DNA of 64,000 nt from Algoriphagus sp. GTDB lineage: Bacteria; Bacteroidota; Bacteroidia; Cytophagales; Cyclobacteriaceae. Shown here in pieces: positions 1-64,000 of the stretch (positions within the stretch are counted from its first letter, which is position 1; each line of letters opens with the position of its first letter). The notes beneath the pieces were generated by a model that was not told where the DNA came from, ran no database searches, and was given only the letters and a program-made list of their open reading frames with translations. The stretch is taken from assembly GCA_029945945.1 (NCBI GenBank), contig JAQSDM010000005.1, forward strand, positions 372,001-436,000. The letters are read 5' to 3'. The position numbers and the translations under genes are program-made.

Positions 1-1
1 A

Positions 2-304
2 GATGTGATTCAGATTGGCGGATTTGAGATCAGCCTGAACAATAATGTGGTGGCCCACGAGGGGAAGGAAATTAAGCTGACCAAGAAAGAATACATCCTC
101 CTTCAATTTATGGTGATCAACAAAAACCGGATTCTGAACAGATTCCAACTTGCCGAACATCTATGGGGAGATCATCTCGATGATGAATACCAATCCAATT
201 ATATAGATGTGCATGTAAAGAACTTAAGAAAGAAATTAGGAATGTATGCTGCGGTAGATTGGTTGGAAACGGTCAGAGGATTAGGATATAAAATAATATC
301 ATAA
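2..304 (+). CDS. OmpR/PhoB-type response regulator, C-terminal DNA-binding domain (5' truncated)
   Basis: The reading frame is open to the left edge, so this is only the C-terminal part of a two-component response regulator; the receiver domain lies outside the window. The visible part is a winged-helix Trans_reg_C domain: the segment LTKKEYILLQFM is the start of the domain, followed by the HLWG turn, the recognition-helix region NYIDVHVKNLRKKLG, and the terminal wing VRGLGYKI. The stop at 302-304 is 6 nt before the start of a histidine kinase, so the two form one operon and almost certainly one signalling pair. The GTG at 5 is inside the domain and is not a real start. The target genes cannot be read from the sequence. 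Confidence 0.9.
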   Translation, partial: DVIQIGGFEISLNNNVVAHEGKEIKLTKKEYILLQFMVINKNRILNRFQLAEHLWGDHLDDEYQSNYIDVHVKNLRKKLGMYAAVDWLETVRGLGYKIIS

Positions 305-310
305 TTCCCG

Positions 311-1627
311 ATGAGATTATTCGCAAAACTGCTTCTGTTTAATTTGCTGGGAAAGGGATTTTTCCTGTTGATATTTTTGATGTCAGGACCTTATGTATTG
401 CGATATTTTATTTTAAAAAATACGGATCAGCAGTTAGTTGAAGAAAAAGAAAAAGTAATAAGTATCATCCAAAAGGAAGGGATGCAAAATTTCATTTCGG
501 AGGAAAATCCTGACATCGGTTTTGGTAGTTATAACATCCTTAAAGAGGAATATATATTACTCGAAAAGATTCAGGAGACATATGCAAATGATTCCATTTC
601 GATACAGGAAAGAATCATCGAAGAAGATGAAATAAGTTACCGGGTCTTTGCTCATACTTTTGAATATGCAGGTGAATTTTACTTGCTGGAAATTGGCCGG
701 AGTCTCAATACGATCGAACAAATAGAAAGCATTTTTTTCAGGATTTCCATCGGGATTCTTTTTCTTTTCCTAGCGTTTTCGGTCTTTCTGGACATGACCA
801 TCAGCAAGCGGATCATGCTCCCTTTCAATAAAATCATCAAGACCAAAATCGCTCAAATCAATGAGCCTCAGGAGTTCAATGACCTTCCTATTCCTTCCAA
901 TACAGAGGAGTTTATGATCCTGGATCAGGCGATTTCAGAAATGATGAAGCGCATCCAGAAGTCTTTTAATCAGGAAAGAATTTTTATCTCGCATGCCTCC
1001 CACGAACTTAAAACCCCGATTTCAGTTCTCCAATCAAAGCTGGAGGCCATGTTTTCAGCTGAGAACCTGAGCCAGATTCAGAGTGAAAAACTGATGGATA
1101 TGCAGCATACTCTGCAGAAAATGAAAAAATCAGTCAATGCTTTGCTCCTGATTTCAAAAGTTAATAATGCGCAATTTCTGAAAACTGAAAATATTGAGAT
1201 GAGCCAAATGCTCAGTGAATTGCTGGAAGATTGGGCAGAGATCGGTCAGAGTAAAGGAGTCGAATTGATCCTTTTGGAGAATCAATTTTTCGTCTTTGAA
1301 AACACTAACCAGTCCTTGTGCCATATGATGATTCAGAATGCAATCAGCAATGCGGTGAAGTACGTAAGTAAAGGAGGTAAAATTACCTTGAGCGGAATTG
1401 TCAATCCTGATTTTTATGAAATTATAATCGAAAATGAAGGGGAGGGAATCGATCAAAACCTCCTCCACCAGGTAAAAAACGGATTGGTTTTTTTGAAAGA
1501 AGTTGACAAAGAGAAATCCGGTTTTGGACTTCAGATCATGTATAAGATTGCTATTTTTTTGGGAGTTCAACTTGATGTTAAATCGCTGAACGGAAAGACT
1601 TTAGTTTTCTTCAGATTTCCTAAATAA
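311..1627 (+). CDS. Sensor histidine kinase (two-component system)
   Basis: A 438-residue membrane sensor kinase. A first membrane helix lies at about residues 13-33, an extracytoplasmic sensing region at about 35-145, and a second helix at about 146-166. The HisKA dimerisation domain carries the phospho-acceptor His231 in the motif SHELKTPI. The HATPase_c domain has an N box around N343/N347, a G1-like box NEGEGID near 375, and a G2-like segment SGFGLQI near 404. The overall build resembles small Bacteroidota kinases of the PhoR/CusS type, with a short linker rather than a clear HAMP domain. It starts 6 nt after the partner response regulator. The signal it senses is unknown. The lipoprotein that follows is separated by about 200 nt, so a regulatory link to it is only a guess. 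Confidence 0.93.
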   Translation: MRLFAKLLLFNLLGKGFFLLIFLMSGPYVLRYFILKNTDQQLVEEKEKVISIIQKEGMQNFISEENPDIGFGSYNILKEEYILLEKIQETYANDSISIQERIIEEDEISYRVFAHTFEYAGEFYLLEIGRSLNTIEQIESIFFRISIGILFLFLAFSVFLDMTISKRIMLPFNKIIKTKIAQINEPQEFNDLPIPSNTEEFMILDQAISEMMKRIQKSFNQERIFISHASHELKTPISVLQSKLEAMFSAENLSQIQSEKLMDMQHTLQKMKKSVNALLLISKVNNAQFLKTENIEMSQMLSELLEDWAEIGQSKGVELILLENQFFVFENTNQSLCHMMIQNAISNAVKYVSKGGKITLSGIVNPDFYEIIIENEGEGIDQNLLHQVKNGLVFLKEVDKEKSGFGLQIMYKIAIFLGVQLDVKSLNGKTLVFFRFPK

Positions 1628-1834
1628 AAATAATTATTTTCCTTTTTTTTCATATTGAAATTCATCCATTTTTCGTTCTTAATGAGCAAATCTATAGTCT
1701 GGTATGATTACATAATAAAAGGTTGGTTAATTATTTTTTCTGAATTTTAGTTAAAATAATCAATTTCGTTATTTCTTCATTTTCACTTCATAATTGCTTC
1801 ATTATTTTGCTTCATTAACAAACAAAATAAAACC

Positions 1835-2962
1835 ATGAAAACACTGAAAAGCCTCTTTTTTGTAATGTATTTATCCTTGTTGGCAGTGGGCTGTACGCAG
1901 GAAAATGAAACTCCGGATATTGCAGAATTGACTGCAGCGGATCAGACGGCGATTGACCTCGCTCAGACAGCAGGGCAATTGGCCAGCGGAACGAGTTTTG
2001 TGATTACCGGAAGCACTTCGGAAACCGGTAATATCAATAGCAGAATTATAGACGCGACGAGCACCACTGAAGCTGCTCATGGTCCCGGAAAGGGAATGGG
2101 AAAAGGAATGGGAAAAGGCGGCCACAAAGGCATTATGGATGGGCTGAATCTTTTAGCTCCAAATGATGAGATTTTGGCAATTATTGACGCCGAAAGTGCC
2201 GGTGATTTCAGAGGTTTCAGGGTCTATAAAATGGGTGGCGCAACCATTACGCATTATGATGCAGACGGTAAACTTGTCAATCTTCCGATGCCTGCGACCA
2301 TGGATGGTCCTCATGGTGTCAGTCATTCAGGTAAGCAGTTTCCCGGATTAGATTCTTTATTGTCCCTGGTTGTGAAATCTGTGGTTGATTTTGGTGACGG
2401 TGTGACCATTGTCCGAAATGAAGAGGAAATCACCCGCTCCGGCAAGATCATTATCGAAAGAGAATCCAGCGAAGATGTAAGAACTGAAACTGTGACTTTT
2501 GAAAATTATAATGTCAACGGCATCCAGATTAAAGGCGTAAAAACAAGAGTTTCTTCTTTCGATGATGAAACCGGAAAGGGTAGTTCGGTTACTTCTGTAG
2601 CTGGCGGACAATTCATTTTTCCTGACGGTGTGACTGCTGCATGGGTTTCTGATAAAAGCAGAGAATCCGATATCGAGCGAAGTGCTGATACCAGAAAGCC
2701 GATCAGCGGCAGCATTATTACAGAAGTAAATACCAGTATCACTGCAACAGACGGGACGGTGATTTATTCCTATAAGACTCTTACACCCCTGGAGGAAGAC
2801 CTTTCTTGTACTGGAAAAAGACGCGGTCCGGTATTCGGAGTTTTGGAAACTGTCTATCGTGAGAACCTGATCAAGGTTGATTTCGGCGATGGATCTTGTA
2901 CCAATCAAACAATTACCATCACCGTGAATGGTGAAACTACCACTAAGACAATCAAAAAGTAA
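1835..2962 (+). CDS. Lipoprotein of unknown function with Gly/Lys/Met-rich segment
   Basis: I do not recognise a family. The product is 375 residues with a lipoprotein signal peptide: a basic start, a hydrophobic core, and a lipobox ending LAVGC with Cys20 as the lipidated residue. Residues 82-99 form a strikingly simple segment rich in Gly, Lys, Met and His (GPGKGMGKGMGKGGHKG), which could be flexible or bind metal. The remainder is rich in Thr, Asp, Glu and Gly and looks like beta-sheet secreted protein, with several Val-Thr-Phe type strands and two Cys near the C-terminus. It lies downstream of a two-component system but has about 200 nt of its own upstream sequence, and a clear hairpin terminator follows it. 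Confidence 0.75.
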   Translation: MKTLKSLFFVMYLSLLAVGCTQENETPDIAELTAADQTAIDLAQTAGQLASGTSFVITGSTSETGNINSRIIDATSTTEAAHGPGKGMGKGMGKGGHKGIMDGLNLLAPNDEILAIIDAESAGDFRGFRVYKMGGATITHYDADGKLVNLPMPATMDGPHGVSHSGKQFPGLDSLLSLVVKSVVDFGDGVTIVRNEEEITRSGKIIIERESSEDVRTETVTFENYNVNGIQIKGVKTRVSSFDDETGKGSSVTSVAGGQFIFPDGVTAAWVSDKSRESDIERSADTRKPISGSIITEVNTSITATDGTVIYSYKTLTPLEEDLSCTGKRRGPVFGVLETVYRENLIKVDFGDGSCTNQTITITVNGETTTKTIKK

Positions 2963-2992
2963 AAGTTGGATTACCAATTTTGGGTTTGTTTG

Positions 2993-3027
2993 AAAACCGT
3001 TCGGGAATATTCCTGAGCGGTTTTTTT
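2993..3027 (+). terminator. Rho-independent terminator after the lipoprotein gene
   Basis: The arms AAAACCG and CGGTTTT pair, extended inward by TTC/GAG and partly by GGG/CCT around an AATATT loop, and a run of seven T follows. It ends transcription of the lipoprotein gene that stops at 2962. Confidence 0.85.
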
Positions 3028-3344
3028 ATTTTTTCAATTGATAAAATATCAACTATTATTCAGAAGACTTTTTGTCCTGGGTGGAGTGAGCCCGCTTTTC
3101 TTAAGTGAATCTTAAGAATCTTTTAACCATTGTTTTAGATCCTTAAAGGGAATAAATCGGAACTTTATTTTTGAGTTGGTGGGTAATGATTATACATGAT
3201 TTCGTGTTTTAATGATATCCTGATTGTAAAAATTTTACGAAATGGAATACTTTGAAAACCACTTACTAGTTAGGTAAAGAAGTATGAACTCAAAGAGCCT
3301 GTCCAGGATATTGAGCAATAGAAGTAAGGTTAATTGAAGCAATA
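3028..3344. other. Intergenic region upstream of the electron-transfer locus, with a weak promoter candidate
   Basis: There is no gene in these 317 bases. A TTG at 3224-3226, a 21-nt spacer and TACTTTG at 3248-3254 resemble a degenerate Bacteroidota promoter (TTTG, then TAnnTTTG), which would place a start site roughly 80 nt before the cytochrome b gene. The match is imperfect. A short run of CTTAAG-like repeats lies at 3098-3118. I see nothing else. Confidence 0.3.
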
Positions 3345-4157
3345 ATGTCCCCAACACTTCACAAGTTTTACATCGGATCAATGGCATTGGTAGTGATTGT
3401 GACTACCATTTACCTCGGCTGGACTGGCTATGAGTTTTATCAGCTTCCCATTGAAGAGAGATTTTATCATCCGCACTATGACTGGTTTAAGCCTTCCGGT
3501 GCGTTTGGGCATGGGTTAGGGATTGTGGGTACTTTGATGATCCTCATTGGCGTTATTCTTTACATCGCCCGAAAAAAATACGGCTTTATGGAGCAATATC
3601 TTCGGATCAAATACTTACTGGAATTTCATATTTTCCTTTGCACACTCGGACCCATTTTAGTCTTGTTTCATACTTCTTTCAAGTTCAACGGGATTGTGAG
3701 TATTGCATTCTGGAGTATGGTTGCAGTTGTATTGAGTGGTGTGGCAGGAAGATTTATTTATGTGAGAATCCCAAGAAATATTCAAGGTCAGGAGCTTGGG
3801 CTAGAGCAAGTCCAGATTTTGCATCAAAATCTTAGACTGGGGTTGCAGTCGAATGGTCAATTTAGCCCAGATGAACTGGAAAGGATAGTAAGTGTGGATA
3901 ATTCTAAAATGGGAAGATTGGCCGCAGCTAAATCCCTTCTGAAAGAAAAGAACCTCAACCGGACTGATCAGGCAAGGATTTTCAAATTGATCAAGGAGGA
4001 ATATAGGCTTGGGAATAGAATTAAAAATCTAACCAGGATGCAGGAACTTTTCAAATACTGGCATGTCGCACACAAGCCATTTGCGCTGATAATGCTTGTG
4101 ATCGTAGTGATTCACGTGATTGTCACATTGGCTTTAGGCTATAAATGGATCTTTTGA
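3345..4157 (+). CDS. Membrane cytochrome b-like protein of an electron-transfer module
   Basis: A 270-residue polytopic membrane protein with helices at about 11-31, 53-75, 94-111, 114-138 and 244-265. Histidines in or at the edges of these helices (H56, H95, H109, H240, H243, H257) are suitable bis-His heme b ligands. A basic, Arg/Lys-rich segment of about 100 residues separates the last helix from the others and is probably cytoplasmic. This build resembles NarI/cytochrome b561-type quinone-interacting subunits, although I cannot assign it to a named family. It overlaps the start of the next gene, an FAD/Fe-S oxidoreductase, so the two are translationally coupled. The likely role is to pass electrons across the inner membrane between that oxidoreductase or the quinone pool and the periplasmic multiheme cytochromes downstream. 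Confidence 0.7.
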   Translation: MSPTLHKFYIGSMALVVIVTTIYLGWTGYEFYQLPIEERFYHPHYDWFKPSGAFGHGLGIVGTLMILIGVILYIARKKYGFMEQYLRIKYLLEFHIFLCTLGPILVLFHTSFKFNGIVSIAFWSMVAVVLSGVAGRFIYVRIPRNIQGQELGLEQVQILHQNLRLGLQSNGQFSPDELERIVSVDNSKMGRLAAAKSLLKEKNLNRTDQARIFKLIKEEYRLGNRIKNLTRMQELFKYWHVAHKPFALIMLVIVVIHVIVTLALGYKWIF

Positions 4158-5506
4158 TGGAAGTAATCCTTGAAGAAATAATCATTTACTCGATCACCCT
4201 GGCCCTTTGTATTTGGCTGGTTTACTATTATGTCCAAAGCGAAAAGAAGAAGTCTCAAAAAATTCAGGAAAAAGTAAACATAGCAAAGGAGGAAGGAAGA
4301 TTTGAACCGGTTTCCCTGTACCCTCATATCGATCTTACCAGATGCATAGGAAGTGGTGCCTGTGTAAGAGCATGTCCCGAAAAAGATATTTTAGGAATCG
4401 TGGATGGAAAAGCTACTGTCATCAATGCCACAAACTGCATCGGTCACGGAGCGTGTTTTCATGCCTGTCCGGTGGAAGCGATTACTCTTCGGATTGGTAC
4501 GGAAACCCGCGGTGTTGATCTACCGCACGTCCAACCCACCTACGAGACGAATGTAAAAGGAATATTTATCGCGGGAGAATTAGGTGGAATGGGGTTGATC
4601 AAAAACAGTACTGAGCAGGGTGTTCAGGCGGTTGATAATATTTTTGCTCAGAAGAAACCCTCAAAACCGGAAGTTTTGGATCTCCTGATAGTGGGAGCAG
4701 GTCCGGCAGGAATTGCCGCAGGCCTCAATGCCAAAAAGCATGGATTATCATTCGAAATTCTGGAACAGGATTCTTTGGGAGGTGCAGTGTTTACTTTTCC
4801 CAGGGAAAAGATCGTGATGACCAGCCCTATGGACTTGCCTCTATATGGTAAAATCAAACTATTTGAAACCAGTAAAGAGGAACTCCTCACTATCTGGCAA
4901 GGAATCCTTTCATCCAATCAAATTACACTGAGGGAGCATTCAAAAGTAGAGAGCATTATTCCTTTGGAAGTGGGTGGCTTTAAAGTGCTCACTTCCCAAG
5001 GCGATGAATATAAAACGCAACAGGTCTTATTGGCAATAGGCAGGAGAGGATCTCCCCGGAAACTCCAAGTGCCGGGAGAGGAACAGACTAAAGTAGCTTA
5101 CCGCTTATTGGAACCAGAGCGAATCTCCAATAAGAAAATTCTGGTCGTAGGAGGCGGAGATTCTGCAATAGAGTCTGCTATGCTTCTGATGAAAAATAAC
5201 GAGGTAACCTTATCCTATCGCAGCGACAAGTTTTCACGAATCAAGCCGAAGAACAAAGAAAACATTGATTTGGCAATGTCAGCCTCTCAATTGAAGGTAT
5301 TGTTTAATTCGGAAGTCAAGAGAATTGAAAAAGACCAGGTGATTTTGTCACTTGAAAATCAGGAGGAATTGGTCTCGATAGAGAATGACCTGATTTACAT
5401 ATTCGCAGGAGGAGAATTGCCGGTTCAGTTTCTGAAAAGTATAGGCATTACTGTTGAAAAGAAGTTCGGGAAGATTGTTAAATTACATAAAAGGCACCAA
5501 GGGTGA
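4145..5506 (+). CDS. Membrane-anchored ferredoxin-domain / FAD-NAD(P) oxidoreductase with atypical Fe-S motifs
   Basis: A 453-residue protein in three parts. Residues 8-29 form one membrane helix followed by a Lys-rich stretch, which by the positive-inside rule puts the rest in the cytoplasm. Residues 60-115 form a double ferredoxin domain with motifs CIGSGAC..ACP (C67, C73, C77) and CIGHGAC..ACP (C98, C104, C108). In both motifs the usual second Cys is replaced, by Ser70 and His101. Residues from about 178 form a thioredoxin-reductase-like FAD/NAD(P) module with GAGPAG at 184-189 and a second dinucleotide motif GGGDS at 336-340; no CxxC redox disulfide is visible. An alternative in-frame ATG at 4157 would give a TGATG stop-start overlap with the cytochrome b gene. 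It probably oxidises NAD(P)H and feeds the membrane cytochrome, or works in the reverse direction. Confidence 0.82.
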   Translation: MDLLMEVILEEIIIYSITLALCIWLVYYYVQSEKKKSQKIQEKVNIAKEEGRFEPVSLYPHIDLTRCIGSGACVRACPEKDILGIVDGKATVINATNCIGHGACFHACPVEAITLRIGTETRGVDLPHVQPTYETNVKGIFIAGELGGMGLIKNSTEQGVQAVDNIFAQKKPSKPEVLDLLIVGAGPAGIAAGLNAKKHGLSFEILEQDSLGGAVFTFPREKIVMTSPMDLPLYGKIKLFETSKEELLTIWQGILSSNQITLREHSKVESIIPLEVGGFKVLTSQGDEYKTQQVLLAIGRRGSPRKLQVPGEEQTKVAYRLLEPERISNKKILVVGGGDSAIESAMLLMKNNEVTLSYRSDKFSRIKPKNKENIDLAMSASQLKVLFNSEVKRIEKDQVILSLENQEELVSIENDLIYIFAGGELPVQFLKSIGITVEKKFGKIVKLHKRHQG

Positions 5507-7107
5507 GAATTGTAATCATCATATCGACAATCCTGGTTTTTTTGGCTTTTGAAGGTATTGCTCAAATATCTCCAGGGCCTCTCTCCACTGCCCATCAGCA
5601 GTTGGAAGGATTGAAGAATTGCACCCAATGTCATACGATTGGAGATAAAATTACAGACCAAAAATGTCTGGACTGTCACAAGGAAATTCAGTCTTTAATT
5701 AAGGAGGACAGGGGCTTTCATGCCTCCCCTGAAGTAGGCCAAAAAACATGCATTGATTGCCACAGCGAGCATCATGGGTTAAAGTTTGATCTGGATCGAT
5801 TCGACCAAAAAACATTTGACCACAAAAAAGCCGGTTATGTTCTGGAAGGTGCCCACAAAGTTGTGGATTGCAGGGATTGTCATAAACCAGATTTCATTTC
5901 CGATCCTGCGGTAAGAAAGCTGGAAGGGACATTTTTGGGAATGGAAACTTCCTGTCTGGAATGCCATGACGACTATCATCAAGGAACTCTGGAAAATGAC
6001 TGTGTCCAATGCCATGGGATGAATGATTGGGCTCCGGCAGATTTATTCGATCATAATGACGCAGATTTCAAATTGCTTGGAGCGCATAAAAAGGTGGATT
6101 GCCTGGAATGTCATCAGGAGACAGTCAGGGCAGGGAAGGAATTTCAAGTTTTCACCGATATAGCTTTTAATAAATGCACCGATTGCCATGATGATACACA
6201 CGATGGGTCATTGGGAACGAACTGTACCAGTTGCCACAATGAAAGCAGTTGGAGTTCTTTGAATAAAGGAAACACCTTTAATCATGGGATGACGGATTAT
6301 CCCTTGGAAGGCCTTCATGCTCAGGTTGATTGCAAAGAATGCCATTCAAAAGGAAGTTATACCACTCCGATTGATTTCTCCAATTGCATCAATTGTCATG
6401 AAGATTACCATCAGGGGGAGTTTGTAAGTGAGAATCCTAAGTCTGATTGTAAAGAATGCCATCTGGTCACCTCACCTTTTACCTCTACTCTGTATCGGAT
6501 AGAAGAGCATCAAGCTTCCGATTTCAACTTGGATGGAGCTCATTTGGCGACTGCTTGTTTTACTTGTCACGTCAGCGAAGAGCGTTGGAGCTTCAGGGAT
6601 TTAGGGGAGAATTGTGTCGATTGTCATGAGAATATCCACAAGGACAAGATCTCTGAAAAGTATTTCCAGGAGGAAAATTGCACCGCTTGCCACTCGACTT
6701 CCGACTGGGTTTCTGTCACATTTGATCATCAGTTGACAGGATGGGAACTTGAAGGAAAGCACCAATCAGTAAGTTGCAGGGAGTGTCATTTTACTGAGGA
6801 TAATGGGTTGACAGTTACAGAGCAGCGTTTCAAATTAGAAGACAATACATGCATAGCGTGCCATGAGAATGTGCACGGAGATCAGTTTAGTGTACAGGGG
6901 AAAACAGATTGTGTTTCCTGTCATACGGTGGCTGAAAAATGGAATGTGGAAAATTTCAAACACAACGAGACACTGTTTCCTTTGGAAGGGAAGCATGCGG
7001 CGATTGATTGCAAAGAATGCCACAAACCGAAAGTGTACCAGGATCAGGAAGAACGGGTGGAATATAAAATCCAAAAATTCGAATGCAGAGACTGTCATTC
7101 ATCCTAA
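5503..7107 (+). CDS. Twenty-heme c-type cytochrome, exported
   Basis: A 534-residue exported protein with 20 CXXCH heme-attachment motifs, counted directly. It starts at a GTG that overlaps the previous stop (GTGA). The signal peptide is basic then strongly hydrophobic, with likely cleavage after GIAQ near residue 21. Much of the protein is built from a repeated unit of the form F-D-H, then L-E-G-A-H, then C-x-x-C-H, in which the DH and AH histidines are plausible distal heme ligands. This resembles the class III / doubled-CXXCH cytochromes found in extracellular electron-transfer organisms. It is too heme-dense for a conventional reductase with a substrate site and is best read as an electron wire or store. 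It ends in CRDCHSS, and these last codons overlap the start of the next cytochrome gene. Confidence 0.9.
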   Translation: MRIVIIISTILVFLAFEGIAQISPGPLSTAHQQLEGLKNCTQCHTIGDKITDQKCLDCHKEIQSLIKEDRGFHASPEVGQKTCIDCHSEHHGLKFDLDRFDQKTFDHKKAGYVLEGAHKVVDCRDCHKPDFISDPAVRKLEGTFLGMETSCLECHDDYHQGTLENDCVQCHGMNDWAPADLFDHNDADFKLLGAHKKVDCLECHQETVRAGKEFQVFTDIAFNKCTDCHDDTHDGSLGTNCTSCHNESSWSSLNKGNTFNHGMTDYPLEGLHAQVDCKECHSKGSYTTPIDFSNCINCHEDYHQGEFVSENPKSDCKECHLVTSPFTSTLYRIEEHQASDFNLDGAHLATACFTCHVSEERWSFRDLGENCVDCHENIHKDKISEKYFQEENCTACHSTSDWVSVTFDHQLTGWELEGKHQSVSCRECHFTEDNGLTVTEQRFKLEDNTCIACHENVHGDQFSVQGKTDCVSCHTVAEKWNVENFKHNETLFPLEGKHAAIDCKECHKPKVYQDQEERVEYKIQKFECRDCHSS

Positions 7108-8102
7108 TATTCATTCTCGGGGTTTCGGCGGCCTATGCCCAAAATCCCCATGGAGAAAAACTGACCATTGACTGCAAAGCATGTCATAATTCAGGGAGTT
7201 GGCTTTACAATGCCAATGATACATTGTTTGACCACAACGATACAGGTTTCGAATTGGAAGGTCAGCATCTGAGCACAGATTGTAAAAACTGCCACAACAC
7301 TTTAGTCTTTGATCAGGCGGAAAATACCTGTGTTTCCTGTCACACTGATGTGCACAGCATGTCTGTTGGAGACGATTGCATTCGATGTCATGACGCATCC
7401 AATTGGCTGGTGGACGATATCCCGGAACTGCACGAGCAGAATGGATTCCCCTTACTGGGACAGCATCAGGTGGTTTCCTGCTCAGATTGCCATGTTTCAG
7501 AAACCAACCTGAGATGGGATAGAATCGGCGCAGATTGTGCAACCTGCCATATGGATGATTACAATGCCTCTCAAAATCCAAATCACATGGAAGCCGGGTT
7601 TTCTACAATCTGTACAGACTGTCATGATGTGTTTGCGGATAGCTGGGGAGCAGAAAACTTTCACTTTTTCTTTCCTCTGACCGGCGGCCATGATATCTCA
7701 GATTGTGCGGCTTGCCATGAGGGTACTAATTATTCTGCAGCTTCCCCCGAATGCGTTTCCTGCCATTTAGATGATTTCAACGGGGTGACTTCTCCTAATC
7801 ACGTGGCTTCCGGTTTTAGTCAGGATTGTACGATGTGCCATGATATTGCAGCCTGGAGTCCGGCTGATTTTAAATCCCATGATGATGAATACTTTCCCAT
7901 CTATTCGGGAAAACATGAAAGTGCATGGAATTCTTGTGTGGAATGCCATACCACGGCTGGGAATTATACCAGCTTCAGTTGCATCGATTGTCATGAGCAT
8001 AGTAATCAAAATGAGGTAGCCAAAGACCATGATGAAGTCAGAGATTATGTGTACCAAAGCAATGCGTGCTATTCTTGCCATCCCAATGGCGATGGGGATT
8101 AA
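7083..8102 (+). CDS. Thirteen-heme c-type cytochrome, exported
   Basis: A 339-residue exported protein with 13 CXXCH motifs. The start ATG at 7083 lies 25 nt inside the previous gene in another frame, and it gives an excellent signal peptide (LSFILIFILGVSAAYAQ, cleavage near residue 20). The N-terminal half keeps the FDH / LEG-H / CXXCH unit of its neighbour; the C-terminal half has longer Ser/Asn/Asp-rich spacing with repeats of the form NHVASGFS.DC..CH. The product ends in a short acidic tail after the last heme motif. Together with the 20-heme protein this gives 33 heme sites in 2.6 kb. The likely role is periplasmic or outer-membrane-associated electron transfer between the inner-membrane module and the barrel protein encoded 12 nt downstream. 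Confidence 0.9.
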   Translation: MQRLSFILIFILGVSAAYAQNPHGEKLTIDCKACHNSGSWLYNANDTLFDHNDTGFELEGQHLSTDCKNCHNTLVFDQAENTCVSCHTDVHSMSVGDDCIRCHDASNWLVDDIPELHEQNGFPLLGQHQVVSCSDCHVSETNLRWDRIGADCATCHMDDYNASQNPNHMEAGFSTICTDCHDVFADSWGAENFHFFFPLTGGHDISDCAACHEGTNYSAASPECVSCHLDDFNGVTSPNHVASGFSQDCTMCHDIAAWSPADFKSHDDEYFPIYSGKHESAWNSCVECHTTAGNYTSFSCIDCHEHSNQNEVAKDHDEVRDYVYQSNACYSCHPNGDGD

Positions 8103-8114
8103 CTGATCCAGGAC

Positions 8115-9734
8115 ATGAAAAACTCCTCAAAACTTTCTGTCTTCTTCCTGATATTCTTTGGGCTTTTAGCTTTTTTGGAGACAGAAGCTGCTGTGTTTTC
8201 TGCGAAAGATTCCATCAGCGGATCAGTGAGTTTTATTACCTCGGAGAATGTTTACCTCAAATTTGAAACCACCAAGCAACTGGTTCCTCTGGATACGATA
8301 TATGCTGGATCTGTCGAAAATCTTGTCCCTTGCCTGATTTTGATCCAGAAATCTTCAGTATCAGTGATTGCAAAAAACATCGGGAATTGTAATTTGAAAG
8401 TGGGTGACAAGGTTTGGTATTTTTTTGAACCTGAGGCTTTGGCTGCTGCCAAAGAATCGCCTGCTGCGGATGTGAAAACTGTTCCGGCATTAATACCCGT
8501 AGCAACGGAACCTTCCTCGAAAGTGAAGGACAAAAGCGAACTCAATGGGATGATCTCTCTGAATAACTATTCTGTGATTGATCAACAAGACTTCAATAGC
8601 CGGTCCATCGCGAGATTGTCGCTCACAGCGGATAAAATCAACGGATCTAAATTTTCCTTCAGAACTTACTCACGTTATCTACAAAATTCTGCCCAAAACG
8701 AAAGCGTGCAATCGAATACCAATAAGTTTTTTCTCTATGAGTTTGCGGTGGATTATGATTTTGACTCGACCCTGAGTCTGACCGTCGGGAGATTTATTAA
8801 TCCTAAAATGATGTCAGTGGGTGCGATTGATGGCTTGAAGCTTCAAAAATCATGGCGGTCTGTATTTGCTGGAGCGATTGTGGGCAGCCGTCCTGATCCC
8901 TATTCTTATAGCCTGAATACGAATCTGATTCAATACGGAGCCTATGCCGGATTGTATCATACCAAAGGTCATTCAAGTTTTACCAACCTTGGATTCATCA
9001 ATCAAACCAACTCAGGATTGACTGATCGGAGGTATTTATATCTGCAGCATCAGAGTTCACTGGGTTCAAAAGTCAATCTGTTTGGAAGCTCAGAACTGGA
9101 CTTGTACAGCAAGGATTCTCTGGGGAATTCCCAAAATGAAACCAGGCTTACCAATTTATTCTTTTCGATTAATTACAGACCAATCAGAAATTTGACTTTG
9201 ATGGCATCGTATGATGTCAGGAAGAATCTGATTTTGTATGAGAGTTTTTCGGAAGAACTGGATCGATTGCTAAGAGATGATCCTTACCGGACAGGTTTGA
9301 GATTTCGGGCAAATTATCGACTGACGAAAACAGTTTTCGCAGGATTTGCCATCAGTCAGCGGCTGCAAAGTGACAGTAAAAATGAATTCTCCAATCAAAG
9401 TCTCTTTTTGAATTTTTCCAGAATCCCCTGGATTGGCGGAAGAATCAATACTTCTGTTAGCACTAATAAAAACTCCTATATGCTCTACAATTCTGCAAGC
9501 ATCAGGTATTCCCGGGAATTTCTGGAAAACAAACTCTCGCTTACGCCTTTTTTCAGAATCTTAAATTATGAATACATAGACAAGGAGCTTGACCAGGTGC
9601 TCCAGACGTACACCGGGATTGACCTTAATTATGATTTTTCCAGAAAACTGAGCCTTAGGGCTTTATACGATTATTCCATCCGAAGTAATTCAGGATTTCA
9701 TCGATTCAATGTGAACATAACTCAACGATTTTGA
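8115..9734 (+). CDS. Outer-membrane beta-barrel protein with periplasmic N-terminal domain
   Basis: A 539-residue protein with a signal peptide ending near ETEAA (residue 26), a small folded region at about 27-115 containing two Cys, a Pro/Ala/Lys-rich linker to about 145, and then about 390 residues of alternating hydrophobic/polar strands with many aromatic residues, ending in ITQRF. A terminal Phe is the usual signature of an outer-membrane barrel. No family name can be assigned by eye. Its position directly after two multiheme cytochromes suggests a porin partner that lets a cytochrome cross the outer membrane, by analogy with porin-cytochrome conduits; that is inference from context and not from homology. 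A substrate or anion porin for the same pathway is the alternative. Confidence 0.7.
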   Translation: MKNSSKLSVFFLIFFGLLAFLETEAAVFSAKDSISGSVSFITSENVYLKFETTKQLVPLDTIYAGSVENLVPCLILIQKSSVSVIAKNIGNCNLKVGDKVWYFFEPEALAAAKESPAADVKTVPALIPVATEPSSKVKDKSELNGMISLNNYSVIDQQDFNSRSIARLSLTADKINGSKFSFRTYSRYLQNSAQNESVQSNTNKFFLYEFAVDYDFDSTLSLTVGRFINPKMMSVGAIDGLKLQKSWRSVFAGAIVGSRPDPYSYSLNTNLIQYGAYAGLYHTKGHSSFTNLGFINQTNSGLTDRRYLYLQHQSSLGSKVNLFGSSELDLYSKDSLGNSQNETRLTNLFFSINYRPIRNLTLMASYDVRKNLILYESFSEELDRLLRDDPYRTGLRFRANYRLTKTVFAGFAISQRLQSDSKNEFSNQSLFLNFSRIPWIGGRINTSVSTNKNSYMLYNSASIRYSREFLENKLSLTPFFRILNYEYIDKELDQVLQTYTGIDLNYDFSRKLSLRALYDYSIRSNSGFHRFNVNITQRF

Positions 9735-9735
9735 T

Positions 9736-10482
9736 ATGTCGATTTGTAAACTAATTCTCGGGTATTTCCCGCTCATTCTGTTTTTAAGTTGCTCCAGTCC
9801 CCAACGAATAGAGCCGATAGCAAAGCCAGCAACAGACTCAGAATCGGGGGAGCTTTTTAACATGGTGCCGAATACAGTGGATGGGTCTGCTTCTTCAACT
9901 GATTGGAAAACGGTCACCGTGGAGGAAGTTCTCAATACTCAAAAATATTCTTACTTGAATGTAAAAGAAGCAGGGGAATCTTATTGGCTGGCAACTTTGA
10001 AGGCTGATTTCCAGAAAGGAATGGAACTGAGCTATCGGGGTGGCTTGCTCAAAACCAATTTTAAAAGCGTCGAGTTTGATCGAGTATTTGAAAAACTCTA
10101 CCTCGTTTCAGAAATCCGATCATCGGGTGAGGCATTGACTGCTGCCGGACCCGTTCCTTCAGCAGAAAATGCTTTGGCTTCCAAACCAAATTTGGAGGGA
10201 GTAACCAAGCTTTCGGACATCGTTGCAAATCCGGAGAAATTCAAAAACAAAAAAGTCAAAGTCTATGGCGAAGTCACCAAAGTAAACCAAATGATTATGG
10301 ACCGAAATTGGCTCCATATTAAGGATGGAACGGCAGATAAATACGACTTTGTACTGACTTCTCAATCCAGCGTTCCGGTTGGTCATTCAGTATTATTCGA
10401 AGGTGTTATTTCCATAGACAAAGATTTTGGAGCAGGATATTCTTATCCAATCCTCCTGGAAAACGCAACTTTTGTTAAGTAA
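9736..10482 (+). CDS. NrfJ-like lipoprotein with two OB-fold-type domains
   Basis: A 248-residue lipoprotein; the lipobox LFLSC gives Cys19. Residues about 58-128 match the domain pattern of NrfJ-related proteins (VEEVLNTQKYSYLNVKE, then YWLATLKADF, then an F..V.F.RVFEKLYLVSEI ending). Residues about 160-245 form a second OB-fold-like domain (VKVYGEVTKVN, then WLHIKDGT, then GHSVLFEGVISID). In Wolinella the nrfHAIJ operon pairs NrfJ with the fused cytochrome c synthase NrfI, and here the same pairing occurs because the next gene is a CcsBA fusion overlapping by one base (TAATG). The barrel gene upstream ends 1 nt before. The likely role is in assembly or handling of multiheme cytochromes, but its biochemical function is not established. 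Confidence 0.7.
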   Translation: MSICKLILGYFPLILFLSCSSPQRIEPIAKPATDSESGELFNMVPNTVDGSASSTDWKTVTVEEVLNTQKYSYLNVKEAGESYWLATLKADFQKGMELSYRGGLLKTNFKSVEFDRVFEKLYLVSEIRSSGEALTAAGPVPSAENALASKPNLEGVTKLSDIVANPEKFKNKKVKVYGEVTKVNQMIMDRNWLHIKDGTADKYDFVLTSQSSVPVGHSVLFEGVISIDKDFGAGYSYPILLENATFVK

Positions 10483-13400
10483 TGAATCGCGTTTTAAGTA
10501 TTCTTTCGAAAATATCGGGTAGACTTTTCAATACCTCTGCAGCAGGATTTTTTATTCTTGTTTTTGCGATATCGATAGGCGCAGCGACGTTTATTGAAAA
10601 TGATTATGGGACCAGTGCTGCCCAAAAATTGGTTTACAAAGCCCTCTGGTTTGAGATTCTATTGGCCCTGTTTTCTGTGACCCTTGTGGTAAATGTGATC
10701 AGGTATAGAATGCTCCAACAAAAAAAATGGGCGAATTTTTTATTCCATGTTGCTATGGTCATCATTATCCTGGGGGCAGGAATCACGAGATATTTCAGTT
10801 ACGAGGGGGTCATGGGAATCCGGGAAGGAGGCACTTCCAATTTTATTTATTCAAGCGATTCGTACCTGAATTTTGAGGCAAAAGCTGATGGTCAGGATTT
10901 CATGTTTGCCGAGCCGCTTTTGATTTCTTCATTGGGCAGCAATGAATTTGATAAGGAATACTTGATTGGAAATGAGCTGATCAGAGTCCAGCTCAAAAAC
11001 ATGATTCCCAATCCAGTCCAGCGGATTGCTGAAAGTGATGAAATGAATCCAATCATCAAGGTGGTTTTTGGAGGAGGCAACGGAAGAATGGAGTATTTCA
11101 TTCGGTATGGAGAGCAAAGAATGATCAATGGAGTGTATTTTAATTTTAGTGATTCAGAGCTCAGTGATGCTTTTAATATTTATTACCAGGGAGGAGGGCT
11201 GAAAATCAAAACCAATACCCGTGTTTCCGAAACAGTCATGCGGGACAGGAGTGAAAGCGTTCTTGAGCCTTTTATCGAATATCCTTTAAAATTGAATTCG
11301 CTTTATAACAATGGAGTTGGCCAGTTTGTGTTTGGAGACTTTAGCCAATCCGGAAATGTAGTCTTAGAACCAGGAGCTATTAAACTGGAGCGAAGCAGCT
11401 TGGTTGGCCTGGAACTATTAGTCTCCATCGGAGGTGAAACGTTCGAGCGAACGATTTTTGGGAGTCAGGGAAACGTAGGAAAAAGAGAGGTCTTTTCCTC
11501 CAATGGAGTAAGTCTCGCGATTTCTTATGGCTCAAAAGAAATTCAGTTGCCTTTCAGTTTGGCTCTGCAAGATTTTATCATGGAAAGGTACCCGGGCACC
11601 AATAGTCCCGCATCTTTTGCAAGTGAAGTAACCTTAATTGATCCTCGATCCGGACTTCAGGAAGACCATAGGATATATATGAATCATGTCCTCGATTACG
11701 ATGGATTTCGATTTTTCCAATCTTCCTATGACCGTGATGAGTTGGGGACTTATCTGAGTGTAAACCATGATTTCTGGGGAACAATCATCACCTACATAGG
11801 CTATGGATTATTGACACTGGGAATGATTCTGATTTTTTTTACCAAGCATACCCGCTTCACTCAATTGTCCGAAAACCTTCGAAAAATTAGAGCAGGAAAG
11901 GTTATTTTATTAATCATCTTGTTTGGAGGATTGGTAACTGCCAATCCGGTTTTAGCCCAAGAAAGAGTCAAACCTGCTTATGAGGTAGTTGCCGCTCAAC
12001 ATGCAGAGCTATTTAGCCAAGTTATTGTTCAGGATTTCCGAGGCAGGATGAAACCCATGCATACGCTTACAAGAGAATTGTTGCGGAAGGTTTCCGGGAA
12101 AGACTCATTCGAGGAGTTCACTGCTGATCAAGTGATTCTATCCATGTATGTTCAAAATAAGCAATGGTATGCTGTGCCCCTGATTAAGCTGGGAAAACAT
12201 GAAAATATCCCGCTTTTGATCGGGGTTGAGCCTAATTCACTTGCCAGTTATAAAGATTTTTTCAATGTAGATGGCAGCTACAAGTTGCGGGATGAGCTCA
12301 TTCGTGCAAACAATATAAATCCTGCCGAAAGAGGAGCATTTGAAAAGCAATTGATTAGTGTAGATGAGCGGGTAAATGTGCTAAACATCATTTTCTCAGG
12401 GAGTTTTATGAGAGTGATTCCTTTGGAAAATGACGCCAACAATACCTGGATTTCTGAGAGATTTTCCCAAAGTTCCGGAATGGATCTTATGGTTGCAAAG
12501 AAGTTTTTCGGCACCTACAAAGAAGTTTTGCATGATGCAATGCATAATGGTGCTTACAGCGTGCCAAATCAAATGCTCAACGATTTGATTAAATACCAAA
12601 AGAAAGTGGGGTCGGCTGTTGCTCCTTCAGATTTGCAAATCGGCGCTGAGGTTCTTCTGAATAATTCTAAAGTTTTCAATCGACTGGCTGTTTACAACTC
12701 CCTCCTTGGGTTGACTTACCTGATTCTTCTGTTCACTACTGTTTTCAAACCCTCCTGGAATCTGCAGAAGGTACTGAAAGGGCTGGCGATTTTAGTTTTT
12801 TTTGGATTTGTATTCCATACTGTTGGCTTAGGACTCAGGTGGTTTGTTTCCGGAAGAGCTCCCTGGAGCAATGGTTATGAGTCGATGATTTACATTGCCT
12901 GGACAGCCTCCTTGGCAGGGTTGATTTTTACCCGAAAATCTCCGGGAGGAATGGCGGCAACTTTGGTGCTTTCGGGAACAGTATTACTCATCGCAATGCT
13001 CAGTTATCTGGATCCTGAGATCACACCACTTGTTCCGGTTTTGAAGTCTTATTGGTTGACTATCCACGTGAGTTTGGAAGCCGGAAGCTATGGATTCCTG
13101 ATGCTGGGGGCGATTGTTGGGTTGATCAACTTATCGTTGTTTCTGGTCTTAAACCCAAGAAATAAAGTTCGGATCAAGCGAATCGTACAGGAAATGACCT
13201 ATATCTCTGAGATGACACTGATTGGAGGAATTGTAATGCTGAGTGTCGGAACATATCTGGGGGGTGTTTGGGCAAATGAATCCTGGGGAAGGTATTGGGG
13301 CTGGGATGCAAAAGAAACCTGGGCTTTGGTTTCAATCTTGGTCTATGCATTCATCTTGCACATGAGACTGATACCTGGACTTAAAGGGTTATTCGCATTT

Positions 13401-13601
13401 AATTTCGCAACCCTTTTTGGGTTGTCCTCGGTCATCATGACTTATTTCGGCGTGAATTATTACCTGTCAGGCTTGCATTCCTATGCTGCCGGAGATCCTG
13501 TACCTATTCCTGATTGGGTTTACATTTCGGTAATTATGCTCTTGATAATCAGTATTGGAGCCTATTTCAAATACAGAAAATACAAAATTACCGACTTGTG
13601 A
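10482..13601 (+). CDS. ccsBA: Fused cytochrome c synthase CcsBA (NrfI-like heme lyase)
   Basis: A 1039-residue membrane protein that exports heme and joins it to CXXCH motifs (system II cytochrome c biogenesis). The N-terminal part is ResB/CcsB-like with membrane helices near 20-40, 55-73 and 86-105 followed by a large periplasmic domain. A further periplasmic domain of about 250 residues follows VLAQE near 490. The C-terminal part is CcsA-like, with the tryptophan-rich WWD motif WGRYWGWDAKETW from about 935 and conserved histidines H779, H862 and H999 around the heme. The length fits the NrfI-type fusions of Bacteroidota and Epsilonproteobacteria. Being the last gene of a run with 33 heme sites, it most likely serves those cytochromes, possibly as a dedicated lyase. 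Confidence 0.93.
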   Translation: MNRVLSILSKISGRLFNTSAAGFFILVFAISIGAATFIENDYGTSAAQKLVYKALWFEILLALFSVTLVVNVIRYRMLQQKKWANFLFHVAMVIIILGAGITRYFSYEGVMGIREGGTSNFIYSSDSYLNFEAKADGQDFMFAEPLLISSLGSNEFDKEYLIGNELIRVQLKNMIPNPVQRIAESDEMNPIIKVVFGGGNGRMEYFIRYGEQRMINGVYFNFSDSELSDAFNIYYQGGGLKIKTNTRVSETVMRDRSESVLEPFIEYPLKLNSLYNNGVGQFVFGDFSQSGNVVLEPGAIKLERSSLVGLELLVSIGGETFERTIFGSQGNVGKREVFSSNGVSLAISYGSKEIQLPFSLALQDFIMERYPGTNSPASFASEVTLIDPRSGLQEDHRIYMNHVLDYDGFRFFQSSYDRDELGTYLSVNHDFWGTIITYIGYGLLTLGMILIFFTKHTRFTQLSENLRKIRAGKVILLIILFGGLVTANPVLAQERVKPAYEVVAAQHAELFSQVIVQDFRGRMKPMHTLTRELLRKVSGKDSFEEFTADQVILSMYVQNKQWYAVPLIKLGKHENIPLLIGVEPNSLASYKDFFNVDGSYKLRDELIRANNINPAERGAFEKQLISVDERVNVLNIIFSGSFMRVIPLENDANNTWISERFSQSSGMDLMVAKKFFGTYKEVLHDAMHNGAYSVPNQMLNDLIKYQKKVGSAVAPSDLQIGAEVLLNNSKVFNRLAVYNSLLGLTYLILLFTTVFKPSWNLQKVLKGLAILVFFGFVFHTVGLGLRWFVSGRAPWSNGYESMIYIAWTASLAGLIFTRKSPGGMAATLVLSGTVLLIAMLSYLDPEITPLVPVLKSYWLTIHVSLEAGSYGFLMLGAIVGLINLSLFLVLNPRNKVRIKRIVQEMTYISEMTLIGGIVMLSVGTYLGGVWANESWGRYWGWDAKETWALVSILVYAFILHMRLIPGLKGLFAFNFATLFGLSSVIMTYFGVNYYLSGLHSYAAGDPVPIPDWVYISVIMLLIISIGAYFKYRKYKITDL

Positions 13602-13706
13602 GGCTTTATTTTAAATTAATGATGAATCGATAATTCCGGAAAACCTGATTAAAGTCATTGTAGCCACTTAGGAGTTGAAATATCTTTCGGCCTAATTAAT
13701 TGAACA

Positions 13707-14126
13707 ATGGGAAGAATTGTATGGATCGGTAGAGTGTCTCTATTTATTATTTATTTCTGGTTTGGGATTTTGAAAGTAGTAGGCGTCTCTCCTGCCGAAA
13801 ACCTGGTTGAATCGCTCTTTGCAGACACGATCGGAAGGTTTATCGAATTCAGCATATTTACATTTTCTTTAGGAATGGTTGAGTGCCTGATTGGTACGAT
13901 TTGGCTATTTCCAAAATTTACCAAAATCGCTTTCTGGGCATTGATTCTCCACATGGGAGCTACTTTTTTGCCGGTTTTGGTATTGCCCGGAGAGACCTGG
14001 CAATACTGGTTTACCCCGACGCTGGTGGGTCAATACATCATCAAAAACTTCGCGTTGATTTCAACCGGATTATTTATCAACAAGACTCATGAGAATGAGT
14101 TGGAAGTCAGCGAATCATTGGCTTAA
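13707..14126 (+). CDS. DoxX-like small membrane protein
   Basis: A 139-residue protein with four predicted membrane helices at about 5-25, 45-67, 70-90 and 105-125. The arrangement, including the helix-1 segment FWFGILKVVG and a Pro-rich turn near 88-95, fits the DoxX / DUF417-like superfamily of small quinone- or redox-associated membrane proteins. It starts about 105 nt after ccsBA, so it may share transcription with the cytochrome locus or have its own promoter. No catalytic residues can be named. The function is unknown; DoxX relatives are often near redox enzymes, which fits the neighbourhood but proves nothing. Confidence 0.6.
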   Translation: MGRIVWIGRVSLFIIYFWFGILKVVGVSPAENLVESLFADTIGRFIEFSIFTFSLGMVECLIGTIWLFPKFTKIAFWALILHMGATFLPVLVLPGETWQYWFTPTLVGQYIIKNFALISTGLFINKTHENELEVSESLA

Positions 14127-14271
14127 AAAGCCCTTTTCCTAAGTTGTATTTACTTTTAAACCTTCCACTTCAGATTTAGAATTGATTTTGTTAATTTGAT
14201 AACCCACTGAAATTCAGCCTAAAATTTCGTGGATGATATTTCACGGATAAAAACTTAAACTTTTCATTAAG

Positions 14272-16254
14272 ATGGCAATCCTTCAACCAGGTTCTTTCGG
14301 AGACCACGTGCGTAATTGGCAACTCTTTTTAACAAAACATGGATTTTATTCAGATCCAATTGATGCGTTTTTTGGCGCAAGTACAAAAGTTGCCACAGCC
14401 GGTTTTCAACGCGCCCATAATTTACCAACGGATGGAGTCGTAAAAGATAAAACACTCGAAATTGCGGTCAAGCTCGGTTTTTCATTATCTGGAATGCCCC
14501 CGCGAAATTTAAACAAACCACCCATTTCGAATGCAGGCGCTGATCAAACCATTACACTGACCGGAAACAACCATGTCATCGTACTCGATGGAAGTGGCAG
14601 TGTAGATCCTGATGGAGTTTTGGTCGCTTTTAACTGGAAATTAGTGTCAGGACCAAGTTCTATTGTAATTACAAATCCGAATAGTCAGAAAACAACTGTC
14701 ACAATTTTTAATCCAGGCACTTACATCTTTGAACTCACCGTAACTGATGACCGAGGAACTTCTGCGAAAGATACTGTTCAGGTAAAAGCGATTGTTGCTG
14801 AAAACAAATCACCCATTGCCAATGCCGGCCCGGATCAAACTATTACACTGACCGGAAACAACCAAGTCATCGTACTCGATGGAAGTGGAAGTTTGGATCC
14901 CGACGGAGTTTTGGTTGCTTTTAGGTGGACATTAGTGTCAGGCCCAACTATTCCAATCATTGCAAATCCGAATAGTCCGCAAACAACCGTCACAAATCTG
15001 GTAGGTGGCACTTACATCTTTGAACTCACCGTAACTGATGACCGAGGCACTTCTGCGAAAGATACTGTTCAGGTAAAAGCGATTGTTGCTGAAAACAAAG
15101 CACCTATAGCCAATGCAGGCGCTGATCAAACTATTACACTTACCGGAAACAACCATGTCATCGTACTCGATGGAAGTGGAAGTACAGATCCCGATGGGAT
15201 TTTGGTTGGGTTTAACTGGAGATTAGTTTCAGGGCCAACTGCTCTTGTAATTGTAAACCCGAATAGCTCTCAAACATCTGTAAATATTCTAAATCCGGGC
15301 ACTTATATTTTTGAACTCACCGTCACAGATAATCGCGGAACTTCAGCGAAAGATACTGTTCAGGTAAAAGCGATTGTTGCGGAAAACAAATCACCCATTG
15401 CGAATGCAGGCGCTGATCAAACCATCACACTTACCGGAAACAACAATGCCATCGTACTCGATGGAAGTGGCAGTGTAGATCCCGACGGGGTTTTGGTTGC
15501 GTTCAACTGGAGGTTGTTATCAGGACCAAATTCCCCTTCCCTAATAAATCCGAATAGTCCGCAAACAACCGTCACAAATCTTGTTGCAGGCACTTACCTG
15601 TTTGAACTGACCGTAACTGATGACAGGGGAGTTTCAGCAAAAGATACTGTTTTGGTAATAGTGTTTGAGGGGGTAAACAAAGCTCCGATTGCAAATGCAG
15701 GAAGAGATCAGCATTTGAGTATTTCTGCTGCAACTAATGGCATCATCCTGAATGGAGATCAATCCTCAGATCCTGACGGAGGTCAATTGGTATTTGGTTG
15801 GCAACCGTTGTCAGGACCTCAAATTCCCCTGATAATTTCACCCAATTCTCCTCAGACCATAGTAACAGGTATGGTATCTGGACTATATATTTTTGAATTA
15901 TCGGTAACAGACAATAGAGGTGCCTCTGCCAAAGACACGGTGCAGATTACAATCTCACCGGCCCAAAATCAACCACCTATTGCAAATGCAGGCATTGATC
16001 AGGTAATCAAGCTTTCGCCCGTAAATACTACCATCAAACTGGATGGAAGTAATTCCAAAGATCCGGATGGAAGTATCATCAGGTTTGGCTGGGGCCTGAT
16101 CTCGGGGCAAGGCAGGATAATGATTAAATCTCCCAATTCGGCACAAACAAATGTTTCCGGCTTTAGGGAAGGAGTTTACCGTTTTGAATTGACTGTAACA
16201 GATAGCGGAGGAGCCTTGTCAAAAGATACCATTCAGGTGACGGTCACCAAATAA
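14272..16254 (+). CDS. Peptidoglycan-binding-like domain plus six PKD-type repeats
   Basis: A 660-residue protein. Residues about 8-68 look like a PG_binding_1 domain (FGDHVRNWQLFLTKHGF, then DAFFGASTKVATAGFQ, then LPTDGVV). From residue 84 onward there are six PKD/Ig-like repeats, each beginning P-I-A-N-A-G-x-D-Q and containing LDGSGS.DPDG and F-E-L-T-V-T-D. The repeats start at nucleotides 14521, 14812, 15103, 15394, 15685 and 15976, an exact 291-bp (97-residue) period; repeats 1-4 are very similar at DNA level while 5 and 6 have diverged. No signal peptide is visible at this start, and no upstream in-frame start is evident, which is odd for PKD domains that normally work outside the cell. 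A cell-wall or polysaccharide-binding role is plausible. It is convergent with the next gene, 4 nt apart. Confidence 0.8.
   Translation: MAILQPGSFGDHVRNWQLFLTKHGFYSDPIDAFFGASTKVATAGFQRAHNLPTDGVVKDKTLEIAVKLGFSLSGMPPRNLNKPPISNAGADQTITLTGNNHVIVLDGSGSVDPDGVLVAFNWKLVSGPSSIVITNPNSQKTTVTIFNPGTYIFELTVTDDRGTSAKDTVQVKAIVAENKSPIANAGPDQTITLTGNNQVIVLDGSGSLDPDGVLVAFRWTLVSGPTIPIIANPNSPQTTVTNLVGGTYIFELTVTDDRGTSAKDTVQVKAIVAENKAPIANAGADQTITLTGNNHVIVLDGSGSTDPDGILVGFNWRLVSGPTALVIVNPNSSQTSVNILNPGTYIFELTVTDNRGTSAKDTVQVKAIVAENKSPIANAGADQTITLTGNNNAIVLDGSGSVDPDGVLVAFNWRLLSGPNSPSLINPNSPQTTVTNLVAGTYLFELTVTDDRGVSAKDTVLVIVFEGVNKAPIANAGRDQHLSISAATNGIILNGDQSSDPDGGQLVFGWQPLSGPQIPLIISPNSPQTIVTGMVSGLYIFELSVTDNRGASAKDTVQITISPAQNQPPIANAGIDQVIKLSPVNTTIKLDGSNSKDPDGSIIRFGWGLISGQGRIMIKSPNSAQTNVSGFREGVYRFELTVTDSGGALSKDTIQVTVTK
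14521..16251 (+). repeat. Six in-frame tandem repeats, 291-bp period (PKD domains)
   Basis: Six units start exactly 291 bp apart (14521, 14812, 15103, 15394, 15685, 15976); the last is slightly shorter. Units 1-4 share long identical stretches, for example around GTAAAAGCGATTGTTGC between units, which suggests recent duplication or gene conversion, while units 5-6 are older. The repeat number could vary between strains by recombination. Confidence 0.95.
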
Positions 16255-16258
16255 TTAA

Positions 16259-17254
16259 TCAGACCGTAATAATGATTTTAGTTTCGCTGCCTTGGGATGC
16301 TAATTCCAGGGCAGTTTGCAAATCATCCAGTTTAAACTGATTGGAAATGAATTTGCCGGGCTGAATAATCCCGCTTTTGATCAGGTGAATCGCTCTTCTG
16401 AAATCAGCCGGATGCTCATAGATTATGGATGGAACTAAGGTAATTCCTTCCCTCACAATTTTTAAGGGCTGAAACTGCGCTAATTGCTCAGAGAGTCCAA
16501 CCAGAATAATTTCAGATCCACGAGGCGCAGCTTCTGTTGCCAGCGTGACGGTTTTGGCAGATCCGCCACATTCAAAGACAGCCATCACCTGCTCTTTTTC
16601 CCAAATGGCATTGAGTTCTTCTGCAGGACCTTTTGTGTGAATGGCACCAAGCTTAATGGCCGTTTCAATTTTTTGAAGGTTGATCTCAGTTACAAAAACG
16701 CGGTAACCCAAGGACAAAGCCAAATCCGTAAGCAGCATTCCTATCGCACCCAATCCAATCACTGCAATGGAATCTCCCGGTTTTACTTTTGACTTAAAAA
16801 GAGCATGAACCCCAACGGCAAGAGGCTCGATGACCACGGCATTTTCATCAGAGATTTCCGAAGGAACTGACCAGCAAAAATTCTCAGGAACGCATACGAA
16901 TTCTGCAAAACAACCCGGTGAGTTAAGTCCGATAGTTCTTTTATTAGGGCAGATTGAAGAGTTTCCCCTCATGCTGTGAATACATTTTCTGCAGGGAATA
17001 TTGGGTTCGATCACCACTCGTGCGCCTTTCGTTCTTTCCGTTACGCCCTCGCCAAGTTTATCAATTATCCCCAGTCCCTCATGTCCGATGATGGTGGGTT
17101 GATTCAGTTTTCGATGACCCAGAAACAAATGCACATCTGATCCGCAGATACCAATTTGAGATAGTTTGACCCGAATCTCACCGTAGCCGGGTTCCGGAAT
17201 CTCAATATCCCGAATCTGAATTGAGTTGGGTTTTTCCAGAAATGCTGCTTTCAT
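16259..17254 (-). CDS. Zinc-dependent medium-chain alcohol/polyol dehydrogenase
   Basis: A 331-residue MDR-family dehydrogenase of the sorbitol/idonate/galactitol-phosphate dehydrogenase type, oxidising a sugar alcohol or sugar acid with NAD(P). Catalytic zinc ligands are seen as C37 in GICGSD and H58-E59 in GHEG. The structural-zinc lobe is degenerate: C88, C91 and C102 are present but the third Cys of the usual four is Ser94, so that zinc may be absent, as in several sorbitol dehydrogenases. The dinucleotide fold motif GLGAIG is near 166-171. The gene overlaps the upstream MFS transporter by 4 nt (ATGA), so the two form an uptake-plus-oxidation operon; the exact sugar is unknown. Confidence 0.88.
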   Translation of the reverse strand: MKAAFLEKPNSIQIRDIEIPEPGYGEIRVKLSQIGICGSDVHLFLGHRKLNQPTIIGHEGLGIIDKLGEGVTERTKGARVVIEPNIPCRKCIHSMRGNSSICPNKRTIGLNSPGCFAEFVCVPENFCWSVPSEISDENAVVIEPLAVGVHALFKSKVKPGDSIAVIGLGAIGMLLTDLALSLGYRVFVTEINLQKIETAIKLGAIHTKGPAEELNAIWEKEQVMAVFECGGSAKTVTLATEAAPRGSEIILVGLSEQLAQFQPLKIVREGITLVPSIIYEHPADFRRAIHLIKSGIIQPGKFISNQFKLDDLQTALELASQGSETKIIITV

Positions 17255-18540
17255 AATCGACTTGACTTAAGAGACCAGATAGAAATCCCCATGATGAGCA
17301 AAGGGATTGAGAAAATGATAAAGAGAACTTGAATGGGAAGGCCAAAGTCCACCAGATAGCCAAATAGAAGCGGACCAAGAATGGCTCCAAACCGACCAAC
17401 TCCAACCGTAAAACCAACTCCTGTTGCCCGGATTTCAGCCGGGTAAATTCTGGAAAGAATCGGCCAGATCCCATTGAATCCGCCTTGTACAAATATCCCG
17501 ATCAGAAGGATCAAAATGAAAATCAAGACAACTGTCAGGGAGGAAAAGGCATATACCAACATCACGGTAAAGGCAAAAAGCATGAATGTGAGTTGGCTTT
17601 GTCTCAAGCCAAACTTGCTGCCGATTGCCCCGATGGAAGCCGATCCAAGTGCTGCTCCCACATTGAGAGTGATCCCAACCAAAGCTGCCAATTGAAATGA
17701 AAGCCCGGCATCTTTTGCAATACCCGGAACCCAGCTCATCAGGGTATAAAGTGTCAAAAACCCGAAGAAAGCAGCAATCCAGGCTTTGATGGTCGAGTCC
17801 TTAAACTCCGGAGTAAACAATGATTTGACCGAAGTTTCTTTCATGTTTTGATCCATTTTTGGCAAGACCTCAAGAGCTAACAAATTCATTTTTTTCATCA
17901 GCTTGTTCACTTTTTGAAGCGATCCTTCCGATTGATTTTTCAACAGGAATTCAAGAGAATCGGTCATGAAAAAATAGACCAATAAGAGTGTTGCAAAGGA
18001 AAAGCAGCCGGCAATGATGAATGCGAAATGCCATCCATAGATTGGGATGAACCTCGCACAAACAAAGCCGATAACAATTGCTCCGACAGGCCAACCTGCC
18101 TGAACCAGTCCAACATTAAAATCGCGGTATTTTTGATTTGAGAATTCGGCAGCGGTCGCGGTCATGGTGGGCAAAATTCCGCCAATCCCCAATCCCGTCA
18201 GAAATCTTAATCCCAGCATCAGAAGAAAATCATGGCTAAGACCGACGCCAAACATCCCCAGCGTAATCATCGAGATGGAAATTAAAAAGATTTTTCTTCG
18301 GCCTATTTTGTCTGCAAGCGGGGCGATCAAGAAACAGCCCAACGTCATTCCGGCTAAACCCGAGCTGAAGACGTAGCCCATTTCAACTTTGGAAAGTCCC
18401 CATTCCGCGATTATTTCTGAACTCGAAAATGAGACAATCAAGACATCGATGCCATCACTGAAGTTTAAAATAAAACAAATCACCACCATCAGGATTTGGT
18501 GTCCGGACATAGGTTGGCGGCTTAGGTCAATTTCCTTCAT
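17251..18540 (-). CDS. Major facilitator superfamily transporter (AAHS/sugar-acid type)
   Basis: A 12-helix MFS transporter of 429 residues from the chosen start. The loop 2-3 signature APLADKIGRRKIF is present, helix 1 contains NFSDGIDVLIV (an Asp as in aromatic-acid:proton symporters), and helix 4/5 carries RFLTGLGIGGILPT. The frame is open 36 codons further upstream, but the ATG at 18540 (starting MKEIDLSRQ) gives a normal short N-terminus and was preferred. It is translationally coupled to a polyol-type dehydrogenase, so the cargo is probably a sugar alcohol, sugar acid or related small acid, imported with protons. The exact substrate cannot be read. Confidence 0.88.
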   Translation of the reverse strand: MKEIDLSRQPMSGHQILMVVICFILNFSDGIDVLIVSFSSSEIIAEWGLSKVEMGYVFSSGLAGMTLGCFLIAPLADKIGRRKIFLISISMITLGMFGVGLSHDFLLMLGLRFLTGLGIGGILPTMTATAAEFSNQKYRDFNVGLVQAGWPVGAIVIGFVCARFIPIYGWHFAFIIAGCFSFATLLLVYFFMTDSLEFLLKNQSEGSLQKVNKLMKKMNLLALEVLPKMDQNMKETSVKSLFTPEFKDSTIKAWIAAFFGFLTLYTLMSWVPGIAKDAGLSFQLAALVGITLNVGAALGSASIGAIGSKFGLRQSQLTFMLFAFTVMLVYAFSSLTVVLIFILILLIGIFVQGGFNGIWPILSRIYPAEIRATGVGFTVGVGRFGAILGPLLFGYLVDFGLPIQVLFIIFSIPLLIMGISIWSLKSSRL

Positions 18541-18750
18541 GTTGATTTTGGGTTGATTGAGCTTTGGGAAAAAGCCAGAAGAATTGGGGCGCAATATATC
18601 AAAAGAAAGGGCTGGTTTTTTCAAGGAAAGCCTTAAACCAAATACCAAGTTTTTTGAAGATTTAGACTGGACTCAGTCTTTGTGAAAGGCTCATTGAAAG
18701 GAGGGTGAGTTAGCCAAACCCGACCTTGTCAACAGAAATTTATTCACTTT

Positions 18751-19161
18751 TCATTTTCTCCATTTTGCATAGCTTGTCTCAGTTTCGAACAAGACTATTT
18801 CTTCCAGATTTACATAATCTGGTAAGACGGGCTCAAGCTTCCGGCTAATATCGATGAGCATCCGCTCAGCTGTTGGCTCGCTGTCCATCCAGTAGATCTT
18901 GCCGGGATAATTGAGAAAAAATTGACGGTTTTCTGCATTTCCTTTGAGTATCAGAGAATGGTCCCAAAGGGAAAGAACATGGTTTTGAACAAGGTCTTTG
19001 AGAACCTTAAAGTCCAGAATCATGTCATTGTCTCCCGGCATCCCGGCTGATACGGTGATCTGAAGTTTGTAACTATGACCATGAACCTGGCTGCAAGCTC
19101 CCTGGTATTTACTGATACGGTGGGCCGCCTCAAAACTGAAAATCTTGGTAATGCTGAGCAT
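18751..19161 (-). CDS. queD: 6-carboxytetrahydropterin synthase QueD / PTPS family
   Basis: A 136-residue enzyme of the 6-pyruvoyltetrahydropterin synthase fold. Zinc ligands are H14 (in EAAHR) and H27/H29 (in VHGHSY), and the catalytic Cys23 precedes them with the family spacing C-x3-H-G-H. A Glu near the C-terminus (FETETSYAKW) completes the active site. In bacteria this protein usually makes 6-carboxy-tetrahydropterin from dihydroneopterin triphosphate in queuosine synthesis; a tetrahydrobiopterin-type role is the alternative. QueE and QueC are not in the window. It lies about 95 nt downstream of nadA on the same strand and may be co-transcribed. Confidence 0.9.
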   Translation of the reverse strand: MLSITKIFSFEAAHRISKYQGACSQVHGHSYKLQITVSAGMPGDNDMILDFKVLKDLVQNHVLSLWDHSLILKGNAENRQFFLNYPGKIYWMDSEPTAERMLIDISRKLEPVLPDYVNLEEIVLFETETSYAKWRK

Positions 19162-19255
19162 CTGTAAACTGGAATCTAAGGATCTTAAATAGTTGGCTTA
19201 ATTCGTTTTTGTTTGCGACAGCCCTGAGTTTCAATGATTTTTTCAATCCCTTGAG

Positions 19256-20194
19256 TCAGGCCAAATCCAGCATCCGTTGAATTGGTTTCAATGCTTTTCG
19301 GCCAATTTCAGGATCTAACGTGATTTCTGGTGACTCGTGAAGTAGGCACTGATAGAGTTTTTCAAGTGTATTCACTTTCATGAATGCGCATTCGCTGCAA
19401 GCGCAGGTATTATCTTCCTCTGTGGGAATGGGAATGATGGTTTTGTTGGGTGCCGCTAAGTGCATTTGATGCAGGATGCCAGCCTCTGTTCCGATCAGAA
19501 ATTCCTCCGATTCATTTTCTGTTACATAGCGAAGCAATGCTGACGTGGAACCGACAAAATTTGCGAGCCGGAGAATAGCCGGTGATGATTCCGGATGTGC
19601 CAGAATTTTGGCTTTTGGGAATGCAAGAACAAGGCTCATGAGTTTGGAAACCGAGAAGGCCTCATGAACTGCGCAAGCTCCATCCCAAAGAATCATTTCA
19701 CGACCTGTTTTTTGGATCAGGTATTTCCCCAGATTTTTGTCTGGAAGAAATACGATTTTTCGATTTTCAGGGATTGACTGGATGATTTTGGCTGCGTTGG
19801 AAGAGGTGCAGACATAATCGCATTGGGCTTTGATTTCTGCCGAACTGTTGATATAGGCTACCGATACACAGTCGGAGTGCAATTCGAGAAATATTTTGTA
19901 ATCGAAAGTAGAGCCCGAGTCTGCGAGCGAGCAACCTGCTTCCAGATCTGGCAGCAAGACTTTTTTATCAGGATTCAGAATTTTCGCAGTCTCAGCCATG
20001 AAATGAACTCCGGCAAAAACGATGATCTCAGCGGATGTTTCTACTGCCTTTCGGGAAAGATCCAGGCTATCCCCGACAAAATCAGCAACATCCTGAATCT
20101 CCTGATTTTGATAATAATGAGCCAGGATGACGGCGTTCTTTTTTCTTCGCAATTGATCGATCTGCTCAGTCAACCATCTTTTTCTATCATTCAT
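19256..20194 (-). CDS. nadA: Quinolinate synthase NadA
   Basis: A 312-residue quinolinate synthase, which condenses iminoaspartate with dihydroxyacetone phosphate in de novo NAD synthesis. The motif ILAHYYQN near 23-30, the GDSLDLSR motif near 41-48, and the Fe-S ligand cysteines C88 (EAGCSLAD), C174 (WDGACAVHE) and one of C264/C266/C269 (NTCACSECAF) all match the family, as does the length. The 4Fe-4S cluster is oxygen sensitive. NadB and NadC are not in the window. About 290 nt of non-coding sequence separate it from the divergent nrdD gene. Confidence 0.95.
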   Translation of the reverse strand: MNDRKRWLTEQIDQLRRKKNAVILAHYYQNQEIQDVADFVGDSLDLSRKAVETSAEIIVFAGVHFMAETAKILNPDKKVLLPDLEAGCSLADSGSTFDYKIFLELHSDCVSVAYINSSAEIKAQCDYVCTSSNAAKIIQSIPENRKIVFLPDKNLGKYLIQKTGREMILWDGACAVHEAFSVSKLMSLVLAFPKAKILAHPESSPAILRLANFVGSTSALLRYVTENESEEFLIGTEAGILHQMHLAAPNKTIIPIPTEEDNTCACSECAFMKVNTLEKLYQCLLHESPEITLDPEIGRKALKPIQRMLDLA

Positions 20195-20486
20195 GCGATT
20201 CGTTCTCGTTGGAAGTATTAAGTGTATTTGGTTCAGGGTAATTTCTGAAGGACTTTACAAAATCCCGATTTCAGCCCTTTAGCCCATTTTTCATTGGTGA
20301 AAAATAGAGGACAAAATTATCCTTTAAATTTTTGTAAGCCAATTTTTAGAGTTTATATTTAAGACAAAAAAGTATGATTTATATCAGGCGGGGATCTGAT
20401 CGAAATGACCTCTCCGATTTTTAAGGATTCTTACCTTTTTCCATCCCAAAATCAAAGTTTAACCCACCAAAAAAATACCCTCGTCT

Positions 20487-22607
20487 ATGGATCAATTTGT
20501 CATCAAACGAAATGGAAAATATGTGCCTTTTGAGGCTTTCAAGATAGAAGATGCTCTCAAGAAAGGATTTTCAAGTGTTCAACAGCCATACGATCCATCG
20601 GTTTTTGAAAGGCTTTTGATAAAGCTGGAATCGAGAGTAACCTGGGCGGTGGAGGAGGTGCAGGATTTGATCGAGAAGGAATTATTTGCGGTGGGGCTTT
20701 TTGAAGTTATGCGCTCCTTCATGGTGTATCGTCATACCCGAAAGTTGCAGCGTGAGCATGTGGCAGGACTCAATGAAGATACGACTTACGTGGATAGTAC
20801 GCAGACAATAGAGGAATATGTAAAGCAAACCGATTGGAGAATCAATGCCAATGCGAATACCTCGTATTCCAATGCCGGTTTGGTGAACAATGTCGCCGGA
20901 AAAATTATCGCCAATTACTGGCTTGATAAAGTCTATTCAAAGGAAGAAGGCTACGCACATCGCAATGGTGATATTCATATTCACGACTTGGATTGCCTCA
21001 CAGGGTATTGTGCCGGATGGAGTCTCAGAGTATTGCTCAATGAAGGATTCAATGGAGTCAGAGGAAGGGTTGAAAGCAAAGCGCCATCGCATTTCCGCGA
21101 AGCTTTGGGTCAGATGGCAAATTTTCTGGGAATTCTTCAAAGTGAATGGGCCGGAGCTCAGGCATTCAGTTCCTTCGATACGTATTTGGCTCCCTATGTT
21201 TTCAAAGATAATTTAAGCTACAAAGAGATTGAAAAAGCAATTCGATCCTTCGTCTATAATCTGAACGTCCCGGCCCGCTGGGGTCAGTCACCTTTTACCA
21301 ATATCACCCTGGACTGGGTTGTTCCTGAGGATCTGAAAGATCAAATGCCTACCAAAAATGACCTTCATTTATTTTTGGGATTGTATGATCCTGACCTTCT
21401 GGCTAAGGTAAAGGAAAGAGGAGCAAATCGCCCTGAGGATCTGACGTACAAAGATTTTCATCGGGAAATGAAGTTGATCAATAAGGCTTATTACAACATC
21501 ATGACCGAAGGAGATGCGAATGGGCAACCGTTTACTTTTCCCATTCCTACGGTCAATATCACGGAGGATTTTGATTGGTATGGAGAAAATACCGATTTGC
21601 TTTTTGAAAATACTGCTAAGATCGGCTCCTCGTACTTTCAGAATTTTATTGGCAGCCAATACACCTTGGATGCAAATGGAGAAAAGGTCGAAAATCCCAA
21701 TGCATACAAACCCAATGCTGTTCGGAGCATGTGTTGCAGACTTCAATTGGATTTGAGAGAATTGCTCAAGAGAGGAAACGGACTATTTGGAAGTGCTGAA
21801 ATGACCGGAAGTATCGGAGTCGTCACCATCAACATGGCAAGGCTGGGATACCTGTACAAAAACGATAAAAGCAGACTTTACAAAAGACTTGATCACTTGC
21901 TTGAACTCTCGAAATCTACTCTTGAGAAGAAGCGGGGCTTCATTCAAGAGTTGTATGACAGGGGACTTTATCCCTATACTAAGCGGTATTTGACTCATTT
22001 CAGAAACCATTTCTCCACCATCGGGGTCAACGGCATGAATGAAATGGTTCTCAATTTTACTTCAGAACAAGAAGACATTGCCGGAGATTTTGGTCAGCGA
22101 TTTGCCTCCGAGATTTTGGAACATATCCGTGGCAGAATGCGGGAGTTTCAGGAAGAAACCGGAAACCTCTACAATCTCGAGGCCACCCCGGCAGAGGGGA
22201 CTACTTACCGGTTTGCCAAAGAAGACAAGAAGCGCTACCCGGACATCATTCAGGCAGGAATGGAAGAGAATATTTACTATACAAACAGCTCTCAAATCCC
22301 CGTCGATTTTACCGATGATCCTTTTGAAGCATTGATGCTACAGGACGAGTTGCAATGTAAATACACCGGAGGTACAGTCCTTCACCTCTACATGCGGGAA
22401 AAAATCAGCACTCCGGAAGCCTGTCGAAATCTGGTCAGAAAAGTCCTCTCTAATTTCAAATTACCCTACATCACGGTGACTCCGGTATTCAGTATTTGTC
22501 CTGTTCACGGATATCTGAACGGTGAGCATGAATACTGCCCTCATTGTGATGAGTCTCTACTCGAAAAACTTAACCTAACCCCAAATACACATGCAAGTAA
22601 TCCATGA
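20487..22607 (+). CDS. nrdD: Anaerobic (class III) ribonucleoside-triphosphate reductase, large part, lacking the glycyl-radical segment
   Basis: A 706-residue NrdD. Residues 3-92 form an ATP-cone regulatory domain, followed by the catalytic ten-stranded barrel with family segments NLNVPARWGQSPFTN and the C-terminal zinc site C671-P-V-H674...C684-P-H-C687. In full-length relatives the zinc site is soon followed by the glycyl-radical segment (RV.GY.RPV..N.GK). Here the frame ends at 22607, only 20 residues after the last zinc Cys, with no such segment. The missing segment is encoded in another frame in the ORF that starts at 22591. NrdG follows. The enzyme makes dNTPs without oxygen; its activity would need the separately encoded radical segment to dock. 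Confidence 0.93.
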   Translation: MDQFVIKRNGKYVPFEAFKIEDALKKGFSSVQQPYDPSVFERLLIKLESRVTWAVEEVQDLIEKELFAVGLFEVMRSFMVYRHTRKLQREHVAGLNEDTTYVDSTQTIEEYVKQTDWRINANANTSYSNAGLVNNVAGKIIANYWLDKVYSKEEGYAHRNGDIHIHDLDCLTGYCAGWSLRVLLNEGFNGVRGRVESKAPSHFREALGQMANFLGILQSEWAGAQAFSSFDTYLAPYVFKDNLSYKEIEKAIRSFVYNLNVPARWGQSPFTNITLDWVVPEDLKDQMPTKNDLHLFLGLYDPDLLAKVKERGANRPEDLTYKDFHREMKLINKAYYNIMTEGDANGQPFTFPIPTVNITEDFDWYGENTDLLFENTAKIGSSYFQNFIGSQYTLDANGEKVENPNAYKPNAVRSMCCRLQLDLRELLKRGNGLFGSAEMTGSIGVVTINMARLGYLYKNDKSRLYKRLDHLLELSKSTLEKKRGFIQELYDRGLYPYTKRYLTHFRNHFSTIGVNGMNEMVLNFTSEQEDIAGDFGQRFASEILEHIRGRMREFQEETGNLYNLEATPAEGTTYRFAKEDKKRYPDIIQAGMEENIYYTNSSQIPVDFTDDPFEALMLQDELQCKYTGGTVLHLYMREKISTPEACRNLVRKVLSNFKLPYITVTPVFSICPVHGYLNGEHEYCPHCDESLLEKLNLTPNTHASNP

Positions 22608-22779
22608 AGTACAAGTTGAAAATGAGACTCAGTTTCTTTTGGAAAGAAATTCTGAGCGAAGAACAAAATGTCTGGTCTATACCCGCGTGATGGGATATCA
22701 TCGTCCGGTGGAGAGTTTTAATATTGGAAAAAAAGGTGAACATAAGCAGCGACAGCACTTTGCAGAAAACAGGAGTTGA
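22591..22779 (+). CDS. Separate glycyl-radical C-terminal domain of NrdD (62 residues)
   Basis: This 62-residue ORF starts at ATG 22591 and overlaps the end of nrdD by 17 nt in another frame. Residues 24-55 carry the glycyl-radical signature of class III ribonucleotide reductases: RRTKCLVYTRVMGYHRPV followed by FNIGKKGEHKQR. Gly35 is the expected radical site. It has its own ATG and about 22 residues before the signature. If nrdD were simply frameshifted, the linker between its zinc site and the radical motif would be far longer than I expect in intact homologues, which favours a true split gene. It overlaps the nrdG start by 56 nt or less. By analogy with GrcA/YfiD, which replaces the damaged radical domain of pyruvate formate-lyase, it may act as an exchangeable radical subunit; that is inference. 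Confidence 0.8.
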   Translation: MQVIHEVQVENETQFLLERNSERRTKCLVYTRVMGYHRPVESFNIGKKGEHKQRQHFAENRS

Positions 22780-23455
22780 AACCCTGCCAATATTCAGCAT
22801 TACACCGTTTACACTACTCGATTTTCCGGACAAAACTGCCTGCATTTTATGGTTTGCAGGTTGTAATATGCGGTGTGGCTATTGCTACAACCCGGAGATT
22901 GTCAAGGGCAAAGGCAAGCTGGGGCTTGCCGATGTCCTTGTTTTTTTAAAAAAACGGAAAGGCCTACTTGACGGGGTCGTGCTCAGTGGGGGAGAGTGTA
23001 CTCTTCATCCGGGGATAATTGAATTTGCCCGGGAAATAAAAGCCTTGGGAATGCAGATTAAGCTGGATACCAACGGAAGCCGTCCGGAGGTACTTGCAAA
23101 AATGATGAGCCAAAAAATGCTGGATTATGTGGCGCTGGATTTCAAATCTTTACCCGGAAGTTTTCAAAAAATCACCCGAAGTTCTTTTTTTGATCAGTTT
23201 GAGAAAAGCCTGAAACTCCTCCTTACCAACAACATCCCGATGGAGGTAAGGACGACGGTTCACTCATCTCAAATAAATGCAGAAGAGCTGTTCGAAATGA
23301 AGAATTTTTTGGTTTCCAGGGGATACAAAGGAAAGTATTACCTGCAGCATTTTGTGAATCAAACCATGACTCTGGAGGATTTGGGGCCAAGCAAAAAGCC
23401 TCAGGTTGATCAGTCAATAATTGCCTCCGAACCTCAATTTGTCTGGAGAAATTAA
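22724..23455 (+). CDS. nrdG: Anaerobic ribonucleotide reductase activating protein NrdG (radical SAM)
   Basis: A radical-SAM enzyme of up to 243 residues that installs the glycyl radical in NrdD. The 4Fe-4S motif CNMRCGYC (C-x3-C-x2-C) lies near residues 48-55, preceded by the typical FTLLDFPDKTA segment and followed by the SAM-binding segment VVLSGGECTLHP near 90-101. The start is uncertain: the frame opens with TTG at 22724, with GTG at 22736 and TTG at 22760 as alternatives, all inside the small glycyl-radical ORF. Translational coupling with that ORF is therefore likely. The protein is longer than E. coli NrdG (154 residues) and is closer to the PflA-like NrdG forms. Confidence 0.9.
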   Translation: MEKKVNISSDSTLQKTGVETLPIFSITPFTLLDFPDKTACILWFAGCNMRCGYCYNPEIVKGKGKLGLADVLVFLKKRKGLLDGVVLSGGECTLHPGIIEFAREIKALGMQIKLDTNGSRPEVLAKMMSQKMLDYVALDFKSLPGSFQKITRSSFFDQFEKSLKLLLTNNIPMEVRTTVHSSQINAEELFEMKNFLVSRGYKGKYYLQHFVNQTMTLEDLGPSKKPQVDQSIIASEPQFVWRN

Positions 23456-23532
23456 GGCAAGGATTGCTGCATTTTCAGTAGTCAGGAAAGATTCCACTTC
23501 CCCGCCTGGTGAGTTAATTAAGTTTTGTAAAA

Positions 23533-23559
23533 CAAAAAAGTGAAGCCCGAAGGCTCCAC
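23533..23559 (-). terminator. Terminator with TTCG tetraloop downstream of the NOD-like gene
   Basis: Read on the minus strand, GTGGAGCC-TTCG-GGCTTCAC forms an 8-bp stem (one mismatch) capped by a stable TTCG loop and followed by six T. It lies about 80 nt after the stop of the qNOR-family gene and separates it from the convergent nrdG. Confidence 0.85.
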
Positions 23560-23640
23560 TCTATCAGGGTGATTCGCAACTTAATCCTTGATTCGTTTAC
23601 TGCAATCGGACTTCCGAATTCTGTTTTTTTATCCGATCCA

Positions 23641-25977
23641 TCAATAAACCTTTTCTTTTTTAATACTGCCATTGACTGAAACTGTAGACATCGGTCTGCT
23701 GGGTTTTAGGTGTGCGGCACTTTTCAACACGAGCCAGGTAAGGGGCATGACTCCTCCCAGGAAAAACAAGGAGCCACCCACAATTCTCAGCCAGGTCATG
23801 GTTTGGAAAGGAGCGCTCTGGATGAATTCCTGAGATCTGGCAAACCAATAACCCTTATCAATAACAGTGAAGAGTTGATGAATTCCTGCAGGGAACAAGT
23901 CCATCAGGACCATGAGAATCAGCCCTCCGTTAATTGACCAGAATGAAATGGTAACCAATCGGGAATTCCATGCAGAAGGATTTACCAAAAACCTCAAGGC
24001 AAAGAGAATTGCAGCGATGGATAAATTGCCATAAACACCCATCAGCGCTGCGTGACCATGATTTACTGTCAGGTAGGTTCCATGTTCGTAGTAATTTGCA
24101 ATGGGAAGATTGATGATAAGCCCGAATACACCTGCTCCGAAGAAGTTCCAGAAATTAACACCAAGCAGAAACAGGAAAACTCCCGGCATCGCAAAGAGCG
24201 CAGAACGGTCTTTTAGATTTTCTTTGTTTAGAAGCGTGTAGGGCATTTTCTGCATTTTCCATGCTTCCAGAGTTAACAATATCAGAGGTACAACTTGCAG
24301 GGTGGAAAAGACGGAACCAAGGGCGAGCGTACCTACAGGCTTGGCATTCCAATAGAAATTGTGGGAAATCCCTAGCAATCCGGATCCGAGGAATAACAAT
24401 GCAGCCAGGTAAACGACTTTGACTACGGCTTGGCGATTTACTAATCCCATCATCACCATCATATAGCCGACGATAATTGTGGTAAAAACTTCGAAAAATG
24501 CCTCAACCCACATATGCACTACCATCCATCTCCAGAAGTCAGCCACGACGAAGTTGGTCTCAGGTGTAGCCACAAACCCGGATACGAGCAAAAGCAGGAT
24601 ACAGACGATGGCATAAACCAGCCAATTGGGAAGTTCCCAGGGTTTGCCTTTCTGGAATGATCCTTTCAATCCTCGGTAAACGATTATTGCCCAAAGAGCG
24701 AAAATTCCCAAAAGCATGTATTGATAGAGCCTGCCCAATTCCACAAATTCCCAACCCTGATGTCCCAGCCATCGGGACATGGAACCCATCATTCCTTGAG
24801 GGCCCATGTACATTCCCACGACTGAGCCGGCTACCATCACGAAGAATATTCCGAACAAGAGGTTGATGAGATTGAGCTGGCCTTCTGGTTCTTTTTTGGA
24901 AAGAAGGGGAAGAATGAAAAATGAAATTCCGACCCAGCAAGCTGAAATCCAGTACAAGGAAATCTGTACATGCCAACTTCGTGAGATGGTGACAGGGATG
25001 AGTTTCTGAAGATCAAAGCCAAAGAAATTGGTGAAACCTACAAAATCGTGTACCGTCAATACGCCCGCCAGAACCTGAAGGAGGAATAGTAAAATTGCAA
25101 CGTAGAAAAACTTGAAAGTGGCCCGCTGTGTAGGGGTAGGATGGTAGTTTCGAAGTTTCTCCTCGGTCACCATTTCCGAAGAACCCTTGGTGAGATAGGA
25201 TTCATTCAGTTGCTCAAACTGCCCATAGTAATACATGACAGCACCCAAACCTAAGATCAATGCCAACAACCCAATCATGCTCCAGACCATTGTGGAGGCA
25301 GTCGGAGTATTGCCCGCCTCCGGATCAAATGGCCAATTATGGGTGTAGCTGTATTTTTCTCCAGGCCTCTCCACGCTGCAAACCCATGCTCCCCAGAAGA
25401 AAAACTTGCTCAACTGCCGTATCTCGGTCTCATTGCTCAGGTAGCCTGCAGGTTTGAAAGCTTCCTTAAACTCCGGATCAGTGAACATGCTGAGATAGAA
25501 TTTTTCAATTTCTTGGGTAGCAAAAACCTGGGAATCCGAAAGCTTTGCAGTATTGCTTTCTTCGGCATATGCATTGGCCTTGATTTCTCCTTTCACCAAC
25601 TCCTGAATTCCGGATTTCTCCAAGTCAGAAACAGTTCCTATGGACGTATTGGAGTGAAAAGTTCGCATAGACATCGCGATCTCGTGCAGCGTTTGAGCGG
25701 TGAAATCAGGTCCTCGCAATGCACCGTCTCCAAACATACTTCCATATTCCATCAGGGCATACCGGTGGAAAACTTCTTGTCCGGCCAAAATATCTGATTT
25801 CGAGATCAGCACATTTCCTGATTGATCTACGTAATCCGGAATTGGCGGAGCCTCCTGATAAGTCTGGTAACCAATGAATATCAAACCTGTAAAACTGACT
25901 ACGAAAATGAGTGTAAACGGAAGCCACCAATTGCGAGGCTTCATGAGATAGTTGAGAAAGGATGTTTCGGGTTTCAT
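23641..25977 (-). CDS. nod: Putative nitric oxide dismutase (qNOR-family heme-copper oxidase homologue with NOD-type substitutions)
   Basis: A 778-residue membrane protein with the full build of quinol NO reductase: an N-terminal helix, a periplasmic cytochrome-c-like domain without CXXCH (about 40-225), then about 13 helices of the NorB fold. Heme ligands H336 (SRSWHVQ) and H640/H642 (NHGH) and FeB ligands H488 (HMWVEAFFE, with E492) and H539 are present. Four positions differ from canonical qNOR (Geobacillus numbering from memory): FeB ligand H560 is Asn540 (ISHNFYW), E581 is Gln561 (TLQVVPL), quinol-site E332 is Gly314 (VHDFVGF), and D746 is Gly735 (RIVGGS). This is the pattern described for NOD of Methylomirabilis and gammaproteobacterium HdN1, proposed to convert 2 NO to N2 and O2 without external electrons. 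A divergent NO reductase is the alternative. It lies 62 nt downstream of an NsrR-like regulator. Confidence 0.78.
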   Translation of the reverse strand: MKPETSFLNYLMKPRNWWLPFTLIFVVSFTGLIFIGYQTYQEAPPIPDYVDQSGNVLISKSDILAGQEVFHRYALMEYGSMFGDGALRGPDFTAQTLHEIAMSMRTFHSNTSIGTVSDLEKSGIQELVKGEIKANAYAEESNTAKLSDSQVFATQEIEKFYLSMFTDPEFKEAFKPAGYLSNETEIRQLSKFFFWGAWVCSVERPGEKYSYTHNWPFDPEAGNTPTASTMVWSMIGLLALILGLGAVMYYYGQFEQLNESYLTKGSSEMVTEEKLRNYHPTPTQRATFKFFYVAILLFLLQVLAGVLTVHDFVGFTNFFGFDLQKLIPVTISRSWHVQISLYWISACWVGISFFILPLLSKKEPEGQLNLINLLFGIFFVMVAGSVVGMYMGPQGMMGSMSRWLGHQGWEFVELGRLYQYMLLGIFALWAIIVYRGLKGSFQKGKPWELPNWLVYAIVCILLLLVSGFVATPETNFVVADFWRWMVVHMWVEAFFEVFTTIIVGYMMVMMGLVNRQAVVKVVYLAALLFLGSGLLGISHNFYWNAKPVGTLALGSVFSTLQVVPLILLTLEAWKMQKMPYTLLNKENLKDRSALFAMPGVFLFLLGVNFWNFFGAGVFGLIINLPIANYYEHGTYLTVNHGHAALMGVYGNLSIAAILFALRFLVNPSAWNSRLVTISFWSINGGLILMVLMDLFPAGIHQLFTVIDKGYWFARSQEFIQSAPFQTMTWLRIVGGSLFFLGGVMPLTWLVLKSAAHLKPSRPMSTVSVNGSIKKEKVY

Positions 25978-26042
25978 AGTGTGTTTGGTAAAGGCTTAAT
26001 TCATATTTAAGAGTATTTTATCTTATTTAAAATCAAAAAAAA

Positions 26043-26480
26043 TCAATCGTCCAGACGGAATTCCTGAGAGCGGATTTTTTCGCCCAATGTAGCCAGGCTG
26101 GTTTCGGTAAAATTCTGTTGAATTTTGGTTTTCATCTCCTTCCAGAATTCGTGAACAGGGCAGGGCTTGGCTGTTCCGCAATTAGGCAAACCTATCAGGC
26201 ACTTATCAAAATAATCCTCACCCTCCAGCGCTTTGACCACATCGATCAACATGATTTGATCCGCTGGTCTTGCTAAAGCCACTCCGCCTGATGGTCCTCT
26301 GTAAGAAATTAGAATTCCCTTTGCCGTCAATTCCCTGAATATCTTGGTGACAAAGTGGAATGAAAGATTCAATTCATCAGAGATTTGCCGGATGCTCATG
26401 TAGGAATTTTCAGATGGATAAGCCACTAAATAAAGGATTGCTCTAAGACCATACTTCCCTACCTGAGAGAGTGCTTTCAT
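26043..26480 (-). CDS. Rrf2-family Fe-S transcriptional regulator (NsrR/IscR-like)
   Basis: A 145-residue Rrf2 regulator. The N-terminal winged helix (KYGLRAILYLVA, then SIRQISDELNLSFHFVTKIFRELTAKG) binds DNA. The Fe-S ligands are C94, C101 and C107, with His110 nearby, in the segment KCLIGLPNCGTAKPCPVH; spacing C-x6-C-x5-C is close to NsrR and IscR. It is directly upstream of the NOD-like gene on the same strand (62-nt gap), so NO sensing through the cluster is the obvious role. A perfect 9-bp inverted repeat abuts its start codon, which suggests autoregulation and regulation of the downstream gene by read-through. Confidence 0.88.
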   Translation of the reverse strand: MKALSQVGKYGLRAILYLVAYPSENSYMSIRQISDELNLSFHFVTKIFRELTAKGILISYRGPSGGVALARPADQIMLIDVVKALEGEDYFDKCLIGLPNCGTAKPCPVHEFWKEMKTKIQQNFTETSLATLGEKIRSQEFRLDD

Positions 26481-26505
26481 ATTTCAGATTATTTTGTCTG
26501 AAATA
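26480..26505 (-). promoter_or_regulatory. Inverted repeat at the rrf2 start codon, probable operator
   Basis: The sequence TATTTCAGA, an 8-nt spacer and TCTGAAATA form a perfect 9-bp inverted repeat that touches the A of the rrf2 ATG. The size and AT-rich symmetric form fit operators of dimeric Rrf2 proteins. Binding there would block transcription or translation of the rrf2-NOD unit. Specific recognition is inferred. Confidence 0.55.
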
Positions 26506-26628
26506 AAAGAATTCCTGTTTTCAAATCCAAATTATAGAATTTGATTTTGTGAAGAGAGGAATAAACTTGAGGAATCGATGAAAGGTGGGATTAAGTTTTT
26601 TCAATCAAACCTTCAAAAGTTTAGAACC

Positions 26629-26662
26629 AAAAAACCTGTCAGAAATGAATCTGACAGGTTTT
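26629..26662 (-). terminator. Strong terminator downstream of the URO-D-like gene
   Basis: A perfect 13-bp stem AAAACCTGTCAGA / TCTGACAGGTTTT with a 6-nt loop is followed on the minus strand by a run of six T. It lies about 60 nt after the stop of the URO-D-like gene and insulates it from the rrf2-NOD unit. The plus strand also has a T-rich tail, so it may act in both directions. Confidence 0.9.
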
Positions 26663-26721
26663 CCTTTTTTCCAAAAACGGGTTTAAATGAAATCTTTAGC
26701 CAACTTTCATTATTCAGGACT

Positions 26722-27774
26722 TCAGGCTTTTTGGTTATGGGCCAAATCTACTGCCAAGCGAATCTGCTTCCAGTCGATCTCGCCAAGAAGTGCACATTCC
26801 GCTCCCAGGACAAATCCTTCCGGTGAATTTTTGAACACATCGGTTACTTCTGCCTTCAGGTTTGAGGAGTTTGCTGTAGAGATTGCGCCTCTTTTTTCCA
26901 ATCCTCCAAAGACAGGTCTTTTGAATTGATCATAAATATCCTGAGGGTGGAGCATTTCATTTCCCACTTTCATACTGCAATTCACGATATGTCCGGGATA
27001 ATCCACGAATGGGCTGAGGTCGTTGTAATCGCCCACGTAGTCACAGATGTGTAAGACATTACAGGGGCAGGCATCATTGATTTCATTCATTACTGCCAAA
27101 TCAAAAGGCTTAACATAGTTTTTGAAGATTTCAGGATCCTGAAATCTAAAGCCTTCTCCTCCCTGGGTGGAAGATAAAAAGCCATCAACTCCCAGTTTGA
27201 TGCATTCTCTGGCGAAAATAAGCGTGCTCTCGGTGATAATTTCCATCCCTTTTTTGACACTTTCAGGATCTTGTTTCATGTGTTCGGTCAGAACTTCCGA
27301 AGTCACAGAATGCCCTGCACTCATAAATGGCGAATAGAGAGTTGCGATCACAGGGGCAGATTTTTTACCTTTTTTGACCAGTTCCTTAACCACGTACAAT
27401 TGGCTTTCGAAAAAATCCTTTTTGTAAAAAGGCATTTTTGCCCAGTCCTCAGGTTTTTGTATACTGGTTAAAAGAGGGAATTCAGATTCGTATTGAATTT
27501 TGACGAAGTCAATATCTACTGCATTGAAGTATTCCAGATGCTTTTGCACTGCGGCATCTCCGGTTTTAAAACCTTCCCCAAAATGGACGAAAAATCCGGA
27601 AGGAGTATAGCCTTGATTTTTCCCGGTTTGAATCAGGTTGAAAACTGCCTCTCGCTTGTCAACTTTCGGTCCTGAATTTATTCCCGGAAGGGTCCAGCTG
27701 CTCGTGAGTGCGGTCGCTGAAATAAGCCCAAGGGATTGAATAAATCTCCTGCGGTTTTGCAAATAGTTTTCCAT
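26722..27774 (-). CDS. Exported uroporphyrinogen-decarboxylase-family protein
   Basis: A 350-residue protein of the URO-D superfamily (HemE / methyltransferase fold). The start at 27774 gives MENYLQNRRRF, a twin-arginine-type signal (RRRFIQSLGLIS) followed by a hydrophobic stretch; the frame is open 10 codons further upstream but that start would spoil the signal. Family-like segments are FFVHFGEGFKTGDAAVQKH near 60, DFVKIQYE near 90, and CNVLHICDYVGDY near 240. URO-D family members include HemE, but also many proteins of unknown or methyl-transfer function. Export makes a heme-biosynthesis role unlikely. Neighbouring genes concern exported oxidation of sugars, so a role in catabolism is possible, but the function is unknown. 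Confidence 0.78.
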   Translation of the reverse strand: MENYLQNRRRFIQSLGLISATALTSSWTLPGINSGPKVDKREAVFNLIQTGKNQGYTPSGFFVHFGEGFKTGDAAVQKHLEYFNAVDIDFVKIQYESEFPLLTSIQKPEDWAKMPFYKKDFFESQLYVVKELVKKGKKSAPVIATLYSPFMSAGHSVTSEVLTEHMKQDPESVKKGMEIITESTLIFARECIKLGVDGFLSSTQGGEGFRFQDPEIFKNYVKPFDLAVMNEINDACPCNVLHICDYVGDYNDLSPFVDYPGHIVNCSMKVGNEMLHPQDIYDQFKRPVFGGLEKRGAISTANSSNLKAEVTDVFKNSPEGFVLGAECALLGEIDWKQIRLAVDLAHNQKA

Positions 27775-27914
27775 GATTCTGTTTTTAGGGATTCGCTGTA
27801 CCATTGAAGATACCGAATGTTCTCAACCTAAAAAACAGCAAGTTTGGAAGCTCCTTTCTGCGAATAAAACCTTTTCTGATTGTTTGAAAATGAATTTGCT
27901 AAATGATGAAAAAT

Positions 27915-27945
27915 GAAAAAAGGTGATCAAATCTGATCTCCTTTT
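27915..27945 (-). terminator. Terminator downstream of the alditol-oxidase-like gene
   Basis: A 12-bp stem with one mismatch (AAAAGGTGATCA / TGATCTCCTTTT, loop AATC) is followed by a T-run on the minus strand. It lies about 50 nt beyond the stop of the flavoprotein gene ending at 27994. Confidence 0.75.
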
Positions 27946-27993
27946 GTATTTGTATTCTAAGTTTTAAAATCCAAAGCCAGCTTTTTTCAACTT

Positions 27994-29361
27994 TCAGACC
28001 CCGTAAATATGCTGATCCAAAAACTCATTTCTGAATTTCCCATTCGGGTCATGCTTGGCAAGAAGCGCTTTAAATTCCTCGATTTTTGGATAGCGGGAAG
28101 CCAAAGAAGCATGGGAAATAGTAAACAACTTCGCCCAATGTGGTCTTGGATTGAAGCGGTTGAGCTTCTCTTCCATTTGAGGTAAAAAGGCCATCACTTC
28201 CGGGATTTCCTGTTTCCAGGTAGTGTGAACCGCAATCGAATCCCGCTGATAGCAAGTGCTCATCCAAAGTTCATCCGCTTTGATGCTTCTGATTTCTGAG
28301 ATAAAAAGGTGAGAATTGATCTGTTCGGACATTTCTGCTATAGCCATGATGGCTTCGTATCCATTTTCCAAGGGAACAAAAAACTCCGATTGAAGCTCTT
28401 TTCCTGCACTTGGCTGGAATTCCATCTTGAAATGTGGCAATCGGTCAAACCAAGGTCCCGGCACCCCAAGTTGCTCAGAGCAACTTTCCGGGTCCAATTC
28501 CGGTACCGGGTGCATTTTTACAGCAGACTTTTTCGCCCCATAAAAATCCTCAGGGAAAATCAATTCCTCTCCCGGGACAACTTTGCTTTTCACCCAGACC
28601 TCAGCAATGTTATTGCTTTTCCAGTCGATGAAAAGGCTCACGCTATATCCGGCTCCCATGATTTCTTTGAAATTGTCTTTCAGGGATTCCATCGGCATAT
28701 CGAGATAGACCACTTGGGCTACATCGAAAGTGGGTAAAAGATCCAACGTCACTTTGGTAACAGGACCCAAACCTCCCAAACCGACTACCGCTCCATAAAA
28801 ATCCGGATCAGTTTCTTTGGAAAGCGTGACGAGTTCGCCCATGGCATTGACAAACTCAATGGCAGCTACGCTGGTAGAAAGATTTCCATTTTCAAGACCC
28901 GAACCGTGAGTTGCTGAAGCGATCGTACCTGCCACTGAAATATGAGGAAGCGAGGCGAGGTTGTGCAGCGCAAATCCATTCTCATGCAGGTAGCCGGATA
29001 GCTCGCCGTATTTGATCCCACCTTCCACAGTGACCTGACTTTTCTCCTTATCCAATGAGATGATCTTATTCAGATTTTGAAAAGAAATCAGGTTTTCAGT
29101 GCTATCAGCGATCCGATTAAAAGAATGGCGGGAACCCAAAACTCTCAGATGATCGCATTTTTTGACAAGGTCCTGGACTTCTTGGACAGTGGTGGGGTAG
29201 TGGACATTTGCAGTGCTAAACTCGAAGTTTTCTGCCCAGTTTTTCAATAATTCAGGAGTTACAGTTTCCACAGGTTTTTTTGGAGAGCATGAGATCATAG
29301 GATGAAACACCACTCCTCCGATCAGGAGGGAAGAGTTTTTCAGGAAAGTTCTTTTGTTCAT
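27994..29361 (-). CDS. Exported FAD-linked alditol / aldonolactone oxidase-like lipoprotein
   Basis: A 455-residue flavoprotein of the VAO family. The FAD domain begins with VHYPTTVQEVQDLV and contains GSRHSFNRIAD, where His79 matches the histidine that binds FAD covalently in alditol oxidase, and VAGTIASATHGSG, the diphosphate-binding segment. The C-terminal ALO-type domain has PRPHWAK near 425. The N-terminus is an export signal (KRTFLKNSSLLIGG) ending in a lipobox-like MISC (Cys25), so the protein probably sits in the periplasm or on a membrane. Relatives oxidise polyols or sugar lactones using oxygen or an acceptor. It is the likely partner of neighbouring sugar-oxidation genes; the substrate is unknown. 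Confidence 0.85.
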   Translation of the reverse strand: MNKRTFLKNSSLLIGGVVFHPMISCSPKKPVETVTPELLKNWAENFEFSTANVHYPTTVQEVQDLVKKCDHLRVLGSRHSFNRIADSTENLISFQNLNKIISLDKEKSQVTVEGGIKYGELSGYLHENGFALHNLASLPHISVAGTIASATHGSGLENGNLSTSVAAIEFVNAMGELVTLSKETDPDFYGAVVGLGGLGPVTKVTLDLLPTFDVAQVVYLDMPMESLKDNFKEIMGAGYSVSLFIDWKSNNIAEVWVKSKVVPGEELIFPEDFYGAKKSAVKMHPVPELDPESCSEQLGVPGPWFDRLPHFKMEFQPSAGKELQSEFFVPLENGYEAIMAIAEMSEQINSHLFISEIRSIKADELWMSTCYQRDSIAVHTTWKQEIPEVMAFLPQMEEKLNRFNPRPHWAKLFTISHASLASRYPKIEEFKALLAKHDPNGKFRNEFLDQHIYGV

Positions 29362-29738
29362 TTCAGGATAAATAGGTGAACAGATTTATCTAAAAATCAA
29401 AATCGATCAGATTTTGAAATTTTCTTAAGAATCAATTTGAGGAAATATTAAGATTATCCCAAAAAGTCGACTTTCTGATGGTCTTTCAAGATGCAAAAAT
29501 CCTGAATTCTACTATCGGAACTTTTTGTGTCAGTTTTTTCAATCAATGGAAACTCTTGGAAACCGGTCATGTTTAGGGGAGGTAATAAATTAACCAGGAA
29601 CCTAAAAACTTCCTTTTCGAAGAATTAATGAGGTTCTGTATTTTCTCTTTTTCCAAGGACAGGGTCTGATCTTAATTAATGAAAAAGCTGGTCAGCGCCT
29701 TCTGCGCTCGAAATACAATACCTGAGATAGGTGATGGT
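29362..29738. other. Intergenic region upstream of the TonB-receptor promoter
   Basis: There is no convincing gene in these 377 bases between two divergent genes. The sequence is AT-rich near both ends. No RNA structure or repeat was recognised apart from the inverted repeat and promoter annotated just downstream. Confidence 0.5.
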
Positions 29739-29771
29739 AAATTTTATTTAGAAAAAGTCTAAATAAAATTT
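29739..29771 (+). promoter_or_regulatory. Perfect 14-bp AT-rich inverted repeat overlapping a -33 box
   Basis: The arms AAATTTTATTTAGA (29739-29752) and TCTAAATAAAATTT (29758-29771) are perfect complements around a 5-nt spacer. The right arm contains the first three bases of the TTTG -33 element of the promoter below. This is the arrangement of a repressor operator, and the gene controlled is a FecA-like TonB receptor. The sequence does not resemble the classic Fur box closely. Confidence 0.6.
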
Positions 29772-29800
29772 GACTCGTATGAATCTGGATCATAAGTTTG
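29769..29800 (+). promoter_or_regulatory. Bacteroidota-type promoter of the TonB-dependent receptor gene
   Basis: TTTG at 29769-29772, a 20-nt spacer and TAAGTTTG at 29793-29800 match the Bacteroidota sigma-A consensus TTTG / TAnnTTTG exactly. It would start transcription about 30 nt before the ATG at 29837. The -33 box overlaps the inverted repeat. Confidence 0.75.
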
Positions 29801-29836
29801 CATCATTATTTATATTAAGTCCAGATAAGAATAAAA

Positions 29837-32263
29837 ATGAAATCATTTTACGCGTTTATTGGAATTTTCCTGATGCTTTCCATGGGAGCATTTGCTCAAA
29901 AGAATATGTTGAAAGGGAAAATAGTGGATGAGAAAAAGTTGCCTGTTCAAGGTGCTTCGGTGGTTTTGGAAGGTACTGTCCGGGGAGTTCAGTCGGATCT
30001 CCAGGGGCATTTTGAGATAAAGGACTTCCCGAAAGGTTCTTATAACCTGAAAGTCAGCTTGGTTGGTTTTGAATCTTTTGTCCAGGAATTTTCAATTGAA
30101 GAAAAGGAAATCAAAGAATTGGATTTGATTCTTAAGGAGCAGACGGTTTCGTTGGACGAATTTCAGCTTTCTGCTAGTCGGGGAATACTAGGACAGGATC
30201 ATTTGCCTGAGGTGGATGATTTCAGAATCAACGCTGGCAAAAAGAATGAAGTAATCCGGATTGGTGAAATCAATGCCAACCTGGCTATGAACAACAGCCG
30301 GCAGATTTTTGGAAAAACTCCCGGAATAAGTATTTGGGAAAATGACGGTTCGGGAATTCAACTCGGTGTGGCAAGCAGGGGGCTCAGCCCCAACCGTTCC
30401 TGGGAATTCAATGTTAGAATGAATGGCTACGACATTACGCCTGACCCTATGGGATATCCTGAAGCCTATTTTACACCTCCAATGGAGGTTGTGGAGCAGA
30501 TCGAAATCATTCGTGGAGCATCTTCACTTCAGTATGGCCCGCAGTTTGGAGGTCTGATGAACTTTGTACTGAGAAAGCCGGACAAATCCACCCGATTTAC
30601 CGCTGAGACAATCAATACTTTTGGAAGTAATGGCCTGTTCAGTTCCTTCAATTATGTGGGGGGAACTGAGGGGAAATGGAACTATACCGCCTATTATCAA
30701 AAGAGAGTTGGCAATGGCTGGAGAGATAATGGTTATTTCAATACAGATCATGCCCATTTGGAACTGAACTACGCAGCGAGCAACCGCTTGAAACTGGGGA
30801 TGGAAATGACCTACATGACTACTGAAAGCCAGCAGCCCGGAGGATTGACTGACGCACAATTTGAGGAGGATTCGCATCAGAGTTCCCGTAGCAGAAACTG
30901 GTTCAGTACACCTTGGTTTGTGCCGTCACTTTCTGCGGAATACCTGATCTCAACGAATACCAAACTGAGCTTGAAAGCTTTTGGAACAATCGCGGAGCGT
31001 AACAGTGTGGGTTTTGCGAAACCGATCAATGTGGAAGATGATTTGGGCAACCGTCAGGTAGACCGGGATTACTACACCACTTACGGATCAGAACTTAGGC
31101 TCAGTTCTACTTACCGCTTGTTTGGCAAAGAACAAACGTTGATGACAGGTCTTCGCTACTTCAACGGCCACATTGACAGAAAGCAATTGGGAGTAGGAAC
31201 TTCAGGAACTGAGATGGACTTTTCGGTAGAGGCAGGAGATTACAGAAGAGACTTGGATTTTAACAATGTCAACCTGGCTGCATTTGCAGAAAACGTGTTC
31301 CGTTTTTCAGATAAATTTTTGGTTACTGGCGGGATCCGGGTAGAGAATATCCGATCCGTGATGGAAGGGCAGCTGAATCTTGCCAACGGCAATCCACAAT
31401 TGCTGGAACAGATTTCCCGAGCTCGTTCCTTTGCACTCCTTGGTGTAGGGACAGAGTATCATTTGACTCCGGGTACGGAATTTTATGCCAACTTTTCGCA
31501 AGCTTACCGTCCAGTCCTGATTTCGGACCTTACTCCTCCGGCTACCACCGATGTGATTGATCCCAATTTGAAGGATTCAAGAGGATATAATGTTGATTTT
31601 GGATACAGAGGCAGTTTCTCTTCCTACCTGAAATTTGACTTGAGCTACTTTTACCTCAATTATGAAGACCGAATCGGAACCGTGGCACAAACCGGGCAAG
31701 ATGGGAGCATTTATCAGTTCAGAACCAATCTGGGAAATTCCGTCAGCCAGGGATTTGAAGGATATATCGAGTTTGACCCGATTACGGCCTTGTTTGAAAG
31801 TTCAAAAATTGGGTATCTACACCTCTTTGCCTCTTTGGCTTTCATAGATGCAACTTATGGGGATTTTGAAGTGACCACTGTAAGTAACGGAGAAATTCAG
31901 ACCCGAAATCTGAACGGAAATCAGGTGGAAAATGCACCAAGAAAAATCAACCGATTTGGTGCCACTTATAATTTGAGCAAGTTTTCCATGACTTGGCAGC
32001 TGAGTGATATTGGAGAAGCTTATTCTGACGCCCTCAATACAGAAACACCCAATGCAGGAGCTACGGTGGGATTGGTTCCGGCGTATCGGGTACAGGATCT
32101 CTCTGCCAGCTGGAATGTATGGAAGCAACATTCTTTGAAAGCTGGGGTAAACAACTTGACTGATGAACGCTATTTCACCCGAAGAGCAGGTGGATATCCA
32201 GGTCCGGGAATCATGCCTGCAGATGGCCGGACTTTTTATGTAACACTTGCTTTGAAGTTTTAA
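29837..32263 (+). CDS. TonB-dependent outer-membrane receptor (FecA-like)
   Basis: An 808-residue receptor. It has a signal peptide cleaved near AFAQ (residue 21), an N-terminal CarboxypepD_reg-like domain (KGKIVDEKKLPVQGASVVLEG, ending near 110), a plug domain (PGISIWENDGSG, ASRGLSPNRSWEF, IEIIRGASSLQYGPQFGG) and a 22-strand-type barrel ending YVTLALKF. The plug sequence resembles the iron-dicitrate/siderophore type rather than SusC, and no SusD partner follows. It probably imports a ferric chelate or another large ligand using the TonB-ExbBD system. It is transcribed alone, between an annotated promoter with an operator-like palindrome and a perfect hairpin terminator. Confidence 0.92.
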   Translation: MKSFYAFIGIFLMLSMGAFAQKNMLKGKIVDEKKLPVQGASVVLEGTVRGVQSDLQGHFEIKDFPKGSYNLKVSLVGFESFVQEFSIEEKEIKELDLILKEQTVSLDEFQLSASRGILGQDHLPEVDDFRINAGKKNEVIRIGEINANLAMNNSRQIFGKTPGISIWENDGSGIQLGVASRGLSPNRSWEFNVRMNGYDITPDPMGYPEAYFTPPMEVVEQIEIIRGASSLQYGPQFGGLMNFVLRKPDKSTRFTAETINTFGSNGLFSSFNYVGGTEGKWNYTAYYQKRVGNGWRDNGYFNTDHAHLELNYAASNRLKLGMEMTYMTTESQQPGGLTDAQFEEDSHQSSRSRNWFSTPWFVPSLSAEYLISTNTKLSLKAFGTIAERNSVGFAKPINVEDDLGNRQVDRDYYTTYGSELRLSSTYRLFGKEQTLMTGLRYFNGHIDRKQLGVGTSGTEMDFSVEAGDYRRDLDFNNVNLAAFAENVFRFSDKFLVTGGIRVENIRSVMEGQLNLANGNPQLLEQISRARSFALLGVGTEYHLTPGTEFYANFSQAYRPVLISDLTPPATTDVIDPNLKDSRGYNVDFGYRGSFSSYLKFDLSYFYLNYEDRIGTVAQTGQDGSIYQFRTNLGNSVSQGFEGYIEFDPITALFESSKIGYLHLFASLAFIDATYGDFEVTTVSNGEIQTRNLNGNQVENAPRKINRFGATYNLSKFSMTWQLSDIGEAYSDALNTETPNAGATVGLVPAYRVQDLSASWNVWKQHSLKAGVNNLTDERYFTRRAGGYPGPGIMPADGRTFYVTLALKF

Positions 32264-32281
32264 ATAGAAAGTATCGAATGC

Positions 32282-32318
32282 AAAAGTCCACCTCTCGGAA
32301 ATCAGAGGTGGACTTTTT
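32282..32318 (+). terminator. Terminator after the TonB-dependent receptor
   Basis: A perfect 14-bp stem (AAAAGTCCACCTCT / AGAGGTGGACTTTT) with an 8-nt loop and five T directly follows the receptor stop codon. Confidence 0.95.
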
Positions 32319-32439
32319 GCATAAAAGGAGCAAGGTCAAACACATTTTGAGTGGATCAAGAGAATGGCAAGACTTTAGTATTTTGGCGAAGGATTGTTTT
32401 CTTTGTTTCAAATCCCAAGGTTCTATACTCCCTGATTCT

Positions 32440-33522
32440 ATGAAAAGCACCTTTCTTTTCCTTATGGTTCTTGCCGTATTTTCTTGTAAAACTTCCTCTC
32501 CTCCGGAAAGCAGGGAAGAGTTTATCAAAGGCGTTTATGGGAATCCCGGAACACTCCTCGAGGCGGGTTATTCCTTTGATTCTTTGGGAATGAATGCAGT
32601 TTTTGTACGAAGCGGCTCGCTCGATCGGGAGTTTTATGAAATCTCAAAAAAGCAAGGAGTAAAGGTATTTGTGGAGTTTCCGACCCTGAATGGAAAAGAG
32701 TATCTGGTGGACCATCCAGATGCCTGGCCTATCAATGAAAAAGGGGAGAATGCTCCACCTGCAGACTGGTTTATGGGGATTTGCCCGACTCATTCGGGAT
32801 TCAAGGAATACAGATCCAACCAGCTCAAAGAGATTTTGAATGAATATGAAGTGGACGGAATTTTTCTGGACTATGTTCACTGGCATGCTCAATTTGAAAC
32901 ACCAAATCCGATCCTGCCGGAAACCTGTTTTTGCGATCGTTGTACAGGAGCGTTTGCTGCTGTGATCGATACCTTAATCCCGGGTATCACTATTCCTGAA
33001 AAGGCCGATTGGATTTTGAAAAACGCAGATCCTGAGTGGAGGAAATGGAGGGTGGGAGTTCTGAATACCTGGGTGGAGGATATGGGAGCAATTCTCAAAG
33101 AATATCAACCTGAAGCAAAATTGGGAGTGTTCCATTGTGCCTGGTATCCGGCGGATTATGATTCGGCGTTATATCGCACGATGGGTCTCGATCCGGTCGC
33201 TTTAGCGGAGCGTGCTGATGTTCTTTCTCCCATGCTATTTCATAAAATGAAAGCAAGGCCAACTGCTTGGGTGGGAGAGTATGTTGCATGGCTTGGAGAG
33301 ACTTTAGACGTTGAAAAAAAAGGTAACCCCCAAATCTGGCCTATTGTGCAGTCTCATAATAATCCGGGAATCGTCAGTGCCGAAGAGTTTCGGAAGGTCA
33401 TGATTGAAGGATCAAAAGCGCCGGCTTCTGGAATCATGATGTTTTCCGATCAATCCCTGATCGAGGATCCCAAAAAGCTCGAAGTCATGAAAGAACTCTA
33501 TTCTAAAAGAAAGCCGCAGTAG
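32440..33522 (+). CDS. Glycoside-hydrolase-like lipoprotein (TIM-barrel, GHL family)
   Basis: A 360-residue lipoprotein: the start at ATG 32440 gives a short signal with lipobox VFSC (Cys16). The frame is open further upstream, but that extension would run into the preceding terminator and is not used. The sequence looks like a putative glycosidase TIM barrel of the GHL/DUF type, with EFPTLNGKEY, ADWFMGICPTHSGF, a strand ending DGIFLDYVHWHAQF with acidic residues where a catalytic acid is expected, and CFCDRC. It lies 5' of two sulfatases on the same strand and may act on the same sulfated polysaccharide. The substrate is unknown. Confidence 0.72.
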   Translation: MKSTFLFLMVLAVFSCKTSSPPESREEFIKGVYGNPGTLLEAGYSFDSLGMNAVFVRSGSLDREFYEISKKQGVKVFVEFPTLNGKEYLVDHPDAWPINEKGENAPPADWFMGICPTHSGFKEYRSNQLKEILNEYEVDGIFLDYVHWHAQFETPNPILPETCFCDRCTGAFAAVIDTLIPGITIPEKADWILKNADPEWRKWRVGVLNTWVEDMGAILKEYQPEAKLGVFHCAWYPADYDSALYRTMGLDPVALAERADVLSPMLFHKMKARPTAWVGEYVAWLGETLDVEKKGNPQIWPIVQSHNNPGIVSAEEFRKVMIEGSKAPASGIMMFSDQSLIEDPKKLEVMKELYSKRKPQ

Positions 33523-33619
33523 GAAGAAAACAGAAAAGTGCTCACTTGATTTTTTTACTTTTAGAAAATTCAAGTTCAAATTGAGCGTATCGCGGAATTG
33601 AAACAATAGTCCCAAACCT

Positions 33620-35299
33620 ATGAAAACCAAAGCAATAAGCATTTTACCGATGATCATCCTCTTGATTTTCGGTTCCCAATCGATCGCCCAGACTCCGGTT
33701 GGGAAGCGTCCCAACATCATCTTTATCATGTCCGATGATCACGCCTATCAGGCTATTTCGGCGTATGACAACAAACTTATTGAGACTCCGAATATTGACC
33801 GGATTGCAAAAATGGGGATGCTCTTTACCAATGCCAGCGTCACCAATTCAATTTGTGCGCCTTCCCGAGCGACTATTTTTACAGGGAAGCATTCCCATCT
33901 GAATGGAAAAATCGACAATCATTTTCCTTTCGATACGACCAATGTCACCTTTCCTCAGATCCTTCAGGAAGCCGGATATCAGACCGCAATGTTTGGAAAG
34001 CTTCATTTTGGAAACAGTCCCAAAGGATTCGACCAGTTTAAGATTCTTCCCGGTCAGGGTTCTTATTACAACCCTGACTTTATCACCAAAAATGAAGGCA
34101 ATATTAAAGTGGAGGGATATGTGACCGATATCATTACAGACATGACTTTGAATTGGCTGGAAGAAGAGCGGAATCCCGATCAGCCATTCATGTTGATGTA
34201 CTTGCACAAAGCGCCCCATCGCTCCTGGCTGATGGCCGAGCGGCATATGGAAGAATTTACAAACAAGACTTTCCCGGAGCCTTCGACACTTTTTGATGAT
34301 TATTCAGGTCGAACTCCAGCCGCTGCGGAAGCCGAGATGAATATCCTGAAACATATGGGCTGGTCCGGAGACAATAAGGTTTTTCCGGAGGTAATGGACG
34401 AATTGGGAATTGCAGAAATCGGTGTTGACAAAAGACGCTTTGAAAATGAGGTCGGGCGATTCAATCCTTCCCAAAAAGAAAACTTCATGGCATCCTATAC
34501 CAAAGTCAATGATAGGTTCAAAAAAGACTATCCTTCCATGACTCAGGAAGACAAAATGAAGTGGAAATATCAACGCTACATGCAGGACTACCTGGGTACG
34601 ATTCAGGCAGTGGATGAAAATGTGGGAAGGTTGATTGATTACCTGGAAGCCAATGACATGATGGAAAATACCATCATTGTCTATACCTCTGATCAGGGGT
34701 TTTACCTCGGCGAGCATGGCTGGTTTGACAAGAGATTCGTGTACGATGAATCCTTCAAAACTCCGCTTTTGGTGGCTTGGCCGGGAAAAACCAAACCAGG
34801 TACCCGATCCGATGAATTGGTTCAAAATCTCGATTTTGCGCAGACCTTTTTAGATGCCGCAGGTGTGTCGGCTCCAAGTGACATGCAAGGAGAAAGTCTG
34901 GTTCCGCTGCTTTCCGGTCAGCCTGAGAAGTGGACAAGAGATGCGGTTTATTACCATTATTATGAATATCCGGCTGAGCATATGGTCAACCGACACTATG
35001 CCATTGTGACCAAGGAGTACAAATTGATCCATTATTATTTTGTGGAAGATCAGTGGGAGCTGATTGTCCGGAAAAAGGATCCGCAGGAATTAACCAACGT
35101 CTACAACGATCCGGCTTACGCAGAGATTAAGCAGGAATTGCATGTCCGACTCGAAAAGCTCAGGGAAAAGTATAAAGACAATACTGACCTGAGTCAGGGA
35201 TACATCGATTTGTTGATGAATGATGTTGCCCAAAACAAGGTTTTTGGAGTCAGTCCTGCGAAAGGCGAAGAAATCCTGAAGCGGAGAAAGGAAAATTAA
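33620..35299 (+). CDS. S1-family sulfatase (first of tandem pair)
   Basis: A 559-residue exported sulfatase with signal peptide ending SIAQ (residue 24). The metal site starts with MSDD (D39, D40), and the C-x-P-S-R motif CAPSR has Cys79, to be converted to formylglycine, followed by TGK. Later metal and substrate residues are seen in TSDQGFYLGEHGWFDKR. It hydrolyses sulfate esters, most likely from a sulfated polysaccharide or glycosaminoglycan; the closest look is to the N-acetylglucosamine-6-sulfatase / iduronate-sulfatase group. It is a close paralogue of the next gene, from which it is separated by a terminator and about 190 nt. The maturase it needs (anSME or FGE) is not in the window. 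Confidence 0.92.
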   Translation: MKTKAISILPMIILLIFGSQSIAQTPVGKRPNIIFIMSDDHAYQAISAYDNKLIETPNIDRIAKMGMLFTNASVTNSICAPSRATIFTGKHSHLNGKIDNHFPFDTTNVTFPQILQEAGYQTAMFGKLHFGNSPKGFDQFKILPGQGSYYNPDFITKNEGNIKVEGYVTDIITDMTLNWLEEERNPDQPFMLMYLHKAPHRSWLMAERHMEEFTNKTFPEPSTLFDDYSGRTPAAAEAEMNILKHMGWSGDNKVFPEVMDELGIAEIGVDKRRFENEVGRFNPSQKENFMASYTKVNDRFKKDYPSMTQEDKMKWKYQRYMQDYLGTIQAVDENVGRLIDYLEANDMMENTIIVYTSDQGFYLGEHGWFDKRFVYDESFKTPLLVAWPGKTKPGTRSDELVQNLDFAQTFLDAAGVSAPSDMQGESLVPLLSGQPEKWTRDAVYYHYYEYPAEHMVNRHYAIVTKEYKLIHYYFVEDQWELIVRKKDPQELTNVYNDPAYAEIKQELHVRLEKLREKYKDNTDLSQGYIDLLMNDVAQNKVFGVSPAKGEEILKRRKEN

Positions 35300-35311
35300 C
35301 GATTCTGATTC

Positions 35312-35348
35312 AGTGGCCCGAGCGGAAGTTCGGGCTACTTTTTTTTTT
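35312..35348 (+). terminator. Terminator between the two tandem sulfatase genes
   Basis: A 10-bp stem AGTGGCCCGA / TCGGGCTACT (one G-T pair) with an 8-nt loop is followed by nine or more T. It separates the two sulfatase paralogues into distinct transcripts. Confidence 0.88.
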
Positions 35349-35485
35349 GAGTTTCCTCAGAATAATTCTTTGACTTGAAGAATCCTTTTTTCTTTTGACT
35401 AGCAGGATTCTTTATTTTCCGCAGGTGAAAAAAATATAGCAGCTTTTAACCTGTTAATCATAGCACCATTTAACCCGAAAAACCT

Positions 35486-37192
35486 ATGAAGAACCGAATT
35501 TCTCTACTCTTATCGACATTTCTGCTTTTGCTGACTTTCAGTTGTAAAACTGATCAGACAGAAAAAGAAGAGGCCAAAAGACCCAACATCATCTTTATCA
35601 TGTCCGATGATCACGCCTATCAGGCGATTTCAGCTTATGATAATCGATTGATAGAAACGCCAAACATTGATCGGATTGCAAAAATGGGCATGCTCTTTAC
35701 CAATGCCAGCGTGACCAACTCGATCTGTGCACCTTCCCGGGCTACGATCCTGACGGGGAAGCATTCTCATATGAACGGGAAGATCGACAACCATTTTCCT
35801 TTCGATACGACGAATATCACGTTTCCTCAGATCCTTCAAACCGCAGGTTACCAAACTGCTATGTTTGGCAAACTACACTTTGGGAATAGTCCCAAAGGAT
35901 TTGATCAGTTTAAAATCCTGCCTGATCAGGGTTCTTACTACAATCCTGACTTCATCACCAAAAATGACGGGAATATCAAAGTGGATGGTTACGTGACGGA
36001 TATTGTGACAGATATGACATTGGACTGGCTTCAGAATGAGCGAAAGGCAGATGCGCCTTTTATGCTGATGTACTTACACAAGGCTCCTCATCGGGAATGG
36101 CTTCCGGCCGAGCGTCATTTGGAGGAATACATCAGGAAAACTTTCCCTGAACCAGCCACACTTTTTGATGATTATTCAGGAAGAGGAACTGCTGCCAAAG
36201 AAGCGGAAATGAACCTGCTGAAGCATATGAACTGGTCAGGAGATTCCAAACTTTATCCCGAGGTACTAGATGAAATGGGTATTCCTGACGAGTCGGGTTG
36301 GGACAAAGCTGCCTTTGAACGTGAAGTGGGAAGACTGAATCCTGCTCAGCGGGCCAATTGGGATAAAGCCTACTTGAAAATGAATGAGGATTTCAAAATT
36401 GCCTATCCTAAAATGACCGAGAAGGAAAAAATGCAATGGAGATATCAGCGCTACATGCAGGATTACCTGGGAACCATTGCTTCGGTCGATGAGAATGTCG
36501 GTCGGTTGTTGGATTACCTGGAGGCAAATGGCCTGATGGAAAACACGATCATTGTCTATACTTCCGACCAGGGTTTTTACCTGGGCGAGCATGGCTGGTT
36601 TGATAAGCGCTTTATCTACAATGAGTCGTTTAAAACGCCACTTTTGGTTTCCTGGAAAGGAAAAGTTCAACCCGGAAGCAAGTCAGATGAACTGGTTCAA
36701 AACCTGGATTTTGCCCAGACATTTCTCGAAGCTGCCGGAGTCGCGGCGCCTGCGGACATGCAGGGAGAAAGTCTGATTCCAATTTTGACCGGAAACACTG
36801 AAAAATGGACCCGGGATGCAGTCTATTACCATTACTATGAATATCCGGCGGTGCACATGGTCAAGCGGCATTATGCCATCGTGACCAAAGAGTATAAGCT
36901 GGTTCACTACTATTTTGATGTAGATGAGTGGGAGCTGATCGACCGAGTGAAGGATCCGAATGAGATGAAAAATGTCTATGACGATCCTGCCTATGCTGAA
37001 ATCAAAAAAGACCTGCACGCCAGATTGGAAAAACTCAGAGAAAAATATGGCGACAGTTCAGAATTGAGTCAAAGCTATATTGACCGATATCTGGAGGATA
37101 TTTCGAAGAGGAGAGCTTTTGGAGCCAACCAGCAAAAGGTTAAAGAAATACTGGAAAAGAAAGGATTGCAACCCGCCTACAAGTTTGAGTAA
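35486..37192 (+). CDS. S1-family sulfatase lipoprotein (second of tandem pair)
   Basis: A 568-residue sulfatase. Unlike its neighbour it has a lipoprotein signal (LLTFSC, Cys20). The active site is the same: MSDD near 39-42, CAPSR with Cys81, and TSDQGFYLGEHGWFDKR. Over the first 200 residues after the signal it is nearly identical to the preceding sulfatase (for example NRIDRIAKMG-type stretches), so the pair arose by tandem duplication; divergence is greatest around residues 270-300 and at the C-terminus. Lipidation suggests this copy is membrane- or surface-bound and the other one free in the periplasm. Confidence 0.92.
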   Translation: MKNRISLLLSTFLLLLTFSCKTDQTEKEEAKRPNIIFIMSDDHAYQAISAYDNRLIETPNIDRIAKMGMLFTNASVTNSICAPSRATILTGKHSHMNGKIDNHFPFDTTNITFPQILQTAGYQTAMFGKLHFGNSPKGFDQFKILPDQGSYYNPDFITKNDGNIKVDGYVTDIVTDMTLDWLQNERKADAPFMLMYLHKAPHREWLPAERHLEEYIRKTFPEPATLFDDYSGRGTAAKEAEMNLLKHMNWSGDSKLYPEVLDEMGIPDESGWDKAAFEREVGRLNPAQRANWDKAYLKMNEDFKIAYPKMTEKEKMQWRYQRYMQDYLGTIASVDENVGRLLDYLEANGLMENTIIVYTSDQGFYLGEHGWFDKRFIYNESFKTPLLVSWKGKVQPGSKSDELVQNLDFAQTFLEAAGVAAPADMQGESLIPILTGNTEKWTRDAVYYHYYEYPAVHMVKRHYAIVTKEYKLVHYYFDVDEWELIDRVKDPNEMKNVYDDPAYAEIKKDLHARLEKLREKYGDSSELSQSYIDRYLEDISKRRAFGANQQKVKEILEKKGLQPAYKFE

Positions 37193-37202
37193 GGCGCAAG
37201 TC

Positions 37203-37236
37203 AAAAGCCCGGAAGGATCAACTTCCGGGCTTTTTT
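37203..37236 (+). terminator. Terminator after the second sulfatase (possibly bidirectional)
   Basis: A perfect 13-bp stem AAAAGCCCGGAAG / CTTCCGGGCTTTT with a 6-nt loop is followed by T's. It lies between convergent genes and has A's on its 5' side, so it may also stop the minus-strand PQQ dehydrogenase gene. Confidence 0.92.
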
Positions 37237-37310
37237 AATTTACTTCCCGATATTCAAGTTTGAAGGGGCAGTCTGTTTTTTCGCAACTTGAATAGTTAAA
37301 TATTTCTTTT

Positions 37311-38513
37311 TCAGAGCGGCATTATTTTAAATATTTTGCCTTCCGAATCATCATTGATCACATAAAGTACCTGATCAGGACCCTGAACAATATATCTGAA
37401 TCTGGTTATTTCTTCTGAAAATAATCGCTCTTCTCCAACGACTTTATTGTCTTTGATGACAAGCCTGTCGATGTGCATTCCTTTCAAGCAAGCTAAAAAC
37501 AAATTTCCCTTCCATTCCGGAATTGCATTTCCTGTATAAAATGTAATTCCACTCGGCGCAACTGAGGGATCAAAATAATAGACAGGCTGTTCCATTCCTT
37601 GCATTTGAGTTTTTCCGCCATTCACAGGATCTCCGCTGTATTCGATTCCATAGGAGATCGTTGGCCAGCCATAATCTTTGCCCGGTTTAATGATATTGAT
37701 CTCATCACCTGCATTAGGTCCGTGGTCACTTCCCCACAATTCTCCGGTGGTTGGATGGAAAGCAAGTCCTTGCGGGTTTCGGTGGCCGATCGTCCAGATT
37801 TCAGGCAATGCTTTTGGATTTTTTGCGTAAGGATTCCCCGGAGCTGGAGAGCCATCCTTTTTGATCCGTATTATTTTCCCAAGAGAAGAACCAAGATCCT
37901 GCGCTTTTTTACGGATTTCATCATCAAATCTTTCTCCCGTAGTCACGAATAGATAACCCGATTTGTCAAAAAGCATTCTTGATCCATTGTGATTGGGGCC
38001 TTCATATACCGGAGAGGCGCGATAGATAATTTTCACCTCTTCGAATTTCTTTTCATCCATCGAAAGCTTTCCTCGTGCTACAGAAGTCACTCCGCCTCCG
38101 GTTACCTGCTCCACAAAGGTCCAGAACACGAGGCGGCTTCTGACAAAATCAGGATCAAGTTTTACATCATACATTCCTCCATCACCTCTTAACCGTACTG
38201 ACGGGACATTGGCGATTGGTTGTCCCACGACTCCTGATTTCGAGACAAGTCGGATGTTTCCGGACTTTTCTGAAACGATCATTCTTCCATCAGGTAAAAA
38301 ATCTAATCCCCAAGGCTGCTGAAGACCAGTCGCAACCACCTGAAGTTTCACCTTAGTTTTGGATTGAACTCCGGCAACTCTTGTCTGCCCGGGGAATGCA
38401 GGTTTTTGGCCTGTTGAAATTGGAGGCAGGGTTTCTACAGCTGGTAATGTTTGTCCAAATCCGTCTGTAGCAAGGAGGACCAGTAAGACGAGTATTGTTA
38501 ACCTGTTTTTCAT
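37311..38513 (-). CDS. PQQ-dependent aldose sugar dehydrogenase (soluble GDH-type)
   Basis: A 400-residue exported beta-propeller with signal peptide ending DGFGQ (residue 21). The GSDH domain begins VVATGLQQPWGLDFLPDGRM and contains GPNHNGSRMLFD, IWTIGHRNPQGLAF and GSDHGPNAGDEIN, which match the PQQ- and calcium-binding loops of soluble aldose dehydrogenases (Asd/YliI type). It oxidises aldoses to lactones in the periplasm, passing electrons to a cytochrome or quinone. It is monocistronic, convergent with the sulfatase pair and divergent from the esterase gene. PQQ synthesis genes are not in the window. Confidence 0.9.
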   Translation of the reverse strand: MKNRLTILVLLVLLATDGFGQTLPAVETLPPISTGQKPAFPGQTRVAGVQSKTKVKLQVVATGLQQPWGLDFLPDGRMIVSEKSGNIRLVSKSGVVGQPIANVPSVRLRGDGGMYDVKLDPDFVRSRLVFWTFVEQVTGGGVTSVARGKLSMDEKKFEEVKIIYRASPVYEGPNHNGSRMLFDKSGYLFVTTGERFDDEIRKKAQDLGSSLGKIIRIKKDGSPAPGNPYAKNPKALPEIWTIGHRNPQGLAFHPTTGELWGSDHGPNAGDEINIIKPGKDYGWPTISYGIEYSGDPVNGGKTQMQGMEQPVYYFDPSVAPSGITFYTGNAIPEWKGNLFLACLKGMHIDRLVIKDNKVVGEERLFSEEITRFRYIVQGPDQVLYVINDDSEGKIFKIMPL

Positions 38514-38902
38514 TCTGAAAATTTACGGTTTCGATCACTCAGGTCAAAGATTTTCCGGGTTCACAGGCGGGTATTTTCTAAAAAGGACTTTTAAGGGCTC
38601 GAGATTTATTCAAGCCAAAATTGATCGGATCAAAATAATCCGAGGAAGAAAATTTGAGAACTATTGATGAAGGAGATACAAGGCGGGATTTCTGATTTAG
38701 GAGTTTTTTGCAAAGTTTACAGATAAACAAACTGGTGAAACTGGTTGGTAGAAAGGAGATCTTTTGATCGGCAGATGGTATCAATTCTGAAACTTGTAAA
38801 ATACGGTATCCGCAGGAAGAGCTGGCTCAAATAATGGAAAAGTAAAAGCAAGTAGCAGGCTTTGACAGGGAAACGTTAAATTCAAAAAACTAACTCAATT
38901 CT
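38514..38902. other. Divergent intergenic region, no gene recognised
   Basis: These 389 bases separate two divergent genes. On the minus strand a TTTG, 19-nt spacer and TAAATTTT just before the PQQ dehydrogenase ATG resemble a promoter, but it lies very close to the start codon. Nothing else stands out. Confidence 0.35.
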
Positions 38903-39772
38903 ATGAAAAATGTAGTGGTAATTGTCGGTTTATTCCTTGGTTTTCAATTGAATGCCCAGCAGGTAATTTCTTTATATCAGGGAAAAGCACCCGGTTCAGA
39001 ATCCTGGAACTGGGAGGAGAAAGAGACCACACCAATGCCAAATAATAGGATGTTGTACAATGTGGTGGAACCAACTCTGATTGTTTACCCGGCTCCAAAG
39101 GATAAGGCCAACGGAACTTCGGTGATCGTAGCACCCGGAGGAGCATTTCATATTTTATCCATCGATTCGGAAGGGATCGAAGTTGCCAAATGGCTGAATG
39201 AGCGTGGAATTACGGCTTTTGTTTTTAAGTACAGAGTGGTCAGAAGTCTTACTGACAATCCATTTCAGGAAATGATGCCATTGATGCAGGATTTTAAAAA
39301 ATTGGATGAAATCAATGCTCCCGTAGTAGAGATGGCCAAAAATGATGGAATTGAGGTGATGAAATATGTGAAAAATAATGCAGCGGAAATGGGACTCGAT
39401 CCGAATAAAATTGGTTTTATGGGTTTTTCAGCCGGAGGTACTGTTACGATAAGTGTAATGTTGAGTGCTCCCCAGGGGTTGAAACCAAATTTCATAGCTC
39501 CGATTTATCTGTATGCAAATGCTGTCCTTGGGAATGAAATGCCTGAAAAAATGACTCCTGCCTTTATAGCAGTGGCATCAGACGACCAACTGGGATTTGT
39601 ACCTCACAGCATTCAATTCTATGAAAAATGGAGTTCAGCCAAGCACCCAACCGAACTGCATGTCTATGAAAAAGGAGGTCATGGGTTTGGAATGGAAATT
39701 CAGAATACCTCTTCCGACCACTGGACAGTTGACTTTGAAAACTGGTTGCGAGGAAGAGGTTTTATCCAATGA
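38903..39772 (+). CDS. Exported alpha/beta-hydrolase (esterase, BD-FAE/acetyl-xylan-esterase-like)
   Basis: A 289-residue exported hydrolase with a signal peptide ending QLNAQ near residue 19. The oxyanion segment is VAPGGAF near 77-82, the nucleophile elbow GFSAGG puts Ser176 in place, an Asp is near 233 (ASDDQ), and the catalytic His is in GGHGFG near 264. This is the carbohydrate-esterase-like group that removes acetyl groups from polysaccharides or sugars. It lies in a region rich in sulfatases and sugar-oxidising enzymes, which fits a role in trimming substituted glycans. The substrate is not known. Confidence 0.87.
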   Translation: MKNVVVIVGLFLGFQLNAQQVISLYQGKAPGSESWNWEEKETTPMPNNRMLYNVVEPTLIVYPAPKDKANGTSVIVAPGGAFHILSIDSEGIEVAKWLNERGITAFVFKYRVVRSLTDNPFQEMMPLMQDFKKLDEINAPVVEMAKNDGIEVMKYVKNNAAEMGLDPNKIGFMGFSAGGTVTISVMLSAPQGLKPNFIAPIYLYANAVLGNEMPEKMTPAFIAVASDDQLGFVPHSIQFYEKWSSAKHPTELHVYEKGGHGFGMEIQNTSSDHWTVDFENWLRGRGFIQ

Positions 39773-39814
39773 TTTGGAGTAATAAATTACTGGATTTCCC
39801 TGTTCTTAAAAGGG

Positions 39815-39850
39815 AAAAAGCCTCTGATTTTAAATTAAAGGCTTTTTTTT
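39815..39850 (+). terminator. Terminator after the esterase gene
   Basis: A 9-bp stem AAAAAGCCT / AGGCTTTTT around a 15-nt, AT-rich loop is followed by T's. It lies about 45 nt after the esterase stop. Confidence 0.75.
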
Positions 39851-39871
39851 GGATTTTTACCTAAAATATAA

Positions 39872-41362
39872 ATGAGAATCGATTCGATCCATGAGATAGC
39901 TTCTACCATTGCAAAAAAGGAAAAATTCATTTCTTTGATTGGCATGCTGGGGTTGGTTGTGGGGTTATTGGTTTCATGTTCCCAAAATTCAACTCAAATG
40001 AAAGCACTTAGCATAAATCCGGAAGCGGTGGAGAAGCAACTTACTTTTGGCAATCAAGGTCATTTCCTCAATCACCGACAGGCTTTTTCGCCCAAGGATG
40101 AATGGCTGGCATTTGACGGAAGAAAAGAGGATTCAAAACTGGGAGAAAACGATCTCATTGGCCTGCTTCATATCAATTCGGGAGAAATCCTGGAGCTTTA
40201 TCGGGTTCCCGGACAGCAAATGTATGGCCCGGGTGCCGGCGCAGTAAGCTACAATCCCCAAAAGGAAGAAGTTGTTTTTATCAGGGGTTTGCTTTCGGCA
40301 GGTCAATCGCAGCCATACCATATCACGAGAAGGTCAGCAATAGGCCTGAATCTGAAGGATAAAAAATCTCCGGTAGTTTTTCATATGGATGCTCGGGATG
40401 TCACGCCCCCTTTTACTCCCGGAGCTTTGAGAGGCGGAACCCATGCTTATGGGTATAGTCAGGATGGGAACTGGTTAAGTTTTACTTACAATGACGAGGT
40501 CATAGAAAAGACTGCTGCTGTTAATCCCAAAATCAAAGACCTCAGAACCGTGGCTTTTATGGTTAGGGGAAAAGGCGTACAGGTAAGTCCTGAACCTGGC
40601 CGGCTTGAGGAGGAATTTTCAGGTTCGGATTTTGCGGTTTTGGGGGCTACGGTAGTTCCTTTTCCCAAACCCGGATCGGATGAAATCCAGAAAGCCTGTG
40701 AAGAAACCTGGGTAGGGAATGCCGGATACGTCAATTCTGATGGTGAAATAATCTACCGTGCCTTGACCTATTTGGGGGATGTGATCAGCCAGGAAGGCCA
40801 AGTGGTGACGGAAGTTTTCGTGACGGATATTCCCGAAGACTGGGACAGGAACTTAGGGGAACAAAATCTGGCAGGAACAGACGTTTCCCTGCCGGAAATG
40901 CCAAAGTCTTTTACCCAAAGAAGAATTACTTACACGGCTGACCGGAAATTTCCCGGAGTTCAGGGACCGAGGCATTGGTTAAGCAGCTCGAAAAACGGAG
41001 ACAGGATATTCTTTTATGCGAAGTCGGACGAAGGCATTGTGCAGGTTTTTGCAGTGTCTCCGGCTGGAGGTGATCCGGTTCAGATCACCCGAAACGATTT
41101 TTCTCCGGATACAGGTTTTAGCTTGAGTCCTGACGATAAATGGATTGCTTTTGGTCACCAAAACCAGGTTTTTCTCACCGATACAGAATCCGGGAATTCC
41201 TATCAAGTCGGGTCGGCTTCCCAACCTGATCAACCTGATCAACCTGATTTATGCAATATCAACTGGTCCTATTCAGGTAAAACACTGGCGTATAACAAAA
41301 GGGTAACTACAGATAGCGGAAGCTATTTTCAGGTGTTTATTTTAGATCCTTTTCTGGAATAG
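39872..41362 (+). CDS. DUF3748 (YidR-like) beta-propeller lipoprotein
   Basis: A 496-residue protein of the DUF3748 family, known from E. coli YidR, with TolB-like propeller repeats. Family segments are EKQLTFGNQGHFLNHRQAFS, PFTPGALRGGTHAYGYS and LSFTYNDEV. Here it has a lipoprotein signal with LLVSC (Cys36), preceded by a 24-residue N-terminal extension that contains KKEK; a start at M25 would leave a very short signal, so the long start was kept. The C-terminal region carries three copies of a 9-bp repeat giving PDQPDQPD at 41221-41250. The function of the family is unknown. In this neighbourhood a periplasmic carbohydrate-linked role is likely. Confidence 0.8.
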   Translation: MRIDSIHEIASTIAKKEKFISLIGMLGLVVGLLVSCSQNSTQMKALSINPEAVEKQLTFGNQGHFLNHRQAFSPKDEWLAFDGRKEDSKLGENDLIGLLHINSGEILELYRVPGQQMYGPGAGAVSYNPQKEEVVFIRGLLSAGQSQPYHITRRSAIGLNLKDKKSPVVFHMDARDVTPPFTPGALRGGTHAYGYSQDGNWLSFTYNDEVIEKTAAVNPKIKDLRTVAFMVRGKGVQVSPEPGRLEEEFSGSDFAVLGATVVPFPKPGSDEIQKACEETWVGNAGYVNSDGEIIYRALTYLGDVISQEGQVVTEVFVTDIPEDWDRNLGEQNLAGTDVSLPEMPKSFTQRRITYTADRKFPGVQGPRHWLSSSKNGDRIFFYAKSDEGIVQVFAVSPAGGDPVQITRNDFSPDTGFSLSPDDKWIAFGHQNQVFLTDTESGNSYQVGSASQPDQPDQPDLCNINWSYSGKTLAYNKRVTTDSGSYFQVFILDPFLE

Positions 41363-41536
41363 GAATTGGTGAAACGGAAATCTGAATATTGGTTTCTTTG
41401 CCAGTAGACGAATTTTCTTTAAGTACAGGGTTGGAAGACCGATGACTGAAGAAATTCAAGATCAAACGTTTTTCTGAATTTTCAATTGGTTAAACAAACT
41501 ACAGTCAAGATTGCGGTCATACATAAAAGGAAAATT

Positions 41537-43129
41537 TCAATTCCTGGCTTTCCTGCGTTCCATATACTCTAAAAAAAGCCGGATGTGTTTTTGATCCATT
41601 TCATCCGAATCCCCATAGGAAGCGCGCACCTCTTTCAATTTGGCATGTAGTTCCTCTCGGATAGCTGCATAATCAGCATCTTCATAGACGTTACGCATCT
41701 CGTTTGGGTCTTTTTCCAGATCATACATTTCCCACTCGTCGATGTCATAGTAAAAATGCATCAGCTTATATCGGGCGGTGCTGATGCCATAATGTCTTTT
41801 GACCATGTGGACTGCCGGATACTCGTAATAGGTGTAATAAACGGCATCTCTCCATTGATCCGAACTCCCATTAGCCAAGTTTTTAAATGACTCACCCTGC
41901 ATGGCATCCGGAATATCCACACCGGCAAAATCAAGGATAGTGGGAGCAAAATCCAGATTTTGAACCAGCTTATCAATGCTTGTCCCGGGTTTGATTTCTT
42001 TTGGATAGCGAATCAAAAGCGGTGTACGGAAGGACTCCTCGTACATGAATCTCTTATCAAACCACCCGTGCTCACCGAGGTAAAAGCCTTGATCGGAGGT
42101 ATAGATTATAATGGTGTTTTCGGCAAGTCCATTGGCTTCGAGGTAATCCAATAACTCACCAACCCCGTCATCCACGGACTTGATTGTTCTCAGGTAATCT
42201 TTAATGTAGGTGTTGTATTTCCACAAAGCCAGCTCTTTTCCTTGCAAATTGGCTTTGAGAAAAGCCTGATTTTTTGGTTCGTAAGCTGCATCCCAATCCT
42301 TCAATTGCTGTTCATTGAATCTCTTCAGGTAATCCAGCATCAGGGTAGGTTTGCCATCAGGATCTTCTTTCAATTTAAAATCGATCCCCCAATCTGCGTG
42401 GCCATCAATTTGCATTTCCTGCTCTTTGGCAGCTCTTCCACGATTGGAATAATCGTCAAAAAAAGTACTGGGCGGGTTAAAGTTTTTTTCATCATAGAGC
42501 GTCAGATATTCCGGAGCAGGCTGCCAATTTCGGTGGGGAGCTTTCTGATTGTAAACCAGCAAAAAAGGCTTGCTTTTATCTCGTTCTTCTTCCAGCCATT
42601 TCAAAGCATATTCAGTCGTAATGTCAGTCACATATCCTTCAAACCGCTTCATTTCTCCGTTTACGATGAAATCCGGATTGTAATAGTCCCCCTGTCCCGG
42701 CAAAACCATGGAATGGTCAAAGCCCTGAGGAAGACCGTCCAAATGAATTTTTCCGATCATGGCAGTAGCGTATCCCGCCTTTTGGAGCAGCTTGGCAAAG
42801 TTGTCCTGATCCCAATCAAAGGGTTGGATATTATCCACTTTCCCGTTGACAAAGCTGTGCTTGCCGGTCAGCACTACAGCACGACTTGGAGCACAAATCG
42901 AATTAGTGACCGTAGCCCGGGTGAAAATGGCTCCTTCTTTTGCCAACCGGTCTATGTTTGGGGTTTCATTAAGTCCATGACCATAAGCGCTGATTGCCTG
43001 ATAGGCGTGGTCATCGCTCATCATAAAAATGATATTGGGCCGATTTTGCACATTTTGTGCATGGGTTGAAACGAGTCCGACCGAGAACCAGATCAAAATT
43101 AAAATGGGTATCAATTTTTGATGATTCAT
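41537..43129 (-). CDS. S1-family sulfatase (third copy)
   Basis: A 530-residue exported sulfatase with signal ending STHAQ (residue 25), MSDD at 37-40, and CAPSR with Cys79 as the formylglycine site. TSDQGFYLGEHGWFDKRFMYEESF and the C-terminal YYTYYEYPAVHMVKRHYG are shared with the tandem pair, so all three are one paralogous family, although this copy has diverged more. It is on the opposite strand and follows a dipeptidyl-peptidase / aminopeptidase pair with a 67-nt gap, so it may be co-transcribed with them. It is probably periplasmic and acts on sulfate esters of a related glycan. Confidence 0.92.
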   Translation of the reverse strand: MNHQKLIPILILIWFSVGLVSTHAQNVQNRPNIIFMMSDDHAYQAISAYGHGLNETPNIDRLAKEGAIFTRATVTNSICAPSRAVVLTGKHSFVNGKVDNIQPFDWDQDNFAKLLQKAGYATAMIGKIHLDGLPQGFDHSMVLPGQGDYYNPDFIVNGEMKRFEGYVTDITTEYALKWLEEERDKSKPFLLVYNQKAPHRNWQPAPEYLTLYDEKNFNPPSTFFDDYSNRGRAAKEQEMQIDGHADWGIDFKLKEDPDGKPTLMLDYLKRFNEQQLKDWDAAYEPKNQAFLKANLQGKELALWKYNTYIKDYLRTIKSVDDGVGELLDYLEANGLAENTIIIYTSDQGFYLGEHGWFDKRFMYEESFRTPLLIRYPKEIKPGTSIDKLVQNLDFAPTILDFAGVDIPDAMQGESFKNLANGSSDQWRDAVYYTYYEYPAVHMVKRHYGISTARYKLMHFYYDIDEWEMYDLEKDPNEMRNVYEDADYAAIREELHAKLKEVRASYGDSDEMDQKHIRLFLEYMERRKARN

Positions 43130-43196
43130 AACTTTTGAATTATGGGTTTATCAGAAATCACATCAGAAAGGAACATTGAATAAGCAATCGTTTGGG

Positions 43197-44585
43197 TTAT
43201 TTTCCTCTTATCCGCTCCACATCCGCGATTTCAATTTCCAGTGGATCTCCCAATAACTTGGAGCCTGATTCGGTGATCACATAGGCATCTTCCACTCTGA
43301 TCCCCCCGAAACCACGGTATTCGGCCAGTTTATCATAGTTGATGTATTCGCTGTGCAGGTTTTCTGCCTGCCATTGATCGATCAGTTGCGGGATAAAATA
43401 GATTCCTGGTTCGATCGTAACCACGTATCCTTTCTCCAGTTCTTTGCCGAGTCTGAGCGATTTCAGACCAAACTGTTTGCTCTTTTTGAGTTCGTCGGTG
43501 TAGCCCACATATTCCTCACCCAAGTCTTCCATATCATGGACATCCAATCCCATCATGTGTCCCAATCCACATTGGAAAAACAAGGCATGAGCGCCTCGTT
43601 CAACCGCATCGTCAAGATTACCTTTCATGAGTCCAAGATCTTTCAGGCCTTCAGCCAGTTTTCTACAAGCGAGGAGATGAACTTCTTTGAATCGAATCCC
43701 AGGCTTTAGTGCGGCGACTGCGGCTTGATAGGCATTGAATACAATCTGATAGATTTCTTTTTGTGTCGGAGAAAATTCAGGACCTACCGGAAAAGTCCGG
43801 GTAATATCCCCCGCATACCGCATGGCTGATTCCGCTCCAAAATCACCCAAAAGCATTTTTCCTGTTGTCAGGGTATTGGAATAATTGTGGTTGTGGAGGA
43901 TTTGACCGTCGATAGTGATGATTGGAGCAAAAGATAAATGACCTCCCAGAGCCAACGCTTCCCCATTTACCAATCCCAGAAGTTGGTATTCCTTCATACC
44001 GGGTTTGGCTTCCTTCATCGACCGCTTATGCATTCTCACACTGATGTTCACTGCTTTGTTGATCTCCGTTATTTCCTCTTCAGTCTTTATGGATCGGAGC
44101 GCAACAATAGATTTAATAAAATCTACAGACGCTCTGCCAGGGATTTCGGAAACGGGAAAATGGAGCCATTCGGAAAGTTTCTGTGTGTTTTCTGGTCGGT
44201 AAGGAGGGAGGAAATGGATTTGCTGATTGGCAGCTTTGTCCAAAAACTTCGAAAGTTCATTTATGGGCTGGTTGATTTTGATTCCTACTGCTTCGGCCAA
44301 TTCGGAAAGAGGAGGATGGGCTCCTTGCCAAATCACTTCCACTGTGGTCAGATTATCTCCAAAGATGATTTCCTGATCCTGATCGATATCGATGATCGCC
44401 GCAAGTCCGGGCATATCCAATCCAAAAAAATAAAGGAACGAACTGTCCTGCCTGAATGGATACCAATTGTCTTTGAAGTTGCTGCTGCTTTCTTCATTTC
44501 CCAGGAAAAGCAAGACTCCGGAGCCAACTTTTAGCTTTAATTGGTTCCTGCGTTCGATGTAAGTTTCTTTCGAAAAGGTCTTCAT
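43197..44585 (-). CDS. Xaa-Pro aminopeptidase (M24B)
   Basis: A 462-residue cytoplasmic metallopeptidase that removes an N-terminal residue before proline. The N-terminal AMP_N domain spans about 5-135 and the pita-bread domain follows. Metal ligands are seen in LLGDFGAESAMRYAGDITRTF (two Asp), CGLGHMMGLDVHD (His), VTIEPGIYF (Glu) and GGIRVEDAY (Glu). The spacing between the two Asp residues is one longer than in E. coli PepP, as is common in Bacteroidota. No signal peptide is present. It starts 12 nt after the stop of a secreted dipeptidyl peptidase, so the two form a proline-peptide degradation operon. Confidence 0.93.
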   Translation of the reverse strand: MKTFSKETYIERRNQLKLKVGSGVLLFLGNEESSSNFKDNWYPFRQDSSFLYFFGLDMPGLAAIIDIDQDQEIIFGDNLTTVEVIWQGAHPPLSELAEAVGIKINQPINELSKFLDKAANQQIHFLPPYRPENTQKLSEWLHFPVSEIPGRASVDFIKSIVALRSIKTEEEITEINKAVNISVRMHKRSMKEAKPGMKEYQLLGLVNGEALALGGHLSFAPIITIDGQILHNHNYSNTLTTGKMLLGDFGAESAMRYAGDITRTFPVGPEFSPTQKEIYQIVFNAYQAAVAALKPGIRFKEVHLLACRKLAEGLKDLGLMKGNLDDAVERGAHALFFQCGLGHMMGLDVHDMEDLGEEYVGYTDELKKSKQFGLKSLRLGKELEKGYVVTIEPGIYFIPQLIDQWQAENLHSEYINYDKLAEYRGFGGIRVEDAYVITESGSKLLGDPLEIEIADVERIRGK

Positions 44586-44597
44586 AAGTAGTTCAAT

Positions 44598-46820
44598 TTA
44601 TCTTCCTCCTGCCGGCAAACTTCTCAGCCAAAAGGTTTTCATGGTTTCCCGTAAGTGAAGCGAAGTGTTTTCACGTTCGTTGATGCTGTGCGAGCGCATC
44701 GGGTAGGACATCATGGAGAATTGTTTGTTGTATTTGATCAGTTTGTCTACCAGCATTTCAAAACTCTGGTAGTGCACGTTGTCATCGCCTGTACCATGAA
44801 TGATCATCAGTTCTCCTTGGAGGTTTTCTGCATACGTGATCGGCGAACCATCCCGGTAACCTTTCTGATTATCATCCAGAAGTCCCATATACCGCTCCTG
44901 ATAGGTGGCGTCATACAGTCGTTGGTCGGAGACAAAAGCCAATGCCAAACCGGCTTTGTAAATCTCCGGAAAGCGGAACATCAAATTGAGCGTCATCTGC
45001 CCACCTCCACTCCAACCCCAGGAACCGACTCGGGTAGGATCTATGAAATTATAGGTTTTCAGGACTTGCTCAACTGCTGCTTTTTGGTCGTAAGAGGCAA
45101 GGATTCCTATTTGGCCATAGATGGATTTGCGCCAATCTCTTCCTCTCGGAGTTTTGGTGCCACGGTTATCGATACTGATCACTACATATCCCAATCGTGC
45201 CATATAATGGTGCCATAAGTCCCCATCCGCCCAATTATCCTGAACAGTAGAACTTGCAGGTTCCCCATAGACGAAAGCGATGAGTGGATACTTCTTACTA
45301 GGATCGAAATCCTTGGGCTTGATCATCCATCCGTCCAATTCAACTTCTCCAATATTCACCTTGAAAAATTCTTTAGGGTTCAGTCCTAAAGCGGCAACCT
45401 TGGATTTTAACTCCTGATTCTCTTCTAAAACTCTGACAGTTTCATGTTTGGGAAGACTGACTAAGGAATAGACTGGCGGTGTCGTAGTATTTTGAAACGT
45501 GTGAATTGCAAATTTTGAGTCGGTCGAAATCTGATAGGCATTTTGTCCGGACAGCTCCATTGGGGTAATCCGCTCAGCTTTTCCAATTTTAGTCAGAGAA
45601 CTGCGATAAAGGTACCGTTGGGTAAAGTTGTCAGGCGAGGCGATGTAATACACAAAGCCGTTGGCAGGATCGATATGACTGATGCGCTCCACATCAAATT
45701 CCCCTTGTGTGACCAATTCGGTTGTTTTGCCGTCTCTTGAAACTTTGTACAAATGCAGCCAGCCGTCTTTTTCGCTGGTCCAGGTGAAATGTTTCTCCCC
45801 ATCGAGCCAACGGATATTGTCGTGGATTTCCAAAAATGCAGCGTCTTCTTCGACTAAGGTTTTTGACAAAGCCAACGTTTGGATGTTTCCGGTCCAGATG
45901 GTATTGATGTTTTGGCGACGGTTAAGCTGTTGTACCATCACTTCCTGAGAATTTGGGATAAATTCCATTCTTGCCAGGTAATTATTTCTGGGATCACCCG
46001 GAAAATCAAACCACCTGGTTTGCCCACCTTCGCTTGATACCACCCCGATTTTTACTGCTGAGAGGGTTTGCCCGACTTTTGGATAAGGCAATGGGATAGG
46101 TTTCGAATAGAGGGAATCAATGTTGTTGATCAGGTAGAAAGTTCCAACACCTTTGGTGTCGGATTGCCAATAGGCAATGTTTTTCCCGTCAGGGCTCCAC
46201 CTGAATCCATCCCGACACTCCAATTCCTCCTCATATACCCAATCAAATGTGCCATTGATGGTGAATTCTCCGCCGTCTGATGTGATTTGAGTGATTTTGC
46301 CTGATTCAAGAGACTCTGCAAAAATGTTATTTTGACTTACATAGGCCACTCTGCTGGCATCAGGGGAAAATTTGGCAAACATCAGCGTGGTGGCCGGGAT
46401 GCCCTTGCCCAACTGACTCAACTTTCGGGTTTTCAAATCCAATATCCAGTAATCACCGCGGGTATGATAGCGCCAAACTTTTCTGGTATTGGTGAAAATA
46501 AGCAGCTTGCTGTTGTCCTCTGACCAGTGATAGTCCGCTACTGCCAGCGGTTTGCTTTCCCCTGCGGGAGTTAATTCTTCAGCGGAAACTAAAATCGATC
46601 TGTCCCCTTTTATTGCGTCGTATTTGACGATGTCGTCTCCATCCAGCTTGGAGCTTTTTTCAATACTTGAATATCCTTGCCCATCTTTCATCCATCGGAT
46701 CGGCCCGAATCTATTCTGTTTGTAAACTCCATTCTTGAAAATGTCTGGTAAGGTGAGCTCTGATTGAGAAAACACTTCATCTCCGAAAACCAATAAAAAA
46801 ACAAATACTATGTACCTCAT
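44598..46820 (-). CDS. Dipeptidyl peptidase IV (S9B)
   Basis: A 740-residue exported serine peptidase that releases X-Pro dipeptides. The start at 46820 gives a clear signal peptide (IVFVFLLVFGDEVFSQ); the frame is open 19 codons upstream but those residues are polar and improbable. The N-terminal part is a DPPIV-type beta-propeller carrying the EE motif YEEELECRDGF. The catalytic domain has Ser604 in GWSGGG, an Asp in GTGDDNVH and a His in MRSHSINER. It is 12 nt upstream of the Xaa-Pro aminopeptidase on the same strand. Together they handle proline-containing peptides from outside the cell. Confidence 0.93.
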   Translation of the reverse strand: MRYIVFVFLLVFGDEVFSQSELTLPDIFKNGVYKQNRFGPIRWMKDGQGYSSIEKSSKLDGDDIVKYDAIKGDRSILVSAEELTPAGESKPLAVADYHWSEDNSKLLIFTNTRKVWRYHTRGDYWILDLKTRKLSQLGKGIPATTLMFAKFSPDASRVAYVSQNNIFAESLESGKITQITSDGGEFTINGTFDWVYEEELECRDGFRWSPDGKNIAYWQSDTKGVGTFYLINNIDSLYSKPIPLPYPKVGQTLSAVKIGVVSSEGGQTRWFDFPGDPRNNYLARMEFIPNSQEVMVQQLNRRQNINTIWTGNIQTLALSKTLVEEDAAFLEIHDNIRWLDGEKHFTWTSEKDGWLHLYKVSRDGKTTELVTQGEFDVERISHIDPANGFVYYIASPDNFTQRYLYRSSLTKIGKAERITPMELSGQNAYQISTDSKFAIHTFQNTTTPPVYSLVSLPKHETVRVLEENQELKSKVAALGLNPKEFFKVNIGEVELDGWMIKPKDFDPSKKYPLIAFVYGEPASSTVQDNWADGDLWHHYMARLGYVVISIDNRGTKTPRGRDWRKSIYGQIGILASYDQKAAVEQVLKTYNFIDPTRVGSWGWSGGGQMTLNLMFRFPEIYKAGLALAFVSDQRLYDATYQERYMGLLDDNQKGYRDGSPITYAENLQGELMIIHGTGDDNVHYQSFEMLVDKLIKYNKQFSMMSYPMRSHSINERENTSLHLRETMKTFWLRSLPAGGR

Positions 46821-47112
46821 TATACTCTGGTTTAAATGATCAATATCTAATTTTCCTAGGGCCGAACAGGAATTCAACTCTATAATAGTTCTTGTTTAGA
46901 TCAAACCAATATCTGATGCAAGACCTATCAAACCAGAATTAAATTCAAATCGGAAAATAATATAAAATAAGGCTGGCAATAATGACAATATCCGGCAGTT
47001 TTGAAAAAAAGAAACCGTTAGATTTTTAGATATTAGACTTATTTGGCCATATTTAATAGAGTGAAAATCTCAATTCCGTTTAAATTTATTTTGTGCCTTA
47101 AAGAATAATCCA

Positions 47113-48681
47113 ATGAACTATCCAAGCATTTTTAATGATGTAATCGGTCCGGTCATGAGAGGCCCTTCAAGTTCCCATTGTGCTGCTTCCCTTAGAATTG
47201 GAAGGATATGCCATGACTTGATGGATGGTAGGATCTCCGAAATACAGATTGATTTTGATCCTAACGGTTCCTTGGCCACCACCCACAAAGAGCAAGGTTC
47301 AGACATGGGATTGTTTGGTGGATTTTTGGGTTGGGAAGCTTATGATGAGAGATTGGTGAATTCTGAAATGCACATCGGCGCTGCAGGCATTCAGGTAAAG
47401 ATCGACATCAGGGACATTCAGGCAGAGCATCCGAATACGTATAAAATCACCCTGAGAAATCCCTGGGAGACTCATCAGGTAATAGCCATTTCCACAGGAG
47501 GCGGGATGATAGAGGTAATCGAGATCGATGGGGTAAAGGTCTCCTTGGCTGGAGATTGCTTTGTCACCTTGATTTATTCTAAAGAAATGAAAAAGGTGAA
47601 AAGCTACCTTCAACAATCCGGTATTCTTGAAGAGTCGGAAATTCACACCGACGAAGGGGATTTTTTAGCCATAAAATCACAGTCTTTTCTGGATGGAACG
47701 TTGGTTGAGGAACTGAAGGCAATCGACGGAGTCTCACAAGTCAAACAAATCAAGCCGGTATTGCCGGTACTTACCGGGAAAAATCAGACTGTTCCATTCA
47801 TTACCTGTGATGAGATGCTTGCTTACAACGAAGGCAAGAATTTGAGCTTATGGGAATTGGCGGTCAGATACGAAAGTATCCGCGGCAATATCACCTCAGT
47901 GGAAGTGCTTGCCAAAATGGAAGAGATTCGAATCATTCTCAAAAATGCGGTAGAAACAGGGTTGAAAGGAACCCATTTTGAGGATCGGATTTTGGGTCCT
48001 CAATCCGTGAAATTCAAATCCATGATGGAGGACCGGAAACTGATCAGCGGGGATGTTTTGAACCGGATTATCATGTATGTGTCGGCCATCATGGAGGTCA
48101 AGAGTTCCATGGGTGTGATCGTCGCAGCCCCGACGGCAGGTTCATGCGGTGCTATGCCCGGAGCAGTTTTGGGAGTGGCTGATTCCCTTGGACTTTCTGA
48201 TGAAGAGACAGTAAAAGCTTTAATGATAGCCGGTTTGATAGGGGTTTTTATAGCAGCCCATTCCACTTTTGCTGCGGAAGTGGGAGGCTGTCAGGCTGAA
48301 TGCGGTTCCGGAGCCACCATGGCTGCCGCTGCGATTGTTCATTTAGCGGGAGGTAACTTAAACCAAAGCATTTCTGCTGCATCAATGGCGTTACAGAGTT
48401 CGTTGGGTATGATCTGTGATCCAATTGGAAATAGAGTAGAGGCTCCTTGTCTGAACAGAAATGTGATGGCTGCCTCCAATGCACTTTCCTGTGCCAATAT
48501 GGCCCTGGCAGATTATGACCATTTGATTCCGTTGGATGAAGTAATTGAGACCATGTACGAGGTAGGAAAAAGTATCCCTAACACCTTGCGGTGTACCAAT
48601 CTGGGAGGACTTTCCATTACCAAAACCGCCAAAGAAATCGAAGCCAGACTTACACAAAAGCATTTTTATAAGAGTTGCTAG
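47113..48681 (+). CDS. sdaA: L-serine ammonia-lyase, iron-sulfur-dependent, fused
   Basis: A 522-residue single-chain L-serine dehydratase (serine to pyruvate and ammonia). The beta domain comes first (PSSSHCAASLRIGR near 17-30 and the DPNGSLATTHKEQGSD segment), then an ACT-like part, then the alpha domain with APTAGSCGAMPG and the Fe-S cysteines in GGCQAECGSG, MICDPI and EAPCLNR. The 4Fe-4S cluster acts as Lewis acid and is oxygen-sensitive, as in related enzymes. It is transcribed divergently from the dipeptidyl peptidase gene with 292 nt between; an upstream TATTTTG is a weak -7 candidate. It ends before a cluster of palindromic repeats. Confidence 0.93.
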   Translation: MNYPSIFNDVIGPVMRGPSSSHCAASLRIGRICHDLMDGRISEIQIDFDPNGSLATTHKEQGSDMGLFGGFLGWEAYDERLVNSEMHIGAAGIQVKIDIRDIQAEHPNTYKITLRNPWETHQVIAISTGGGMIEVIEIDGVKVSLAGDCFVTLIYSKEMKKVKSYLQQSGILEESEIHTDEGDFLAIKSQSFLDGTLVEELKAIDGVSQVKQIKPVLPVLTGKNQTVPFITCDEMLAYNEGKNLSLWELAVRYESIRGNITSVEVLAKMEEIRIILKNAVETGLKGTHFEDRILGPQSVKFKSMMEDRKLISGDVLNRIIMYVSAIMEVKSSMGVIVAAPTAGSCGAMPGAVLGVADSLGLSDEETVKALMIAGLIGVFIAAHSTFAAEVGGCQAECGSGATMAAAAIVHLAGGNLNQSISAASMALQSSLGMICDPIGNRVEAPCLNRNVMAASNALSCANMALADYDHLIPLDEVIETMYEVGKSIPNTLRCTNLGGLSITKTAKEIEARLTQKHFYKSC

Positions 48682-48700
48682 GGAGCTAGAAAATCTCATT

Positions 48701-48860
48701 CATGTTTGGGCTAAAGCCCGATGGAAATTGGATATCAATTCAAGAATGGAATGGGCTAAAGCCACATTCCAATTCAGAGGACAGGGATTTTAGGCGAGAG
48801 CCATATTCCAATTCATATGGTGGAAATGCTATGAATTCCCTCCAACTGAAGTTGGAGGGA
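48701..48860. repeat. REP-like cluster of short palindromes between convergent genes
   Basis: Several short inverted repeats crowd between sdaA and the GH31 gene: GGGCTAAAGCCC at 48708-48719, GGAATGGGCTAAAGCCACATTCC near 48748-48770 split into arms around CTAAAG, and a perfect 9-bp stem CCCTCCAAC / GTTGGAGGG (48838-48859). The phrase ATTCCAATTCA occurs twice. Such CTAAAG- or TGAA-centred palindromes resemble the REP elements mobilised by RAYT transposases in Bacteroidota. No RAYT gene is in the window. They may also terminate both genes. Confidence 0.65.
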
Positions 48861-48864
48861 GAAA

Positions 48865-51036
48865 TTAATGCTTAACCGTCATCCATCGCCAAACAATATC
48901 TCCGTAGTTATAATTGTTTTCCTTCAATGCTTTAGAACTTCCTACTAAATCTCCTTCCATGTTTTTGGTTGATTTGAGTTCTGTCAGGGAGTACTCATCA
49001 CGCTCATAGTCAAAGCTCATTCCGTCATCATTGTATAGTAGGTAGGAATTTTCCTTTGTTCCGTAATGTCTGACTTCTAAAGATTGATCTGACTTGTTTT
49101 TGTCTACTGTTGATAACATGGGTATGATACCTCCATCTTTCACAAAAAGCGGTATTTCTTCGAGTTTAGTCTTTATGGTAATAGTCTCACCATTGCCTGC
49201 ATATTCCCCGGTATAGAAATCGAACCAATTCCCTTTTGGAAGGACAATCATACGCTCCTTTTGTCCGGTAAATACCGGGGCTACCAGAATGGAAGGCCCC
49301 ATCATGTATTGATCAGTGACTTCCAGTCTTTTTTGCTCGGCATATGGATTTTTCGCGTCATCCAGTTCACTTCCATCCAATGTCTCCTGAGAGTCATATC
49401 CACTCTCCAATACCATAGCTCTGAAAGGAGGGATGCCCTTTTCATTGTATTCATAAAAAGCGGTGTAGAGGTAGGGGAGAAGTTTCATTCTCAGCTCAAT
49501 GGTATTTCTGACCATGTCTGTTACTTCCGGGAAACTCCATGGTTTTTTGCCGGAAGACCAGGCATTGAGCATCATAAGCGGAGAGAAACTAACCGTTTGA
49601 AATCGGCGAATCCATTCCTCTGCGGAATCAGCGCTTCGAATTTCGGGAGTCCACAAAAGTCCTGACAAGGAGGAATTTGCCAATGCTGTCACATATCCCT
49701 GATGATCATAATAATCGCTGTACAACACAAAATTGTGATTACTGGCTCCTATATAAGCGGATCTGATCAGATTGTAAGTCCGCTGATTTTGTTCCTTGAA
49801 GTGACGGTCAAACATGTCCATCATCATCATGCCATAAAGTTGTCTAATTTCTACCGCATCATTTCCTGAAGGGAACGTGGCATGATCGGGCCATAACCAA
49901 ACATCGTACCCATCAACTTCATCAAATTTATACCCACTCACGCCGATTTCTAAATGATTCTTCTGGTGATGTTTCAAAAACACTGCTTGGGCTTCGGGAA
50001 TAGTAAAATCCGGAACTTCTCCTAACCAGACCGTATGACTACCGGTGAAGGGACTGATGTCTTGGTACATGGTTGAAACCGGTGCTACATAAGGATTCTC
50101 CCATAGATTTACTTTTATGCCTTTTTTATCTAAAGTCTGGACAAAGTTTTTGGAGTCTGGGAAGCGTGTACTGTCCCAATCGAAAGAACCCGGGTAGGCA
50201 AAACTTTGCCAGCCCGGCTCAAGTCCTATTACATCTAAAGGGAACTTGTTTTCTTCAAAATCCTGTATTTCTTTCAATACATCCTCGTCAGTACTTTCGG
50301 TGTGCATTCTGTGCCAGAATCCTAATCCCCATTTAGGAGGGATGATTCCGCCTCCAAAAAACAGGTTATATCGCTGGACTACTTCGAGGGTTGTTTGTCC
50401 GGAGAAAACAAATATTTCCATTCCGCCTCCTTCTACACTAGCTTCAACTGCGTCAGACAACGGACGTGCAGACCAATTTTCCCCCGTTGTCCGGTCTATG
50501 CGTTCAGGTAGTTTGCTGTCTTTTCTGTTACCCACCCCAACATGGATTTTTACACGCTTTGACGAATTGATTAAAACGCCATACCCCTCACTTGAAATAT
50601 AAAAGGGAACTGGTGCGTGAGTGTATCCTTTTGTCCCTCCGTAATGGTCCACTTTTAGAGTATAAACTTCACTGCGTCTGTTTATCCCCTCAAACTCCAA
50701 TCCTAAGCCATAGATTTGTTCTGTTTCACTCAGTGGCAATCGTATACTTGCTCGATTTGGAGTAAGAAGACTTCGACTGGCATCTTGAGCAAATGGGAAT
50801 GGAGAATCTCCCAGCGCATCGATAGCATCTGTTTTGGGTGCACTTGCATAATCCATGGGGTTTAAACCCATTTCTCCAAAACTTGCCTTCCAAATCCCCG
50901 GCATTATCTTTTCCCATTTCAATTCATCCATCTCTGAAATCAGGGTGTTTTGTGCGTATCCATTCGAACAAAACAGGATAAGTAGCGATAGTAGTAATTC
51001 GGACTTAAAAAGACTTCTTTCTGATTTCCTTTTCAT
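48865..51036 (-). CDS. GH31 family alpha-glucosidase / alpha-xylosidase
   Basis: A 723-residue exported glycosidase with signal peptide ending NGYAQ (residue 29). It has the GH31 N-terminal beta domain, then a TIM barrel with WGLGFWHRMHTEST, FPLDVIGLEPGWQ and the nucleophile segment GYKFDEVDGYD, with Asp372 as the nucleophile. A C-terminal beta region with LPKGNWFDFYTGE is typical. It releases alpha-linked glucose or xylose from oligosaccharides. It follows a cytochrome-propeller lipoprotein with only a 20-nt gap and is probably in one operon with it. The exact linkage is not readable. Confidence 0.92.
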   Translation of the reverse strand: MKRKSERSLFKSELLLSLLILFCSNGYAQNTLISEMDELKWEKIMPGIWKASFGEMGLNPMDYASAPKTDAIDALGDSPFPFAQDASRSLLTPNRASIRLPLSETEQIYGLGLEFEGINRRSEVYTLKVDHYGGTKGYTHAPVPFYISSEGYGVLINSSKRVKIHVGVGNRKDSKLPERIDRTTGENWSARPLSDAVEASVEGGGMEIFVFSGQTTLEVVQRYNLFFGGGIIPPKWGLGFWHRMHTESTDEDVLKEIQDFEENKFPLDVIGLEPGWQSFAYPGSFDWDSTRFPDSKNFVQTLDKKGIKVNLWENPYVAPVSTMYQDISPFTGSHTVWLGEVPDFTIPEAQAVFLKHHQKNHLEIGVSGYKFDEVDGYDVWLWPDHATFPSGNDAVEIRQLYGMMMMDMFDRHFKEQNQRTYNLIRSAYIGASNHNFVLYSDYYDHQGYVTALANSSLSGLLWTPEIRSADSAEEWIRRFQTVSFSPLMMLNAWSSGKKPWSFPEVTDMVRNTIELRMKLLPYLYTAFYEYNEKGIPPFRAMVLESGYDSQETLDGSELDDAKNPYAEQKRLEVTDQYMMGPSILVAPVFTGQKERMIVLPKGNWFDFYTGEYAGNGETITIKTKLEEIPLFVKDGGIIPMLSTVDKNKSDQSLEVRHYGTKENSYLLYNDDGMSFDYERDEYSLTELKSTKNMEGDLVGSSKALKENNYNYGDIVWRWMTVKH

Positions 51037-51056
51037 ATTAAGGGATTAGTAAATTA

Positions 51057-53780
51057 TCAATTAGAATTCGCCCCCACTTGATGAATCGTATTCTGAACTA
51101 ATCCGGCTACATCTTTTCCTCGATCATCCTTCAGCTGGTATTGAATTTCCATTCCCCAAGTAGGCTTGATTTGAGGGATGGTCAGTAGGATAGATTTTTT
51201 GTCTTTCCCCAATTCTGCTTTGGTAACTACCAGGTTTTGTTCATTGTAGTGCTTGGATCCGTACTTTCGCGACCGCAAAAGATCCCATGTCTTCACCGTG
51301 TAGTGAGCAGTATCTGCGACACTACCAGCATCCAATTCGTCCGTGAAGTTTAGCTCAATTCCTTGGGTAGTTGCTTTGATTCCCACGGGAATGACCATCG
51401 GCTGATCTACTTTTCTTATCCGATACAGTCCTCCCAATTGTGGCTGTGTGGAGCCCCACGCTGATAAACCGCAGAGGTAGAGTTGTCCATCACCGGGATT
51501 GAATCGGCCGCGCATCACACCGGTGGAAAATCTGGGAACCGGCAATTCAAAAATTCCACCCTGCACCTGATCACCGATTTTTTCAAAAGGAACCACAAAG
51601 ACTTTTCCGTAGCCATAGGACAAGTTCAGGAGCTTGCCATTTAAAGGCCCCCACTTTTTGCTGTCCACCCAAAGGAGTTCAGAAGGGGATTGATCCCGTT
51701 CTCTATCTACCCAGACTAAGGGTAGTTCCATTCCTTTTTCGGTGCTATCAGCAGGTGGATTATACCCGAACATATTTCCATAGAATCCTCCTTTTTTCAC
51801 CCAATTGATCCGGTTCATAGGATTCCAGTGGCCTTCCTGGTCTGTGACTATAAATGTGCCGTCTGGATTGAGACAAACCCCGTTTGCCGCTCTGAAACCG
51901 GTGGCGATGATCTCGGTCTTAAGCCCGTCCTTGCTCACTTTAATCAAAGTTCCGTGCTGAGGAACCAATGCTTCCCGGGCATGCCGGGCACTTTTGGCGT
52001 AATAAAAATTTCCTTCTTTATCTGCCTGAAGTCCCATGGCAAATTCATGGAAGTGATCCGTTACTTGATGGTCATTGTTGAAACTTTCGTAGAAGTCCGT
52101 TTCCCTGTCTCCGTTGAAATCATGCAATCGGACAAGCTGATCTCTGCAGGTGACAAAAATCTCCTCGTTGATGACTTTTATTCCCAAAGGCTGAAACATG
52201 CCCGAGGCTATTCGTTGCCAGGTGAGTTTCCCAGAATTTTTAGTAAAACCCTCGACCAGCCATACGTCCCCATCTGTCGAACAAATCACTCCTTTATTGG
52301 GGTCTTTGAAAAAGTCCAGACCACTTAATCGGAACTGATTCTTCCACGGACTGTCAAAAGGCGGATTCATGATGTCCACCTGAAAAGGGCCTTCTTGCTC
52401 GCCTTTTAGGATTTCCGTTGTTAATTTTTGAGGATACCTTGCCGGACCTCCTTTGATAAGCGGATTTAAATCCTCCGGTGGTTTGGAAGTATTTGCATAC
52501 TGCTGAAGTCCCTTAAGCCCCGGTTTGGCCATCAGTATTTTGATTTTCAGTGATTGGGAGGGGGCGAGTTCCATAACCATAAACCCACCCTGATTTTTCA
52601 AAACTGCTCCTTCACCGACTAGTGCAACAGACGTCCCAATTGGAGCAATTCTCATTTTCAGGGGTTTGTCAGATGAAGAAATAGTAAGTGTTCTTGTAAA
52701 TACCGGTTGCTCATCTAAAGTCTCCATCCCAAAAGTTTCCAGCACTTTCGCATTGCCTACTGTGTAGGAAATAATCACCCTATCGCGGTATTGATAAAGC
52801 CCCTTGTAGTGCGCCCATTCCCGAGGCAAGGGTCCAAACTTCCTTTTGTCTCTGGCTGTAAATCTGGGATCGTCAAAGGTGCCAGTACCGGGGTTAGCCC
52901 AAGCTGGAGCAACGGGGTTTTGAAAATGCAAGTCGCCGGTTGTTCTCGGGGATATATTGTGCTTCCCATTGAATAAGATTGCTTCCCAGTCTATAAAACC
53001 TTCCCCGGTCCAAGCCCCTGCAACTCTCATTAGGTCGTGGTCAAACATTATCCAGGCATTGCCTGCAGCTACTCCGCCTTCTCCGGGATTTAGTCTCACT
53101 GCGATTCCTTTGTAGGCAAAATTGGCTTTGATCAGATTTTCATCCGGAAGGGGAGAAGGTCCGGAAGATCGTTCTCTTTCAGGAGCATTCAATCCCACCA
53201 ATTCATAAGTATTGATCAAAAAGTTACCGTAGTCCATTTCCGCCCAAGGCTTAAATTCTTTGGGGGCAGGACCGGTATTCGTTCCTACAGGCAAACCTGC
53301 CAAATACGTAGAATCAATTTCGAAATACTGACCCGGATTTTCTTTTTGCAAAAAGGTTTCCCTCAGGTAATTGATTATATCATACTTTTCTACCGGCGTC
53401 AAATTGACTTGGGGAGGCATGGATCCGTAGCCTCGGGTGAGGGTTTGGTAGATTGAATACGGGTCCTTTCCAACTTTAAATTCGTCCTCCCAAAACTTAA
53501 AGGCAGTAGGAATGGATCCCGTTTGTTCCGGATTGCCGTGGCAATTGAAGCAGATGTTGTTATAAATATGCTCCCCGGTTCTTATAGATTCATCTTGCCT
53601 GTCGTCTAATGCGGTAAGGAGTCCTTTATGGTCGATGTCTTTTTCATATTCGGGAAGCTCTGATTCCTTAAGAATAAAACCTGATGGAGATTCTGTCTCT
53701 TTATTTTTTTGACTTGGATTACATCCGATCAAAAGCAGAAGGATAAGCAGAGAATTTAAACCAATAAGGAATCTGTTCAT
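51057..53780 (-). CDS. Lipoprotein with c-type heme domain, DUF6797-like region and beta-propeller
   Basis: A 907-residue lipoprotein (start at 53780, lipobox LLIGC, Cys20; the frame is open 25 codons upstream but that part is polar). Residues 65-145 form a monoheme cytochrome c domain with C77-F-N-C80-H81 and a likely distal Met121 in GYGSMPPQ. A middle region (about 200-470) resembles DUF6797, and the rest is a six-bladed-type propeller with many DGTFIVTDQEGHW-like loops, as in PQQ- or sugar-dehydrogenase relatives, plus a C-terminal beta domain. Proteins of this build occur in Bacteroidota and Planctomycetes glycan loci. It probably oxidises a sugar and passes electrons to its heme; no substrate is known. 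GH31 is coupled downstream. Confidence 0.78.
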   Translation of the reverse strand: MNRFLIGLNSLLILLLLIGCNPSQKNKETESPSGFILKESELPEYEKDIDHKGLLTALDDRQDESIRTGEHIYNNICFNCHGNPEQTGSIPTAFKFWEDEFKVGKDPYSIYQTLTRGYGSMPPQVNLTPVEKYDIINYLRETFLQKENPGQYFEIDSTYLAGLPVGTNTGPAPKEFKPWAEMDYGNFLINTYELVGLNAPERERSSGPSPLPDENLIKANFAYKGIAVRLNPGEGGVAAGNAWIMFDHDLMRVAGAWTGEGFIDWEAILFNGKHNISPRTTGDLHFQNPVAPAWANPGTGTFDDPRFTARDKRKFGPLPREWAHYKGLYQYRDRVIISYTVGNAKVLETFGMETLDEQPVFTRTLTISSSDKPLKMRIAPIGTSVALVGEGAVLKNQGGFMVMELAPSQSLKIKILMAKPGLKGLQQYANTSKPPEDLNPLIKGGPARYPQKLTTEILKGEQEGPFQVDIMNPPFDSPWKNQFRLSGLDFFKDPNKGVICSTDGDVWLVEGFTKNSGKLTWQRIASGMFQPLGIKVINEEIFVTCRDQLVRLHDFNGDRETDFYESFNNDHQVTDHFHEFAMGLQADKEGNFYYAKSARHAREALVPQHGTLIKVSKDGLKTEIIATGFRAANGVCLNPDGTFIVTDQEGHWNPMNRINWVKKGGFYGNMFGYNPPADSTEKGMELPLVWVDRERDQSPSELLWVDSKKWGPLNGKLLNLSYGYGKVFVVPFEKIGDQVQGGIFELPVPRFSTGVMRGRFNPGDGQLYLCGLSAWGSTQPQLGGLYRIRKVDQPMVIPVGIKATTQGIELNFTDELDAGSVADTAHYTVKTWDLLRSRKYGSKHYNEQNLVVTKAELGKDKKSILLTIPQIKPTWGMEIQYQLKDDRGKDVAGLVQNTIHQVGANSN

Positions 53781-54217
53781 AGGAAGGCGGGTGAGGTCAT
53801 CATCAAGGTTTAAGTTATTCATTAATAACTTAAAAAAGATTTGTTTAGAAATCAATTTGGACCTCTAATCCATCAGGGCGGCAATGAATTAAATCCCAGA
53901 AAGGGAAATAAACTGACAGCTCATTTCCCTTTGAATCCGGAAGGTTTTTCAAAAAAGACTTGCGCTATGGAGGATGTAAAAAATTTATTTTAATCCGGGA
54001 CTTTTGAAAGATCATTTCCGGCGAATTAAAGTTACCCTCTATTACCTATCCCACAGTAAGCCTTCCAACCATGATTTCTGATTGCGGCTTATTGGTTTTC
54101 AGATAATCAATCAGATCCAGTCCGAAAAGTAAAGGAGGGAAGGATCACCCCGATTTACCCCAGTATGGAAATGAATCCGATTAGGTTTCGTCACACTTGT
54201 CTCAAAGGTGAATCATG
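53781..54217. other. Intergenic region between katG and the cytochrome-propeller gene
   Basis: About 437 bases with no gene. It holds the upstream region of the minus-strand lipoprotein gene, including AATTTGG and TTTG-rich stretches near 53850, but no convincing full promoter. Nothing else was recognised. Confidence 0.4.
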
Positions 54218-54248
54218 AAAAAAGCCGATTCACTTTGAATCGGCTTTT
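54218..54248 (-). terminator. Terminator of katG
   Basis: A 13-bp stem AAAAGCCGATTCA / TGAATCGGCTTTT around a 3-nt loop is followed by T's on the minus strand. It lies 29 nt after the katG stop. Confidence 0.92.
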
Positions 54249-54276
54249 GAAGTTTTCAGAAGGCTGTATTTGATTG

Positions 54277-56880
<2,604 letters not shown>

Positions 56881-56917
56881 AAAAAAGCCTTCGAAATTTC
56901 TTCCGAAGGCTTTTTTT
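56881..56917 (-). terminator. Terminator of tRNA-Asn
   Basis: The arms GCCTTCG (56887-56893) and CGAAGGC (56904-56910), flanked by A's on one side and T's on the other, form a perfect stem with a T-run on either strand. It lies a few nt after the 3' end of the tRNA. Confidence 0.88.
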
Positions 56918-56920
56918 ATG

Positions 56921-56994
56921 CTCCCCCTCTAGGGCTTGAACCTAGGACCCCATGATTAACAGTCATGTGCTCTAACCAACTGAGCTAAGGAGGA
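56921..56994 (-). tRNA. trnN: tRNA-Asn (anticodon GTT)
   Basis: The minus strand folds as a full cloverleaf of 74 nt. The acceptor stem is TCCTCCT with AGGGGGA (one T-G pair), the D arm has GCTC/GAGC, the anticodon arm CATGA/TCATG around CTGTTAA gives anticodon GTT, and the T arm CTAGG/CCTAG encloses TTCAAGC. The discriminator base is G and CCA is not encoded. Confidence 0.97.
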
Positions 56995-57302
56995 ATTTGT
57001 GTTTCCGAATCCCGCTTTTGGAAATCGTGTTGCAAATGTAGGTGCATCAGGTATTTTTTCCAAACTCAATTCAGAAAAAATCTTTGATCTACAGCCCTGA
57101 ATCCTTTTCCCTGCTTCAAAATCAGACACTTACTTTTAAGAATTACTTTAAGATTTTCATGAGTCCATCCTTGAAATTGAGCTTTCTGCGAACTTCCGCT
57201 CAGTTTTCTAAAATTAATCTGAAGTCAGCCTTATAAAACAGGATAAAAATCTCACCGAAAATTTTTAACTAGATACTAAACCCCAACAAAACCACCATTC
57301 CT
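56995..57302. other. Intergenic region between tRNA-Asn and the Gfo/Idh gene
   Basis: These 308 bases hold the tRNA-Asn upstream region and the start region of the plus-strand oxidoreductase gene. A 64-codon open frame at 57042-57236 has no domain and is not called. No clear promoter was found. Confidence 0.35.
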
Positions 57303-58592
57303 ATGAACAAATCGATCAACAGACGGGATTTTATGCGCTATTCAGTCCTGACCACGCTGGGACTGCAGTTTTTGCCATTTACCGGACTCAAAGCAGCTCC
57401 TTCTGACAGGGTTCGGGTGGCCCATATTGGTTTGGGAGGAATGGGACTTTCTCATATGAACTGGTTTGCAAATCTCCCCGATGCAGAGATTGTCGCGCTT
57501 TGCGATGTGGATGAGGATCGTGCAAAAGAAGCTTTGGTACTTCTCAAAAAAATCCATCCTGATACAAAGGCTCAAATCTATACTGATTTTAGGCATGTGC
57601 TGGACAGACAGGATGTGGATGCGGTGACTATTGCTACGCCTGATCATTGGCATGCTCAGATTACCATTTTGGCTTTTCAGTCAGGAAAAGATGTGTACAG
57701 CGAAAAACCGCTTTCTTATTCAGCAAGGGAAGGTCAGTTGATGCTGGCCTCTCAGATCGAACACAACAAAATCTTTCAGTTGGGCACGCAAATCCATGCT
57801 GGCGATAATTACCATCGGGTGGCTGAAATCATCCAATCCGGAGAATTGGGTAAAATCAAAACTGTCCGTCTTTGGAAAACCGGTGAGCCACCTCTGATCC
57901 AAAGCCTCACCCCTCAGGCGCCGCCTCCTAATCTTAATTGGGATATGTGGCTGGGTCCGGCTCCTTATTCGAACTATGCGCCCGAAAAATGTCATTTCAA
58001 CTACCGCTATTTTCTGGAATATTCAGGAGGTGTTTTTCAGGATTTCTGGTGTCACATAGCAGATGTGGTCTGGATGTCGATAGCGCCAACAGGACTGAAG
58101 TCAATAACCGCAAACGGAGAAAAATCAGAAGGTGCAGGAGATACTCCCAAGTGGATCGATGTGGATTTCAAGTTCAAAAAACTTAACCTTCACTGGACTT
58201 CCACTGTTCCGGATGTGCCGGGAGCGGAAGGAAAGGGGATTGGAGCTTATTTCGAAGGAACAAAAGGCACGTTGGTTTGCGACTATGGCACGCGGGAAAT
58301 CCGGATAGGTGGACAGGTGCGAAGTGATATCCCTGAAATCCCAAAGACTTTGACCCGGTCACCCGGTCATCAGCAAAATTTCATCGATTCTGTCAAATCC
58401 CGTCAGCAACCGGAATCCAAACTGGAATACGCCCGACAAATGACCCTTCCGATGCATTTGGCTATGATTTCTTATAAATTGCAAAAGCCTTTGGTTTGGG
58501 ATTCAAAGAAGGAACTTTTCCAAAAAGATGAACCTGCCAATGAACTTCTCTGGAGACCTTATCGGGAAAAATGGAATTTGATCGGAGCATAA
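57303..58592 (+). CDS. Tat-exported Gfo/Idh/MocA-family oxidoreductase
   Basis: A 429-residue NAD(P)-dependent oxidoreductase of the Gfo/Idh/MocA family. The signal INRRDFMRYSVLTTLG is twin-arginine, suggesting folding with cofactor before export. The Rossmann motif is GLGGMG at 43-48, with EKPLS near 135 as the usual Lys-Pro motif, and the C-terminal alpha/beta domain follows. Relatives act on sugars or glycosidic bonds (for example in GH109-like enzymes), often by transient oxidation. It lies 42 nt upstream of a molybdenum hydroxylase pair on the same strand and may be in one operon with it. The substrate is unknown. Confidence 0.87.
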   Translation: MNKSINRRDFMRYSVLTTLGLQFLPFTGLKAAPSDRVRVAHIGLGGMGLSHMNWFANLPDAEIVALCDVDEDRAKEALVLLKKIHPDTKAQIYTDFRHVLDRQDVDAVTIATPDHWHAQITILAFQSGKDVYSEKPLSYSAREGQLMLASQIEHNKIFQLGTQIHAGDNYHRVAEIIQSGELGKIKTVRLWKTGEPPLIQSLTPQAPPPNLNWDMWLGPAPYSNYAPEKCHFNYRYFLEYSGGVFQDFWCHIADVVWMSIAPTGLKSITANGEKSEGAGDTPKWIDVDFKFKKLNLHWTSTVPDVPGAEGKGIGAYFEGTKGTLVCDYGTREIRIGGQVRSDIPEIPKTLTRSPGHQQNFIDSVKSRQQPESKLEYARQMTLPMHLAMISYKLQKPLVWDSKKELFQKDEPANELLWRPYREKWNLIGA

Positions 58593-58634
58593 TCAACTCA
58601 TTTTTAGTAACTTTTATTAAATCTCACCAAAACC

Positions 58635-59093
58635 ATGGAAAAATATACACTCACTATTAACGGTAAAATGCAAGAGGTCACGGCCACTGAAGATATGCCC
58701 TTGCTCTGGGTATTAAGGGATCTCTTATCTATAAAAGGCACCAAGTTCGGTTGCGGTCAGGCACTTTGCGGAGCATGTACCGTTCATGTCGATGGTGAAG
58801 CCGTCAGATCCTGCAGCCTTCCAATTTCAGAAGTTGGCAATGGGAAAATCACAACGATCGAAGGGCTCTCTGAAGCCGGAGATCATCCCTTACAGAATGC
58901 CTGGGTAGAGCACATTGTTCCACAATGCGGCTATTGTCAGTCAGGGCAAATCATGAATGCGGCGGCCTTGTTGCTGAAAAATCCGAGTCCGTCTGAAGCG
59001 GAAATTGAAGCTGCGATGGAAGGAAATCTTTGCCGATGCGGTACCTACAATCGGATCAAAGATGCTATTGTTACTGCTTCCAAATCAATTTAA
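58635..59093 (+). CDS. Molybdenum hydroxylase small subunit, 2[2Fe-2S] (IorA/CoxS-type)
   Basis: A 152-residue electron-transfer subunit of the xanthine-oxidase family. The plant-type [2Fe-2S] cluster is bound by C40, C45, C48 and C60 ([13 protein letters not shown]), and the second by C98, C101, C133 and C135 ([15 protein letters not shown]). Length and spacing are typical of isoquinoline oxidoreductase alpha / aldehyde-oxidase small subunits. It has no signal peptide and is probably exported by hitch-hiking with the Tat signal of the large subunit, encoded 24 nt downstream. Confidence 0.94.
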
Positions 59094-59117
59094 GACTCAC
59101 CCAAAAACTGACCGGAT

Positions 59118-61400
59118 ATGTTATCGAATTTTCCATTTTTAAAAAATAAAAACCCCGAAGATCAGAGTAAGGTATTCATTCCTTCCAGGAGAGAATTTAT
59201 GAAGATAGGCTCATTAGTTACCGGAGGCTTTCTGTTGGGAGTTAATTTCCAATGCAAAGGGCCAAAAGGCGAACTAATGACATTTGCTCCAAATGTTTTC
59301 ATCACAATCAACTCTGACAATGAAATCACAATCGTCGCCCACCGATCTGAGATGGGAACTGGTATTCGTACCTCTCTTCCTCTGATTGTGGCTGACGAAA
59401 TGGGAGCTGATTGGTCCAAGGTGAAGATCATTCAGGCGGAAGGCGATGAAGATAAATATGGCAATCAAAATACCGATGGGTCTTTCTCTGTCCGGATGTT
59501 TTACGAGCCGATGAGAAAGGTTGGTGCGACTGCCCGTCATATGCTGATAGCTGCTGCCGCTGCAGAATGGGGTGTTGATCCTTCGGAATGCACAACTGAA
59601 AACAGTGAGGTCCTGCAAACTGGAAGCAATAAGAAAATCAAGTTTGGGGACCTGGTAGAAAAGCTTCTTGTGATGGAAATGCCAGCTCCCGAAAGCATTA
59701 AACTGAAAGAATTTTCTAACTATAAACTGATCGGGAAAGAAACCACGATTTATGATGCCCGCGACATTACCACCGGAAAGGCTGTTTTTGGCGCAGACGT
59801 AGATCTGCCAAATATGAAGATCGCAGTGGTGAAGCGATGTCCGGTAGTGGGAGCAAAAGTGATATCATTCAACGACGCAAAAGCATTGGCAATCCCAGGA
59901 GTAACAGCTGTTGTCAAAATCGACGGATCAGGAATTCCCCCGGGTCTGGATAAAGCTTTGGAAGGAGTGGCTGTGATCGCTGATACTACCTGGGCTGCGA
60001 TGAAAGGTCGGGATGCTTTGGAAATCGTGTGGGATTTGGGTGAAAATCAAACCTACAGCTCTCCGAAGCAATTAGCCGAAATGATCCAAAGCACCACCCA
60101 AAACGGAAAAGTTCGCAGAGAGCGTGGTAATTTTAACTCGGCAAGTCAGGCTGCAGGCAAAGTGATCGAACGAACGTACGAGGCTCCATTCTATGCGCAT
60201 GCTACGATCGAACCGCCAACAGCCATTGCTCATTACAAAGGTGATGGAACCTGCGAAATCTGGGCACCAACCCAGCATCCTCAATGGGCAAGAGGAGCTG
60301 TGGCCGGAGCGCTTGGAATCGAATTGCCTCAGGTGAAAGTCAATGTTACGCTTTTGGGAGGAGGATTTGGAAGAAAATCCAAACCTGATTTTGTGGTGGA
60401 AGCAGCGTTGCTTTCAAAAGCAGCCAAGGTCCCTGTTCGTGTACAATGGACACGAGAAGACGATTTACAACACGATTTTTACCATTCTCACAGTGCTCAA
60501 AGAATCAAAGCCACACTTGATAAAAGCGGGAATCTCAGTGGATGGAATCATCACACTGTTTTTCCGGCAATTGGGGCCACAGGAAATCCCGAGGAACTTC
60601 ATCCCTCTGACGGAGAACTTGGTTTGGGCTGTACAGACTTTCCGTACGACGTTCCGAATATTCGCATTGAGTCGCATGAATCCAAAGCTCATACCCGAAT
60701 CGGTTGGCTGAGATCTGTGAGCAATATTCACCATGCTTTTGCAATCTGCAGTATGATGGACGAAATCGCTGAGGCGAGAGGACTTGACCCGGTTGCCCAG
60801 GCAATTCAGCTGTTGGGGGAAGATCGGGATTTGAGTTTCGCAGAAGAGACCGGAGGAAAATATGAAAACTACGGGGAGAAAATCGAAGACTTCCCATGGA
60901 ATACAGGCAGGATGAAGAAGGTCATTCAAACTGTTGCAGAAAAGGCAAATTGGACTTCCAATCTTGCTGCCGGAAAAGCCATTGGTTTTGCGGCGCATAA
61001 AAGCTTCCTGACTTATGTGGCTTGTATCGTGACGGTGGAAAAAGACAGCGCAGGGAAAATCTCAATTCCGGAAGTTCACTACGCAGTGGATTGTGGCATC
61101 GGAGTCAATCCGGATCGTATCCGATCTCAGTTTGAGGGCGGGGCACAGTTTGCCACAAGTCTGGCAACCACTTCTGCAATTACTTTCGAAAATGGGGTGG
61201 TTCAGCAAAATAACTTTGATACCTATCAGTTAATCAGAATGCCTCAGGCGCCTAAGAAAACCCATATTCATATGGTGGAAAGTATGGAAAAGCCTACGGG
61301 AGTGGGAGAGCCTCCGGTTCCGCCATACATTCCTGCTTTGGCAAATGCGATGTATAAACTGACCGGGCAGAGGATTAATAAGTTGCCTTTCAAAATCTAG
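59118..61400 (+). CDS. Molybdenum hydroxylase large subunit, Tat-exported (IorB-type)
   Basis: A 760-residue molybdopterin-binding subunit of the xanthine-oxidase family, without the FAD subunit, as in IorAB and periplasmic aldehyde oxidoreductases. The N-terminal segment SRREFMKIGSLVTGGFLLG (RR at 24-25) is a twin-arginine signal. Moco segments include EMGTGIRTSLP, GGGFGRKSKPD and the catalytic Glu in GVGEPPVPP near 735. It hydroxylates an aldehyde or N-heterocycle with water and sends electrons through the 2Fe-2S subunit to a cytochrome. A membrane cytochrome subunit is not encoded next to it. The substrate is unknown. Confidence 0.93.
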   Translation: MLSNFPFLKNKNPEDQSKVFIPSRREFMKIGSLVTGGFLLGVNFQCKGPKGELMTFAPNVFITINSDNEITIVAHRSEMGTGIRTSLPLIVADEMGADWSKVKIIQAEGDEDKYGNQNTDGSFSVRMFYEPMRKVGATARHMLIAAAAAEWGVDPSECTTENSEVLQTGSNKKIKFGDLVEKLLVMEMPAPESIKLKEFSNYKLIGKETTIYDARDITTGKAVFGADVDLPNMKIAVVKRCPVVGAKVISFNDAKALAIPGVTAVVKIDGSGIPPGLDKALEGVAVIADTTWAAMKGRDALEIVWDLGENQTYSSPKQLAEMIQSTTQNGKVRRERGNFNSASQAAGKVIERTYEAPFYAHATIEPPTAIAHYKGDGTCEIWAPTQHPQWARGAVAGALGIELPQVKVNVTLLGGGFGRKSKPDFVVEAALLSKAAKVPVRVQWTREDDLQHDFYHSHSAQRIKATLDKSGNLSGWNHHTVFPAIGATGNPEELHPSDGELGLGCTDFPYDVPNIRIESHESKAHTRIGWLRSVSNIHHAFAICSMMDEIAEARGLDPVAQAIQLLGEDRDLSFAEETGGKYENYGEKIEDFPWNTGRMKKVIQTVAEKANWTSNLAAGKAIGFAAHKSFLTYVACIVTVEKDSAGKISIPEVHYAVDCGIGVNPDRIRSQFEGGAQFATSLATTSAITFENGVVQQNNFDTYQLIRMPQAPKKTHIHMVESMEKPTGVGEPPVPPYIPALANAMYKLTGQRINKLPFKI

Positions 61401-61403
61401 TTT

Positions 61404-61512
61404 ACAGTATTCAGTGGGCAGTATTCATTAAACAGTGAGCAGTATTCAGTAATCAGTGAACAATACGACTGTAAACTGCCCACTGCGACTGCCTACTGAT
61501 CACTGTGACTGC
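61404..61512. repeat. CAGT-rich degenerate repeat forming a large imperfect inverted repeat
   Basis: Between convergent genes lies a run of CAGT-cored units (TTTACAGTATTCAGTGGGCAG and similar) on the left and their reverse complements on the right (ACTGCCCACTG, ACTGATCACTG). The centre is near 61465. The unit length is about 10-11 nt. Such arrays are common between Bacteroidota genes and may act as a bidirectional terminator. A short similar stretch (GATCAGTTTTCAGT) recurs at 63844-63857. Confidence 0.7.
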
Positions 61513-61956
61513 TCACTGATTTTTTACACTAAACTTCCTGATCATCGTTTTGATGAATCTTACTTTGCGGAATCTCAGCGCAGACCAATCTTCGTCAATC
61601 GCGATTTGCCTGACTACCTCATATTCAAACTGACCCAGATATTTCCATCCCTTGTCCCGATTGATTTGGGATTTGTATCTCTTGGAAGTTCCTTTTGGAT
61701 AGGCCATCCAAATCGCCTCATCTTCCGGGGCAAGTTCGTGCATTTGTGAAAAATACTTTTCTACCTCTTCCTCCGTCTGGACAAAAGCCAGCATAAAACC
61801 AGGTTTCTCCTTTTCAGAAGCTATCAGACCTTCCTTTTTCCAGGTTTCAACCAATTCTAAAAGTTCAGTCGAAACATTCCAAACGCGGATTTTCATCCCT
61901 TCTTTCCAGTTCATTTTTTTGAGCAGAGGATCCATTGCTTCAAGTATTTGGGACAA
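61513..61956 (-). CDS. Conserved hypothetical protein (DUF3052-like)
   Basis: A 147-residue cytoplasmic protein without signal peptide or membrane helix. The sequence shows an N-terminal part (LKKMNWKEGMKIRVWN) followed by AIWMAYPKGTSKRYKSQI and RQIAIDEDWSALRFRKV, which is reminiscent of DUF3052-type proteins found in many bacteria; I am not certain of the match. It probably has a small alpha/beta fold. No function is known. It is convergent with the molybdenum hydroxylase large-subunit gene and divergent from the next secreted protein, and is probably monocistronic. Confidence 0.7.
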   Translation of the reverse strand: MSQILEAMDPLLKKMNWKEGMKIRVWNVSTELLELVETWKKEGLIASEKEKPGFMLAFVQTEEEVEKYFSQMHELAPEDEAIWMAYPKGTSKRYKSQINRDKGWKYLGQFEYEVVRQIAIDEDWSALRFRKVRFIKTMIRKFSVKNQ

Positions 61957-62045
61957 ATTAACGTGAATTTAAAAATTTTGGCATCCATTTGCCGTGATCA
62001 GGACTTTGCTTTTCTGTAATTTCAGGCAGTAACCAAACCTGATCT

Positions 62046-62909
62046 ATGCGCTATCTGACTGTTTTTGCTCTGGTGTTTTTCTTTTTCGCAGAAGCGAAAT
62101 CTTCTGCCTTAGACACACTTTACGCCACTTCAATAGCGATCAAAGAAATCAGCAATCCTAAGCTGGAGGAAATCAGCGGAATGGCTTTTGGGAAACTGAA
62201 TCCCGGATTGATCTATGTTCACACGGATAGCGGAGGGGAATCTGCCGTTTATATTCTGGATTCTTTGGGAAAAGAATTTGGCAAAATCACCCTTCTTGGA
62301 GTGGAAAACCGCGATTGGGAAGATATGGCAGTGGGTCCGGGTGCCGATGGACAATCCTATATCTACGTGGGAGATATTGGAGACAACCTTGCTCAACACG
62401 CTGAAATAACTGTTTTTAGAATTCCAGAACCCAAAGTCATTCTTCCGGATATGGAGATTTCTCCTGAGCAAGTAACCCTGATTTATCCCGGAGGTGCCAG
62501 GGATGCGGAAACTTTGCTGGTGGATCCGATCACAGCTGATCTTTTTATCCTTTCCAAAAGAGACAGCGTAAACACCGTCTATCGATTGGCGGCGGAGGAT
62601 TTTGGAGAAGGAAAAGCAACTTTGGAGGAACTCGGGAAATTGCCTTTCACTAGTTCAACCGGTGGTGATATTTCGCAGGATGGAAGCCAAATCCTGATCA
62701 AAAATTACTTTGCGGTTTATCATTGGGAAAGAAAATCGGGAGAATCCATTTCGCAGGCTTTGCTAAGATCTCCCGTAAAATTGCCTTATATACCCGAACC
62801 GCAAGGTGAGGCGATCAGCTTTCAACCGGACGGTGAAGGGTATTATACGATAAGCGAAAAGCGATTTAACATGATTCCCGTTCTATATAGATATCCTGCA
62901 ATCCGCTAA
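62046..62909 (+). CDS. Exported propeller-like protein of unknown function
   Basis: A 287-residue exported protein with signal MRYLTVFALVFFFFAEAKSS. The sequence has propeller-like repeats beginning EEISGMAFGKLNPGLIYVHTDSGG, then NRDWEDMAVGPG, then YVGDIGDN, a pattern that recurs in uncharacterised Bacteroidota proteins. I do not recognise a named function. It lies 3 nt upstream of the ctlX-like gene, so the two are probably one transcription unit, but the products are not obviously linked. Confidence 0.7.
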   Translation: MRYLTVFALVFFFFAEAKSSALDTLYATSIAIKEISNPKLEEISGMAFGKLNPGLIYVHTDSGGESAVYILDSLGKEFGKITLLGVENRDWEDMAVGPGADGQSYIYVGDIGDNLAQHAEITVFRIPEPKVILPDMEISPEQVTLIYPGGARDAETLLVDPITADLFILSKRDSVNTVYRLAAEDFGEGKATLEELGKLPFTSSTGGDISQDGSQILIKNYFAVYHWERKSGESISQALLRSPVKLPYIPEPQGEAISFQPDGEGYYTISEKRFNMIPVLYRYPAIR

Positions 62910-62912
62910 ATC

Positions 62913-63845
62913 ATGCAAACTTCCTCCACGATATTGATGGTCCGACCAGCGAATTTTGGGTTCAATCCCGAAACCGCTGAGAACAATTTTTACCAGCAAA
63001 CGGATGCCCGATCTTCTGAGATTATCAGGGAATTGGCCAGAACTGAGTTTGATGGATTTGTAGCGATGCTAAGAGATCAGGGAGTGGAGGTTATAGTTAT
63101 TGATGATACTTCTTCGCCGTTAAAAACGGATGCAGTTTTTCCCAACAATTGGTTCAGCACCCATTCAGATGGGAAATTGATTTTATATCCGATGTTTTCA
63201 CCGATGAGAAGACTTGAACGGAGAAAGGATCTGATCGAGCAGTTAATGAATCTCGGTTTTCGGGTGCAGGAAATTGTGGATCTGAGTTTTTTTGAGGAGC
63301 ATCACCAATATCTGGAAGGTACCGGAAGCATGGTGATGGATCATCAGGCAAAAATCATTTACGCCTGCTATTCTGTGCGAACCCATCCTGTTCCGCTTGG
63401 ATATCTGGCAAAAATATTAGGATATAAAGTTGTCGCTTTCGATGCGGTGCAAGAAGTCAATGGGGAATTCAGTCCGATTTATCACACCAATGTGATGATG
63501 CACATCGGGACGGATTTGGCGGTTATTTGCTTGGAAAGTATTGCAAAAACTGCCGAGCGACAACTTGTTCAGGAATCGTTGACCAAGTCTGGAAAAAAAG
63601 TGGTTCCGATCACGGCAAAGCAGAAATTCAACTTTGCCGGAAATATGCTGGAAGTGGGGAATGATGGAGGAGAAAAGTTTACCGTGATGTCCCAAACGGC
63701 ACTTGATTCGCTGAATGTCGGGCAGATTCAATTGATCGAAAAATACACGACCATCATCAGTCCTTCTATTCCCACGATCGAGAAACTCGGCGGTGGAAGT
63801 GCCAGATGCATGATGGCTGAGATTTTTTTACCGAAAGGAAAGTGA
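62913..63845 (+). CDS. ctlX: Citrulline utilization hydrolase CtlX / amidinotransferase family
   Basis: A 310-residue guanidine/ureido-group hydrolase of the arginine-deiminase/amidinotransferase superfamily. Substrate-site segments are VFPNNWFSTH near 72-81, the EGTGSMVMD near 133-141 and FSPIYHTNVMMHIG near 190-203, and the catalytic Cys299 is in GGGSARCMMAE near the C-terminus. These match CtlX, which hydrolyses citrulline to ornithine, carbon dioxide and ammonia. The start at 62913 is 3 nt after the upstream stop. It is the last complete gene in the window. An arginine/ornithine pathway partner (often ornithine-oxo-acid aminotransferase or arginase) may lie beyond the right edge. Confidence 0.85.
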   Translation: MQTSSTILMVRPANFGFNPETAENNFYQQTDARSSEIIRELARTEFDGFVAMLRDQGVEVIVIDDTSSPLKTDAVFPNNWFSTHSDGKLILYPMFSPMRRLERRKDLIEQLMNLGFRVQEIVDLSFFEEHHQYLEGTGSMVMDHQAKIIYACYSVRTHPVPLGYLAKILGYKVVAFDAVQEVNGEFSPIYHTNVMMHIGTDLAVICLESIAKTAERQLVQESLTKSGKKVVPITAKQKFNFAGNMLEVGNDGGEKFTVMSQTALDSLNVGQIQLIEKYTTIISPSIPTIEKLGGGSARCMMAEIFLPKGK

Positions 63846-64000
63846 TCAGTTTTCAGTCACATTATTCAGTTGGAGCCGATTTAAATCGTCCGTACCAATG
63901 GGACTTTTTATGATTTTTCCGGTTTCTCAGTCCAGAAGTTAAAACCTTTGGTTAATTTATCGACCATCCCTTACGGGATTTCAAACAGAAACAAGAATTC

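What the first reader, a model, noticed from the sequence alone, without database searches (positions are those of the whole stretch)
23641..25977. Putative nitric oxide dismutase: qNOR homologue with NOD-type active-site and quinol-site substitutions
Seen in sequence: the FeB pair His-His of canonical qNOR is H539-N540 (ISHNFYW); the Glu after the SAL motif is Q561 (TLQVVPL); the quinol-site Glu is G314 (VHDFVGF); and the C-terminal Asp of the R..GD motif is G735 (RIVGGS). The FeB ligands H488 and E492 and the heme ligands H336 and H640 are kept. Known: the unusual NORs of Methylomirabilis oxyfera and HdN1, proposed to dismutate NO to N2 and O2, lack the quinol site and carry the FeB His-to-Asn change. 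Inference: this organism may make oxygen from NO, i.e. carry part of an oxygenic denitrification pathway, outside the methane-oxidiser lineage.
Basis: partly seen in the sequence, partly recalled or inferred. Interest (0 to 1): 0.95.

Follow-up and report, generated by a model that had tools for sequence, protein, structure and literature searches.

The report
NO-dismutase gene in an N2O respirer
A bacterium of the Algoriphagus group carries a gene of the family proposed to split nitric oxide into nitrogen and oxygen, and likely uses it to destroy nitric oxide that comes from its neighbours; such genes were already known in this group, and whether oxygen is really released is still untested.

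Summary
The 778-aa protein falls inside the putative NO-dismutase (NOD) clade, with strain HdN1 and Muricauda, in its Bacteroidota half. NOD in Algoriphagus and Muricauda is already in print, so this is a new member of a known kind.

The stronger reading, part of an oxygenic denitrification pathway, is not supported: the genome shows none of the searched nitrite reductases (NirK, full-length NirS, NrfA) and no cNOR or qNOR, but it has NosZ. nod forms a two-gene unit with an Rrf2 regulator (three conserved cysteines), with a palindrome before each gene.

In 295 Cyclobacteriaceae genomes, 21 of 23 nod carriers have nosZ, 10 of them within 25 kb. Of 17 carriers without another NOR, none has NirK. 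I read nod as an NO-defence enzyme of N2O-respiring non-denitrifiers. Whether it makes N2 + O2 or N2O is open; here the quinol site is only half dismantled (His328 and Phe336 kept), which weakens the case against electron uptake. Cultured nod-only relatives would allow a clean isotope test.

The parts
23641..25977 (-). nod: qNOR-fold protein of the putative NO-dismutase clade, 778 aa
   Evidence: (3ayf, E 1.1e-162); AF2 model pLDDT 79.5, 14 helices long enough to span the membrane by my count, best PDB match 3ayf TM 0.85/0.87
24358..24360 (-). N540 (qNOR His560, third FeB ligand)
   Evidence: Asn in 326 of 326 NOD rows of the two groups, His in 16 of 16 NOR rows
24295..24297 (-). Q561 (qNOR Glu581)
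   Evidence: Gln in 326 of 326 NOD rows, Glu in 16 of 16 NOR rows
25036..25038 (-). G314 (qNOR quinol-site Glu332)
   Evidence: Gly in 139 of 162 Bacteroidota-half rows (3 keep Glu, 11 have Asp)
23773..23775 (-). G735 (qNOR quinol-site Asp746)
   Evidence: Gly in 149 of 162 Bacteroidota-half rows
25048..25050 (-). H310 (qNOR quinol-site His328), kept
   Evidence: His in 147 of 162 Bacteroidota-half rows and 0 of 164 HdN1-half rows
26043..26480 (-). Rrf2-family regulator, 145 aa, cysteines C94, C101, C107; predicted NO sensor
   Evidence: Pfam Rrf2; NCBIfam rrf2_super over cut-off, NsrR model 53.8 bits under its cut-off of 182; Cys triad in 14 of 14 loci
26481..26504 (.). operator 1 (predicted): palindrome ATTTCAGA-N8-TCTGAAAT directly before the Rrf2 start codon
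   Evidence: the looser 22-base pattern has 0.03 matches expected by chance in the window
26005..26028 (.). operator 2 (predicted): weaker copy between Rrf2 and nod
   Evidence: score 14.1; a site in the same place in 8 of 8 relatives scanned that have this Rrf2-nod pair, leaving out the duplicate stretches L122, L128 and L131 (L003, L006, L007, L009, L010, L011, L019, L059; scores 15.6-25.3)
23537..23562 (-). terminator-like stem-loop after nod
   Evidence: 7 such sites found in the region, 3.9 +/- 2.1 in shuffles
26631..26662 (.). 13-pair stem-loop before the Rrf2-nod unit
   Evidence: listed on the + strand; on the - strand Ts also follow the stem (read)
20487..22607 (+). nrdD, class III ribonucleotide reductase; conserved neighbour, not part of the unit
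22724..23455 (+). nrdG2-type activase; conserved neighbour

Best explanation
Window 23641-25977 (-) encodes a member of the putative NO-dismutase clade of qNOR-like membrane proteins, and it likely protects the cell by removing NO made by other organisms, predicted to go 2 NO -> N2 + O2, when an adjacent Rrf2 regulator is predicted to sense NO. Shown: clade membership, the FeB His-to-Asn and Glu-to-Gln changes, the two-gene order with two palindromic sites that recur in relatives, the presence of nosZ, and the absence from the genome, by the searches made, of NirK, full-length NirS, NrfA, NarG and any second cNOR or qNOR. Inferred: that the Rrf2 protein carries an Fe-S cluster which NO destroys, that it then leaves the two operators, that two NO bind at heme b3 and FeB with few or no outside electrons, and that the small O2 yield is consumed by terminal oxidases. 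The setting would be an N2O-respiring non-denitrifier that lives beside denitrifiers and must shield NosZ, Fe-S enzymes and class III ribonucleotide reductase from their NO.
For: Diagnostic letters in 326 of 326 NOD rows and 0 of 16 NOR rows; one clade with HdN1 and Muricauda. Rrf2 directly upstream of nod in 14 of 14 loci examined, 65 bp apart in the window, about the same in 12 others and about 300 bp in the Lewinellaceae locus L011; cysteine triad in 14 of 14; a copy of the palindromic site before Rrf2 in 14 of 14, perfect as a palindrome only in the window. In the own genome the operator pattern has one place outside a reading frame, the nod unit; the other three lie inside reading frames. 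The NO-repair gene ytfE/RIC and a second Rrf2 gene sit in the nos cluster beside nod in A. aquaeductus, A. mannitolivorans and A. alkaliphilus. Own genome: NosZ yes; NirK and NarG over cut-off, full-length NirS, NrfA, second NOR no. 15 of 17 nod-only genomes have none of NirK, NirS, NrfA. The same two active-site letters occur throughout the HdN1 half.
Against: No NOD enzyme has been isolated and characterised (PMC13386854, section read). The neighbours nosZ and nrdD are for anaerobic life; class III ribonucleotide reductase is destroyed by O2 (recalled), so making O2 beside it is odd. His328 and Phe336 of the quinol site are kept, so electron uptake and N2O formation are not excluded. In the own genome nosZ is on another contig than nod. 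The lack of NirK in nod-only genomes (0 of 17) is not significant against the other 278 genomes (46; p 0.085). The Rrf2 protein does not reach the NsrR cut-off. Non-canonical NORs (eNOR, sNOR and so on) and other NO-consuming enzymes were not searched, so 'sole NO sink' is not proven. Two cultured nod-only relatives do have NrfA.
Confidence: 0.5

Rival explanations
1. The protein is an electron-accepting NO reductase after all: it makes N2O from NO, which NosZ then reduces, so 'nod' in Bacteroidota is the NO-reductase half of an NO/N2O module and not an oxygen maker.
For: 21 of 23 nod genomes have nosZ against 145 of 272 others (Fisher p 2.8e-4), and 10 of the 21 have both within 25 kb, in 6 genera. 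Genes taken as qNOR by 35-38% identity lie 1-15 kb from nosZ in 7 genomes of the same family, and in this sample no genome has both nod and qNOR (0 of 23). H310 and F318 of the quinol site are kept in 147 and 135 of 162 Bacteroidota-half rows.
Against: E581Q and D746G remove residues that Ettwig 2012 (PMC3413370, section read) ties to catalysis and quinol binding; the HdN1 half has the same changes. Six nod genomes already have a cNOR. Outside this family nod does meet full-length qNOR-like genes of 32-37% identity: 7 of 49 genomes, HdN1 among them. N2O reducers without any of these are common: 110 nosZ genomes have no nod, qNOR or cNOR, so nosZ does not need a partner. The genomes are related: by genus the excess is weak, 11 of 12 nod genera have a nosZ-bearing nod genome while 65 of 84 genera have a match of any strength to the nosZ model (not formally tested).
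Confidence: 0.3
2. One reading: the organism reduces nitrite to NO, dismutates it and feeds the O2 to oxygenases (intra-aerobic, oxygenic denitrification).
For: NOD clade membership; this is the proposal for M. oxyfera and HdN1 (PMC3413370).
Against: No NirK or NarG over cut-off, no full-length NirS, no NrfA in the genome; a 1178-aa NapA-like frame is under the NapA cut-off and could be assimilatory. No oxygenase was recognised beside nod among the neighbours looked at. Oxygenases elsewhere in the genome were not searched.
Confidence: 0.1
3. The protein binds NO but turns over slowly or not at all, a decayed qNOR kept as a sponge or sensor.
For: Loss of one FeB ligand and of the catalytic Glu.
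Against: The changed letters are themselves invariant (Asn and Gln in 326 of 326 rows), with heme and remaining metal ligands kept: that looks like selection for another state, not decay.
Confidence: 0.08

Closest known systems
Putative NO dismutases of strain HdN1 (L064, P0121), Muricauda ruestringensis and Methylomirabilis oxyfera DAMO_2434/2437
   Same: H560N, E581Q and loss of Asp746, kept heme ligands, same clade (HdN1 and other Muricauda strains tested)
   Different: The HdN1 half has also lost quinol His328 (0 of 164 His) and, in 155 of 164 rows, the position of Phe336; HdN1 carries qNOR-like and cNOR-like genes as well. The M. oxyfera and M. ruestringensis sequences themselves were not obtained here.
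nod reported in Algoriphagus MAG-31 and Sediminibacterium (Ruff 2023, PMC10264387, passages seen) and the Bacteroidota NOD clade of PMC13386854 (section read)
   Same: Same phylum and, for Algoriphagus, same genus group
   Different: The parts seen do not describe the Rrf2-nod unit with two operators, the nos linkage or the missing nitrite reductases; PMC13386854 cites an NsrR gene near nod in Cecembia calidifontis from Elbon 2024, which I could not read.
Canonical qNOR (3ayf, 8bgw, 8zgp)
   Same: Fold, N-terminal domain without heme c site, heme ligands, H508, E512, H559
   Different: His560, Glu581, Glu332 and Asp746 of 3ayf are not kept

Membership tests
Putative NO dismutase (NOD) | qNOR-like chain: N-terminal hydrophilic domain without heme c site and 14 membrane helices | tested here: met
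   Pfam NorB_cytochrome_c-like and COX1; no CxxCH; 14 helices long enough by my count, best PDB match 3ayf
Putative NO dismutase (NOD) | One FeB His replaced by Asn | tested here: met
   N540
Putative NO dismutase (NOD) | Glu near the catalytic centre replaced by Gln | tested here: met
   Q561
Putative NO dismutase (NOD) | Quinol-binding site replaced (His328, Glu332, Phe336, Asp746) | tested here: inconclusive
   Glu332 and Asp746 are Gly, but His328 and Phe336 are kept
Putative NO dismutase (NOD) | Clusters with HdN1 and Muricauda NOD, apart from qNOR | tested here: met
   SH-aLRT 100, one change (quick LG+G4 tree, long-branch warnings for qNOR rows)
Putative NO dismutase (NOD) | Makes N2 and O2 from NO | not testable with these tools
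   needs assay
Canonical qNOR | Three FeB histidines, catalytic Glu, quinol-site Glu and Asp | tested here: not met
Oxygenic denitrification pathway | NO-forming nitrite reductase (NirK or NirS) in the same genome | tested here: not met
   own genome (listed as 100% complete): best NirK-model match 31.1 bits against a cut-off of 296.3; best Cytochrom_D1 match 26.3 bits, just over Pfam's loose cut-off of 25.5 but covering only positions 8-75 of 368, while the one full-length NirS of the 295 genomes scores 371.6
NsrR (for the Rrf2 neighbour) | NCBIfam NsrR equivalog cut-off | tested here: not met
   53.8 bits against 182; Rrf2 superfamily itself met
NsrR (for the Rrf2 neighbour) | Three conserved cysteines for an Fe-S cluster | tested here: met
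   C94, C101, C107 in 14 of 14 loci; the cluster itself was not tested

The most novel reading that the evidence does not exclude
In N2O-respiring Bacteroidota that cannot make NO, the 'NO dismutase' is the dedicated NO-defence arm of the nos system, keeps a half quinol site and is really an NO reductase that hands N2O to NosZ; then nod is no marker of oxygen production in this half of the family.
Probability: 0.3. Interest if true: 0.75.

Novelty: new member of a known kind. Interest (0 to 1): 0.45.

Why it matters
Whether NOD makes oxygen in the dark is open; no NOD has been isolated and characterised (PMC13386854). NO fed to them would meet little else of the NO enzymes searched, which makes the question directly testable. 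The linkage with nosZ and the adjacent Rrf2 operators also suggest that counting nod genes as evidence for oxygenic denitrification is unsafe in Bacteroidota.

Tried and rejected
Chance or misreading of the residues: rejected. Ordinary qNOR with close relatives that restore the ligands: rejected, none of 326 NOD rows does at 540 or 561; 3 of 162 Bacteroidota-half rows keep Glu at 314. A broad Rrf2 regulon: the operator pattern gave three more places in the genome, all inside reading frames, and the stretch with the own nos cluster had no site above 12.1, against 26.1 for the weakest of the eleven sites that built the matrix. The matrix was built from the same sites, so this is a weak test; the sites of L011 and L019 (23.1 and 18.5) were not used for building. 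No site scoring 13 or more was found by the same scan in ten stretches with more distant nod genes (L012, L018, L098, L101, L125, L126, L132-L135; best 12.7), so the operator is not a feature of all Bacteroidota nod.

NosZ beside nod outside Bacteroidota: of 39 non-Bacteroidota genomes reached through loci, none had a nosZ within 25 kb of nod (one at about 33 kb, G385; read off the tables). Many are fragmented MAGs. Of the 10 Bacteroidota genomes there, 9 have nosZ and 4 have it within 25 kb; three of these four are closely related Flagellimonas/Muricauda types. I gave those of the 72 loci, and 49 genomes were held.

A profile comparison of the nos-cluster protein with NOD gave nothing (probability 6%). 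For nod together with nosZ, (14 papers; 4 papers) showed no title on their linkage; I saw passages or a section of three of these papers (PMC12285268, PMC13386854, PMC10359470) and only listings of the rest. Searches added nothing used here. Not readable, because not held: Elbon 2024, Ruff 2024, Murali 2024, Jiang 2025.

Rows dropped before the counts: G156 and G157 (short ambiguous fragments), G088 and G167 (28 bits or less), and the second, about 20-bit matches of G344 and G164. Three of the 23 nod genomes (G079, G180, G348) have nod in pieces. nosZ 'present' means E at most 1e-60 (166 genomes; 162 reach the cut-off). qNOR and cNOR were told apart by identity and length; active-site letters were checked only for those with loci. 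The place list is cut at weaker matches, so qNOR-nosZ linkage is a lower bound. In some searches the rows were put into halves by my lists (P0001-P0120 and P0121-P0240 by the search that found them), not each by tree; 11 NOD rows (L021, L047, L072, L074-L080, L107) and 2 NOR rows (L083, L087) were left out.

Full report
What is there. The ORF at 23641-25977 (-) is 778 aa, with the qNOR N-terminal domain and a COX1-type core. Its best solved relative is Geobacillus qNOR 3ayf (E 1.1e-162); an AlphaFold2 model (pLDDT 79.5) matches it at TM 0.85/0.87. The alignment puts N540 at His560, Q561 at Glu581, G314 at Glu332 and G735 at Asp746, and keeps H488, E492, H539, H336, H640.

Which family. I aligned 355 rows: 337 NOD-type, from two protein searches and genome searches, and 18 NOR rows. 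In two groups of NOD rows made by the search that found them (162 and 164), Asn540 and Gln561 are in 326 of 326; in 16 NOR rows His and Glu are in 16 of 16. Duplicates are among the rows. A quick LG+G4 tree of 116 rows puts the 102 NOD rows on one side of a branch (SH-aLRT 100), split into a half of 49 rows whose named members are Bacteroidota save one Bdellovibrionota row (support 99), which holds the query, and a half of 52 rows with HdN1, Proteobacteria, Planctomycetota and others (support 100); L021 stands alone. The program warned of long branches among the qNOR rows.

A difference inside the family. In the Bacteroidota half quinol His328 is kept in 147 of 162 rows and Phe336 in 135, while Glu332 is Gly in 139 and Asp746 is Gly in 149. 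In the HdN1 half His328 is kept in 0 of 164 (Thr in 110) and 155 rows have a gap at Phe336. So the statement that NODs lack the quinol site holds fully for one half only.

The local unit. An Rrf2 gene (26043-26480) precedes nod on the same strand, 65 bp away. The order recurs in 14 of 14 loci looked at, with about the same gap save L011 (about 300 bp); three cysteines are kept in 14 of 14. A palindrome, ATTTCAGA-N8-TCTGAAAT, abuts the Rrf2 start codon (26481-26504); imperfect copies stand before Rrf2 in the 13 other loci. A weaker copy lies before nod (26005-26028). Stem-loops followed by T runs stand on both sides of the pair, though terminator-like matches are only modestly over the shuffled count. 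The strict pattern has four places in the genome and only this one lies outside a reading frame. More distant Bacteroidota nod loci showed no such site. That the Rrf2 protein senses NO and binds these sites is inferred.

The genome. The window lies in a 4.84-Mb genome of 14 contigs, completeness listed as 100, nearest to Algoriphagus by this protein and searched within a genus of 72 genomes. It has one nod and no other match to P0001, hence no qNOR or cNOR at this sensitivity. NosZ is on another contig, in a cluster with RIC/YtfE, an Rrf2 gene, NosL, NosD and NosF (NosL, NosD and NosF named by me from sequence). There is no NirK over the cut-off; the best Cytochrom_D1 match is 26.3 bits over 68 of 368 positions; no NrfA, no NarG over the cut-off, and one 1178-aa NapA-like frame under the cut-off.

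The family picture. In 295 Cyclobacteriaceae genomes (counted) nod is in 23. nosZ: 21 of 23 with nod, 145 of 272 without (p 2.8e-4; genomes are related, and by genus the excess is weak). NirK: 6 of 23, exactly the six that also have cNOR; 0 of 17 in the nod-only genomes, against 46 of the other 278 (p 0.085). NirK goes with cNOR (23 of 33). nod and qNOR do not meet here (0 of 23). nod and nosZ lie within 25 kb in 10 of the 21 genomes with both, from 6 genera; on the same contig further away in 3; on other contigs in 8, the own genome among them. In 7 genomes a qNOR lies 1-15 kb from nosZ. Only 2 of the 17 nod-only genomes have NrfA. NirS of full length occurs in one of the 295, which has no nod.

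Elsewhere. Of 10 Bacteroidota genomes outside this family reached through loci, 9 have nosZ and 4 have it within 25 kb of nod; of 39 others none does, though many are fragmented. HdN1 carries nosZ, a full-length qNOR-like gene and two cNOR-like genes besides nod, and 7 of the 49 genomes have nod together with a qNOR-like gene.

Reading. The evidence fits an NO-defence enzyme of bacteria that respire N2O but do not make NO. It does not fit a self-contained oxygenic denitrification pathway. Which product is formed cannot be told from sequence: the shared active-site letters speak for the same chemistry as in HdN1 and M. oxyfera, for which O2 formation is proposed; the nos linkage, the kept quinol His and the anaerobic neighbours speak for caution.

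What is known. Ettwig 2012 (PMC3413370; section 7 read, passages of others) defined the features and already included Muricauda. Ruff 2023 (PMC10264387; passages seen) reported nod in an Algoriphagus MAG. PMC13386854 (section 21 read) has a Bacteroidota NOD clade, says that the NOD enzyme has not been isolated and characterised, and mentions NsrR near nod in Cecembia calidifontis and a possible role in NO detoxification. My searches for nod with nosZ (mostly listings) showed no title on their linkage.

Noticed in passing
[not shown]
   Followed up: partly
window 20487-23455: nrdD and nrdG (class III ribonucleotide reductase and activase) stand next to nod in several Algoriphagus, Cecembia, Indibacter, Mariniradius and Aquiflexum loci, which suggests anaerobic use of the locus.
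   Followed up: partly
L131:4929-5952 and relatives: In several relatives an OsmC-like gene and a hemerythrin-domain gene follow nod; neither was found in the window by the same search.
   Followed up: no
window 33620-35299 and 35486-37192: Two neighbouring sulfatase-like genes that look by eye like close copies of each other.
   Followed up: no
L069:7637-9907 and 10248 onward (G396): A Flavobacteriales MAG has two nod-like genes in tandem, 58% and 42-44% identical to the query, as if one from each half of the family; the second was not placed in the tree.
   Followed up: no
G365, G372, G387 (genomes of the Planctomycetota loci L030, L038, L057): Each has two nod-like genes, one at 55-57% and one at 46-47% identity to the query, again as if from both halves; the 55-57% copies were not placed in the tree.
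   Followed up: no
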